Below, one piece after another: positions 1 to 41,955 of a stretch of 41,955 nucleotides of DNA. This stretch comes from Clostridiales bacterium 38_11 (GTDB lineage: Bacteria; Bacillota; Clostridia; Tissierellales; Dethiosulfatibacteraceae), in assembly GCA_001509345.1 (NCBI GenBank), contig LGGM01000002.1, forward strand, positions 1 to 41,955. Reading direction: 5' to 3'. The stretch's first letter is position 1; each line of letters begins with the position of its first letter. Under the pieces are notes generated by a model. That model made no database searches. It worked only from the letters and a program-made list of their open reading frames with translations, and was not told the DNA's origin. Position numbers and translations under genes: made by a program.

Positions 1-553
1 TATCTTCACCAAGATTTTTTGCGATGCTTTTAGCCACTATTTCCTTTCCAGTGCCACTTTCTCCCATAATCAACACGCTTGTATTTAAATTCTTTTCTGT
101 TATTCTCTTAATGATTTGTCTAATTTTTTCTGTGCTGTCACTGCTGCCAATCAATTCATTCGATTCGTATCTTTTTATATTGGTCTTTTTATTGATGAAA
201 TCTCTCAAGCTATTGATAGAATCAACTACATCGGCAATCTTGAATGGCTTAGTGACATAATCATAAGCGCCAAGCTTCATCGCTTTAACAGCTAGCCTGA
301 CTTCACTGATATAGGTGATCATGATGACTGTCGTTTCTATTTTGAGTCTGTTAATCGTTTCCAGCACTTCTATGCCATCAATACCTGGCAACTTGATATC
401 AATGATGGCCAAATCAATCTTTTTATTTCTTATAATTTCCAAGCCTTCCTCTCCCGATTGTGCAACATGAACATTGACTCCTTCTAGCTTCTGAATACCT
501 ATTTTCAGGGAATATCGTATGCTTTTTTCATCGTCGATAATCAGAATATTCAT
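1..553 (-). CDS. NtrC-family sigma-54 response regulator (partial, C-terminus beyond window)
   Basis: Only the first ~184 codons lie in the window. The protein begins MNILIIDDEKSIRYSLKIGI, a receiver domain with the acidic pair near residues 8-9. The phospho-acceptor Asp is in AIIDIKLPG, and the switch Lys is in YVTKPF. After a linker comes the start of an AAA+ domain with Walker A GESGTGKE (bases ~46-70), the hallmark of sigma-54 activators. The ATG (551-553) overlaps the TGA of the upstream kinase as ATGA, so the two are translationally coupled and form a two-component pair. The GAFTGA loop and DNA-binding domain are not visible, so the sigma-54 role is inferred from the AAA+ domain. Confidence 0.9.
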   Translation of the reverse strand, partial: MNILIIDDEKSIRYSLKIGIQKLEGVNVHVAQSGEEGLEIIRNKKIDLAIIDIKLPGIDGIEVLETINRLKIETTVIMITYISEVRLAVKAMKLGAYDYVTKPFKIADVVDSINSLRDFINKKTNIKRYESNELIGSSDSTEKIRQIIKRITEKNLNTSVLIMGESGTGKEIVAKSIAKNLGED

Positions 554-2724
554 CTTTTTAACCTCCTGTTTGGAATGGTGATGATAAACTCGGTTCCCTC
601 TTTATATTTACTGGACACTTCTAATCTGCCGTCATTATCTCTGATTGTTTTGTAGGCGGTTGAAAGACCTAACCCGGTTCCGTCTTTTTTGGTGGTGTAA
701 AAAGGCTCGAATATATTTTTTAATTCATCATCTTTAATCCCTATTCCAGTGTCTTTTATCACTATATGGATTTTTTCATTAGTTTCCTTAATATCAATGA
801 ATATGTGACCATTGTCATTGATAGCCTGAACAGAATTTTTGATGATATTGATTATGGCCTGTTTAAAGTTTCTTCTATCAACACTTGCATACATCACATT
901 TCTTTCAAAGGATGTATGAATTTTCACATCCCGATTAATCATCTCCGCTCTTAAAATATTCACCGCCTCGACCACAATTTGGCATACATCCACATTGATA
1001 TCTACATGGTCCTCTGATTTTGTAAAGTTTAAAAACTCTAAAACTATCTGATTCAATTCATTGATTTCATCTTCGATCAGTACTAATATTTCGCTCTTTT
1101 CTTCATCTGTTGTCGCGTTGCTCTTATATAGTTCCAGTAAGTTGCTTAATCCTGCCAATGGGTTCCCTATATCATGAATGATAGATGATGAAAACTCTCC
1201 CACAATACTTAACCTATCTTCTCTCTTCAATTCCTCTTCCATTTTTTTAAAAACTTCTAGATTGATAAACAAGAAGACGTAGCCTATTTCCTCATCACTG
1301 CTGTTCTTGACTTTTGTACATAAAATTCTACAAGGTATATTTCTCTTTTCCTTTTTAAATATTAATCCTTCCTTCTCAAGTATATCATTATCCATCTGTT
1401 GTAATTCAGAGACTAATTTGGCAAGATCAAAATGTATACTGTCACTCAAAAATGTGAATCTGCTCCCAATCATACTGTTACTAGCATACCCAGTGATATT
1501 CTCAGCAGCCTTATTGAATATAACAATATTCTCTTTAGAGTCAATCACCACTATTCCACTACCCACACTCATCAGAATATTGTTCAAATATTGCTGTATT
1601 CTATTTTCTCTCTCAATAGACTTTTTTAGCTCCTCCACTTTTATGTCCAGGCTTACCGTCATATCTCTAAATGTATTAGCCAACTCACCAATCTCATCTT
1701 CTCTAATAATAGATAAATCTCCAAACTTGTTGTCTCCAGCACTCCAGTCTCTTACCATGGAAACCAGTTTTTCAATGGGTCTAGTGACACCTAAAGATAT
1801 AATAAATCCAATGATTATTCCCAAGGCAACTATTATAAATGAAATGTATTTTAAGTCATTCAAGATTTTATAGGCTTCATTAAGTAATACGGTCTCTTCC
1901 TGTTCAACGATTACAGTCATACTGGATCCTTCAACACCATTTACAGCAAGATAATAAATTTCATTATCCCTTTCCATTGTTATATTAACCCTTGTATTGT
2001 TTGAGATCACTGAATATATATCTGTACTTTCACCATCCATTTCAACAGGATTGTTTTCGAAAACTGATATTTCCAAGTCATCCAGATCCTCGTACGGATT
2101 GACAATTAGAGAACCATTGCTATCTACTACCCAGATGCCACCATTAAATTTTACATCAGAGCTAAGGACAACATCTTTCACGGATTTTAGAGGTATTCCT
2201 CCAGCCATCAAGCCATATAGCTCGCCATCATGAAAAACTGGGGCTGCAACAACAAAATGAGGTCGTCCAAGGACACGACTGACATATAACTGGCTGATAT
2301 AAGGCTCTTGGTACTCTATGATATGTTGGAAATAGTCTCTGTCGGTATAAGTTTTCTCATTGATTGCAATAGGATTATATGGATTCGAATAAACCATTCT
2401 ACCTTCTACGTTGGTAAAAAATACCAATCCAAAATTTGGATAATTATAGAACATTCTATTAATCTCATAATAGATATTATCCTCAGTCTTTTCGTTTGAA
2501 GAAATAAGATTGGCAGAAGTTACAATATCAACCATCGCCATATCCAGATAAATCTCAATCTTTTTACTCATTAATTCTGCGATATCTGCATTTTTCGATA
2601 GCTTCTCTTCCAGTGCATTTTTTTGAACACTATTAATGACTAAAGCGGCACTGATTAAAATCATAATCAACAAATATCCAGTGAATAACATGGGTATCTT
2701 AAATTTAAGGCTTTTTAAATTCAT
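550..2724 (-). CDS. Membrane sensor histidine kinase (dCache-HAMP-PAS-HisKA-HATPase)
   Basis: A 724-residue kinase. TM1 is at ~11-33, and a long extracytoplasmic double-Cache sensor spans ~35-285 (YTDRDYFQ and GRPHFVVAAPV are typical). TM2 is at ~294-312, HAMP ~313-368 and PAS ~378-490. In the HisKA domain the phospho-acceptor is H517 in SSSIIHDIGNPLAG. The HATPase domain has N-box N630, DTGIGI at 658-663 and GTGLGLS at 682-688. All catalytic residues are present. The ATG has GAGG five bases upstream. It probably senses a small organic ligand outside the cell and phosphorylates the adjacent NtrC-type regulator; this resembles DctB/DctD-type control, but the ligand cannot be read from sequence. 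Confidence 0.93.
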   Translation of the reverse strand: MNLKSLKFKIPMLFTGYLLIMILISAALVINSVQKNALEEKLSKNADIAELMSKKIEIYLDMAMVDIVTSANLISSNEKTEDNIYYEINRMFYNYPNFGLVFFTNVEGRMVYSNPYNPIAINEKTYTDRDYFQHIIEYQEPYISQLYVSRVLGRPHFVVAAPVFHDGELYGLMAGGIPLKSVKDVVLSSDVKFNGGIWVVDSNGSLIVNPYEDLDDLEISVFENNPVEMDGESTDIYSVISNNTRVNITMERDNEIYYLAVNGVEGSSMTVIVEQEETVLLNEAYKILNDLKYISFIIVALGIIIGFIISLGVTRPIEKLVSMVRDWSAGDNKFGDLSIIREDEIGELANTFRDMTVSLDIKVEELKKSIERENRIQQYLNNILMSVGSGIVVIDSKENIVIFNKAAENITGYASNSMIGSRFTFLSDSIHFDLAKLVSELQQMDNDILEKEGLIFKKEKRNIPCRILCTKVKNSSDEEIGYVFLFINLEVFKKMEEELKREDRLSIVGEFSSSIIHDIGNPLAGLSNLLELYKSNATTDEEKSEILVLIEDEINELNQIVLEFLNFTKSEDHVDINVDVCQIVVEAVNILRAEMINRDVKIHTSFERNVMYASVDRRNFKQAIINIIKNSVQAINDNGHIFIDIKETNEKIHIVIKDTGIGIKDDELKNIFEPFYTTKKDGTGLGLSTAYKTIRDNDGRLEVSSKYKEGTEFIITIPNRRLKR

Positions 2725-2751
2725 ATGAACCTCTGAAATATATATTGTCCT

Positions 2752-2780
2752 ATTATAACAAAAATAACAATCCCTTAAAA
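2752..2780 (-). promoter_or_regulatory. Possible promoter of the kinase gene
   Basis: On the minus strand a TATAAT lies at 2752-2757. A poor -35 (TTTTAA, 2775-2780) lies 17 bases upstream and overlaps the end of the preceding gene. The kinase follows a terminator, so it needs its own promoter, but the -35 match is weak. Confidence 0.4.
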
Positions 2781-2792
2781 GGAATTGTTATT
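2755..2792 (-). terminator. Intrinsic terminator after the wecB operon
   Basis: AATAACAAT (2763-2771) pairs with ATTGTTATT (2784-2792), and an inner CC/GG extends the stem. On the minus strand the stem runs into ATTTTTGTTAT. The epimerase stop codon lies inside the loop region. Confidence 0.7.
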
Positions 2793-3908
2793 AAAATAGT
2801 CATTAATCAAAATATCTCTGATTTTTTCTGATGCGTTACCGTCACCATAAGGGTTCACAGCGTTTGCCATCTCATCATATTTTCTACGGTCGTTGATCAG
2901 TTCTGAAATCATCTGATAGATGTCTTCTTTAATGATGCCTGCCAACTTCGCCGTTCCTGCTTCTATACCTTCAGGTCTTTCCGTCTCTTTTCTGACAACC
3001 AGTACCGGCTTACCTAATGTGGGGGCTTCTTCCTGAACACCACCGGAATCAGTGACAACCAAATAGCACTTATTGATTAGATTGGCAAAAGGAAGATAGT
3101 CCAAGGGTTCGATGATATGGATTCTGTCACTATCTCCAAAAATTTTATCAGATATACTTCTGACATTGGGATTTAGGTGTATAGGATACACAACCTCTAT
3201 ATCATTATTCTCCTCAACAACCCTTTTTATCGCTTGGAATATGTTGACCATTGGTTCGCCGATGTTTTCCCTTCTATGAGCGGTCAGAAGAATTATTTTC
3301 TTATTTTGATAATCCAAGGAGTTTAAAAAACTATCTTCGAATATATAGCTATCGTCTATAACCCGCAGCAATGCATCTATGACAGTGTTCCCCGTTACAA
3401 ATATCTTTTCAGATGGATAGTTTTCCACCAATAGATTGTTGGCTGCTGCTATTGTTGGTGCGAAATGATAATGAGACAAAACGCCGGTCATTTTACGATT
3501 GGCTTCTTCTGGATAGGGTGAATAAAGATTGCCACTTCGTAAACCTGCTTCGACATGCCCTACCTTGACCTGATGATAGAACCCCACCAAGGCTCCAGCA
3601 AAAACAGTTGTCGTGTCCCCTTGTACCAAAAGCACATCAGGTTGGAACTCTTTGACAATTTTCTCCAACCCTTCCATTGCTCTGGTTGTTATCTGTGTAA
3701 GTGATTGTCCATGCTGAAAAATATCCAAGTCATAATCAGGGGTGATATTGAAGATTTTGAGCACTTGATCTAGCATTTCTCTATGTTGTGCAGTAACGCA
3801 CACTCGTTGTATGAACCGTTTATCCTCACTCAATACTTTGATAATGGGTGCCATTTTTATTCCTTCAGGTCTGGTACCAAACACCGTTAAAACTTTAAGC
3901 TTATCCAT
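2775..3908 (-). CDS. wecB: UDP-N-acetylglucosamine 2-epimerase (non-hydrolysing)
   Basis: Interconverts UDP-GlcNAc and UDP-ManNAc for cell-wall polymer synthesis. The protein starts MDKLKVLTVFGTRPEGIKMA, the family signature. It also has VQGDTTTVFAG, HVEAGLRS, LLTAHRRENIG and TDSGGVQEEAP, which line the UDP-sugar and allosteric sites. I chose ATG 3908 (377 aa) because AAGGAG lies 6 bases upstream; an in-frame TTG at 3923 would add five residues but has no ribosome site. It is the last gene of the sua5-tagO operon, just behind the glycosyl-1-phosphate transferase. That fits teichoic-acid or capsule linkage-unit synthesis (MnaA/WecB role). Confidence 0.95.
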   Translation of the reverse strand: MDKLKVLTVFGTRPEGIKMAPIIKVLSEDKRFIQRVCVTAQHREMLDQVLKIFNITPDYDLDIFQHGQSLTQITTRAMEGLEKIVKEFQPDVLLVQGDTTTVFAGALVGFYHQVKVGHVEAGLRSGNLYSPYPEEANRKMTGVLSHYHFAPTIAAANNLLVENYPSEKIFVTGNTVIDALLRVIDDSYIFEDSFLNSLDYQNKKIILLTAHRRENIGEPMVNIFQAIKRVVEENNDIEVVYPIHLNPNVRSISDKIFGDSDRIHIIEPLDYLPFANLINKCYLVVTDSGGVQEEAPTLGKPVLVVRKETERPEGIEAGTAKLAGIIKEDIYQMISELINDRRKYDEMANAVNPYGDGNASEKIRDILINDYFNNNSF

Positions 3909-3925
3909 TTGAAACTCCTTCAACT

Positions 3926-4957
3926 TTAGCGCTTTTTCTTTTCTCCATTCAGCAGACCCATTTTTCGTCCTACCAACACAATAAGAACGGATGTGATGAT
4001 AATGACAAAAGTCCCTCCCAATGGATCTGAATCTGTAATATAGACTGCTGCTGCTCCAAAAGCTATGCTAATACCATATAGAATCACAACGGTCTCCCTT
4101 TGTGAAAAGCCTTTATCTACCAATCGATGATGAAGGTGCCCTTTATCAGCCGACATAATGGGTTTTTTATTGATAGTTCTTCTTATTATTGCAAAGACAG
4201 TATCCAAAATTGGAATACCTAAAACAAGAATCATTACGACTAAAGTGACTAACGTCACAGTCTTCATAACCCCGCGAATCGATAAAATGGCCAGCATGTA
4301 TCCCAAAAATAAAGCCCCTGTGTCACCCATAAATATTTTAGCAGGATTGAAATTGTAAGGGAGAAATCCAAGTGCAGCCCCTGCTAAAATAGCACATTCC
4401 AGCATGATAAATTCGAATCCATTTATGGCAGCGATAAACATAAGTGTCGCAGCCGCTATAGCAGCCACTCCTGATGCTAGTCCATCAATCCCATCAATCA
4501 GGTTAATAGTGTTTGTTATACCAACAATCCATATTAGAGTGACCGGTATCGTTAAATTGAACAGTCTTACAATCTCTGAAGATGGAAAGGGATTACTGAT
4601 CCATTCTATGGTTACACCTCCCCATATAGCCACCAGCGCCCCGACAATTTGTCCAGTCAATTTGACTTTTGCCGATATATCCTTCATATCATCAACAAGC
4701 CCCACCAGAAATATGATGGTGCCTCCGGCCATCACTGCCAATGTGGTCTTGTCCAATTCCACAAATAGAAACATCCCTATCATGGTCGCGGCATATATAG
4801 CCGCTCCACCAAGGTAAGGAATTGGTTTGATATGAAGCTTTCTATCATCCTTGGGATAATCAAGTATATTCAGTTTAAAGGCAATTTTCCTAGCTATCGG
4901 TGTCAAAACAAAAGATAAGATGAACGTTACGAAAAAAACAATATAAATCTGTTTCAT
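3926..4957 (-). CDS. tagO: Undecaprenyl-phosphate GlcNAc-1-phosphate transferase (TagO/WecA family)
   Basis: An integral membrane enzyme of 343 aa with about ten hydrophobic segments. It moves GlcNAc-1-P from UDP-GlcNAc to undecaprenyl phosphate, the first step of wall teichoic acid or O-unit-like polymers. Visible family motifs are DDRKLH, GLVDDMKD, NLIDGIDGLASG (catalytic Asp), MGDTGALFLGY, and the cytoplasmic HLHHRLVDKG His cluster typical of WecA/TagO rather than MraY. The start has AAGGAG six bases upstream. It lies 17 bases before wecB. MraY is less likely because the His cluster and the wecB linkage favour TagO. Confidence 0.92.
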   Translation of the reverse strand: MKQIYIVFFVTFILSFVLTPIARKIAFKLNILDYPKDDRKLHIKPIPYLGGAAIYAATMIGMFLFVELDKTTLAVMAGGTIIFLVGLVDDMKDISAKVKLTGQIVGALVAIWGGVTIEWISNPFPSSEIVRLFNLTIPVTLIWIVGITNTINLIDGIDGLASGVAAIAAATLMFIAAINGFEFIMLECAILAGAALGFLPYNFNPAKIFMGDTGALFLGYMLAILSIRGVMKTVTLVTLVVMILVLGIPILDTVFAIIRRTINKKPIMSADKGHLHHRLVDKGFSQRETVVILYGISIAFGAAAVYITDSDPLGGTFVIIITSVLIVLVGRKMGLLNGEKKKR

Positions 4958-4998
4958 GTATGCTCCTTAATCATCCTGTTCATAATAGGTATTATTTT

Positions 4999-5445
4999 TC
5001 ACTGGCATTGATTCTCGTAATCAGCTATTTTGTTTATTCTTCTCTGATGCCTACCGCCTTCGAAGTCGGATTCCAACCACGCTTTAACTATTCTTATCGC
5101 TAGATCACGTCCGATTACTCGTCCGCCCATTGCCAGCATATTGGAATTGTTATGTGCTCTAGTCATCTCTGCTGAGTATACATCGTGACAGAGCGCACAT
5201 CTGATACCCCTTACTTTGTTGGCGGAAATGGTCATGCCAATACCTGTACCACACATGACTATCCCTCTATCCGCCTCACCTTTGGCTACAGCCTCAGCTG
5301 CTTTGACACCATAGTCAAAATAGTCGACTGAGTCTAGGCTATCAGTTCCATAATCCGTATAATCATATTTGTTGAATTGAAGATATTCCTTGATTATTTC
5401 TTTTAACTCAAAACCAGCATGATCACTGGCCAATGCAATTTTCAT
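4999..5445 (-). CDS. rpiB: Ribose-5-phosphate isomerase B
   Basis: A 148-aa RpiB/LacAB sugar isomerase converting ribulose-5-P and ribose-5-P in the pentose phosphate pathway. It begins MKIALASDHAGFELKEIIKE. CGTGIGMTISANKVRGIRCA carries the catalytic Cys and anion hole, and NNSNMLAMGGRVIG is also typical. AGGAG precedes the ATG. It sits two bases after the phosphatase gene, in the order ywlC-ywlE-ywlF known from Bacillus, so the assignment to RpiB rather than LacA/B is strong. Confidence 0.95.
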   Translation of the reverse strand: MKIALASDHAGFELKEIIKEYLQFNKYDYTDYGTDSLDSVDYFDYGVKAAEAVAKGEADRGIVMCGTGIGMTISANKVRGIRCALCHDVYSAEMTRAHNNSNMLAMGGRVIGRDLAIRIVKAWLESDFEGGRHQRRINKIADYENQCQ

Positions 5446-5447
5446 AT

Positions 5448-5912
5448 CTACTCTCCTGTAATTTTATTTACTATCAATTCAAGGGCAGCTAATATTTCCT
5501 CTGCGCACTGTCGATAAGCATCCATATCCATACCAAAAGGGTCTGCAATGTCTGTATTGTTATCTTCATAGTTTGCATATTCCTTTAATGTGAAGGTTTT
5601 TGGGTTTGCAAAGCCACTCATCTGTATGACAGCAATTTTATGGGCCAGTGTCATCGTCAGTATCAAATCAGCTTCTTCCACCATCTCAACTGTTAGTCTT
5701 TTAGACCGATGACCACTTATATCAACTCCCTTATCGTTTAATACTTCAACTGCAAATTCACTGGCTTCCAATCCGTCAATCGTCATCAAACCTGCTGATG
5801 CAACCGAAAAAGCATCAATTTTCATTCCTTTTAATCTCATGGTTTTCAAGAACAATCCTACAGCCATGGGACTTCTGCAAGTGTTACCTGTGCACACAAA
5901 CAATAGCTTCAT
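5448..5912 (-). CDS. ywlE: Low-molecular-weight protein phosphatase (YwlE-type protein-arginine phosphatase)
   Basis: A cytosolic LMW-PTP fold of 154 aa. The P-loop VCTGNTCRSPMA near residues 6-17 matches C-x4-C-R-S. DPFGMD near residue 116 supplies the general acid Asp. Thr rather than Ile at the sixth P-loop position (GNTCRS) is the feature that separates YwlE-type arginine phosphatases from tyrosine phosphatases, so arginine specificity is likely but inferred. ATG 5912 overlaps the sua5 stop as ATGA and has GGGGA upstream. The longer TTG start at 5927 would add five residues and is less likely. Confidence 0.9.
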   Translation of the reverse strand: MKLLFVCTGNTCRSPMAVGLFLKTMRLKGMKIDAFSVASAGLMTIDGLEASEFAVEVLNDKGVDISGHRSKRLTVEMVEEADLILTMTLAHKIAVIQMSGFANPKTFTLKEYANYEDNNTDIADPFGMDMDAYRQCAEEILAALELIVNKITGE

Positions 5913-6961
5913 ATCAATTCCCCACAATTGATTATTCTACCTCCGGATGCTTTTCTTAATCGGTTCATGATTGCAACACCCAGACCTTCTTCATCTATAC
6001 CTTCCGCTAATATGATATCAGCTTTTAGCTCATCTGCTTTTCTCAGCATGCTAAATAGGTTTGACGAAATCTCCATTGGATTTGTTCTCGATCCCAGATT
6101 AAAAATAATTCCTTCTTTGTAAGCCATAATATTTTCTTCAGTACCTAAAATCATCACCTTCTTAGATTCATTGATAAACCTCGCTGTTGCCTGATTTATC
6201 GCATCAATAATATCACTTGGCACACCAATGTAAAGATAGACCTCGCCCTTTGGTGCGTAGTGTATGTACTTTTGCCCAGGTGATTTTGCGATAAGCGTAT
6301 CATGAATCATAGCGGGATCATATATCACAGTATTGATTGTTTGAGCTATTGCTTCCAGTGTTATGCTTCCTGGTCTTAAAATCATTGGTGTCTCATTCAG
6401 AACATCAATAACAGTTGATTCCATGCCAAACTCACAATCTCCGCCGTCTATAATAGCGTCCACCCTACCATCCAAATCCTTGATGACATGCTCAGCAGTA
6501 GTTGGGCTGGGCTTTCCTGAAATATTGGCACTGGGACCAGCCAATGGCAAGTCACACGCCTCTATCAGCTTCAATGCTATCCTAGATGACGGCATACGAA
6601 CAGCGACAGTATCAAGCCCTCCTGTAATCAAATCTGATATGATCGCTTTTTTTTTAAACAACAACGTCAAAGGACCCGGCCAAAATTTGTCCATTAGAAT
6701 TTTAGCTTTTACAGGAATTATTTCCACTATTTTATCTAACTGTTCAATATTGCTGACATGAACAATAAGTGGATTATCAGAAGGTCTCCCTTTAGCGGCA
6801 AATATTTTGGCTACCGCTACATCTGACAATGCATTTGCTCCAAGACCATAAACTGTTTCTGTTGGGAATACAACTGTTCCATTATTTTTTATAATATGGC
6901 TCATTTCTATTATCAAAGCTTCATCAATATTTTCTTTATCTATTTTTATGATTTTTGTCAT
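5909..6961 (-). CDS. sua5: L-threonylcarbamoyladenylate synthase (Sua5/YwlC)
   Basis: Makes threonylcarbamoyl-AMP from Thr, bicarbonate and ATP for t6A37 in tRNA. At 350 aa it is the long Sua5 form. The YrdC-like catalytic domain (~8-205) has GTVVFPTETVYGLGANA, KGRPSDNPLIVH and PGPLTLLFK. The Sua5 C-terminal domain follows after a linker with SPGQKYIHYAPKGEVY, which closes the active site. GAGGTG lies six bases before the ATG. It is the first gene of the operon and has its own promoter at 6986-7014. Confidence 0.95.
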   Translation of the reverse strand: MTKIIKIDKENIDEALIIEMSHIIKNNGTVVFPTETVYGLGANALSDVAVAKIFAAKGRPSDNPLIVHVSNIEQLDKIVEIIPVKAKILMDKFWPGPLTLLFKKKAIISDLITGGLDTVAVRMPSSRIALKLIEACDLPLAGPSANISGKPSPTTAEHVIKDLDGRVDAIIDGGDCEFGMESTVIDVLNETPMILRPGSITLEAIAQTINTVIYDPAMIHDTLIAKSPGQKYIHYAPKGEVYLYIGVPSDIIDAINQATARFINESKKVMILGTEENIMAYKEGIIFNLGSRTNPMEISSNLFSMLRKADELKADIILAEGIDEEGLGVAIMNRLRKASGGRIINCGELI

Positions 6962-6985
6962 TACTACACCTCATCCACAAGAAAC

Positions 6986-7014
6986 ATTATATATTAGACT
7001 AATACTTATTTCAA
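6986..7014 (-). promoter_or_regulatory. Sigma-A promoter of the sua5-tagO-wecB operon
   Basis: On the minus strand, TTGAAA (7009-7014), a 17-base spacer, then TATAAT (6986-6991). It is placed ~25 bases before the sua5 start codon. Confidence 0.8.
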
Positions 7015-7046
7015 TAAAACTATAATGATGTTATATAACTAAGGTA

Positions 7047-8219
7047 TCATGCTGCCATTACAGTCTTATGCGTATAGGCTTTTTTCAACAATGAAGGTGT
7101 CACAATAGTTGTCAAAAGTACAACAACAACCAGTGAAGTAAAAATCGTATCACTGATGAACCCGCCAGCTTTGGCTATGTTTGCTGTGATCAGAACAACC
7201 TCACCTCTTGGTATCATACCAATGCCAACCTGCAGTGATTCTCTAAAAGAATATCTCATCGCTTTAGCACCAATACTGCATCCGATGACTTTGCTCAAAG
7301 TCGCTACCAAGAATAAAACTGTAACAGGCACAATGATTAAACTGATATTTTGCACTGAAATTCCCAACCCGATATTCAAGAAAAAAATAGGAGTGAACAA
7401 GGTATAAGCAATATTTGAAACATCTTGTTCGACTCTGTTTGTGTATGGCGTCAAAGAAAATACAATTCCTGAAAAATAAGCACCAATGATAGCCGCTAAA
7501 CCAAGATATTGTGCGAAGTAGGCCAATAAAAAACAGGTTATTATTGCAAACACACCTACGTTTCTATTTCTTAACACCTTGGCTGAATATTTAGCCATGA
7601 AAACAATAAAAATTCTACCTGCTATGCTTGCCAAAACAAAAAATCCTGCCATCTTTAGTAGAACTACTGCAATATTTGTTTCTCCCGTTGGGTTTGCAAC
7701 ACCTAATACTACAGCCAGTAATATAATACCAATGATATCATCAATAACAGCTGCTCCCAGTATACTAACGCCAGTCTTTTCTTTAATCTTATTTAATTCT
7801 CTTAATACTTGAACTGATATCCCAATACTGGTGGCTGTCAGAATCACACCGACAAAAGCGGCCCCGATTATACCCTCTTGTGGGAAAAAATAGTAGATAG
7901 CCATAAAGCCCATGACAAACGGGGTTATAATTCCACCTAATGCAATCGCAGAGGCTGCACCTGCTGTTCTCTTCAATTCCCCAAGATCTGTTTCGATACC
8001 TGCTAAAAACATTAAAAGAATCACACCAATCTCCGCATAAGAAGAAATAATCATGTCAGGTTTTACAATATTCAAAGCAATTGGTCCTATCAAAACGCCA
8101 GCCAATATCTGGCCCAAAACAACAGGTTGTTTCAATTTTCGTGAAAGTATTCCTCCAAGATTGGCAAAAATAAGCACCAAAGCAATATTAAGTATATAAT
8201 TTGTTTCTCCATTTCCCAT
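7047..8219 (-). CDS. CPA2-family monovalent cation:proton antiporter
   Basis: A membrane protein of 390 aa with about twelve hydrophobic segments and no C-terminal TrkA-N domain. GGILSRKLKQPVVLGQILAG, LLMFLAGIETDL and the double-Asp helix GAAVIDDIIGIILLA are the CPA2 (GerN/NapA/KefB-type) signatures; the DD pair carries the transported ions. I chose ATG 8219 because GGAGG lies nine bases upstream; the TTG at 8246 has none. It has its own promoter and is preceded by the prfA terminator, so it is a single-gene unit. Na+ or K+ preference cannot be told. Confidence 0.92.
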   Translation of the reverse strand: MGNGETNYILNIALVLIFANLGGILSRKLKQPVVLGQILAGVLIGPIALNIVKPDMIISSYAEIGVILLMFLAGIETDLGELKRTAGAASAIALGGIITPFVMGFMAIYYFFPQEGIIGAAFVGVILTATSIGISVQVLRELNKIKEKTGVSILGAAVIDDIIGIILLAVVLGVANPTGETNIAVVLLKMAGFFVLASIAGRIFIVFMAKYSAKVLRNRNVGVFAIITCFLLAYFAQYLGLAAIIGAYFSGIVFSLTPYTNRVEQDVSNIAYTLFTPIFFLNIGLGISVQNISLIIVPVTVLFLVATLSKVIGCSIGAKAMRYSFRESLQVGIGMIPRGEVVLITANIAKAGGFISDTIFTSLVVVVLLTTIVTPSLLKKAYTHKTVMAA

Positions 8220-8251
8220 AAATAATGTCCTCCAAATTTTAATCAACCCAT

Positions 8252-8280
8252 ATGATACTCCTGAAATATTAAAATATCAA
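8252..8280 (-). promoter_or_regulatory. Sigma-A promoter of the antiporter gene
   Basis: On the minus strand, TTGATA (8275-8280), 17 bases, TATCAT (8252-8257). It is followed by a ~30-base leader to the GGAGG ribosome site. Confidence 0.75.
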
Positions 8281-8318
8281 GAACTATTAAGGATATTTGT
8301 CTTGCACCAACCTGCCCA

Positions 8319-8343
8319 TAAAAAAATCCCGCTTGGCAGGATC
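8319..8343 (-). terminator. Intrinsic terminator of the tdk-yqhQ-prmC-prfA operon
   Basis: On the minus strand, ATCCTGC pairs with GCGGGAT around the loop CAA (8326-8342), with one G-T pair. Seven T follow. It lies 10 bases after the prfA stop. Confidence 0.85.
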
Positions 8344-8352
8344 TTGTGATTC

Positions 8353-9420
8353 TCAATCAATCTCTCTGAGTTGTTCAGCTTGTTCAGTTGTGATAAGGGC
8401 TTCTATCATTTCATCAAGGTCTCCATTCAAAAATGCTTCCAATTTATAGAGTGTCAGATTAATTCTGTGGTCACTCACCCTGCCCTGAGGAAAATTATAC
8501 GTTCTTATTCTCTGAGACCTGTCTCCTGAACCAATCTGGCTTTTTCTTTGAGCTGCTTGCTCGTCATCCTGTTCTTGTTGGTATTTGTCATAAAGTCTAG
8601 CTTTGAGTATTTTAAACGCCTTGTCCTTATTCTTCAGTTGAGATTTTTCGTCCTGGCAAGAAATAACAATTCCTGTTGGCATATGGGTCAGTCTTACGGC
8701 TGAGTCGGTTGTATTGACGCTCTGTCCACCATTCCCTGATGATCTGAAGACATCTACCCTCACTTCATTCGGACTAATCTCAATGTCTATATCATCTACC
8801 TCAGGCAAAACCGCTACTGTGGATGAAGAGGTATGTATTCTGCCACTTGATTCAGTATCCGGAACCCGCTGTACTCTGTGACCACCACTTTCGTATTTGA
8901 GTCTGGAATAGGCTCCCTTTCCTTTTATCATAAAAATAATTTCCTTATAGCCCCCGATACCCTGCTCGCTTGTGCTCATCAAATCTATTTTCCATCTTCT
9001 TCTTTCCGCATACATTGAATACATTCTGAAAAGATCTCCTACAAATAGACCGGCTTCATCACCGCCCACTCCCGCTCTGATTTCCACAATGACGTTTTTA
9101 TCATCATTCGGGTCTTTATGTATCAACAGTACTTTTAGCTCTTTTTCAATATTTTCAAGATCTTCAGTCAATTGCTTCAGTTCTTCCTTGACCATATCCT
9201 TCATATCATCATCTATTTTATCTTTTAGCATTTCTTTGGCATCCTCAAATTGCTTTGATATATTGACAAATTCGCTGTATTTGTTGACAATAGGCTCTAT
9301 ATGCGCATGCTCTATCATCAATTTCTGCCACTTTTGTGAATCGGCTATGACTTCAGGATCGCTTATCTGAAGACTTAGTTCGTCATATTTTTCTCTTAAA
9401 AAATCCAATTTATTTAACAC
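8353..9420 (-). CDS. prfA: Peptide chain release factor 1
   Basis: A 355-aa class I release factor that recognises UAA/UAG and triggers peptidyl-tRNA hydrolysis. It carries the GGQ loop ([20 protein letters not shown], near residue 230). The RF1-type anticodon-mimic region has PDTE before [17 protein letters not shown]. The start is GTG with GAGGTG five bases upstream. It follows prmC, which methylates the Gln of this GGQ motif, an arrangement conserved across bacteria. Confidence 0.97.
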
Positions 9421-9472
9421 ATTACACCTCTTATACTTTCGACATTGTATTATAGCAGAGTTTAAAAAAAGG

Positions 9473-10351
9473 TTAATTTCTACTGTAGAACCCTATCAAA
9501 CCTCTATCATTGCCGCTTAAATCCTTAATTGTTTCAATTTTGTCAAATCTTATTGTCTGTTTCATAATGATTTCAATATTATCCTTTTGATTCCAACCAC
9601 ACTCCAACGCCAATATAGCTTTTTCAGCAGACAGTTTGCTGAAGATGCGGACAATCCTAATATAGTAATCCAATCCCGAAACACCACCGTCCAATGCAAT
9701 GCGTGGCTCATACGCTGAGACTTCCTTTTGAAGTCCATCGATATCATCAGCCGGGATATAGGGTGGATTGGATACGACTATGTGAAATCCGTTTAAATCC
9801 AGGTAAATATCATCAAATATATCCATTTTATGAATCTCATAATTGCTTAAACCCAATTTTTTCTTATTGGTGGAAGCTATGCTGACAGCACTATCAGAAA
9901 CATCGATTCCGATAACTTTAGCTTTAGGAACAAAATGAGCAAGACTGCATCCGATTGCGCCAGATCCAGCCCCAATATCAAGTATTCTTACTGCATCAAT
10001 ATCAGCAAACTTTTCTTTGATTATTTTGATGACTGCTTCAACAATATTTTCTGTATCCGGTCTTGGAATCAAAACTCCCTCACTGATATAGAAATCCAGA
10101 CCCATGAATTCTTGTTTGTTCAAGATGTATTGAATCGGATACCCTGCATTCCTCTTATCAATCAAACTACGGAAAGTATTCACTTCATCATCGTTGAGAG
10201 TATAGTCCTTATGAATCATGACGAAAGTCTTGTCTTTGTGAAGTACATGGGCAAGTATAAGTTGTGCATCAAGATATGGGTTGCCGTATTCTCGCAATCG
10301 CATTTTTTTTATCGCATCTGCAAGCAACGCTTTGATGGTCAAATCTACCAA
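9473..10351 (-). CDS. prmC: Release factor glutamine N5-methyltransferase
   Basis: A SAM-dependent enzyme of 292 aa that methylates the GGQ glutamine of release factors. The N-terminal helical domain ([19 protein letters not shown]) is followed by a Rossmann methyltransferase with [16 protein letters not shown] (SAM motif I) and the Gln-binding VVSNPPYIP motif. The start is a non-ATG codon: TTG 10351 overlaps the yqhQ stop by seven bases, and another TTG at 10342 gives the more usual N-terminus [10 protein letters not shown]. Both are plausible; translation is coupled to yqhQ either way. Confidence 0.94.
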
Positions 10352-11283
10352 ATGTCTTCATCCTCATTTTCAGGAATGACTTCTTTCATTGCTGCGATAG
10401 CAACCTCAAGCATATCATCCGTAGGCTCTTTTGTCGTCAGACGTTGAAATTGAAAACCGGGTTTTGCTACAATTCTAGCAAACAGTGTCTGATCATTTTT
10501 CCCTATGTATTTATTGATTTCATAAGATATTCCTGCAATAATAGGGAGCATCAACAATCTGGTAAGCACCCTCAACCAAGGATTGGGCCATCCGAAAAAA
10601 GAAAACACAAGGATTGATATGATCAGAACATTCACGATGAAGCTAGTTCCGCATCTGGGGTGCAAGGTAGAATATTTCCTTGCATTTTCAACTGTCAACT
10701 CCTCACCATTCTCATAAGCGTAAATTGTCTTATGCTCAGCGCCGTGGTACATAAAAACCCTTCTTATATCTTCCATCTTTGATATAAGACTAATGTATAG
10801 TGCGAATAACCCCACCCTTATAGCTCCTTCAATCAAATTTAGCATCAGAGAACTGGAGATAAATCCTTGTAGGAAATTAGCGATAAAGGATGGCAGTATG
10901 ATAAAAGCCCCTACCGATATAATCAAAGATAGTGTTACCGAAAGATAGATAGTGGCCTTTTCAGTATTGCCTTTGAACAATTTCTTGATTAATCTGTCGA
11001 ATGCATCTTCTTCCATTTCGTCTTCGAAAAATTCAGCTGAGTACATCAGCTCACGAACCCCTATAACCATAGCGTCAACCAATGCGCGGCTTCCACGAAT
11101 CAATGGAATTTTTGATAATCCACCCATTTGATTAGGATTTAAATCTTCCGTTTTTATGACTATTTCTCCATCAGATTTTCTGACAGCTGTCGATATTTTT
11201 TTAGGACCTCTCATCATGATGCCTTCAATCAAAGCCTGTCCACCTATTGATGTTTTCTTAATTTTTGCCAATTGATCTACCAA
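10345..11283 (-). CDS. yqhQ: DUF1385 membrane protein (YqhQ family)
   Basis: A 312-aa protein starting with the conserved IGGQALIEGIMMRGP. About four membrane segments lie at ~105-185 and 215-245. Between them is the conserved YHGAEHKTIYAYENGE, then TLHPRCGTSFIVN, whose His, Glu and Cys could bind a metal. The family is widespread in Firmicutes next to prmC/prfA, and its function is unknown to me. The start is TTG with only a weak purine-rich site, so the N-terminus is less certain than the rest. Confidence 0.85.
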   Translation of the reverse strand: MVDQLAKIKKTSIGGQALIEGIMMRGPKKISTAVRKSDGEIVIKTEDLNPNQMGGLSKIPLIRGSRALVDAMVIGVRELMYSAEFFEDEMEEDAFDRLIKKLFKGNTEKATIYLSVTLSLIISVGAFIILPSFIANFLQGFISSSLMLNLIEGAIRVGLFALYISLISKMEDIRRVFMYHGAEHKTIYAYENGEELTVENARKYSTLHPRCGTSFIVNVLIISILVFSFFGWPNPWLRVLTRLLMLPIIAGISYEINKYIGKNDQTLFARIVAKPGFQFQRLTTKEPTDDMLEVAIAAMKEVIPENEDEDIW

Positions 11284-11304
11284 CTTTCTTTTCTATTAAT
11301 AATA

Positions 11305-11340
11305 ATTATCAATCATTATAGCATGCTTTTGCTTGATAAT
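11305..11340 (-). promoter_or_regulatory. Promoter of yqhQ-prmC-prfA inside an inverted repeat
   Basis: On the minus strand an extended -10 TGCTATAAT lies at 11315-11323. It is framed by inverted arms ATTATCAA (11305-11312) and TTGATAAT (11333-11340). The -35 (TGGATT) is poor. The arms could be an operator or could form the weak terminator of tdk. Confidence 0.5.
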
Positions 11341-11349
11341 CCATCTTTA

Positions 11350-11973
11350 TTATAAGACTTGCTTATTACCGCTTAATTTTTTTTTTATATAGGTTTCCTT
11401 TTTTTTGATATAACACGTCGGACAAAGAGATTCATACTCAACATGGTTTTCCTGTTCTATAGCCACCTGATTGCCTTCAAAAACGAACTCCCCGTCAATT
11501 TTTCTACCATTGAGTAAAGCTTTCCTGCCACAGGAACAGATGGTCTTAAGCTCCTCGATACTATGCGCTAATAATAGAAGCCTTTCGCTGCCTTCAAATC
11601 CATTCATAAGAAAATCAGTCCTCAATCCATAACAAATGACTGGTATGTTTTCCTTAACAGCTATCTCGAAAAGATTGTCCACCTGTTCTCTATTCAAAAA
11701 TTGAGCCTCATCCACCAAGATGCAATCAATAGATCCGTTTTCAAAAAGATACCGTTTCATCATTTTGTACAAATCCTCATCTTTTTCAACAATCAAATCA
11801 ACCTTTCTTTCAATACCCAATCTAGATATAACCTTGTCTCCACCCTTTGTGTCTATCTTGGGTTTGAGTATCACCACCCGCATGCCACGCTCTTCATAAT
11901 TATAGGCTACCTGTTGCAGTGCAGTGGATTTACCACAATTCATCGCTCCATACCTGAAATATAGTTTCGCCAT
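11350..11973 (-). CDS. tdk: Thymidine kinase (type II)
   Basis: Phosphorylates thymidine with ATP in salvage. The protein, 207 aa from ATG 11973, has P-loop GAMNCGKSTALQ, ILKPKID, the Walker B-like CILVDEAQFL, the substrate lasso region YGLRTDFLMNGFEGS, and zinc ligands CSCGRK and CPTCYIKK. I chose this start because GGAGGG lies five bases upstream and the protein then begins MAKLYFRYG as in the family. An upstream ATG would add 14 residues from the promoter leader. Confidence 0.95.
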   Translation of the reverse strand: MAKLYFRYGAMNCGKSTALQQVAYNYEERGMRVVILKPKIDTKGGDKVISRLGIERKVDLIVEKDEDLYKMMKRYLFENGSIDCILVDEAQFLNREQVDNLFEIAVKENIPVICYGLRTDFLMNGFEGSERLLLLAHSIEELKTICSCGRKALLNGRKIDGEFVFEGNQVAIEQENHVEYESLCPTCYIKKKETYIKKKLSGNKQVL

Positions 11974-11999
11974 AAAACCCTCCAAACAATCGTCAATAT

Positions 12000-12028
12000 A
12001 GTATATCAATAACAATTGCCCTTTACAA
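12000..12028 (-). promoter_or_regulatory. Sigma-A promoter of tdk
   Basis: On the minus strand, TTGTAA (12023-12028), 17 bases, TATACT (12000-12005). Its -35 overlaps the -35 of the divergent mscS promoter. Confidence 0.7.
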
Positions 12029-12049
12029 TACTTCTATTTATTATATAAT
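12022..12049 (+). promoter_or_regulatory. Sigma-A promoter of mscS
   Basis: TTTACA (12022-12027), 16 bases, TATAAT (12044-12049). The ribosome site AGGAGG follows ~20 bases downstream. Confidence 0.75.
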
Positions 12050-12081
12050 GTAAATAATAAATTTTTAGGAGGACTGACTTT

Positions 12082-12873
12082 ATGAACATTGGTGGTGTTG
12101 CAATTTCCGCTTTATTTTTTATGATTATCCGTGCTTTGCTTATATTTGTTATTGGCAGGTATATTATAGGACTCATTATCAAGCAGCTTAGTAAAATACT
12201 GCAAAAAAAATCTGTAGATCCCATGTTGCAAGGGTTTTCAATATCTATCATTAGAATTTTGCTGTTATTTGTATTGATTATAGCTATCCTTCAAACTTTT
12301 GGAGTAGCGACCTCATCCCTTATTGCTGTTTTAGGGGCAGCCTCTCTGGCGGTCGGTTTAGCGCTGCAAGGCAATCTTTCAAATTTCGCTAGTGGTATCA
12401 TGCTAATTGCTTTGAAGCCATTTAAAATAGGTGATTATGCTGAAGCTGGTGGTGTATCCGGTACGATAGCTGAAATCGGAATTTTTTACGCTACATTAAA
12501 AACTATTGACAATAAGAAAATAATGGTCCCAAATAATTCTATAACATCCAGCACCATTACCAATTTCACTGCTTACGCTGAGCGTAGAGTGGACCTGAAG
12601 ATAGGTGTCAGCTATGATTCGGACATTGAACATGTTAAGAGAGTAATCCGTGAAGTGATAGATGCACATGACCTGATACTCGCTGATATGCCTATATTAA
12701 TCAGGATGGGAGAGATGGCTGAAAGTTCCATCAATTTCACAGTACGTGTTTGGACCTATACCGAAAACTACTGGGATGTATTTTATGACCTCAATGAGAA
12801 CATCAAGAAAAAATTCGATGAAGAGGACATATTAATCCCTTATCCACATGTAACAGTTGCAATAGAAAAATAG
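12082..12873 (+). CDS. mscS: Small-conductance mechanosensitive channel
   Basis: A 263-aa MscS-type channel that opens under membrane tension to release solutes in osmotic downshift. Hydrophobic segments lie at ~8-30, 50-75 and 75-105. The pore-lining TM3 has GAASLAVGLALQGNLSNFASGIML, with its Gly/Ala packing face. It is followed by the beta domain (FKIGDYAEAGGVSGTIAEIG, and VPNNSITSSTITNF). AGGAGG precedes the ATG. It is transcribed alone, and its stop codon forms part of the terminator stem. Confidence 0.95.
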   Translation: MNIGGVAISALFFMIIRALLIFVIGRYIIGLIIKQLSKILQKKSVDPMLQGFSISIIRILLLFVLIIAILQTFGVATSSLIAVLGAASLAVGLALQGNLSNFASGIMLIALKPFKIGDYAEAGGVSGTIAEIGIFYATLKTIDNKKIMVPNNSITSSTITNFTAYAERRVDLKIGVSYDSDIEHVKRVIREVIDAHDLILADMPILIRMGEMAESSINFTVRVWTYTENYWDVFYDLNENIKKKFDEEDILIPYPHVTVAIEK

Positions 12874-12891
12874 CCTTCGGGCTATTTTTTT
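12866..12891 (+). terminator. Intrinsic terminator of mscS, containing its stop codon
   Basis: TAGCC (12871-12875), loop TTCG, GGCTA (12880-12884). The stem is extended by A/T pairs and followed by seven T. The first TAG of the stem is the mscS stop. Confidence 0.85.
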
Positions 12892-12911
12892 ACATTTTTT
12901 TTGATTTTTCA

Positions 12912-12920
12912 TGGTATAAT
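12912..12920 (+). promoter_or_regulatory. Extended -10 promoter of yqeC-mocA-xdhC
   Basis: TGGTATAAT is an extended -10. No good -35 is seen at 16-18 bases; TTTACA at 12889 is 20 away. Confidence 0.5.
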
Positions 12921-12949
12921 AAAAATTGACTTAAAAACGAGGATAGAAA

Positions 12950-13666
12950 ATGGATTATATCAATGAATTGAACATTGACCTGAATCATAAAGCTATCATA
13001 ACCGTAACCGGTTCGGGTGGCAAAACAACCATAATATCTGAATTGGCAGAACAGCTTGTAAAAATGGGAAGAAAAGTAATCATTACGACAACAACCCATA
13101 TCTATTTACCAAACTTCAATAATGCTGTCACCATTTTAGGAGCAACAATACTCGCTCAGCTCAAGCTTCAACATCAATGTCTTGTGTTTGCCGGAAAATA
13201 CATCAGCGAGGATAACAAGCTTGAAGGTTTTTCGACGGAGGAAATTACAGCCATCCATAAAAACCCAAACGTAGATTTCATTATCGTTGAGGGAGATGGG
13301 TCTAAAACGCTTCCAATCAAAGGATATGAGTGTTATGAACCCGTTGTTCCGGATATGACTGATATTTTGATATCCATAATTGGGTTGAACGCTCTTGGCA
13401 AAACAGTGAATGATAAATCCGTACACAGAATTGAAAAATTTGAAAAAATCACTGGCAAAACTTATGGTGATATAATTGAAAAAGAGGATATCATCAAACT
13501 CGTTCTAGCCCCAGATGGCTATTTCAAATGTAGAGGGTATAAAAACTATTTGATTTTAAACCAGGTGAATGATAGGATTTATCACTACTCTTTTAAAATA
13601 AGAAAAGCATTAATAGAAAAAGCACCCTATATAGACAACATCATAATCAAGAGAGATAACCAATGA
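12950..13666 (+). CDS. yqeC: YqeC-family selenium-dependent molybdenum hydroxylase accessory protein
   Basis: A 238-aa P-loop protein of the YqeC family, found with molybdenum hydroxylases that contain labile selenium. It has P-loop VTGSGGKTTII (~19-29), TTTTHIYLP, FIIVEGDGSKTLPIKG and IGLNALGKTVNDKSVHR, all family marks. Its exact reaction is unknown. GAGG lies seven bases before the ATG. It leads an operon with a mocA-like gene (ATGA overlap) and xdhC. No hydroxylase subunit is in the window, so the client enzyme is elsewhere. Confidence 0.88.
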   Translation: MDYINELNIDLNHKAIITVTGSGGKTTIISELAEQLVKMGRKVIITTTTHIYLPNFNNAVTILGATILAQLKLQHQCLVFAGKYISEDNKLEGFSTEEITAIHKNPNVDFIIVEGDGSKTLPIKGYECYEPVVPDMTDILISIIGLNALGKTVNDKSVHRIEKFEKITGKTYGDIIEKEDIIKLVLAPDGYFKCRGYKNYLILNQVNDRIYHYSFKIRKALIEKAPYIDNIIIKRDNQ

Positions 13667-14250
13667 TTTCCGGTGTGGTATTAGCGTCTGGTTTTAGTTC
13701 AAGATTTGGTTCTGACAAGCTTTTAATTGATTTCAACGGTAAGAAAGTGATTAGCTGGGTTGTAGACAGCTGTGTCGGTTCCCTGCTGGATGAAATCATT
13801 GTTGTATATAGAACCCCTGAATTAGTGGATTTGTTAAAAGACTATCCTGTCAAATTGGTTGAAAACAAAATGGCAAACTCAGGAATGTCCGCCAGTGTTA
13901 GAATGGGTGTTTCCGTTCTTTCAAGTGAATCACAAGCATGCATGATTTTAATGGGAGACCAGCCTTTATTTGGAAGGGAGGATATAAACCTAATGATTCG
14001 CAGGTTTATGCTCGACAGATGCCTGATAGTAGCGTCAATTGATAGCAAAAGGAAGAATCCCGTTATTTTCCCGAGGATATATTATAAAAAGTTGCTGTCC
14101 TCATTAGGTGATAAAGGCGGTAGGGATATCATAGATTGTGATTCGAATAAGATTATGATTGAATTTGATTACAAAAAATTGTTGGATATCGATACAGCGC
14201 ATGATTTTAAGCAATTGACCGAATACAAGGAGGAGAAACATGATGTTTGA
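13663..14250 (+). CDS. mocA: MocA-like molybdenum cofactor cytidylyltransferase
   Basis: A nucleotidyltransferase of the MobA/MocA family (195 aa). It begins ISGVVLASGFSSRFGSDKLL, the nucleotide-binding loop with the conserved Arg and Lys. It continues with NSGMSASVRMGV and MILMGDQPLF (metal-binding Asp), and ends with DIDTAHDF as in MocA. It likely joins CMP to Mo-molybdopterin to give MCD, the cofactor form of the xanthine-dehydrogenase family. ATGA overlap with yqeC and the xdhC neighbour support cytidylyl rather than guanylyl transfer; this remains inference. Confidence 0.88.
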   Translation: MISGVVLASGFSSRFGSDKLLIDFNGKKVISWVVDSCVGSLLDEIIVVYRTPELVDLLKDYPVKLVENKMANSGMSASVRMGVSVLSSESQACMILMGDQPLFGREDINLMIRRFMLDRCLIVASIDSKRKNPVIFPRIYYKKLLSSLGDKGGRDIIDCDSNKIMIEFDYKKLLDIDTAHDFKQLTEYKEEKHDV

Positions 14251-15019
14251 AAAGCTGGATAAAGAAGTGAAAAGCGGAAGAGGTGCGGCATTGGTAACAG
14301 TTGTCAAATCCACTGGTTCCACACCCGCTGAGGTGGGACAACTGATGGTGGTTTACGATAATGGCAATATAGATGGCACAATTGGTGGTGGCAATCTTGA
14401 GAAAGCAATCATCCAAAAGGCGATTGAGATGATTCGTAAAGGCATAAGTGACACAATCAGTTATGATTTGACAAAAGATCTTTCGATGAATTGTGGCGGG
14501 CAGGTTGATGTTTTTGTAAGAGTGATCAAGCCGGACAATCGATTGATTATTGTAGGAGGCGGACATATAGGCTACTATCTTAACCAATTGGCAAAGATAC
14601 TCCATTTTAAAACAATTGTATTTGATAGCAGGGCAGAAGTATTGACTCAAGAAAGATATGAGAATGCAGATGAGCTCATTCTTGGAGATGTTATTGAAAA
14701 TCTATCGAATTTCAATTTTACAGAAAACGACTTCATTGTTGTTGTCACCCATGGACACAAGCATGACGAAGATGCGCTTTTTGAAATCATGGATAAGAGC
14801 GTCAAATATATTGGAGCGATCGGAAGCCGCAGGAAGGTTGCCATCATGTGCGACAATCTCAAAAAACGTGGCATAAGCCAGAAATCCATAGACAAGTTAT
14901 ATTCACCCATCGGCCTTACACTTGGTGGAAATTCTCCTGAAGAAATAGCCCTAAGCATTCTGTCAGAAATCCAATTTGTCAAATCAGGAAGGCAGTTGGC
15001 CCATTCCCGTGATATATAG
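14240..15019 (+). CDS. xdhC: XdhC-type molybdenum cofactor sulfuration/insertion protein
   Basis: A 259-aa XdhC/CoxI protein. XdhC binds MCD and helps place the equatorial sulfido (or selenido) ligand before insertion into the hydroxylase. The N-terminal domain has LVTVVKSTGSTPAEVGQLMVV and DGTIGGGNLEKAII. The C-terminal Rossmann domain has LIIVGGGHIGYYL and VVVTHGHKHDEDAL, then IGAIGSRRKVAIM and IGLTLGGNSPEEIALSILSEI. AGGAGG precedes the start, which overlaps the mocA end by 11 bases. Last gene of its operon, followed by a strong terminator. Confidence 0.93.
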   Translation: MMFEKLDKEVKSGRGAALVTVVKSTGSTPAEVGQLMVVYDNGNIDGTIGGGNLEKAIIQKAIEMIRKGISDTISYDLTKDLSMNCGGQVDVFVRVIKPDNRLIIVGGGHIGYYLNQLAKILHFKTIVFDSRAEVLTQERYENADELILGDVIENLSNFNFTENDFIVVVTHGHKHDEDALFEIMDKSVKYIGAIGSRRKVAIMCDNLKKRGISQKSIDKLYSPIGLTLGGNSPEEIALSILSEIQFVKSGRQLAHSRDI

Positions 15020-15024
15020 ATATC

Positions 15025-15053
15025 AGAGCCTCTGTTGAGGCTCTTTATTTTTT
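15025..15053 (+). terminator. Intrinsic terminator of the yqeC-mocA-xdhC operon
   Basis: AGAGCCTC (15025-15032), loop TGTT, GAGGCTCT (15037-15044), then TTTATTTTTT. An eight-base perfect stem. The converging gene ends at 15045, so the T tract overlaps its stop. Confidence 0.9.
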
Positions 15054-16409
15054 AATGGTAACAAATCCAGCTCGCCTATAATTATCAAAAATATAATAAC
15101 GGTGATCAGCTCTCAGATACTCCCCAATAAAATCTATGAGTATAGTCTCTTCGCATGTCTTAATATGATAAAAATCCTTAAAAAAATGAAAGCATTCTTC
15201 TTTAGTGTTGAAAACCTGTGGGAAGTTAAAATCTATTTCTTTATAATGATAACTGATATTTTCTAATTCCAAAAACCCCAAAATTTCCGTTGATCCTCCA
15301 CCGAATGATTTGATTTTACGTCCAATTCTCTTTTCCAGCACTTCTCCATTAAAACTATGTGTGCCTTTTTTTGGAGGGCATATGATAAAAGCTTTATCGT
15401 TAGCAATTTCGATGAATTTAACTAAATTATCTTTTTCTTTCAGAGCATTTCCACTAAAAGAACTCAAAACATAATTAAAAGTCTTGTCCTTTAGTCTAGA
15501 GAAAGAAATTAAATTGGCTTCGATGTTACTTAACTTTTGGTTGTGAATCTTTTCTGACAGGTTTAACAACATATTGAAAGATGAGTCAATACAGCATACA
15601 CTCTTGCTTTTTTTTGCAAGCGGTATAGAAAAAGCACCTGTACCAGCTCCTAAATCCAGCCAGGTTTTGGATCCCAGGTCATCCGTTTCGCGTAAAATTG
15701 TGTTCAATAAAACACTCGGATAATCGGTATGATCATATGCCAAGGCTCTTTCATACATATCAATTCTCTTTTGTTTCCATTGATGAGATCTCTTTCGCTT
15801 TAGAGGCAAATGATTCTGAATCATCCAATCCTTTATTTCTTCATAAGTCTCCGTGCCATTTGAACCAGTTAAAAACAGTACTTTGGTATCATCCCGTGAT
15901 TTTATGTTTTCAAGATAATCATCTTTTCTGTTTTTTATTACACCTATCACTGGTTTTTCACTATCCAAAGCACTGATTATGCTCTGGAGAAATGCGGGAG
16001 AATCCCTTTCCATGACACCAATCTCATCCATCACTGTAAGATCTCTATTGGTTATTGAATACTCAATGGTTCTTGCGCCAAATGAATCAAAATGCTTACT
16101 ATATACTTCCGCGCTATAGATATCTGTTCCACCAAAAACGTAAGCGACATTCTGAAAAGATACAAAATCATTCAGGGATTTGAGATATATTGTGTGACCC
16201 TTCTGATCAGGGGTTTTCCCCGTGATGAACCCTCCTAATGAAGCATTGAATTCTTCTAGTACATTTCTCAACAGATGGGACTTTCCTACCCCAACATCCC
16301 CCGAAATAAATAGATTTTTCATCGTTTTTCTTTTACAATACCTTTCTTGATCAATCTCTTGGCTGCAGTTATTACACTTAAACTTGTATTGTTTCATCTT
16401 CTCTAACAT
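15045..16409 (-). CDS. Fusion of a THEP1-type NTPase and a SAM methyltransferase
   Basis: A 454-aa two-domain protein. Residues ~1-27 carry Cys residues (CNNC, then YC) like a small zinc site. Residues ~30-200 are a nucleoside-triphosphatase of the NTPase_1/THEP1 type: FISGDVGVGKSHLL (Walker A), GGFITGK, VMDEIGVMERDSPAFLQ (Walker B) and PVIGVIKNR. Residues ~220-454 are a class I methyltransferase with WLDLGAGTGAFSIPLA (motif I) and CCIDSS. The first ATG overlaps the Lon-type gene by 32 bases; ATG 16397 (MKQYKFK) is an alternative with GAGAAG just before it. Substrate unknown. Both domains occur near cofactor genes elsewhere, so a link to the xdhC cluster is possible but unproven. Confidence 0.75.
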   Translation of the reverse strand: MLEKMKQYKFKCNNCSQEIDQERYCKRKTMKNLFISGDVGVGKSHLLRNVLEEFNASLGGFITGKTPDQKGHTIYLKSLNDFVSFQNVAYVFGGTDIYSAEVYSKHFDSFGARTIEYSITNRDLTVMDEIGVMERDSPAFLQSIISALDSEKPVIGVIKNRKDDYLENIKSRDDTKVLFLTGSNGTETYEEIKDWMIQNHLPLKRKRSHQWKQKRIDMYERALAYDHTDYPSVLLNTILRETDDLGSKTWLDLGAGTGAFSIPLAKKSKSVCCIDSSFNMLLNLSEKIHNQKLSNIEANLISFSRLKDKTFNYVLSSFSGNALKEKDNLVKFIEIANDKAFIICPPKKGTHSFNGEVLEKRIGRKIKSFGGGSTEILGFLELENISYHYKEIDFNFPQVFNTKEECFHFFKDFYHIKTCEETILIDFIGEYLRADHRYYIFDNYRRAGFVTIKK

Positions 16410-18858
16410 CGTGATCTGTTACATCGTCTTCTTTGTCGTGAGCTTTTGATTTGTTTTTCTTTTCATTTTTATCCTTTTCAGGTTGTTCGAGATAGACCGT
16501 CAGCTTTTGGTCAACCAAATAATGTATTGTGTCTTTTTTATAGCAACCCTTATCATCCTTGCTCCCTGCTGGCCTTCCAGTCAGTATCTCGATTCCCTCA
16601 TCAACAGTTTTTACAGCATAGACGTGGAAAACATCTTTCTTCACAGCTTCAATGACTTCATCGGATAGCATCAGATTATTCACATTTTGATGGGGGATAA
16701 TAACGCCTTGTTCACCTGTCAGACCCTTGATCTGGCAAACCTTGAAATAACCCTCAATTTTTTCATTCACACCACCTATAGGCTGAATCAATCCCCTTTG
16801 GTTTACAGAACCGGTTACAGCAATCCCTTGCTTTATTGGAACTTCGGATAGGCTTGATAAAATCGCATAAAGCTCTGTACTTGAAGCGCTATCACCATCA
16901 ATCCCGGAATAAAGCTGCTCAAACACAATACTGGCTGACAAAGCAAGTGGTTTATCTTGAGCATATTTGTAACCCATATATCCATGGATTATCATAACTC
17001 CCTTGTCATGAATCTTTCCACTGGTTCTAGCTTCTCTTTCGATATTGATAAGTCCTGATCGCCCACTATAGGTTGAGACCGTTATTTTAGACGGCTTTCC
17101 AAAAGAATATTCACCAGTGCTGACGACAGCCAATCCGTTGATTTCACCAACCTTCTCACCCTCGACATCGAGCAGATAGGTTCCCTCTTTAAACAGCTCC
17201 AATATTTTTTCCTCATACATATTGTTTCGGTTCGTTTTCTGTTCTATAGCTTTGGAAACATGCTCTTTTCGCACAAGGTTACTCCCAGACGAAGTCGCCC
17301 AGGAATCGGCCTCATATAAAACATCAACTAGCCGATTAAACTGAGAAGTCAGTTTATCCTTATTCTCGGCAATCCTAGAACTATACTCCACAACTCTGCA
17401 AACAGCTTCTTTGTCAAAATGTCGCAGTCCCATGTTATTGGCATGAGCTGCTATGAATTTTGCCATCTTCTCCACATTATCCGGCGTTCTTTGCATTTCT
17501 ACATCAAAATCAGCTCTCAGTTTAAACAACTTTGTAAACTGTTCATCATACGCATATAGCATGCTATATGTATAGGGGTCCCCCACAATAATCACTTTAA
17601 CCTTTAAAGGTATAGGCTCAGGTTTCATACCGGTTGTCATCGGATAACCCATCGTTGCCTGTATGGTCTCAACCTTGATTTCTTCATTCATCAATGCCCT
17701 CATCATGCCTTTGTAGGCATAATAGTTTTCCATCAGATCTTTGACTTGCAGCACCAGGTAACCACCATTAGCTGCATGAAGCGAACCTGCGCTTATTTTG
17801 TCGAAGGAAGTTTTAAGAAAACCCATCTCGTTTTCAAACTCGATATTGCCTAATAGGTTTGTATAGGTTGGGTTTGTCTCGAACACAACCGGGGCATAGC
17901 TTTTACCTGAATTATCAACAAAAAGATTGACTCTATATCTTTCGAAGAAAGCCTCATTATTTCTCCCTTGTAGAGCAAAAAAAGGATTGGCTTGTTTTTT
18001 TGGTTCATCATTTTTAAACAAATCCACTTTATCAATGATGTCTTGCTTCAGTGTAACAAGATATTCTTCAATTTTTTTATTTAAGGCAAATTTTTTCTTT
18101 ATTTTGTCTATGTGTATTGTGACGACTTTAGATGCATACTCAGAATCAACCTTTTTTAGTTTTTCTCTGTAATTTTCTTCAGTATCTCTTATTTTTTTAA
18201 ATATATCCAGACTTGCAATATTAAGATCTGATGACTTTTGTTGGATTTCAGCATAATTCTCCTTGGTTATTGTCTTGAAGTCCTCCTCAGTCATTGGATT
18301 TCCATCTGACTTCAGAGGAATACTGACAAGCCCTCTGTCTGTGTTTGTGTAGATAAATCCATATTTTTTTGCCAGTTCATTTAAATCTTCAAGCAGTTCC
18401 TCCGAAATATCATTCAATTGCTTATAAAGCATGTTTTTCGCTCTTTCATATTCCCTGGACATGAAAATATTCTCAATCTCTTTTTTAATTAAAACAATAG
18501 AATCTTCAATGGCCTTTTGAAACACCTTTCCTTGCCCATTCCGAAGATTCAAAGCTAAAGGATGCTCCGGTTTTTCAAAATTAAATACATATACCCAGTC
18601 GTCTGCAGGTTTCTCTGTTTTTGCTTTTCTGTTCACAATCAGTGTGATGTACGAGTTTCTCCCAGTACCACTGATACCTGAAGCAAAGATGTTGTAGCCT
18701 TTTTTTCTGATATTCAAGCCAAAATCAATAGCTTCAACCGCCCTATCCTGACCAATAATACCTTCCAATGATCCCAATTCTGCTGTTGTTGAAAAATCAG
18801 TGCATTCATCACAACACTCATTTCTCAGTTGCTCAAAAGTGAGCTTTATTGCATCCAT
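16378..18858 (-). CDS. Lon-family ATP-dependent protease (AAA_32 type)
   Basis: An 826-aa soluble protease of the AAA_32/LonB-like group that is common in Clostridia. The ATPase part has the conserved start GSLEGIIGQDRAVEAIDFGL and Walker A FASGISGTGRNSYI; the usual Lys is Arg (GTGRNS), as is typical of this group. A long coiled-coil insert lies at ~130-300. HAANGGYLVLQVKDL carries a Walker B-like strand. The C-terminal Lon domain has the catalytic Ser in IDGDSASSTELYAIL and Lys in GGVNEKIEGYFKVC. A charged tail of ~40 residues follows. AGGAGG precedes the ATG. It is co-transcribed with the NTPase-methyltransferase gene. Confidence 0.9.
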   Translation of the reverse strand: MDAIKLTFEQLRNECCDECTDFSTTAELGSLEGIIGQDRAVEAIDFGLNIRKKGYNIFASGISGTGRNSYITLIVNRKAKTEKPADDWVYVFNFEKPEHPLALNLRNGQGKVFQKAIEDSIVLIKKEIENIFMSREYERAKNMLYKQLNDISEELLEDLNELAKKYGFIYTNTDRGLVSIPLKSDGNPMTEEDFKTITKENYAEIQQKSSDLNIASLDIFKKIRDTEENYREKLKKVDSEYASKVVTIHIDKIKKKFALNKKIEEYLVTLKQDIIDKVDLFKNDEPKKQANPFFALQGRNNEAFFERYRVNLFVDNSGKSYAPVVFETNPTYTNLLGNIEFENEMGFLKTSFDKISAGSLHAANGGYLVLQVKDLMENYYAYKGMMRALMNEEIKVETIQATMGYPMTTGMKPEPIPLKVKVIIVGDPYTYSMLYAYDEQFTKLFKLRADFDVEMQRTPDNVEKMAKFIAAHANNMGLRHFDKEAVCRVVEYSSRIAENKDKLTSQFNRLVDVLYEADSWATSSGSNLVRKEHVSKAIEQKTNRNNMYEEKILELFKEGTYLLDVEGEKVGEINGLAVVSTGEYSFGKPSKITVSTYSGRSGLINIEREARTSGKIHDKGVMIIHGYMGYKYAQDKPLALSASIVFEQLYSGIDGDSASSTELYAILSSLSEVPIKQGIAVTGSVNQRGLIQPIGGVNEKIEGYFKVCQIKGLTGEQGVIIPHQNVNNLMLSDEVIEAVKKDVFHVYAVKTVDEGIEILTGRPAGSKDDKGCYKKDTIHYLVDQKLTVYLEQPEKDKNEKKNKSKAHDKEDDVTDHDVREDETIQV

Positions 18859-18885
18859 AGTAACCTCCTGAGTTTAATTACTACT

Positions 18886-18894
18886 ATTATAGCA
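18886..18894 (-). promoter_or_regulatory. Extended -10 promoter of the Lon-type gene
   Basis: On the minus strand, TGCTATAAT, ~28 bases before the start codon. No convincing -35. Confidence 0.55.
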
Positions 18895-18955
18895 TACTTA
18901 TTTATTGAGACCACCATAATTCAAGTTAACGATTCGGTTTTTACCCAACAAACTG

Positions 18956-18984
18956 TTGAGTTTATCTTCTATCTCTGATAAAAT
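18956..18984 (+). promoter_or_regulatory. Sigma-A promoter of the riboswitch-ECF operon
   Basis: TTGAGT (18956-18961), 17 bases, TAAAAT (18979-18984). Transcription would start near 18991, just before the RNA element. Confidence 0.75.
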
Positions 18985-18994
18985 ATTGTTGAAT

Positions 18995-19089
18995 ACTTAG
19001 CTCCGATCTGCAAATCCTAAGGGGAACTATGGTTTGCAGACGATAGGTCTATCTGAAAACGGGTACACCTCCCAGTAGGAAAGGAGATA
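18995..19089 (+). ncRNA. Candidate Moco-family riboswitch aptamer
   Basis: Structure seen: outer CTCC (19001-19004) can pair with GGAG (19083-19086), with TTA/TAA beyond one mismatch. A perfect eight-base stem TCTGCAAA (19007-19014)/TTTGCAGA (19033-19040) encloses GGGGAACTATGG. A small hairpin GATAG/CTATC lies at 19042-19053. Then come CTGAAAACGGGTACACCTCCC and GGAAAGGAG. The GGAA-CTATG loop, the CTGAAAA-GGGTA stretch and the CCTCC-GGAAAGGAG end match my memory of the MOCO RNA motif (Rfam RF01055). An intrinsic terminator follows at once, so control would be by transcription termination. Context (MobB-like gene downstream; yqeC-mocA-xdhC upstream) fits. A tungsten-cofactor response is also possible. 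Confidence 0.72.
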
Positions 19090-19098
19090 ATGGTTGAT

Positions 19099-19125
19099 TC
19101 TATTCTGGGAAGAATAGATTTTTTT
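19099..19125 (+). terminator. Intrinsic terminator (expression platform) of the riboswitch
   Basis: TCTATTCT (19099-19106), loop GGGA (19107-19110), AGAATAGA (19111-19118), then seven T. It sits between the aptamer and the first gene, so it acts as an attenuator, not as the end of a gene. Confidence 0.88.
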
Positions 19126-19152
19126 GTTGCAGCCGAAACATTGGAGAAGACC

Positions 19153-20229
19153 ATGAATAAAAAATATAGAATCGTAATATACATCCTAATTGTCTTATTC
19201 CTTTCCGCTTGCAGTGGAGAACACCCTAGTGCAAGCCCGGTTTTTGACAATCACAAAAACAGTCCTGATTTATCGGATAAGGTCAACATCATCACATCAT
19301 CCGAGAATAAGCTTAGCCTTTCCCTGGAAGAACTGCATGTTATGAATCTCATTCCATTGAACAATCTTATACCGATTGGAACGCCTTCTGTGCTCATGAC
19401 ACACGATGGTGGTTTCTACCCGATAAAAATCGACGGCTATCTTGAGTACCAAGAAAATCATATAAATTATCTGAATCCAAATCAAAAGCTCGTAATATTC
19501 GATGTTGTTGGTATCATAGAACAGCCTCCTGGTAAATCAATCATGGATACCTACTATGATGCCCTAAAATTTATTGATATGGATGAGAAAGTAATGGTGA
19601 TATATATTGACGGTTTCAGCTTCGGACAATATAATTATGCTGTGGCAAATAGCTATATTCCATTTATGAGTAATTTAAACAACGTAGAAATGGCTCTAAC
19701 TGTTTTCAAACCGGTTACCAACAGCGGCATGATGGCTATGCTTACGGGACAGCCTCCCTATATTAATGGGATTAGTGACAGAAGTAACCGGAATCCTAAA
19801 GTTGAGACAATTTTCGATTATTTAAACTCTAATGGTAAATCCTCAATGCTGATAGAAGGCAATGCCAATATTCTTAATCTAAACACGGATATCATTTTAA
19901 ACCCTGATCGCAACAATAATGGGCATACTGACGATGAGGTATTTCAAAGTGCTATTGAAAATATAAATAAAGTCGATTATTACATGGTGCATATACATGG
20001 TCTTGATGATTCTGGTCATACTTATGGAGACTTTGCCGATGAGACAATGACCAAGCTTTTGGAAATTGATGGTTATGTAAAATCACTCGTTTCATTGTGG
20101 GATGAGAAGGTTATCATAACATCAGACCACGGTATGCACAGTACTGATACCGGAGGAGATCATGGTGTTTTTAGATATGAGGATATGATTGTCCCCTATA
20201 TCATCACAGAAGGAGGTATGCAAGAATGA
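19153..20229 (+). CDS. Exported lipoprotein of the alkaline phosphatase/phosphodiesterase superfamily
   Basis: A 358-aa protein from ATG 19153 (GGAG six bases upstream). It starts with a lipoprotein signal peptide and lipobox LSAC, lipid Cys at residue 20, so it is anchored outside the membrane. The catalytic domain (~145-350) has the two-metal pattern of the NPP/alkaline phosphatase fold: D153 (VIYIDGFSF), a nucleophile region with T189/S191 (KPVTNSGMMAMLTG), D285 and H289 (GLDDSGHTYGD), D325-H326 (TSDHGMH) and H337 (GGDHGVF). A Ca-loop-like segment lies at ~250-262 (DRNNNGHTDDE). It probably removes a phosphate or cleaves a phosphodiester or pyrophosphate outside the cell. It is the first gene of the riboswitch operon and overlaps the MobB-like gene as ATGA. 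The ATG at 19090 is rejected because it lies before the terminator and would bury the signal peptide. Confidence 0.85.
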   Translation: MNKKYRIVIYILIVLFLSACSGEHPSASPVFDNHKNSPDLSDKVNIITSSENKLSLSLEELHVMNLIPLNNLIPIGTPSVLMTHDGGFYPIKIDGYLEYQENHINYLNPNQKLVIFDVVGIIEQPPGKSIMDTYYDALKFIDMDEKVMVIYIDGFSFGQYNYAVANSYIPFMSNLNNVEMALTVFKPVTNSGMMAMLTGQPPYINGISDRSNRNPKVETIFDYLNSNGKSSMLIEGNANILNLNTDIILNPDRNNNGHTDDEVFQSAIENINKVDYYMVHIHGLDDSGHTYGDFADETMTKLLEIDGYVKSLVSLWDEKVIITSDHGMHSTDTGGDHGVFRYEDMIVPYIITEGGMQE

Positions 20230-20972
20230 AAGTATTTTCTGTCTATGGTTATACACAATCGGGAAAAACAACGGTGGTGGAAGCTATGGTGAGGGAACTG
20301 ACGGAAAGAGAGTTTTCAGTAGGTAGCATAAAGGAAATCCATTATGAGGATTTTAAGCTGGATACCCCCACCTCAAATACTGGAAGACACAGAAGCCAAG
20401 GTGCCAACCCAGTGACAGCAAGAGGATATACCGAAACCGACATCATGTATGATTCACAATTGACTTTACCACAGATCCTAGAACACTACCATCAGGAATT
20501 CGTTGTATGTGAAGGTGTCACCGACTACAATCTACCTAAAATAATTGCTGCTAAAACCATCAATGAGTTGGAAGAAAGATGGGAACCCGGAATATTTGCC
20601 ATATCAGGAAGAGTTGCTGAGCTATTGGATGAAACTTATAGAGATGTTCCTGTAATCAACGTGATCAAGGATCCTAAAAAACTATGTGATCTTGTGTTGG
20701 ATAAGGTTTTTGACCTATTGCCTGATGTTGATGACAAATGCTGTTTTCTATGCGGCTATGGGTGCAGAGGATTGACAGAACAGATTATTCATGGAAAAGC
20801 CAAAAGAAATGATTGCATACAGACTACATTCTCTACGAAACTCTCAATTGACGGAAGAGAAATTGGCATGGTGCCTTTCGTGGAAGAAATTTTGAGAAAT
20901 ACCTGTCTAGGTGTGGTAAGTACATTAGATGGTTATCATGAAGGCTGTAAAATCGAAATCAAATTACATTGA
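20226..20972 (+). CDS. mobB: MobB-like molybdopterin-dinucleotide biosynthesis GTPase with Cys-rich C-terminal domain
   Basis: A 248-aa protein. The N-terminal MobB-like P-loop domain has YGYTQSGKTTVVEAM (residues 7-21), the MobB pattern GSIKEIHYEDFKLDT and the conserved RHRSQGANPVTARG. FVVCEGVTDYNLPKIIAA is the switch region. The C-terminal ~80 residues hold Cys 172, 173, 176 and 180 (CCFLCGYGC) and a domain ending IGMVPFVEEILRNTCLGVV, seen in longer MobB homologues. MobB helps MobA/MocA use the cofactor; the Cys cluster may bind metal. GGAGG lies eight bases before the ATG. Its place in this operon is the strongest protein-level sign that the operon serves molybdenum or tungsten cofactor. 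Confidence 0.85.
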   Translation: MKVFSVYGYTQSGKTTVVEAMVRELTEREFSVGSIKEIHYEDFKLDTPTSNTGRHRSQGANPVTARGYTETDIMYDSQLTLPQILEHYHQEFVVCEGVTDYNLPKIIAAKTINELEERWEPGIFAISGRVAELLDETYRDVPVINVIKDPKKLCDLVLDKVFDLLPDVDDKCCFLCGYGCRGLTEQIIHGKAKRNDCIQTTFSTKLSIDGREIGMVPFVEEILRNTCLGVVSTLDGYHEGCKIEIKLH

Positions 20973-20982
20973 AGAGGTTGGC

Positions 20983-21531
20983 ATGGAAAGAAGAAAAAAA
21001 CTGTTGGATGGTTTCACTGTCTATGAACTGATTATCATTGCTTTGACAGCCTCACTTGGTCTAGCTACAAAACCTATCATTGTACCACTAAGCCATCTAA
21101 TCACCGGTCCGTTGTTCATCCCCGGGGGTTCTGTTGCAGGTGGCTTTTACATGATGTGGCTTGTATTGGGAGCTTCCCTAGTCAAGAAGAAAGGAACAGC
21201 CACAATTATCGGCATAACCCAGGGAATCATAGTCATGATAACAGGTTCGTTTGGGACTCACGGTGTCTTAAGCATATTGACCTATGGATTACCTGGTTTT
21301 GCTATAGATGTGGTGTTTCTGATATTTAAAAGGAATTTTCAGACACCTGCTGACTTTTTCTTAGCTGGTGTGTTGGCCAATATCAGTGGAACCTATTTGT
21401 CCAATCTCGTATTCTTCAGACTTCCCTTACTGCCCTTAATCATCAGTTTATCCACTGCTGCGCTATCTGGCGGACTGGGAGGCTTGCTGGCATATATGAT
21501 TTACAAACGAGTTAAAAAAATTGCTGAATAA
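20983..21531 (+). CDS. ECF transporter substrate-binding (S) component, substrate unknown
   Basis: A 182-aa membrane protein with five or six hydrophobic segments. The first helix, FTVYELIIIALTASLGLATK, is typical of S components. PLFIPGGSVAGGFYMMWLVLGASLVKKKG and LSILTYGLPGFAIDVVFLIFK follow, somewhat like the YkoE/ThiW-type S proteins. It would bind the imported small molecule in the membrane. I chose ATG 20983 because GAGG lies seven bases upstream; the ATG at 20929 lies inside mobB. A full set of ATPases and T component follows in the operon, so this is a dedicated (group I) ECF system. I do not recognise a named vitamin-specific family; the substrate must come from context. Confidence 0.82.
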   Translation: MERRKKLLDGFTVYELIIIALTASLGLATKPIIVPLSHLITGPLFIPGGSVAGGFYMMWLVLGASLVKKKGTATIIGITQGIIVMITGSFGTHGVLSILTYGLPGFAIDVVFLIFKRNFQTPADFFLAGVLANISGTYLSNLVFFRLPLLPLIISLSTAALSGGLGGLLAYMIYKRVKKIAE

Positions 21532-21559
21532 TATAATTCAACCTCTGGAGTGTACAAAG

Positions 21560-22081
21560 ATGAATAAGAATACAAAAATACTAATTGTGATCATACTATT
21601 GCTAATAGCTATTGCGACTACAGCGATATTCTTCAATAGAGATAATATTGAAGCAAGCAAAAAACTTAATGACAATGCAATATTTGTTTTGATAGAAGAT
21701 GGAGAGGAACGAGCTACTTTTCACATGGCAGAGATTCAAGCTATCGAAGAAGTCGATTTTACCGCCACGTTGAGATCGAGTGGATCTGATCCCATGGATC
21801 ATGTCTATACAGGAGTATTATTAAAAAACATATTTACACATGCCAATATATCTCTTGAGGGCAAAGAAACAGTCATTGTAACAGCTGCTGACGGCTACAC
21901 AGTAGCCATCACGATGGATAAATTTCTGGACGATGACAATGTATACCTTGCCTACATGATGGATGGAAAACTATTGGGAACCAAAGAAGACGGCGGATCA
22001 GGTCCATACCAGATGATTATCCGAAAAGACCCGTTTAGTCAGTTCTGGTGCAAATTTGCTATTACAGCCGAAATAAACTAG
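21560..22081 (+). CDS. Membrane-anchored extracytoplasmic protein with sulfite-oxidase (molybdopterin-binding) fold
   Basis: A 173-aa protein with one N-terminal membrane segment (residues ~6-25). The outer domain at ~40-173 matches the oxidoreductase molybdopterin-binding (SUOX) fold in order: VYTGVLLKNIF, VTAADGYTVAI (DGY at 111-113), VYLAYMMDGKLL, GPYQMIIRK and FWCKFAITAEI. At the position of the usual Mo-ligand Cys segment it has TLRSSGSDP, so catalysis by a bound Mo atom is unlikely and a binding or accessory role is more probable. ATG 21560 has GGAG nine bases upstream. It lies between the S component and the ATPases, as accessory subunits such as CbiN or NikL do in other group I ECF systems. 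Confidence 0.75.
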   Translation: MNKNTKILIVIILLLIAIATTAIFFNRDNIEASKKLNDNAIFVLIEDGEERATFHMAEIQAIEEVDFTATLRSSGSDPMDHVYTGVLLKNIFTHANISLEGKETVIVTAADGYTVAITMDKFLDDDNVYLAYMMDGKLLGTKEDGGSGPYQMIIRKDPFSQFWCKFAITAEIN

Positions 22082-22089
22082 GAGTCAAT

Positions 22090-22782
22090 ATGCTACAATA
22101 TGCTTTGGAAGCCAAAAATCTATCTTTTAGATACAGTCACAATAGTCCTTTTATTCTGAAAAATATCAACTTAAAACTTCGAAAAGGTGAAATTACAGGC
22201 ATTGTGGGGTTGAGTGGGTCCGGAAAGTCGACATTGATTCAGATACTAAATGGCGTCATACCAAAAAGGGTTACCGGATTTCTGGATGGATCTGTCTACC
22301 TAAACGGTGTAGATATCGCTGATATGGAATTATCCTATCTTGCAAGGAAAATTGGAACTATCTTTCAGGATCCGGATTGCCAGATTCTTTTCCCTTGTAC
22401 AGAGGATGAAATGGCTTTTGGCCCGGAGAACTTATGCTATGAGCCTTACGCTATAATTGAAAGAATTAATTCGACAGCAAAAATGCTGGCAATAGAACCA
22501 CTACGTTATCGAAATCCCAACACTGTATCAGGCGGGGAAAAGCAGATAATCGCTTTGGCCTCTGTACTTACTTTGAATGTAGGAATAATGATTTTTGATG
22601 AAAGCATGTCTTTTATAGATGATCGCGGAAAAGAATTAATAAAAAACGCGATTTTAAAGCTAAAGAAACAAGGAAAATCCATTCTCATGGTGGAACATGA
22701 CTTATCTAATCTAGAAGTTGCAGACCATATTTTTTTATTGAAAAACGGAACCCTAGAACCATTCAAGGGGGTAATTGAATGA
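22090..22782 (+). CDS. ECF transporter ATPase 1
   Basis: A 230-aa ABC ATPase of the EcfA/CbiO type. Walker A is GLSGSGKST, the Q-loop is IFQDPDCQILF (the Q-D-P of EcfA proteins), the signature is VSGGEKQ, Walker B is IMIFDES and the H-loop is VEHD. Glu follows the Walker B Asp, so it should be catalytic. ATG 22090 has AGGAG five bases upstream and lies eight bases after the preceding stop. Stops overlap with the next gene as ATGA. It pairs with ATPase 2 to drive the transporter. Confidence 0.93.
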   Translation: MLQYALEAKNLSFRYSHNSPFILKNINLKLRKGEITGIVGLSGSGKSTLIQILNGVIPKRVTGFLDGSVYLNGVDIADMELSYLARKIGTIFQDPDCQILFPCTEDEMAFGPENLCYEPYAIIERINSTAKMLAIEPLRYRNPNTVSGGEKQIIALASVLTLNVGIMIFDESMSFIDDRGKELIKNAILKLKKQGKSILMVEHDLSNLEVADHIFLLKNGTLEPFKGVIE

Positions 22783-23441
22783 ATGAGTTTATCAGAATCG
22801 AACGACTCTTCTGCAGTTTAAACAAGGTGCAGGTATTAAGAAACATCAATATGACGTTAAACAGCAAGGAGTTTGTCTCGATTATAGGTCCCAACGGTAG
22901 CGGAAAAACCACATTAGGTAAAGTTATAACCGGCATCATCAAACAAGATTCTGGTGAAATTTTTATAGATAATAAAAATATAAAAGACTTGTCTCTTCCA
23001 GAAATTGGTCGTAAAATCGGTTACCTTTTCCAAAACCCCGATCGGCAGATATTTGCTTCAACTGTTTATGAGGAGCTATCTTTTGCTTTGAAATACAAAA
23101 AAACTTCCATAGACATCATCGAAAAGAGAGTAGGTGAAATTTTAGACATTTTTGAGTTGAACCATCTCAGAGATGCCTCTACCTATTCCCTCAGCCAGGG
23201 TGAAAAACAAAGATTGGCTATAGGCGCTATATTGCTTAACGATCCCGAATATCTGATACTGGATGAACCTACAACCGGATTGGATCCCAAACGGAAAAAC
23301 GAACTTAGTAAACTCCTCAATTCTCTGATCAATCATGTGGGAATACTCCTGATCAGTCATGACAAAGCCTTTGTTTTAAAGCATTCAGATAGAATAATAG
23401 AATTGTACGATGGGAGTTTAAAAAATGACAAAAAAAATTGA
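22779..23441 (+). CDS. ECF transporter ATPase 2
   Basis: A 220-aa ABC ATPase, second half of the EcfA/EcfA' heterodimer. Walker A is GPNGSGKTT, the Q-loop FQNPDRQIF, the signature LSQGEKQR (Q for the second G is common in EcfA), Walker B YLILDEPT and the H-loop ISHD. It starts in an ATGA overlap with ATPase 1 and overlaps the T component by 17 bases, so all three are translated together. Confidence 0.93.
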   Translation: MNEFIRIERLFCSLNKVQVLRNINMTLNSKEFVSIIGPNGSGKTTLGKVITGIIKQDSGEIFIDNKNIKDLSLPEIGRKIGYLFQNPDRQIFASTVYEELSFALKYKKTSIDIIEKRVGEILDIFELNHLRDASTYSLSQGEKQRLAIGAILLNDPEYLILDEPTTGLDPKRKNELSKLLNSLINHVGILLISHDKAFVLKHSDRIIELYDGSLKNDKKN

Positions 23442-24162
23442 TCCCAGAGTCAAGTTGTTATTTGTAATATGTATTTCAAGCTTAGGGCTTGCATTCACAA
23501 AATTTTCTATGCTTCTTGCTGTTTTTTTTATTGGTTTGTTGATATCTCATGTCTTAAAAGCTGATTTATTTATGCTCCTGAAACGCATCAAAATTATGCT
23601 ATATCTTTTTGTGGTTCTTGTTGTCATTCAAAGCATTTTCGTCAGATCAGGAGACAGTTTGGTTAATCTTGGAGGTATAACCATCCTCACGTCAGAAGGC
23701 CTCAGTCGAGGATTCGCTTATTTGATGAGGGTCCTGATTATACTAATATCAGGTGCCATCATAGCTACTTGCGATATGAGAAGACTCATACAAGGACTTA
23801 TTCAGATGAAATTACCTTATGATTTTGCATTTATGACCTCAATTGGTGTCAAGTTTCTTCCTTTGCTCATGGAAGAGCTTAAAGACACACTTACAGCCAT
23901 TCAACTGCGAGGGATAGATATAGGCAAACTCCAATTGAAAGAAAGAATTGAAATCATTTCATATATCTTCACCCCGGTATTCGTTGGAGCTTTATCTAAG
24001 GCTAAAAAATTATCGCTGTCAGTAGAGTGCCGGGGATTCAGAGCATTCGACAATAGAACCAGTATTCTGACACTCAAATTTAGCCCCTTTGATTATTTGG
24101 CAATAACACTCACATTTATACTAACCGCGACATTGATTATTACGAATCAGTACTTCATCTAA
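23425..24162 (+). CDS. ECF transporter transmembrane (T) component
   Basis: A 245-aa CbiQ/EcfT-family protein. It begins KKIDPRVKLLFVICISSL, the family start, and has about five hydrophobic segments. Its two coupling motifs with Arg-Gly are QLRGIDIG and ECRGFRAF, which dock into the ATPases. GGGAG lies eight bases before the ATG. It completes the S-A-A-T set. Confidence 0.92.
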   Translation: MTKKIDPRVKLLFVICISSLGLAFTKFSMLLAVFFIGLLISHVLKADLFMLLKRIKIMLYLFVVLVVIQSIFVRSGDSLVNLGGITILTSEGLSRGFAYLMRVLIILISGAIIATCDMRRLIQGLIQMKLPYDFAFMTSIGVKFLPLLMEELKDTLTAIQLRGIDIGKLQLKERIEIISYIFTPVFVGALSKAKKLSLSVECRGFRAFDNRTSILTLKFSPFDYLAITLTFILTATLIITNQYFI

Positions 24163-24182
24163 AACGAAACTAGGGAGTCAAT

Positions 24183-24821
24183 ATGAAAATACTGAAAAAA
24201 TTCTACTCAAAAAAAAACCTGGTCTATTTATTGGAAGACGGACAAACAATAGCTGTATATAAGTTATTCAGTGACAGTGGCAATTATCTTAAAGAGAAAA
24301 AATACTATCGGATGTTCCAATCCACAAACCTGGCAGTACCAATGATGCTTGCCCATAAAAATGAAAACAATAGTATTTTATTGGAATACCTTCAGGGGGA
24401 AACAGTCTTAGATCTTATGGAGCAACATGAAAAAAACCTCAACTATAATGAGGCTTTAAATCTTCTAACAGGTGTATTCATTTGGATCAAAGACTTTCAC
24501 GAGCTAAAAGACATCAAATCAAACAAACTTTCATTTTATGACTTGAATCTTAGAAATTTCATTCTTAGAAATTCCACTGTTTACGGTGTGGATTTCGAAT
24601 CGATACGGGAGGGTGATTTACTCTCAGACACAGCAAAACTAATCGGAATGTATTTGAATTATGATAAAAAATACAGTGCTTTTAAAAACAAGACGATTTC
24701 TGATTTCAAAAATTTCATTGTTGAAAACCACTGTTTTAATATGGAGAATCTAGAAAAAAACATATCGGACGAAATTTCAGTAATAAACAACAGAAGAAAC
24801 CTGAAGTCAAATGTGATATAA
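24183..24821 (+). CDS. Small kinase-fold protein (APH/Kdo-kinase-like)
   Basis: A 212-aa protein that looks like a minimal protein-kinase-like fold. A beta-3 Lys is in IAVYKLF (K27), a hinge is LLEYLQGET (~66-74), the catalytic loop is FYDLNLRN with D120 and N125 (the usual His of HxD is Phe), and the metal-binding Asp is in VDFES (D137). The phosphotransfer residues are thus present. It is 20 bases after the T component with AGGGAG upstream, so it belongs to the ECF operon. By analogy with vitamin salvage operons it may phosphorylate the imported compound. I do not recognise a named family; a lipid or sugar kinase role is possible. Confidence 0.65.
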   Translation: MKILKKFYSKKNLVYLLEDGQTIAVYKLFSDSGNYLKEKKYYRMFQSTNLAVPMMLAHKNENNSILLEYLQGETVLDLMEQHEKNLNYNEALNLLTGVFIWIKDFHELKDIKSNKLSFYDLNLRNFILRNSTVYGVDFESIREGDLLSDTAKLIGMYLNYDKKYSAFKNKTISDFKNFIVENHCFNMENLEKNISDEISVINNRRNLKSNVI

Positions 24822-24822
24822 T
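24814..24822 (+). promoter_or_regulatory. Extended -10 promoter of the adenosyltransferase gene
   Basis: TGATATAAT, overlapping the end of the kinase-like gene. The -35 is poor. Confidence 0.5.
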
Positions 24823-24850
24823 GTAGACGCCAATAACAAAGGAGGTTATT

Positions 24851-25396
24851 ATGACTATATATACAAAAAAAGGAGATACGGGCACCACTTCAACAGTAAC
24901 AGGCGACAAGATTTCAAAAAGTAGCCAACTGTTGGAATTGCAAGGTTCTGTTGATGAGGTGAATGCAGGTATCGGTTATCTGATTTCCATTTGCTGTGAG
25001 ACCATGATTGGGAAAGAAATCAAACACGTAGTCGACATGCTACGAGATATTCAACATGCTTTATTTCGTATTGGAACAGATGTTTCATCGAACTTTACAA
25101 AAGATTTGTTGGAAGAAAATGAGATTGTGTTGCTCGAAAAAGAAATAGATTTGATGGAGTCAAAAACCGGATCACTGACCAATTTTATCCATTATAGCGG
25201 CACACGGGCGTCCACTTACACTCATGTTGTCAGATCTGTGACAAGAAGGACCGAAAGAGTTTTTGCAGGACTTTTGAAAGAAAAAATCCCCAATGATTAT
25301 AAGTATCTAAACAGACTTGCTGATTATTTTTTCGCATTGGCTAGATATTTAAACCACCTTGAAGAAATTGATGATGAAATATTGAAGCTCAGGTAA
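24851..25396 (+). CDS. pduO: PduO-type cob(I)alamin adenosyltransferase
   Basis: A 181-aa ATP:cob(I)alamin adenosyltransferase making coenzyme B12. It starts TIYTKKGDTGTTSTVTGDKISK, the ATP-binding segment, and has VDEVNAGIGYL. The C-terminal RSVTRRTERVF and YLNRLADYFFALARYLN are conserved in PduO. AAAGGAGG precedes the ATG. It could be read from the ECF operon or from its own extended -10 promoter. Its presence leaves open a cobalamin link for the ECF system, but the riboswitch and MobB argue for molybdenum. Confidence 0.95.
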   Translation: MTIYTKKGDTGTTSTVTGDKISKSSQLLELQGSVDEVNAGIGYLISICCETMIGKEIKHVVDMLRDIQHALFRIGTDVSSNFTKDLLEENEIVLLEKEIDLMESKTGSLTNFIHYSGTRASTYTHVVRSVTRRTERVFAGLLKEKIPNDYKYLNRLADYFFALARYLNHLEEIDDEILKLR

Positions 25397-25409
25397 AACC
25401 TGAGCTTTA
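25385..25409 (+). terminator. Convergent terminator hairpin between pduO and rsgI
   Basis: AAGCTCAGGT (25385-25394), loop AAA, ACCTGAGCTT (25398-25407). A ten-base perfect stem with only a short T run. It includes the pduO stop and the edge of the rsgI stop. Confidence 0.75.
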
Positions 25410-26225
25410 ATTGTGGCCGTTATTATTCCCGGAATTGTTGTTCCCTCCGAAATTATCATTTGATTTACCCTTGTTTTCATTGGACTCCGAGTTACCTTGA
25501 TTGTTTTTTTCATTTTCTTTTTCTTGTTTTTTTTCAGCTTGTTCCGCTTTTTTGGTTTGATTCATGATATGGGCTAATTCGTTGACATTATCAATATTGA
25601 CATATTCTTCCTCTGCAACCTGCATTTCCTCCAGCTTTGATTTTAATACCGTCACAGAGGGTGGAAGATTGTTTTCTTTGAGTTTCTTATATGCTTCCTT
25701 ATCAATATCCAATACGGTCATCATATCATTTTTGTTATTTATTTCTTCTATAACCTTTTCTATCTCTGTTTCATCGGATGCGCCAAGTTTTGTGTACAGG
25801 ATCACCACATTATTCAAATTATAATTCAACACTTCAGCTTTCCCTAATAATATGTCAACAGCTTTTTCTAATGCGATGCCTTTAAAACTGACGTCAATCC
25901 CATCGAGTAGCGCCTTTCCATCTTCATTTAAAGGGCTAATCCTGATAATCTTCATGGATTTGTTATAGGCGAGTTCAACAGAAGGATTGATGTCTAATTC
26001 AATAAATCCATAAGGATCTGCATAGACTCCCATCGGTCCAAAACCTATAATTAACATCAATACGACCACAGCTACAGCTAAATATTTTCTGTAGGATATA
26101 GCCTGTTTTTCAATTTCAAATTCTTCTCCTATAGCTTTACTCATGTGCTTTCCTTTTATAAAAGCACCTTCATGTGTCATAAATATGCCATGATGACCTT
26201 TCTTTTCCATCAATACGCCTTTCAT
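25407..26225 (-). CDS. rsgI: Anti-sigma-I factor RsgI
   Basis: A 272-aa single-pass membrane protein. The N-terminal RsgI domain (~1-45, MEKKGHHGIFMTHEGAFIKGK) binds SigI inside the cell. TM is at ~48-67. The conserved juxtamembrane part DPYGFIELDINPSVELAYNK and its ~130-residue outer region follow. The tail from ~235 is low complexity, rich in Glu/Lys/Gln then Asn/Gly, with no sugar-binding module. It lies 80 bases after sigI. GGAG precedes the ATG. In Bacillus this pair responds to heat and envelope stress; in some Clostridia RsgI senses polysaccharides, which this tail does not suggest. Confidence 0.92.
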   Translation of the reverse strand: MKGVLMEKKGHHGIFMTHEGAFIKGKHMSKAIGEEFEIEKQAISYRKYLAVAVVVLMLIIGFGPMGVYADPYGFIELDINPSVELAYNKSMKIIRISPLNEDGKALLDGIDVSFKGIALEKAVDILLGKAEVLNYNLNNVVILYTKLGASDETEIEKVIEEINNKNDMMTVLDIDKEAYKKLKENNLPPSVTVLKSKLEEMQVAEEEYVNIDNVNELAHIMNQTKKAEQAEKKQEKENEKNNQGNSESNENKGKSNDNFGGNNNSGNNNGHN

Positions 26226-26305
26226 GTGATCACTCCATCCTTAATTTCTATTATTATCATTACACTAAATTATACGCGAAAATTGCTGCTGATTTATAGG
26301 TAAGG

Positions 26306-27007
26306 CTATAATTTGATGTATTCTGACAAAAAACTATAATCACCCTTTTTTATCAGTACCAAAGCTATAATATATTTTCTTGCCCTATCAAGCTGCTTCC
26401 TGCTTATCATCACTTGACTTGTAATTTCAGATATGGGTAGTTTCCCTGAATTCAAAAAACCATTTAAGATTTCTGCATTATCAACTATAAATGCCGCACT
26501 CTTTATATATTTATGTCTTAAATCAACTTTTTTTGGTGATAATTTTTCCAAGTCGTTAAAAGTAATATTGTAATGCCTAAGCTCTTCACCAAGCTGGAAT
26601 ATTTCTTCCTTTCTAAAAAAACTATCTTCAGTTTCGTTGAAGCTATTGATTGCATCAATAGTTTCTATCTTATTGTTGTGGTGCTCAAAATCACTGCTAT
26701 ATTCTGACAAGAGAATCTCATTTTCTGTTAGCTTTGATGTCTTTCTATAATAATCAATCAATCTTGATCTTATAACCAACTTGGAATAATTATAGAAGCC
26801 ACCTCTACAAGTGTCATAACTATCCAAAGCCTCCGTAAAAGCCATCATTCCGATTGTTGCTAACTCATCACCATCATCTATGAAGCCACCTTTAAACTGA
26901 CATATGGTAGCATAAATATAGGGCTTGTATTTACGAATAAATTCATTTATATCCATTTCTCCGTTTCTGACATGACTTACATCATTTTGCATAATGTTTT
27001 GGTTCAT
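26306..27007 (-). CDS. sigI: RNA polymerase sigma factor SigI
   Basis: A 233-aa SigI-type sigma-70 factor. Region 2 has PYIYATICQFKGGFIDDGDELATIGMMAFTEALDSYD, with the DELATIGMMA core. FYNYSKLVIRSRLIDYYRK is the -10-binding helix. The SigI-specific C-terminal domain replaces region 4 and ends with SRKQLDRARKYIIALVLI, an HTH that reads the -35. AGGGTG lies six bases before the ATG. It overlaps the radical SAM gene by 26 bases, so it can be read from that gene as well as from any promoter of its own. Confidence 0.92.
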   Translation of the reverse strand: MNQNIMQNDVSHVRNGEMDINEFIRKYKPYIYATICQFKGGFIDDGDELATIGMMAFTEALDSYDTCRGGFYNYSKLVIRSRLIDYYRKTSKLTENEILLSEYSSDFEHHNNKIETIDAINSFNETEDSFFRKEEIFQLGEELRHYNITFNDLEKLSPKKVDLRHKYIKSAAFIVDNAEILNGFLNSGKLPISEITSQVMISRKQLDRARKYIIALVLIKKGDYSFLSEYIKL

Positions 27008-27917
27008 ATTTGCACCCTTGAATCGAATTTCGAAGCACCATTTCCCTGTTAATCTCTGATATGACCTTCAATTTGTTCAAACTCCAAAGAGGACCAACAA
27101 GATCACTCTTTTTTCCATCCCCTGTAATACGATGCAGAACAATGCTTTCAGGTAATCTTTCCACACAATCACACACCAAGTCGACATATTCATCCATTTC
27201 CATCAATACAAAAAAGGACAGATTGTAATATGCTTCCAAATCGGTATTTTTTATAACATGTAGCAAATGTAGCTTGACCCCCCACGGTATAATATACGAA
27301 ATGTAATCAATTGTTTTAAGTATATCATCTCGTTTTTCTCCAGGGAGTCCCAGTATCAGATGCAATACTACCTTTATGTCCGATGTCTTCAGTCGATTAA
27401 ACCTATCTTCAAATAATTCCAAGTCATATCCCCTGCGTATCAAATCTGCTGTTTCATGATTTACCGTTTGCAAACCAATCTCCACCCATAAATAATATTG
27501 TCGGTTTATTTCCTCTAAAAGCATAACAACTTCTTCAGATAAACAATCTGCTCTCGTTGAAATGGCTAGACCAATAACGCCCGGATAATCAAGTGCCTCA
27601 TAATATTTTTTTCTTAACTCATCAATATTCCCATATGTACTGGTAAAAGTTCCAAAGTAAACTATATACCGATCTGATTTCCACTTCCTGCTCAACAGAG
27701 CGATTTGTTTTTCTATTTGTTTTGTTATACTCCGTTCCGGATTCCCGGCAAAATCACCACCCCCGGATCCCGAACAAAATATGCACCCATTATACCCTTT
27801 AGTGCCATCTCTGTTCGGACAAGTAAATCCACCATTAACAGATAGTTTAATTATTTTCTCTCCGAATGTTTTTTCAAGTTCGTAGCTTAATGTTCGATAT
27901 CTTAAGTTCCCAAACAT
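26982..27917 (-). CDS. YhcC-like radical SAM protein (TIGR01212 type)
   Basis: A radical SAM enzyme of the YhcC/TIGR01212 group, 311 aa from ATG 27917. The [4Fe-4S] ligands are in FTCPNRDGTKGYNGCIFCSG, a C-x10-C-x2-C-like pattern used by this group. VYFGTFTSTYGN, IGLAISTRADCLSEEV, WVEIGLQTVNHETADLIRRGYD and HLILGLPGE follow, all Elp3/YhcC-like. Its substrate is not established. The start is uncertain: a TTG at 27959 would add 14 residues, and GGAAAGG lies 12 bases before the ATG. It shares an operon with sigI-rsgI. Confidence 0.87.
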   Translation of the reverse strand: MFGNLRYRTLSYELEKTFGEKIIKLSVNGGFTCPNRDGTKGYNGCIFCSGSGGGDFAGNPERSITKQIEKQIALLSRKWKSDRYIVYFGTFTSTYGNIDELRKKYYEALDYPGVIGLAISTRADCLSEEVVMLLEEINRQYYLWVEIGLQTVNHETADLIRRGYDLELFEDRFNRLKTSDIKVVLHLILGLPGEKRDDILKTIDYISYIIPWGVKLHLLHVIKNTDLEAYYNLSFFVLMEMDEYVDLVCDCVERLPESIVLHRITGDGKKSDLVGPLWSLNKLKVISEINREMVLRNSIQGCKYEPKHYAK

Positions 27918-27952
27918 TTTTTTCAACAACCTTTCCAGAAATTCTTTATAAG

Positions 27953-28076
27953 TTATCAACAGTTATTATGTTAATTTTTCAACCATTATGCAAGTTTGTC
28001 CACAAAAAAAGGGGTTTTTACAATGTTGTCCACACTGTTGTCAACATATCCCCTTTTTTTATATTATTTGTCCACA
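27953..28076 (+). other. Cluster of DnaA-box-like 9-mers
   Basis: Five same-strand 9-mers: TTATCAACA (27953-27961), TTGTCCACA (27996-28004, 28026-28034 and 28068-28076) and TTGTCAACA (28038-28046). TTGTCCACA is one base from the TTATCCACA consensus and is the preferred box in Streptomyces. There is no dnaA or dnaN near, so this is not the origin by context; a DnaA titration or regulatory cluster is possible. Confidence 0.5.
28004..28060 (-). terminator. Terminator hairpin after the AI-2E-family gene
   Basis: AAAAAAAGGGG (28004-28014) pairs with CCCCTTTTTTT (28050-28060). An inner ATGTTG/CAACAT stem adds six pairs. T tracts on either strand make it able to work in both directions. It is 33 bases after the AI-2E-family stop. 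Confidence 0.75.
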
Positions 28077-28092
28077 GCAATAATTATGCCAA

Positions 28093-29211
28093 TTATGTCT
28101 CGTTTTCTTTTTTTATAAAATCAAATTCTTCATGCTTAAGTTTATATTCCATGTAATTATTCATAATGGTTTTAATTAATGCGGCTATAGGCGTAGCGAA
28201 AAACATTCCTGCCGCACCATACAGCCCGCCACCTATGATAATTGCGCTAATAATCCATACAGGTTTTAAGTTCAACTGAATTCCCAATATTTTAGGACCA
28301 AGAATCAAACCATCAAATTGTTGCAAGACCAATATGAACAAAGTCATCCAGAGACCTTTCCCAGGATCTACCAAAATTGTGATAATCACTGCTGGTACGC
28401 CACCAATCAAAGGTCCAAAATATGGAATCATATTGAAAATCCCAATAATCAACGCCAGTATCAATGGATACTCGGCTTGTATAATATATCGAATACCCAC
28501 ATAGGCAATAAATGCGATAATAGTTGAGTCTATTATTTTACCTGTTATAAACCTGATAACATTTTGATTCAGCTCCGATGCCAATTTTATAATTTGATTA
28601 GATGTTTCTTTTTCAAAAAATGAATAAATAACCTTTTGGTAAAGCTTTTTAAATGTTTCCTTATCCCATAGAAGATAAACCGAAATAACTATCGCTATGA
28701 TAAAATCAATCAATGCATAAACAACATGAATAGCACTTGCTATTGTTTTATTAGCAAGAGTATTTATTAAAAGTGTTGTACGGGTAACAATTTCAGGAAT
28801 GATGCTTTGATAATAAGCATATATCTCTTCTGTCTCGAGAAAATCAAAAGAATCAGGTGGGTTCTGGAAAAAATTTTCTATTCCTGCAATAAGTCTGGGT
28901 AAATCTCTGATTAAAGCAGTGATGCTTCTTGCTATTTGAGGTGTAATGATAAATACTACCATCACTATAAAGCTGATGAATGTCGCGTAAGCCAGAATAA
29001 TTGCTGCAAGTTTAAACCTGAACACCTTTCTAAAAGCCTTCATTAGAGGATTAAGGATCATCGCCAAAAATATACCTGTTAGTATTGGAACTAATATATT
29101 AAATATTTTAGACAAGCCATTATCTAGATAAATAAACTTAAATATGATGACTAGAACTATAAATACAGGTACATAAGTCAAATAATACTTAGCATTCTTT
29201 TTTTCTTCCAT
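28093..29211 (-). CDS. AI-2E family transporter (YtvI/PerM-like permease)
   Basis: A 372-aa membrane protein of the AI-2E exporter/PerM superfamily, with about eight hydrophobic segments. ILVPILTGIFLAMILNPLMK, the Pro-Pro region (FFQNPPDSFDF), GIFNMIPYFGPLIGGVPAVI (family signature) and GPKILGIQLNLKPVWII are typical. Some members export small molecules or ions; the substrate here is unknown. I place the start at ATG 29211 because AAGGGG lies upstream. The promoter at 29255-29283 would start transcription at about the ATG at 29250, so that codon could only be used leaderless. Confidence 0.88.
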   Translation of the reverse strand: MEEKKNAKYYLTYVPVFIVLVIIFKFIYLDNGLSKIFNILVPILTGIFLAMILNPLMKAFRKVFRFKLAAIILAYATFISFIVMVVFIITPQIARSITALIRDLPRLIAGIENFFQNPPDSFDFLETEEIYAYYQSIIPEIVTRTTLLINTLANKTIASAIHVVYALIDFIIAIVISVYLLWDKETFKKLYQKVIYSFFEKETSNQIIKLASELNQNVIRFITGKIIDSTIIAFIAYVGIRYIIQAEYPLILALIIGIFNMIPYFGPLIGGVPAVIITILVDPGKGLWMTLFILVLQQFDGLILGPKILGIQLNLKPVWIISAIIIGGGLYGAAGMFFATPIAALIKTIMNNYMEYKLKHEEFDFIKKENET

Positions 29212-29254
29212 ATCAGCATTGACCCCTTCTTCTTGTATTGAGCCTGTCATTTTT

Positions 29255-29283
29255 ATTATATAGATTTCACAACTGTTTGTAAA
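29255..29283 (-). promoter_or_regulatory. Sigma-A promoter of the AI-2E-family gene
   Basis: On the minus strand, TTTACA (29278-29283), 17 bases, TATAAT (29255-29260). Confidence 0.8.
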
Positions 29284-29303
29284 ATATCTTTAGAAACTTG
29301 CAA

Positions 29304-30257
29304 TTAAAAAAATCCCAAGGCTTTAAGCAATGATATGCCTATAAAAATCGTGAAAAATGAAGTCGCGGTTGAGTAAACAACGATGGCAGCAGCAAGTGTT
29401 TCATCACCATTCATTGCTTTAGCCATAATGAATGAGGTGGTGGCTGTTGGTGATGCCAACAATACAAACATGATTCCCAGGGAAGGACCTATGTAACCAA
29501 ACAAAATGGCAGTAGCTGTGAATATCAAAGGGAACAAAACGACTTTCAATAGAACTGCCAAAAAGAGAGGTTTTCTATCATTAATATCTACTTTTAGGCT
29601 GAACATGGATCCTATGTTGATTAGAGCTAGTGGAACTGCAATACCTCTTATCATAAATAGAGTGTTATTAATCGTCACAGGCACTTTTATCTTTAAAGAA
29701 TTAAACAACAGCGCTAATAGGATGCTGATGATTAGAGGATTTCTGATAATGCCTTTAACCATTCCCCAATAATTGATTCTTTCATATTCGGGATCATAGT
29801 ACATGAAATTAATAACCGCTAGTGTGTTGAATAGTGGGACAATAAAAGCTGTAATCAGACTCATCCCCACTGTCACTTCATTCCCAAAAAGATTTTCCAA
29901 AATAGCAAATCCTATTATGATGTAATTACCTCTATACGCACCTTGTACAAAAGTACCTTTGGTCTTGTTGTTCCAATTATTTTTCTCAGCAATAAAAAAT
30001 GCAATGAAATATGAGGCTAGTACTATGGAGCACGCAAAAATGATAAACCGCCAGGTATTCCAGTTAAAAACAAGTTCAACACCTGCATTTGTCATATTGT
30101 AGAAAAGCATTACTGGGAATGCAAGCCTGAAAAGGATGGTGGAACTCTTTTGATTAAATGACTCGTCTACAACATTCGTTTTTCTCAAAGTGTAGCCTAT
30201 CACAATCATAATAATCAATGGCACCAATGCTTGAAAACTAATAATCAGATACTCCAT
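29304..30257 (-). CDS. AEC (auxin efflux carrier) family transporter
   Basis: A 317-aa protein of about ten hydrophobic segments. GYTLRKTNVVDESFNQKSSTILFRLAFPVMLF, the QGAYRGNYIIIG helix with its unwound GN, GIAVPLALINIGSMFS and LLASPTATTSFIMAKAMNGD are AEC/Mdc-type marks. Bacterial members move organic acids such as malate or malonate. AGGAG lies six bases before the ATG. It follows the HD-domain gene by 18 bases and is probably co-transcribed. Confidence 0.9.
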   Translation of the reverse strand: MEYLIISFQALVPLIIMIVIGYTLRKTNVVDESFNQKSSTILFRLAFPVMLFYNMTNAGVELVFNWNTWRFIIFACSIVLASYFIAFFIAEKNNWNNKTKGTFVQGAYRGNYIIIGFAILENLFGNEVTVGMSLITAFIVPLFNTLAVINFMYYDPEYERINYWGMVKGIIRNPLIISILLALLFNSLKIKVPVTINNTLFMIRGIAVPLALINIGSMFSLKVDINDRKPLFLAVLLKVVLFPLIFTATAILFGYIGPSLGIMFVLLASPTATTSFIMAKAMNGDETLAAAIVVYSTATSFFTIFIGISLLKALGFF

Positions 30258-30275
30258 TTAAAGCTCCTTTCACGA

Positions 30276-30842
30276 CTACATCATTGAGATTTCCATGGCA
30301 TTTAGTTCCAACTCTCTCTTTTGCAGCGCCTCAATAACGAGTGAAATAAGATCCCCAATATCCATACCCAATTCATCAGCACCTTTTTGCATTTCATTAC
30401 GGTCAACCGCTCTAGCAAATGCCTTGTCCTTCATTTTTTTCTTGACTGATTTGGCTGTCATTCCTTCCAATCCGGTCGGTCTCATAAGCGCTACAGCAAT
30501 AGTAAATGATGCCATCTGATCGACTGCATAGAGACATTTTGCCATCTGTGTATCTCTAGCAACTAAGGTGAAATCACCATGTCCAAGTATCGCTTGAATA
30601 AAGTCTTGCGGATACCCTGCTTCTTTAAGAATTTTAGGTGCCATCTCGAGATGATTGTGTGGCCATTTTTGAAAATCTATGTCATGCAAAAGACCACAGA
30701 CACCCCATATTTCCACATCTTCATTGTAATGTTGAGCACATCCTCTCATTGCTCCCTCAACGGCTAGACAGTGTTTGATAAGACTCTCGGAATCAACGTA
30801 ATTTTTAAATAGAGTCAAAGCTTTTTCTCTTGTTATTTCCAT
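30276..30842 (-). CDS. HD-domain hydrolase
   Basis: A 188-aa HD-superfamily protein. Metal ligands are visible as H23 (SLIKHCLAVE), H53-D54 (GLLHDIDF) and a later D near 127 (YAVDQMASF), with HNHLEMAP and ILGHGDFT also typical of HDIG-type hydrolases. It is small, with no partner domain. The substrate is probably a phosphate ester or nucleotide. AAAGGAG lies nine bases upstream of the ATG. Confidence 0.85.
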   Translation of the reverse strand: MEITREKALTLFKNYVDSESLIKHCLAVEGAMRGCAQHYNEDVEIWGVCGLLHDIDFQKWPHNHLEMAPKILKEAGYPQDFIQAILGHGDFTLVARDTQMAKCLYAVDQMASFTIAVALMRPTGLEGMTAKSVKKKMKDKAFARAVDRNEMQKGADELGMDIGDLISLVIEALQKRELELNAMEISMM

Positions 30843-30916
30843 TTTTATACACTCCTTTAAGCATGATTACCTATTATATATCAAATGTGTAGATTTTTGT
30901 ACTATGATTTGAATTT

Positions 30917-31933
30917 CTATACCAATTTATACCCATCGGGATTTTTTGACTGCCATCTCCATGAATCTCTACACATATCATGTATATCTTTTTCCGCCTT
31001 CCAATTTAGTGTTTTTGCTGCTTTTTCAGGATTTGCGTAACAAACTGCTACATCTCCAGGTCTTCTTCCGCTTAAAACAAAGGGGATTTTTATTCCAGTA
31101 GATTCTTCAAAGTGTCTGATCAGATCCAATACGCTATAGCCAATCCCCGTACCGAGATTGAATACATCAATACACGGTTCTACAAGAACCCTTTCCAACG
31201 CTTTAATATGCCCTTTTGCCAAATCAACAACATGGATATAATCCCTGATACCTGTCCCATCATGGGTCGGATAATCATTGCCAAATATAGTGAGCTTGTT
31301 TCTGGTTCCCACAGCTACCTGAGTGATATAGGGCATCAGATTATTGGGTTCTCCATTTGGATCCTCTCCAATCAAACCACTTTCATGCGCCCCTATCGGA
31401 TTGAAATATCTCAATATAGACACGCGCCATTCCCGATCAGAATAATACAGATCCCTTAATATCATTTCTATTATCATTTTGCTGCTACCGTAGGGATTGT
31501 TAGTGCTTAGCGTCATATCTTCTGTCAACGGTGAGTTATTATCCGTCCCGTAAACAGTCGCAGATGAACTGAATACAAGTTTTTTTACACTGTATCTGCT
31601 CATTGTTTCACATAAAACCAGAGTCCCAACCACGTTATTTTGATAGTACTTAATTGGGTTGGCCACCGACTCGCCAACAGCCTTAAACCCCGCAAAATGA
31701 ATGACAGCGTCTAGCTGATTTTCTTCGAATACCTTGCCAAGCCGTTTTTTGTCTAAAAGATCAATGTTATATGATCTGAAATCCTTCCCGGTAATCCTCT
31801 TGATTCTGTTAATAACTTCAGGTTTACTGTTGCTGAAATTATCCAGCAAAATAACGCCATAACCCTCATTCAAGAGTTCAACAGCAGTATGGCTCCCTAT
31901 ATACCCGGTCCCACCTGTTACAAGTATATTCAT
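30917..31933 (-). CDS. galE: UDP-glucose 4-epimerase
   Basis: A 338-aa SDR epimerase interconverting UDP-Glc and UDP-Gal. The N-terminal NAD motif is LVTGGTGYIGSHTAVEL. The catalytic Ser and Tyr-Lys are in SSSATVYG and NNPYGSSKMIIE. LRYFNPIGAHESGLIGEDPNG and GTGIRDYIHVVDLAKGH are the classic GalE stretches. AAGGAG lies nine bases before the ATG. It stands alone, so it likely serves envelope polysaccharide or galactose use. Confidence 0.96.
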   Translation of the reverse strand: MNILVTGGTGYIGSHTAVELLNEGYGVILLDNFSNSKPEVINRIKRITGKDFRSYNIDLLDKKRLGKVFEENQLDAVIHFAGFKAVGESVANPIKYYQNNVVGTLVLCETMSRYSVKKLVFSSSATVYGTDNNSPLTEDMTLSTNNPYGSSKMIIEMILRDLYYSDREWRVSILRYFNPIGAHESGLIGEDPNGEPNNLMPYITQVAVGTRNKLTIFGNDYPTHDGTGIRDYIHVVDLAKGHIKALERVLVEPCIDVFNLGTGIGYSVLDLIRHFEESTGIKIPFVLSGRRPGDVAVCYANPEKAAKTLNWKAEKDIHDMCRDSWRWQSKNPDGYKLV

Positions 31934-32002
31934 AAATTCATCTCCTTATATCATGTGTCTAGGTTAATTAATCTGATTCCAAATCACTAAAAAAGATTTC
32001 GC

Positions 32003-32046
32003 AAAAAAATATGGAGAGCTCGGTATGATTGGATACCGATCCCTCA
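32003..32046 (-). terminator. Terminator after the DUF697-like gene
   Basis: TCGGTAT (32020-32026) pairs with ATACCGA (32033-32039); flanking GAG/CTC pairs extend it with mismatches. On the minus strand ATATTTTTTT follows. Confidence 0.6.
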
Positions 32047-32071
32047 AAGAGCAACCTCATTGATGGTGTAT

Positions 32072-33064
32072 TTACTGTTTATTAAAAATATCCTTCACAA
32101 AATTTCCTGTTTTGTTCGCACTATCTTTGATTTTATCCACAGTTCTATCTATTGTGGCTTTTTTTGAAGCGGTGACAAAAGCCTTTATAATTGACACAGA
32201 ATTTTGCTGGACAATGATACCAAGCATACCACACGACTCTAGTGTCGCAGATCTTTTGATCAATCCTTTGTCTATCTGTGTCAAGCTTGATGAATATTTT
32301 CTAGCTATTATACCCACTCTTAAAGTCAGAAAAGCATTGGCGGATCCCTGTATGATGGAGTTGATAATGAGATTTGTCACTGCTGTCGCACCTGGAACCA
32401 GCGTTCCAAGCGTTCCGCCGATCAATGAATTGATAACCGGTTGCAACTGTTCATCCATGAGTGCTAAATCTTCAATCTCTCTAGCCATCAGTACTGTTGC
32501 CGCCACATTAGCATATAGGTATAAAATTTCTTTTACATTAGGCCTTTGATTGTAGATATGGCTTATTTGCCAAACCATTCTTGATAGATTAGTCAGTACA
32601 AAAAAAGAATCCAATATGCCATTTTGCGATACTGCCGTAGTCAAGAACACTGTGGATGAAGATTCTTTAATAATTTTAAAAGTCTTCTGATTCAAAACTT
32701 CGTGTGCGGCCTCTATCTGAGGAAGTAATGCTAAGTTTTCATCAAAAGTAAAATTTGCTTCTCTTATGTAGCTGTTTCTCATTAGCCTTTTCTTCAATGC
32801 ATTCAGGTATTTAACATATGTTTCTGAATTGGTTTCATCCGGCAATTCCAAAGGCTTTCTAAGCTTTAAGAAGCCAAATAATGGGACCAGAAATATAACC
32901 GCAAAAAACATAGATAACAATATGGTCACCAGTCTCCCAAATGCAGGATGTATTGTTGATGCAGCTATAAATATCTGATTGATCTGGTTTACTACGATCA
33001 AAATCAACAGTAGCAACAGCCCTATTCCAGTCCAGGCTAATGTTTTCTTTAATGCTTTATCCAT
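32072..33064 (-). CDS. DUF697-like membrane protein
   Basis: A 330-aa protein with two N-terminal hydrophobic segments (~12-30 and 42-65). A soluble middle part and a C-terminal region (~190-290) follow, with NVAATVLMAREIEDL, GGTLGTLVPGATAVTNLIINSIIQGSANAFLTLRVG and GMLGIIV, which resembles DUF697/YcjF proteins. The last ~40 residues are Lys-rich. ATG 33064 has GGGAGGTG seven bases upstream. Function unknown. It may be co-transcribed behind the broken EAL gene. Confidence 0.7.
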   Translation of the reverse strand: MDKALKKTLAWTGIGLLLLLILIVVNQINQIFIAASTIHPAFGRLVTILLSMFFAVIFLVPLFGFLKLRKPLELPDETNSETYVKYLNALKKRLMRNSYIREANFTFDENLALLPQIEAAHEVLNQKTFKIIKESSSTVFLTTAVSQNGILDSFFVLTNLSRMVWQISHIYNQRPNVKEILYLYANVAATVLMAREIEDLALMDEQLQPVINSLIGGTLGTLVPGATAVTNLIINSIIQGSANAFLTLRVGIIARKYSSSLTQIDKGLIKRSATLESCGMLGIIVQQNSVSIIKAFVTASKKATIDRTVDKIKDSANKTGNFVKDIFNKQ

Positions 33065-33084
33065 TTTTAACACCTCCCATGCTT

Positions 33085-33570
33085 CTAATGATCGCTATTA
33101 TCTTTCGGATAACCGATGTAAAATCCCTGAAGATAGTCAACCCCCAGATTCTCTAAAAAAGTTAAATCTTTTTCGTTTTCGATAAAGTCACCCAGGGTTT
33201 TTGTTCCTTGGATTTTATAATAGGTAATAATATTTTTTAATACTTTCTCGGTGTCTACTGCTACCAGTGGTTCTTTGAGTAGCAAATAATGATCAATCAT
33301 AACCGTTCTTACTCTCTTCAGACCTAGGTGCGTCAGTCTGTAAGCCAGTAATCCCACCAACTAGTTGATATATTCGACTATTAACTGCTCTGAATCATGC
33401 GTGATTGCAGCCTTCAGATTATCTATGTTGTAATAAATATCCTGCAACATCAGCCATTTTCTTCTATCATCCAGATCATTTACGAGATTGGGATCATTGA
33501 TGAATTGTTTGTCAAAAGTCGTTTGGGTCAACTTGATCAATTTTTTCCTTATCGTTGATTTTATAATCAT
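33085..33570 (-). pseudogene. Remnant of an EAL-domain (cyclic-di-GMP phosphodiesterase-like) gene with an in-frame amber
   Basis: Two open stretches in the same frame, 33364-33570 and 33085-33360, are split by TAG at 33361-33363. The second reads like the end of an EAL domain: RTVMIDHYLL, then GDFIENEKDLTFLENLGVDYLQGFYIGYP, matching the usual EGVE..EQ...L..LG.D..QG...G.P. The general-base E of EGVE is kept in FIEN, but the first half of the domain, with the EAL motif itself, is missing. The first stretch is helical and not recognised. There is no ribosome site before ATG 33568-33570. Suppression of the amber is possible but unlikely. Confidence 0.65.
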
Positions 33571-33583
33571 TACAATTTAATAT
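33555..33583 (+). promoter_or_regulatory. Possible promoter of the 45-codon membrane peptide
   Basis: TTGATT (33555-33560), 17 bases, TAATAT (33578-33583). The ribosome site is 21 bases downstream. Confidence 0.45.
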
Positions 33584-33616
33584 TGAATAGAGTGAAATTT
33601 TAAAGGGAGAAAGTCG

Positions 33617-33754
33617 ATGTTTAAACTAAAAAAACGTTCTATACCCATACTGATTATTATTTGTACCATCTTAATTATATCCTATTTTTTGTTTTTTAAC
33701 ACGGAAAATATTTCAAATGGAAATCAGAAAACCGCTGAGGTAGCGGTTTTCTGA
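33617..33754 (+). CDS. Small single-pass membrane peptide, 45 aa, function unknown
   Basis: This short open frame begins ATG at 33617 with AAAGGGAG seven bases upstream, one of the better ribosome sites in the window. The peptide has a basic start (MFKLKKRS), one hydrophobic helix at residues ~9-27 (IPILIIICTILIISYFLFF) and a short polar tail outside. Its last codons and the TGA are the two arms of a perfect 11-base hairpin that closes the transcript. I do not recognise it. The layout (promoter, ribosome site, helix, terminator) is that of a real gene rather than chance. Confidence 0.6.
   Translation: MFKLKKRSIPILIIICTILIISYFLFFNTENISNGNQKTAEVAVF
33726..33752 (+). terminator. Terminator hairpin shared by the small peptide gene and htpG
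   Basis: AGAAAACCGCT (33726-33736), loop GAGGT, AGCGGTTTTCT (33742-33752). An 11-base perfect stem whose A/T ends give a T tract on either strand, so it can serve the converging htpG as well. Confidence 0.75.
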
Positions 33755-33768
33755 TTATAATACTTTGT

Positions 33769-35649
33769 TTATTGAATGAGTTTCCAAATATCATTGGCAT
33801 ATTCAACAGGATCTCCTATAGATAAGCCTTCTATCAAAAGTGCTTGATTATACAAAATATTTGTCAGCAATTTCAATCTGTCCTTATCATTTTCAAATGC
33901 ATCCTTGAGAGACTCAAATAATACATGATTGATATTTATCTCCAAAACCTTATCAGCTTTGATATCCTGTCCATTAGGCATAGACTTAAGGATTTTTTCC
34001 ATCTCTATAGAAACCTCCCCTTCATTGCTTAGGCATACTGGATGATTCTTCAGTCTTTTGGAAACCTTCACTTCTTTTATCTTGTCTCCCAATACATCCT
34101 TCATGAAACTGAATATTTCCTTATGCTCTACATTCTCATCTTCTTGTTCTTCTTTTTCAGCGTCGCTTTCAATTCCAAGATCTTTATCTGAAATGGATTT
34201 AAATGGTTTATCACGGTAATTGGAGAGTAGTTTAATGGCGAATTCATCTATATCATCTGTAAAATAAAGAATCTCATAGCCCTTTTCACTGACCATTTCT
34301 GACTGTGGCAGCTTATCGATTCTCTGATATGATTCTCCTGCACCGTAATAAATGTACTTCTGATCCTCAGGCATCCTGTCCACATATTCATCAAGCGTTA
34401 CCATCGTTTTCAAGGTTGAAGAGTGAAACATCAGTAAATCCTGCAATAATTCTTTTTCCATTCCGTAATTGTCATATATCCCGAATTTCAGTTGCCTGCC
34501 AAAAGATTTATAGAATTTTTCATAATTCTCTCTCTCATGCTTCAGCATATTTTGCAATTCGCTTTTAATCTTGACTTTTAAATTCTTTGCTATAAATTTA
34601 AGTTGCCTGTCTTGTTGAAGTATTTCCCGAGAAATATTCAATGACAGATCCTCTGAGTCGACCATACCCTTGACAAAGCTAAAATAATCGGGTAGAAGAT
34701 CTTTGCACTTATTCATAATCAGTATACCGTTCGAGTACAATTCCAGGCCTTTTTCATACTCTTTTGTGTAGTAGTCAAATGGAATATTTTCTGGTATGTA
34801 AAGGATTGCATTATATCTGATAACACCATCTACACTAACATGAAGATGTTTTAAAGGCTTGTCAAATCCATAATGTTTTTCTGAATAAAAATTTTCGTAA
34901 TCCTCATCTGTCAGTTCGCTTTTGTTTTTTCTCCAGATTGGCACCATGCTGTTGATGGTTCTTTCAATAACAACATCTTCATACTCGTCTTCTGTTCCAT
35001 CCTTCAATTTTGTTTCCTTGACATCCATCTTGATTGGATATCTAATGAAATCAGAATACTTCTTAATGATACCTCTGAGTCTATATTCCTCAAGATAATC
35101 ATCGAATTGGTCATCTTCCGTGTTTTCTTTTATCTTAAGAATGATTTCTGTCCCAACTCCATCTTTCTCGCATTCTTCTACTGTATAGCCTGTAGTTCCT
35201 GAAGACTCCCATTTATGAGCCGAGTCACTACCCAAAGCCTTGGATATGACAGTAACCTTGTCAGCTACCATAAATGCGGAATAGAATCCAACACCAAACT
35301 GTCCGATTATTTCATAACCATCTGTTATATTATTGTCTTTCTTGAAATTTAGTGATCCACTATTTGCTATAACGCCTAAATTGCTCTCGAGCTCTTCTCT
35401 CGTCATTCCTATGCCAGTATCAAATATTTTTAGAATCCTGCTCTCTTTATCCACCTCTATTTTTATGTAATAATTGTTCTTATCAAAAACCATCGACTCA
35501 TCTGTTAACGCCTTGTAATAAATCTTGTCAATCGCATCGCTGGAGTTTGAGATTAATTCTCTCAGGAAAATTTCTCTATGCGTATATATTGAATTAATCA
35601 TGAGGTCCAGCATTCTTTTTGATTCTGCTTTAAATTGTTTTTTTGCCAT
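33769..35649 (-). CDS. htpG: Chaperone HtpG (Hsp90)
   Basis: A 626-aa bacterial Hsp90, full length. The ATP pocket has [31 protein letters not shown] and [17 protein letters not shown]. The middle domain has [13 protein letters not shown] and [19 protein letters not shown] (catalytic Arg). The C-terminal dimer domain ends without an MEEVD tail, as in bacteria. GGGAG lies seven bases before the ATG. It has its own promoter and a CIRCE, so HrcA should control it. Confidence 0.97.
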
Positions 35650-35670
35650 TTTAATGTCTCCCTTCTTTAA

Positions 35671-35723
35671 TGGTATAAAATTATTAGCACTCTAAACTTT
35701 AGAGTGCTAATAATTTTATACCA
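35671..35723. repeat. 53-bp perfect palindrome enclosing the htpG CIRCE
   Basis: Two 26-base arms around a single C at 35697. The left arm starts TGGTATAAAATTATTAGC and the right arm ends with its exact complement. The central 27 bases are the CIRCE; the outer arms mirror the promoter -10. In RNA it would also make a strong hairpin after hsp20. Confidence 0.95.
35684..35710 (-). promoter_or_regulatory. CIRCE operator of htpG
   Basis: TTAGCACTC (35684-35692), nine bases, GAGTGCTAA (35702-35710). A perfect match to the HrcA binding site. Confidence 0.97.
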
Positions 35724-35743
35724 TATTGCTTACTCAATGTCAA
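35715..35743 (-). promoter_or_regulatory. Sigma-A promoter of htpG
   Basis: On the minus strand, TTGACA (35738-35743), 17 bases, TATAAA (35715-35720), with TGG before the -10. The -35 lies inside the last codons of hsp20, and the hsp20 stop falls in the spacer. Confidence 0.85.
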
Positions 35744-36173
35744 TCTTGATTGTTCTATCATCTTTGTCTTTCTTTGGAACCTTGATGTTTAAAATGCCCT
35801 TTTCCAGCTTGGCCTTAATGCCATCTGATTTGGCATCCTGTAGGTACAAAACCCTTTCCATTGCTGAGGACCTTATTTCCTTATGTATATAATTCTTTTG
35901 CTCCTCCTCGTTCTTCTCACTTCTTTGTACTGTTATACAGAGCCTACTGTCATCAAGTCTGACATCGATTTCCTCTTTTACAACTCCAGGCAATTCAGCA
36001 TCGACAGAATACTCATTTTCGCTTTCCTGCACATCTACCTTGAAAGTGCCATAAGAGGCATTCTTTCCGGTAAGCCAGGAGTCATTAAAAAAGTCATCAA
36101 GCACATCATAGAAGTTTTCAAAACCTCTTGATCTTAAATTGTTTCTCTTGTTGAAAGGTACTAACCCAGCCAT
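35730..36173 (-). CDS. Small heat shock protein (Hsp20/alpha-crystallin)
   Basis: A 147-aa holdase. The N-terminal part is short with FDVLDDFFND. The alpha-crystallin domain (~40-145) has YSVDAELPGVVKEEIDVRLDDSRLCI, a loop (EEEQKNYIHKEI) and the closing LEKGILNIKVPKK with the conserved GILNIKVPK. There is no long I-x-I tail; it ends TIKIDIE. ATG 36173 has AAAGGAG nine bases upstream. It lies just upstream of htpG, each with its own CIRCE. Confidence 0.93.
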   Translation of the reverse strand: MAGLVPFNKRNNLRSRGFENFYDVLDDFFNDSWLTGKNASYGTFKVDVQESENEYSVDAELPGVVKEEIDVRLDDSRLCITVQRSEKNEEEQKNYIHKEIRSSAMERVLYLQDAKSDGIKAKLEKGILNIKVPKKDKDDRTIKIDIE

Positions 36174-36198
36174 GTTCAACAACTCCTTTCTGAATTTA

Positions 36199-36225
36199 TT
36201 AGCACTCTCTTACTTCGAGTGCTAA
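36199..36225 (-). promoter_or_regulatory. CIRCE operator of hsp20
   Basis: TTAGCACTC (36199-36207), nine bases, GAGTGCTAA (36217-36225). Perfect HrcA site placed just after the promoter -10. Confidence 0.97.
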
Positions 36226-36229
36226 TTTT

Positions 36230-36258
36230 TATATATCACTTTTTGTTTTTTTTGTCAA
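36230..36258 (-). promoter_or_regulatory. Sigma-A promoter of hsp20
   Basis: On the minus strand, TTGACA (36253-36258), 17 bases, TATATA (36230-36235). The CIRCE follows at the start site. Confidence 0.88.
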
Positions 36259-36309
36259 TACTTTTTAGCAAAAAATCTGGATTCTTTAGCTATATTTTTT
36301 AGATTTTTG

Positions 36310-36318
36310 TGTTACAAT
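36310..36318 (+). promoter_or_regulatory. Extended -10 promoter of dinB
   Basis: TGTTACAAT, with no good -35. I see no LexA box (GAAC-N4-GTTC) between here and hsp20. Confidence 0.4.
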
Positions 36319-36354
36319 ATGTCATATATAAAAAACGGATTGGTGGAGCGCGAA

Positions 36355-37407
36355 ATGGCTGAAAGAAAAATTCTACATGTTGACTTGGATGCTTTTTTTG
36401 CTTCGGTCGAGCAGTTGGACGATCCATCTTTTAAAGGCAAACCTATCATTGTCGGAAGCTCATCTAAAAGAGGCGTGGTGGCAACTTGCAGCTACGAAGC
36501 CAGAAAATATGGTGTTCATAGTGCCATGAGCGGTTTGATAGCAAAAAAACTGTGTCCAAATGGTATATTCGTAAAGCCTAGAATGGACCGATATGTCGAG
36601 ATATCTAAGGAAGTTTTCAGAATTTTACATGAGGTGACCGAACATATAGAGAGAGTTTCTATTGATGAAGCCTATCTGGATGTAACTTATTCAGATCGTT
36701 CGCCTTGTATAATAGCCTCCTGGATAAACGCATCTGTCAAGAAAAGGATTGGCATCACCATTTCAGTAGGTATATCCTATAACAAGTTTTTGGCTAAGCT
36801 TGCTTCCGATTGGAACAAACCAGATGGAATCTTTGAAATCCTACCAAATGATGTCCCTAACATTTTAAAACCTCTCAACATTACTAAAGTCCATGGACTT
36901 GGGAAAAAAACTGCAGTGAGGCTCAATAGTATCGGTATATTCACTATCAGTGATTTACTGCAATGCGACCGTCAAACCCTCTCATACTTTTTAGGTAAGC
37001 TGCGTTCCGATGAAATCTACAACAGAATAAGAGGAATAGATAATAGACCTTTGAACTTAAAAACTTCCAGAAAATCCTATGGAAGAGAAACTACTTTTGA
37101 AGAAGACATCCGAAGCAAGCCCATCATCAAAGAAGTTTTATTGCAATACCTCTTTGAACTTGCCTTCAAACTTGTAAAAACCAACAAATCCGCAAAAACA
37201 GTAACTATAAAAATAAAATTTGAAGACTTCAGCCAAATCACTAGAAGTCACAGTCTACTGTCCTATACCAACAATTTACAAATTTTGGAAGAAGCGATGA
37301 TTCACTTGGTGGACAACCTGACCATTAACAAAAAAATAAGACTGGTTGGCATATCATTGTCAAATATTGTTGATCATAAGAATTACCAGTTATCAATGTT
37401 CGACTGA
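36355..37407 (+). CDS. dinB: DNA polymerase IV (Y family)
   Basis: A 350-aa translesion polymerase. The palm has ILHVDLDAFFASVEQ (metal Asp), GVVATCSYEARKYGVHSAM and the catalytic SIDEAYLDVT (Asp-Glu). ISVGISYNKFLAKLASDWNKPDG, KVHGLGKKTAVRL (HhH) and a little-finger domain with YGRETTFEEDI follow. It ends YQLSMFD, a good beta-clamp-binding motif (QLSMF). I chose ATG 36355 because GGAG lies seven bases upstream and the protein then starts MAERKILHVDLD as usual; an upstream ATG would add 16 residues. Confidence 0.95.
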   Translation: MAERKILHVDLDAFFASVEQLDDPSFKGKPIIVGSSSKRGVVATCSYEARKYGVHSAMSGLIAKKLCPNGIFVKPRMDRYVEISKEVFRILHEVTEHIERVSIDEAYLDVTYSDRSPCIIASWINASVKKRIGITISVGISYNKFLAKLASDWNKPDGIFEILPNDVPNILKPLNITKVHGLGKKTAVRLNSIGIFTISDLLQCDRQTLSYFLGKLRSDEIYNRIRGIDNRPLNLKTSRKSYGRETTFEEDIRSKPIIKEVLLQYLFELAFKLVKTNKSAKTVTIKIKFEDFSQITRSHSLLSYTNNLQILEEAMIHLVDNLTINKKIRLVGISLSNIVDHKNYQLSMFD

Positions 37408-37418
37408 TATGGTATAAT
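37390..37418 (+). promoter_or_regulatory. Promoter of the baeRF-type gene
   Basis: TTATCA (37390-37395), 17 bases, TATAAT (37413-37418) with TGG before it (extended -10). It overlaps the end of dinB. Confidence 0.65.
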
Positions 37419-37450
37419 TAATTAAATAGAATCGAGAGGAGGTTTAATTG

Positions 37451-38593
37451 ATGAACCATTTAACTAAAGAAAACGTTCATAAACTAATAGACAAAACTCT
37501 CACACCTTGCATCTCAATTTATCTGCCTACAGAAAAGGCAGGAAAGGATGTCATGAAAGGTAAAATCCTCTTAAAGAACCTGTTGAGGGATGCTGAAAAC
37601 TTTCATAAAGAACAAGGAAAACAGGAAACAGAAATTAAAAGCATCCTGAAGCCCGCTTACGAGTTGGTAGAGGACACTCTTTTCTGGCAAAGTTGTGATG
37701 AGGGTCTAGCATTATTTATCTCTGAGGATACATTTGAATACTATAAGATGCCGATAAAATTCCAAGAAAAGGTGACAGTTGCAGATAATTTTCAAATAAT
37801 TCCGTTATTATCTGTACTTACCAACAATAAAGATTTCTATATCCTTTCTCTAAGCCAAAAAAAAATTCGCCTATTCCAGGCCAATAGCTTTGACATTGAG
37901 GAGATCGATCTGAAAGATTTACCCACTAATCTTGAGGACTCACTTATGATTGATGATTCGGAAAGACAGCTTCAATCTCATGCAGGAAGTTCAAATTCCT
38001 CTCAACCAGTTTTTCATGGACATGGAGGTGGCTCTGAGGATAATAAGAATAATATTATTCGATTCATGCAAAAAATCGGTGACGATATATCAAATTACAT
38101 GCCCTACAAAGATATACCACTAATAACAGCTGGAGTGGAATATATCAATTCCATTTACAGAGAAACCAATAAATATCCTTATTTGTTAAAAGATACAATA
38201 GAAGGAAGCCCTGACAATGTGAAACCGAAAGATCTTAGAGATAAGGCTCAGCAAATTGTTGACGCTTACTATAAAAAAACGATTCAAAACATAACTGACA
38301 AATTCAATGATATCAAAGATAAAGGTAATGGCTCAGAGATTGTTTCCGATATCATAGCTGCTTCATATAACGGTCAAATCAGCGATCTGGTTCTTTCATC
38401 GGATGCGGAGTCCTGGGGCTTGTTTGACAACAATACGCAAATAACAAACTTTATGGAAAAGCATCTACCGGAAAGCCAAGATATGTTAAACATCGCTGCT
38501 ATCAATACATTAAAAAGCAGTGGTAACGTTTATGTACTTCCAAAAGAAGATCTGCCTGATTCTCATTCCCAATTTGCACTCTTCAGATACTAA
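37451..38593 (+). CDS. Bacterial archaeo-eukaryotic release-factor-like (baeRF) domain protein
   Basis: A 380-aa cytosolic protein. The start HLTKENVHKLIDKTLTPCISIYLPTEKAGKD and the middle PLLSVLTNNKDFYILSLSQKKIRLFQAN are typical of the baeRF family, bacterial relatives of eRF1/Pelota. A Ser/His/Gly-rich loop (~178-200, FHGHGGGSEDN) sits where eRF1 has its GGQ loop but has no GGQ. The C-terminal part has LITAGVEYINSIYRETNKYPYLL and SDAESWGLFD. The family is thought to act on ribosomes or stress responses, but no clear function is known to me. AGGAGG lies eight bases before ATG 37451. Confidence 0.75.
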   Translation: MNHLTKENVHKLIDKTLTPCISIYLPTEKAGKDVMKGKILLKNLLRDAENFHKEQGKQETEIKSILKPAYELVEDTLFWQSCDEGLALFISEDTFEYYKMPIKFQEKVTVADNFQIIPLLSVLTNNKDFYILSLSQKKIRLFQANSFDIEEIDLKDLPTNLEDSLMIDDSERQLQSHAGSSNSSQPVFHGHGGGSEDNKNNIIRFMQKIGDDISNYMPYKDIPLITAGVEYINSIYRETNKYPYLLKDTIEGSPDNVKPKDLRDKAQQIVDAYYKKTIQNITDKFNDIKDKGNGSEIVSDIIAASYNGQISDLVLSSDAESWGLFDNNTQITNFMEKHLPESQDMLNIAAINTLKSSGNVYVLPKEDLPDSHSQFALFRY

Positions 38594-38626
38594 ATCGTCT
38601 TTAAATAATCTGATTGAATAACAAAT

Positions 38627-38656
38627 AGAGTAGGGGTATTTTCACCCCTACTCTTT
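38627..38656 (+). terminator. Terminator after the baeRF-type gene
   Basis: AGAGTAGGGGT (38627-38637), loop ATTTTC, ACCCCTACTCT (38644-38654). An 11-base perfect stem with a short T run only. Confidence 0.7.
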
Positions 38657-38720
38657 CAATAAAAACCATTATATTTTATGACATATCTCTAATAATTGCA
38701 TACTTTCAAAATAAACGCCT

Positions 38721-38996
38721 TTATTTCTTGAGTATTTTTCGCGCCATTTCAAGCAAATCCTCACTGACTTCATTGATGATGCGCACCTCTTGGACCCAAG
38801 GAAAGTTTTTCTTTAATTCATCTTCAATCAAAACTTTTGTGGTCAAATCTGCGCTGGGACATCCACTGCAAGCGCCGATAAGTTTAACGCTTACAATTCC
38901 ATCAACGACATCTACAACTTGTACATCTCCATCATGCGATTGAAGTCTGGGTCTTATTTTTTGGTCTATAATATTCTTTAATATGTCCATTTTCAT
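38721..38996 (-). CDS. NifU-like C-terminal domain protein (Fe-S scaffold)
   Basis: A 91-aa NfuA/NifU C-terminal-type protein. It carries the IRPRLQSHDGDVQVVDVVDG start and the Fe-S ligands CSGCPSADLTT, C-x2-C, which bind a cluster at the dimer interface. It may deliver [4Fe-4S] clusters. AAGGGA precedes the ATG. It lies three bases after the stop of the remnant's C-terminal frame and is read from the remnant's promoter. Confidence 0.92.
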   Translation of the reverse strand: MKMDILKNIIDQKIRPRLQSHDGDVQVVDVVDGIVSVKLIGACSGCPSADLTTKVLIEDELKKNFPWVQEVRIINEVSEDLLEMARKILKK

Positions 38997-39219
38997 TTAT
39001 TTATCCCTTTCTTTCTGAATCTTTGCGATATTTTTGGCCATCTCTTTTTTGTGCTCCAGATTGCCTTGACGCCAGTTCATAAGTCATGGCTACAGAATTG
39101 ATAGATGGTCGGATGATTGGGTGATCCACTGGATTCTCCACCAGTTCTCCAAACATATATACTTTAATGTCGAGTTTTCGCAAGCTCTCGATATAATCTT
39201 GTCTGTTCATTAGTGCCAT
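38997..39219 (-). pseudogene. Internally deleted 4-hydroxybutyryl-CoA dehydratase/HpaB-family gene
   Basis: The frame from ATG 39219 encodes MALMNRQDYIESLRKLDIKV and then VENPVDHPIIRPSINSVAMTYELA, the N-terminus of 4-hydroxybutyryl-CoA dehydratase/vinylacetyl-CoA isomerase (AbfD) type proteins, which are about 490 aa. After ~52 residues the frame runs into an unrelated tail and stops at 39001. Shifted by +2, the same DNA reads GNLEHKKEMAKNIAKIQKER and stops TAA at 38997-38999, which resembles the C-terminus of that family. So the centre, with all Fe-S and FAD ligands, is gone. AGGAGG and a promoter are intact. It cannot be an active enzyme. Confidence 0.8.
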
Positions 39220-39265
39220 ACTAATCTCCTCCTGATTGTAAATATTGTTTTCAATATTTCAATAT

Positions 39266-39294
39266 ATTATACCAACTTTGCACGATTTTGTCTC
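39266..39294 (-). promoter_or_regulatory. Promoter of the abfD remnant and NifU-like gene
   Basis: On the minus strand, GAGACA (39289-39294), 17 bases, TATAAT (39266-39271) with TGG before it (extended -10). Confidence 0.65.
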
Positions 39295-39342
39295 CATTGC
39301 TTTTCTATTGTTGGTTGTTATTCTACATCAATCTTTCGATAA

Positions 39343-40551
39343 CTAACTATTACCGCAAAATTTCAATGCAGTTAAAACATAGATTTTTACCGCTGGTATC
39401 AGTTGCTTTATATTGATAAATTCATCCTTCGAATGTGCGGTTTCCAAATCCCCTGGCCCACAGACTAGTGTTGATATTTTAGCGTAATGATTTAAAAGTC
39501 CACCATCCGACCAAGCGGTAAAATAGGTGATTGCCGGTCTATGTTCGCTGATTTCTTCCGATGCGTTTAGCAGCGCCTCAACCAGTTTGTGATCCCTGTC
39601 GATTTCCATTGCCTCATGTACATAGCCTTCCTTCATCACGCTGACATCCATTACGGTCATGTTGCACTTGAATTCCGGATCTTTCTCTCTAAGCTCCACA
39701 AGAGCATCTTCATATTCTTGGAGTATGTCCTCGTACTTTTCACCGGGTATCCATCTTCTGTCAATTTGTATTTTGCAATTTCCGGCTACCGTACTGGGTT
39801 GTGTTCCACCTTTTATTGTTCCGTAATTCATAGTAGACGTACCTGTTAATGGATGCTTTCGATTATCCAGTAAAGGTACAATCTTGTTCTCCATCAACTG
39901 AATAAAGTTAGATGCTTTTAAAATGGCATTGATTCCTTCCTTTTGTTTGCCACCATGTACAGCTTTTCCCTCGAAATCAAACTCAAACCATTCCAAGCCT
40001 CTATGTGCTATACAGATGTCAAGATCTGTAGGTTCACCAACTATCGCCCCATCCGCTTTAATGCCTCTCTCAATCAAATCAATGGTTCCCAAACTTTTTT
40101 CTTCTTCATCAATGACACCTGCAAACATGAGGTCACCATCTAGTTGAATCCCAGCTCTTTTTATAGCAATCATCGCCATTATCATACATGCCAACGGTCC
40201 CTTCATATCATTGGATCCTCTTCCTATTAGATGGTTTCCATCTGGTCTTAATTCAAACGCATCTGGCATATCATAAGGCGGAACCGTATCAGTGTGCCCT
40301 GTCAGTAACAGATTTTTCCCAATACCTTTTCCCTTAATGACAGCGGTCACGTTTTTTCTGCCTTCTTGAACAGGCAACAGTTCAGATTTGATTCCCTCCT
40401 TGGAGAAAAACTCGTGTATGTATTCTGCAACAGCTGTCTCCTGATTTTCTACACCAGGATGGCTTGGTCGTCTGATGAGTTCTCTCATCAATGCAACTAT
40501 TTCTTCTTCACTAACCCATTTGTTTATATGATCTGGCATTATTCGATCCAT
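39343..40551 (-). CDS. M20 family peptidase (ArgE/DapE-type deacylase)
   Basis: A 402-aa zinc-dependent amidohydrolase. Metal ligands are in LLTGHTDTVPP (His-x-Asp), GRGSNDMKG (Asp) and VIDEEEKSLG (Glu-Glu), then GEPTD and the late His in ETAHSKDEF. The dimerisation domain has AVHGGKQKEGINAI and PSTVAGNCKIQIDRR. The family covers ArgE, DapE and other amino-acid deacylases, and the substrate cannot be told. GGAGG lies four bases before the ATG. It has its own promoter and diverges from the flavodiiron gene. Confidence 0.9.
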   Translation of the reverse strand: MDRIMPDHINKWVSEEEIVALMRELIRRPSHPGVENQETAVAEYIHEFFSKEGIKSELLPVQEGRKNVTAVIKGKGIGKNLLLTGHTDTVPPYDMPDAFELRPDGNHLIGRGSNDMKGPLACMIMAMIAIKRAGIQLDGDLMFAGVIDEEEKSLGTIDLIERGIKADGAIVGEPTDLDICIAHRGLEWFEFDFEGKAVHGGKQKEGINAILKASNFIQLMENKIVPLLDNRKHPLTGTSTMNYGTIKGGTQPSTVAGNCKIQIDRRWIPGEKYEDILQEYEDALVELREKDPEFKCNMTVMDVSVMKEGYVHEAMEIDRDHKLVEALLNASEEISEHRPAITYFTAWSDGGLLNHYAKISTLVCGPGDLETAHSKDEFINIKQLIPAVKIYVLTALKFCGNS

Positions 40552-40605
40552 ATGTCCTCCGTTCTTTCAGCATTTTCTATTTTCAAATATACAGTGGGTG
40601 TTTTG

Positions 40606-40633
40606 AGTATATCATATTTTTTTTGATTTACAA
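40606..40633 (-). promoter_or_regulatory. Sigma-A promoter of the M20 peptidase gene
   Basis: On the minus strand, TTGTAA (40628-40633), 16 bases, TATACT (40606-40611). Confidence 0.65.
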
Positions 40634-40673
40634 AACCCCTTTATCTTAACTGAGTAGTGAGTATCTATTTTGT

Positions 40674-40702
40674 TTGAAAATCCAAGAATTATAATGTATA
40701 AT
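40674..40702 (+). promoter_or_regulatory. Sigma-A promoter of the flavodiiron gene
   Basis: TTGAAA (40674-40679), 17 bases, TATAAT (40697-40702). A second TATAAT at 40690 lacks a -35. Confidence 0.8.
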
Positions 40703-40746
40703 AATTGTAGTCAAGTTGCAAAATATAGATAAAGGAGATTATTCAT

Positions 40747-41934
40747 ATGTTTAAGATAACTGAAAATGTATCATGGGTTGGAAAAATAGATTGGGAATTA
40801 AGAAAGTTTCACGGTGAAGAATATACAACAAATAGGGGCTCATCATATAATTCTTATCTGATTAGGGATAAGAAAACAGTCCTAATTGACACTGTATGGC
40901 TACCATTTTCCAGGGAATTTGTTGCTGATCTGAAAAAAGAGATAGATCTGAAAGCCATTGATTATATAATTGTCAACCATGGAGAAGTGGATCATAGCGG
41001 TGCTCTGATTGATCTGATGAAGGAAATCCCGGAAACACCGATATACTGCACAAAAAAGGGTGTTGAATCATTAAAAGGTCAATATCACACTGACTGGAAC
41101 CTGAACATCGTCAAAACAGGAGATACGTTGGATTTAGGTGAGGGAACATTGACCTTCATAGAAGCGACTATGCTCCATTGGCCTGATACCATGTTTACCT
41201 ATTATTCAAAGGATGCTATTCTTTTCAGTAATGATGGTTTTGGTCAACATTATGCCAGTGAAGCCATGTACAACGATAAGGTAGACCAGTCTGAACTCTA
41301 TCAAGAAGCTCTTAAGTACTATGCCAATATATTGACACCCTTCAGTTCTCAAGTAACCAGGAAAATCAAAGAGATTCTAAGTTTCAATCTCCCACTTAAA
41401 ATGATATGTCCATCCCATGGTGTCATTTGGAGAGATAATCCTATCCAGATTGTTGATCAGTATCTAAAATGGGCAGATAGTTATCAGGAAAATCAGGTAA
41501 CCATCCTCTATGACACCATGTGGGATGGCACCGGCAAGATGGCTCAGGCTATTGCAAAAGGTATTAAGTCAGTAAATGATGATGTCGTGACAAAGCAATA
41601 CAATGTCGGCCGATCTGATATGAATGATGTCATATCAGAAGTCTTCAAATCAAAATTTATTTTAGCCGGCTCCCCAACCATCAATAAGGGCATCCTTTCC
41701 GGGATTGCAGGTATCCTGGAGGTTATCAAAGGTCTTCAATTCAAAAACAAGAAAGCGGCTGCATTTGGAACATATGGCTGGAGCGGAGAATCCCCCGGCT
41801 TGATCAAAGAAGAACTAAAGAAATGTGGTTTTGAAGTCTTGGACGAGACGGTCAAATCTCTCTGGAATCCCAACGAGGAAGTCATCGAAGCTTGTATGGA
41901 TCTGGGCAAAAAAGTCGGAGAATTATGTAAGTGA
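40747..41934 (+). CDS. fprA: Flavodiiron protein (FprA-type O2/NO reductase)
   Basis: A 395-aa A-type flavodiiron protein that reduces O2 to water, or NO to N2O, for protection of anaerobes. The N-terminal metallo-beta-lactamase domain carries the di-iron ligands: H78-x-E80-x-D82 in VNHGEVDHSG, H144 (LHWPDT), D163 (SNDGFGQH) and a late His in CPSHGV. The C-terminal flavodoxin domain (~255-395) has ILYDTMWDGTGKMAQAI (FMN loop) and AAAFGTYGWSGESPG. There is no rubredoxin or NADH domain, so a separate electron donor is needed. AAAGGAG precedes the ATG. Confidence 0.96.
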   Translation: MFKITENVSWVGKIDWELRKFHGEEYTTNRGSSYNSYLIRDKKTVLIDTVWLPFSREFVADLKKEIDLKAIDYIIVNHGEVDHSGALIDLMKEIPETPIYCTKKGVESLKGQYHTDWNLNIVKTGDTLDLGEGTLTFIEATMLHWPDTMFTYYSKDAILFSNDGFGQHYASEAMYNDKVDQSELYQEALKYYANILTPFSSQVTRKIKEILSFNLPLKMICPSHGVIWRDNPIQIVDQYLKWADSYQENQVTILYDTMWDGTGKMAQAIAKGIKSVNDDVVTKQYNVGRSDMNDVISEVFKSKFILAGSPTINKGILSGIAGILEVIKGLQFKNKKAAAFGTYGWSGESPGLIKEELKKCGFEVLDETVKSLWNPNEEVIEACMDLGKKVGELCK

Positions 41935-41955
41935 TTTAGTGATTGAAATATGAGA

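Follow-up and report, generated by a model that had tools for sequence, protein, structure and literature searches.

A Moco riboswitch-headed ECF operon of Clostridia as a probable salvage importer for molybdopterin-based cofactor

In Clostridiales bacterium 38_11 eight co-directional genes of the + strand, overlapping or separated by short gaps and headed by a Moco/Tuco RNA with a terminator hairpin, probably form an importer that salvages a molybdopterin-based cofactor (Moco, Tuco or metal-free molybdopterin, MPT) and would be switched on by cofactor shortage. The sequence-only reading had seen here the uptake and salvage of molybdenum cofactor or a relative, an interpretation that is supported as far as genomic comparison can carry it. 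The operon encodes an NPP-type phosphodiesterase lipoprotein, a MobB-FeS protein, a YkoE-like S component, a SUOX-fold protein, two ECF ATPases, a T component and an APH/Bud32-like kinase; the same eight genes and families had been named before, and profile searches (PF01663, PF03205, PF09819, PF00174, PF02361, ECF ATPases, kinase fold) agree with them. The operon is conserved throughout Clostridia, and because dozens of genomes repeat the gene set its arrangement is not due to chance. The features of the window (the whole analysed stretch of 41,955 nucleotides) are as follows.

13663-15019, + strand: MocA (MobA-like) and XdhC, Mo-hydroxylase maturation genes (Pfam); neighbours, not conserved operon members
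18956-18984, + strand: possible promoter, TTGAGT-17-TAAAAT with extended -10 TG (consensus scan, 9/12)
18989-19102, + strand: P3-less aptamer of the Moco/Tuco riboswitch family RF01055 (52 bits, gathering score 36; E 9.8e-10)
19099-19125, + strand: intrinsic terminator hairpin with T7, putative expression platform (fold, -13.1 kcal/mol, z -2.2)
19153-20229, + strand: secreted lipoprotein, type I phosphodiesterase/nucleotide pyrophosphatase of the alkaline-phosphatase superfamily (PF01663 5e-15; lipobox LSAC)
20226-20972, + strand: P-loop protein resembling MobB, with a Cys-rich FeS domain at the C terminus (PF03205 4.9e-17, above cut-off)
20983-21531, + strand: ECF S (substrate-capture) component, YkoE-like (PF09819; AlphaFold pLDDT 87; Foldseek)
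21560-22081, + strand: extracytoplasmic SUOX-fold protein anchored in the membrane and lacking the catalytic Cys; putative binder of pterin/Moco (PF00174)
22090-22782, + strand: ECF ATPase A1 (ECF_ATPase_1 2e-54, under curated cut-off)
22779-23441, + strand: ECF ATPase A2 (ECF_ATPase_1 1e-51, under curated cut-off)
23425-24162, + strand: ECF T component, CbiQ family (PF02361 2.5e-25)
24183-24821, + strand: small kinase-fold phosphotransferase, APH/Bud32-like (conserved residues; PDB relatives)

Judged by its sequence, the leader RNA is a genuine member of the Moco/Tuco riboswitch family, and RF01055 was the sole RNA family detected by the Rfam scan in the 42-kb window. The P3 stem is missing from the cmscan alignment of the aptamer, and the Moco RNAs of 14 relatives aligned with it are all P3-less as well. 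Aptamer score, P3-less form and terminator platform are shared with the riboswitches described by Regulski 2008 (PMC2408646), where the P3-less form is linked with tungsten cofactor; among the targets given there are moa, mob, mod, tungsten and SUOX-like genes, and the word ECF is absent from the paper. The terminator consists of an 8-bp hairpin (19099-19118) followed by seven T (19119-19125), and together with the score above the gathering threshold it confirms the RNA element with attenuator that had been proposed. The single promoter claimed along with it is no more than a possible one, since the 9/12 match at 18956-18984 scores like shuffled sequence, with no excess over shuffles.

S, two ATPases and T stand in one operon, which is the arrangement of a dedicated-module (group I) ECF transporter. 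The best Foldseek match of the S component is YkoE (5EDL, TM 0.76, with 19% identity in the structural match), and further matches among ECF S folds are RibU and ThiT. The thiamine transporter YkoEDC, also of group I (5EDL, PMC5037267), resembles the system in its S fold, PF09819 and its own A and T components; unlike YkoEDC, the operon lies under a Moco RNA, includes MobB, a SUOX-fold protein, a phosphodiesterase and a kinase, and is tied to loss of Moco synthesis. In a motif-level comparison with the YkoE thiamine site (Y46, W49, E77, Q95, D131), YxxW is kept in helix 2, and in helix 3 Gln80 is invariant and no acidic residue is conserved.

This orphan ECF S family occurs at 247 places in GTDB genomes, and its link with the Moco RNA is kept over many taxonomic families, with MobB and SUOX proteins as conserved partners of S. 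Within the order, Moco RNA was found in 36/36 S-positive genomes versus 54/213 others (p 5e-19, Fisher, uncorrected for phylogeny). In 29 of the 36 it lies upstream on the same strand, within 10 kb and in the same operon, and in six of the remaining seven the S contig ends upstream of the operon. Among S loci of GTDB genomes 51/80 are under a Moco RNA, in some cases under tandem RNAs, so that S homologues do lie mainly under Moco RNAs, as the sequence-only reading would have it; the Rfam scan of 22 S loci showed no B12 or thiamine riboswitch, whose predominance there would have refuted that reading. Nevertheless, at some Pelotomaculum/Formimonas loci no Moco RNA lies near S, which counts against salvage.

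Cofactor need and cofactor synthesis are separated in the source genome (97% complete), which has six to seven AOR-family tungsten enzymes and molybdenum hydroxylases, with MoaA, MoaC and MoeA undetectable in family searches of the genome; FdhD was not found either, which is not decisive. Several other genomes likewise have Mo/W enzymes but lack genes for making MPT de novo, the same pattern being seen in the near-complete G006, G165 and G167 and the single-contig G021. Among genomes with Moco RNA, MoaC is missing in 15/36 S-positive versus 4/54 S-negative ones (p 1.5e-4, Fisher, uncorrected for phylogeny), many MoaC-negative genomes being draft MAGs. MoaC is also lacking in isolates such as Anaerosalibacter massiliensis ND1 and strain HSG29. 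In the MoaC-less S-positive genomes checked further MoaA is gone too and MoeA mostly, and the losses are scattered on the S tree, with at least seven changes on supported branches. The anticipated co-occurrence with moaA/moeA loss was thus observed: the operon accompanies loss of moaA, moaC and moeA while Mo/W enzymes remain. Downstream moeA/mobA/mobB steps are retained in the S-positive G005, G009 and G186, and in G243 MoaC is missing only since its MoaA sits at a contig edge. Most S-positive genomes retain MoaC, and cofactor uptake is therefore not obligatory. Four MoaC-negative genomes have AORs but no S (G169, G178, G229, G235) and count against salvage, whereas G222, with AORs and neither MoaA/C nor S, looked like another counter-example but was set aside because the Moco RNAs there are followed by SLH/SUOX genes or by the end of the contig. 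MoaE was dropped as a marker, since even genomes with MoaC lack it or have a very divergent form.

The SUOX-fold protein had been described as a surface protein with a sulfite-oxidase-like fold; the fold stands (PF00174), and the description has been corrected to a protein with an N-terminal membrane helix and no molybdenum-ligating Cys. In 47 aligned members this Cys is absent and its motif is replaced by LxTS/LRSSG. The nearest solved structures are sulfite oxidases and the periplasmic pterin-binding PruR proteins (7KOM, 7KOS; PMC13259868), likewise small secreted SUOX folds without Mo-ligating Cys. PruR, which binds small pterins, passes its signal to DcpA, whereas the operon protein is membrane-anchored beside an importer and, unlike PruR, has a conserved C-terminal Lys in common with the sulfite dehydrogenase SorA. 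Related operons encode lipoprotein SUOX proteins and extra S-layer proteins with SUOX domains, some of which also have Shr-like heme-protein-binding (HID) domains.

For the lipoprotein 19153 is the likely start, in place of the ATG at 19090 suggested before. Its D153, T189, D285, H289, D325, H326 and H337 are invariant, and we take them to be the two-metal site and nucleophile of the NPP/alkaline phosphatase superfamily. The MobB-like protein has the MobB P-loop GTPase fold, with solved MobB structures ranking top among its structure matches and an invariant Walker A; its FeS domain is a weak domain match. The kinase-fold protein keeps K27, E38, D120, N125 and D137-F-E139 and is probably active, to judge from these residues; amicoumacin kinase and Bud32 top the list of its PDB relatives, with a Bud32-like NCBIfam match below threshold. 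The nearby MocA and XdhC had been given a part in rebuilding the cofactor, but neither is a conserved part of the system, and an NTPase/MTase neighbour was dropped from the core for the same lack of conservation alongside the operon.

The genes can be arranged into a putative pathway. When cofactor is low the P3-less aptamer, of a known family and here presumed to be an OFF switch, would be empty, no terminator would form and the operon would be read. Outside the cell the lipoprotein may cleave nucleotide forms (MGD, MCD) or take off phosphate. The Cys-less SUOX-fold protein would then bind the pyranopterin and pass it to S, a role suggested by its fold and the PruR precedent and one which the S-layer and lipoprotein SUOX proteins of relatives may share. 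The ECF assembly, evident from sequence, would import the cofactor by S and the A1A2T motor, and inside the kinase and MobB-FeS may restore phosphate or make dinucleotides for tungsten AORs and molybdenum hydroxylases. Against such salvage it counts that Moco is labile to oxygen and would be a large ligand for an S component, that the S fold is nearest to thiamine-binding YkoE, and also that PruR itself is considered too small for Moco (PMC13259868).

Four other explanations have to be weighed. Import of a smaller pterin or precursor (cPMP, dephospho-pterin, monapterin) instead of MPT/Moco would suit PruR-type SUOX proteins, which bind small reduced pterins, and a kinase that could phosphorylate a dephosphorylated pterin, yet it is unlikely, as cPMP needs MPT synthase and MoeA, the latter missing from the source genome, and simple pterins do not replace MoaA/MoaC. 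Still less probable is uptake of molybdate or tungstate for cofactor synthesis: modABC-type transporters are also under Moco RNAs, according to PMC2408646, but with MoaC missing in 15 of 36 carriers including the source genome (in those checked MoaA, and mostly MoeA, too) the oxyanion alone would be useless, the YkoE-like S is a fold for organic vitamins, and the pterin-fold protein and phosphodiesterase would have no role.

It is quite improbable that the SUOX-fold proteins work as true Mo/W redox enzymes outside the cytoplasm, with ECF and FMN/FeS partners that serve this enzyme and not salvage. Relatives do have additional membrane proteins (FMN_bind, Fer4_5) resembling an electron chain, but the source operon and many relatives lack these redox partners while the ECF core does not vary, the inspected SUOX members have no metal-ligating Cys, and ECF transporters are importers. 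Hardly credible is an importer of thiamine/HMP or another vitamin (B12, flavin) that stands under the Moco RNA by chance, to which the similarity of S to YkoE (TM 0.76, YxxW of helix 2) and a cobalamin adenosyltransferase gene 3' of the operon in the source genus could point; the Moco RNA link is conserved across many families, 0/22 scanned loci have a thiamine or B12 riboswitch, and MobB and SUOX stay as partners while the adenosyltransferase, rejected as a core part, is genus-specific and not conserved alongside the operon.

Cofactor salvage has parallels elsewhere. By analogy, Gram-positive heme capture (Shr/Isd) also combines surface-anchored catchers, a membrane receptor and ABC import of intact cofactor, though its transporter is non-homologous and the cofactor here would be a pyranopterin. 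Ready-made external Moco is used by C. elegans from its diet (PMC9793310), in that case by an animal and with an unknown transport mechanism. No description of a bacterial Moco importer, or of an ECF system with Moco RNA, was found in the open-access literature, and the novelty would lie in the ECF kind of vitamin import with a new class of substrate. To our knowledge, Moco is usually regarded as a cofactor that every cell makes itself. Hundreds of prokaryotes nevertheless have molybdoproteins with an incomplete Moco pathway, for which the survey gave no mechanism (PMC6147048), and a defined riboswitch-controlled importer, if true, would account for some such genomes. It is possible, and put forward tentatively, that this is the first cellular importer of intact, metal-loaded Mo/W cofactor, in which SUOX catchers of the S-layer and membrane feed a dedicated ECF pump, letting tungsten-enzyme-rich Clostridia live without cofactor synthesis and explaining part of the "orphan molybdoprotein" genomes. 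If salvage is true, an orphan ECF S family would gain a substrate, Moco delivery a genetic handle, and cofactor sharing in anaerobic communities would be revealed.

A Moco/Tuco riboswitch (RF01055, 18989-19102) was the sole Rfam element of the window in an Rfam scan, and its alignment contains the conserved core without the P3 stem. Regulski et al. linked the P3-less form of Moco RNA to the tungsten cofactor (PMC2408646). A hairpin (19099-19118) with seven T after it is consistent with a terminator platform, and from 19153 to 24821 there are eight genes in one direction, overlapping or separated by short gaps. By Pfam, seven of the products are a lipoprotein of the type I phosphodiesterase family, MobB, an S component of ABC_cobalt/YkoE type, a SUOX (Oxidored_molyb) protein, a pair of ABC ATPases and CbiQ; the eighth gene encodes a kinase-fold protein whose Bud32 matches are sub-threshold. 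The Rfam and Pfam assignments agree with the sequence-only reading of a riboswitch-headed eight-gene set with a full ECF importer. A PduO-type cobalamin adenosyltransferase gene (24851-25396, +) lies 30 bp after the kinase, and it occupies the same spot in only two relatives, both of the own genus. At 15045-16409 (-) an NTPase_1 (THEP1-like)-SAM methyltransferase fusion is located beside YqeC-MocA-XdhC, and NTPase_1 relatives also adjoin the ECF operon in six relatives' loci (L042, L044, L048, L103, L124, L142).

Judged from gene content, the operon is a genuine evolutionary unit. An orthologous S component is found in 36/249 genomes of the order (40 when distant matches are counted), and in all 28 order loci with sufficient downstream sequence it is surrounded by SUOX, both ATPases (A1, A2) and T in varying gene order, with the phosphodiesterase in 27, MobB in 25 and the kinase in 19. 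Across GTDB genomes 247 S relatives were found, with hosts including Dethiosulfatibacter, Sedimentibacter, Alkaliphilus, Pelotomaculum, Syntrophomonas and Sporotomaculum. Among the 62 GTDB loci with sufficient sequence, ATPases and T are present in 56-58, MobB and the membrane SUOX protein in 50 each, the phosphodiesterase and the kinase in 39 each, and any SUOX-domain protein in 62.

Moco RNA occurs in 36/36 S-positive versus 54/213 S-negative genomes of the order. It lies on the same strand no more than 10 kb upstream of S in 29 of the 36, and six of the remaining seven lie on contigs that stop before that distance is reached. A covariance model made from S-linked Moco RNAs placed a Moco RNA upstream of S in 51 of 80 GTDB loci, some with two or three in tandem (L139:7195-7661, L131:8378-8674, L130:2435-2713), and some Pelotomaculum/Formimonas-type loci have S with no Moco RNA nearby. 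It had been asked whether S homologues lie under other riboswitches; Moco RNAs prevail, no thiamine or B12 riboswitch was seen in 22 loci scanned with Rfam, and the FMN, SAM and T-box elements there are unrelated and outside the operon. Paralogous S components (about 33-39% identity) are found within Mo-hydroxylase clusters of L067-L072 (e.g. L070:7676-8212) together with MoCoBD subunits, XdhC, a MobA-like protein, a methyltransferase and NTPase_1, with neither ECF ATPases nor Moco RNA nearby.

The predicted structure of the S component (pLDDT 87) comes closest to that of YkoE, which belongs to the group I vitamin S components. Helix 2 keeps YxxW and helix 3 an invariant Gln with no conserved acidic residue, a pattern that is not a residue-level comparison and serves as a lead. 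The phosphodiesterase lipoprotein keeps its two-metal site, the kinase-fold protein its catalytic residues, and MobB its Walker A next to a Cys-rich domain. The SUOX-fold protein (predicted structure, pLDDT 92) has no Cys at the Mo-ligand position, and its invariant C-terminal Lys K165 aligns with the VKH Lys of SorA, in a segment that in SUOX enzymes contacts the phosphate of MPT. Among solved structures, PruR pterin-binding proteins are the best matches of the operon's SUOX-fold protein, followed by sulfite oxidases and dehydrogenases. PruR is a Cys-less SUOX-fold protein binding reduced pterins (PMC13259868); the fold is common to both, however PruR is periplasmic and the operon protein has an N-terminal membrane helix.

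Many related operons start with large SUOX-domain S-layer proteins, FMN_bind/SUOX lipoproteins and Fer4_5/FMN_bind membrane proteins. In three loci, S-layer proteins beside the S gene combine Shr-like HID (heme-protein-interacting), SUOX-fold and SLH domains:

L123:7312-11298, S-layer protein, Shr-like HID + SUOX + SLH
L131:9640-12954, S-layer protein, Shr-like HID + SUOX + SLH
L139:9820-13467, S-layer protein, Shr-like HID + SUOX + SLH

Shr-like domains are known from a heme-capturing surface protein. The second and only other Moco RNA of the own genome is upstream of a secreted SUOX-SLH protein truncated by the contig end. Surface SUOX proteins with an importer resemble the layout of heme piracy and, purely as an analogy, hint at capture of protein-bound cofactor. 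Related operons also contain an FAD_binding_2 + FMN_bind reductase (L045:13356-15245 and relatives) and Fer4_5/FMN_bind proteins, suggesting extracytoplasmic reduction coupled to uptake. In L159 (G186:C1, 264-270 kb), from a genome missing moaA/moaC, a Moco RNA stands immediately upstream of a mobA-moeA fusion, mobB and the genes of a FecB/BtuF-like ABC importer. This riboswitch may thus control a second importer, for a metal or a cofactor.

At 1.88 Mb and 97% completeness, the own genome encodes six to seven AOR-family tungsten enzymes as well as Mo-hydroxylase subunits, and family searches, with positive controls in well-known genomes, gave no match for MoaC, the MoaA C-terminal domain or MoeA. 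The absence pattern is alike in G006 (99% complete, 11-12 AORs), G165, G167, G172, G175, G180, G194, G020 and the single-contig G021, all of the same order. G009, G005 and G186 keep moeA, mobA and mobB and miss MoaA and MoaC, as expected if an external molybdopterin-level compound enters. Among genomes with Moco RNA, MoaC is missing in 15/36 S-positive versus 4/54 S-negative ones (p 1.5e-4, uncorrected for phylogeny). The proposed co-occurrence of S with loss of moaA/moeA is supported as far as sequence evidence reaches. MoaC state changes at least seven times on supported branches of the S tree (19 by parsimony), thus the losses are scattered. Of 50 S-carrying GTDB genomes, 14 have no MoaC either, among them Anaerosalibacter massiliensis ND1 and strain HSG29; where genomes are of draft quality, individual gene absences can be wrong. 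MoaE was dropped as an uninformative synthesis marker.

Open-access literature gave no description of a comparable molybdopterin importer. The operon is quite probably a molybdopterin-type salvage importer, which would make sense of the riboswitch and the pterin-binding fold, of a lipoprotein that would cleave nucleotides, of the dedicated pump, and of MobB and the kinase in the cytoplasm; the ligand, the step order and the roles that the kinase, MobB-FeS and lipoprotein would have in salvage are inferred. The strongest point is that such an importer would account for the loss of synthesis genes though Mo/W enzymes abound. The absence of MoeA as well from the own genome means that the compound taken up may already carry its metal.
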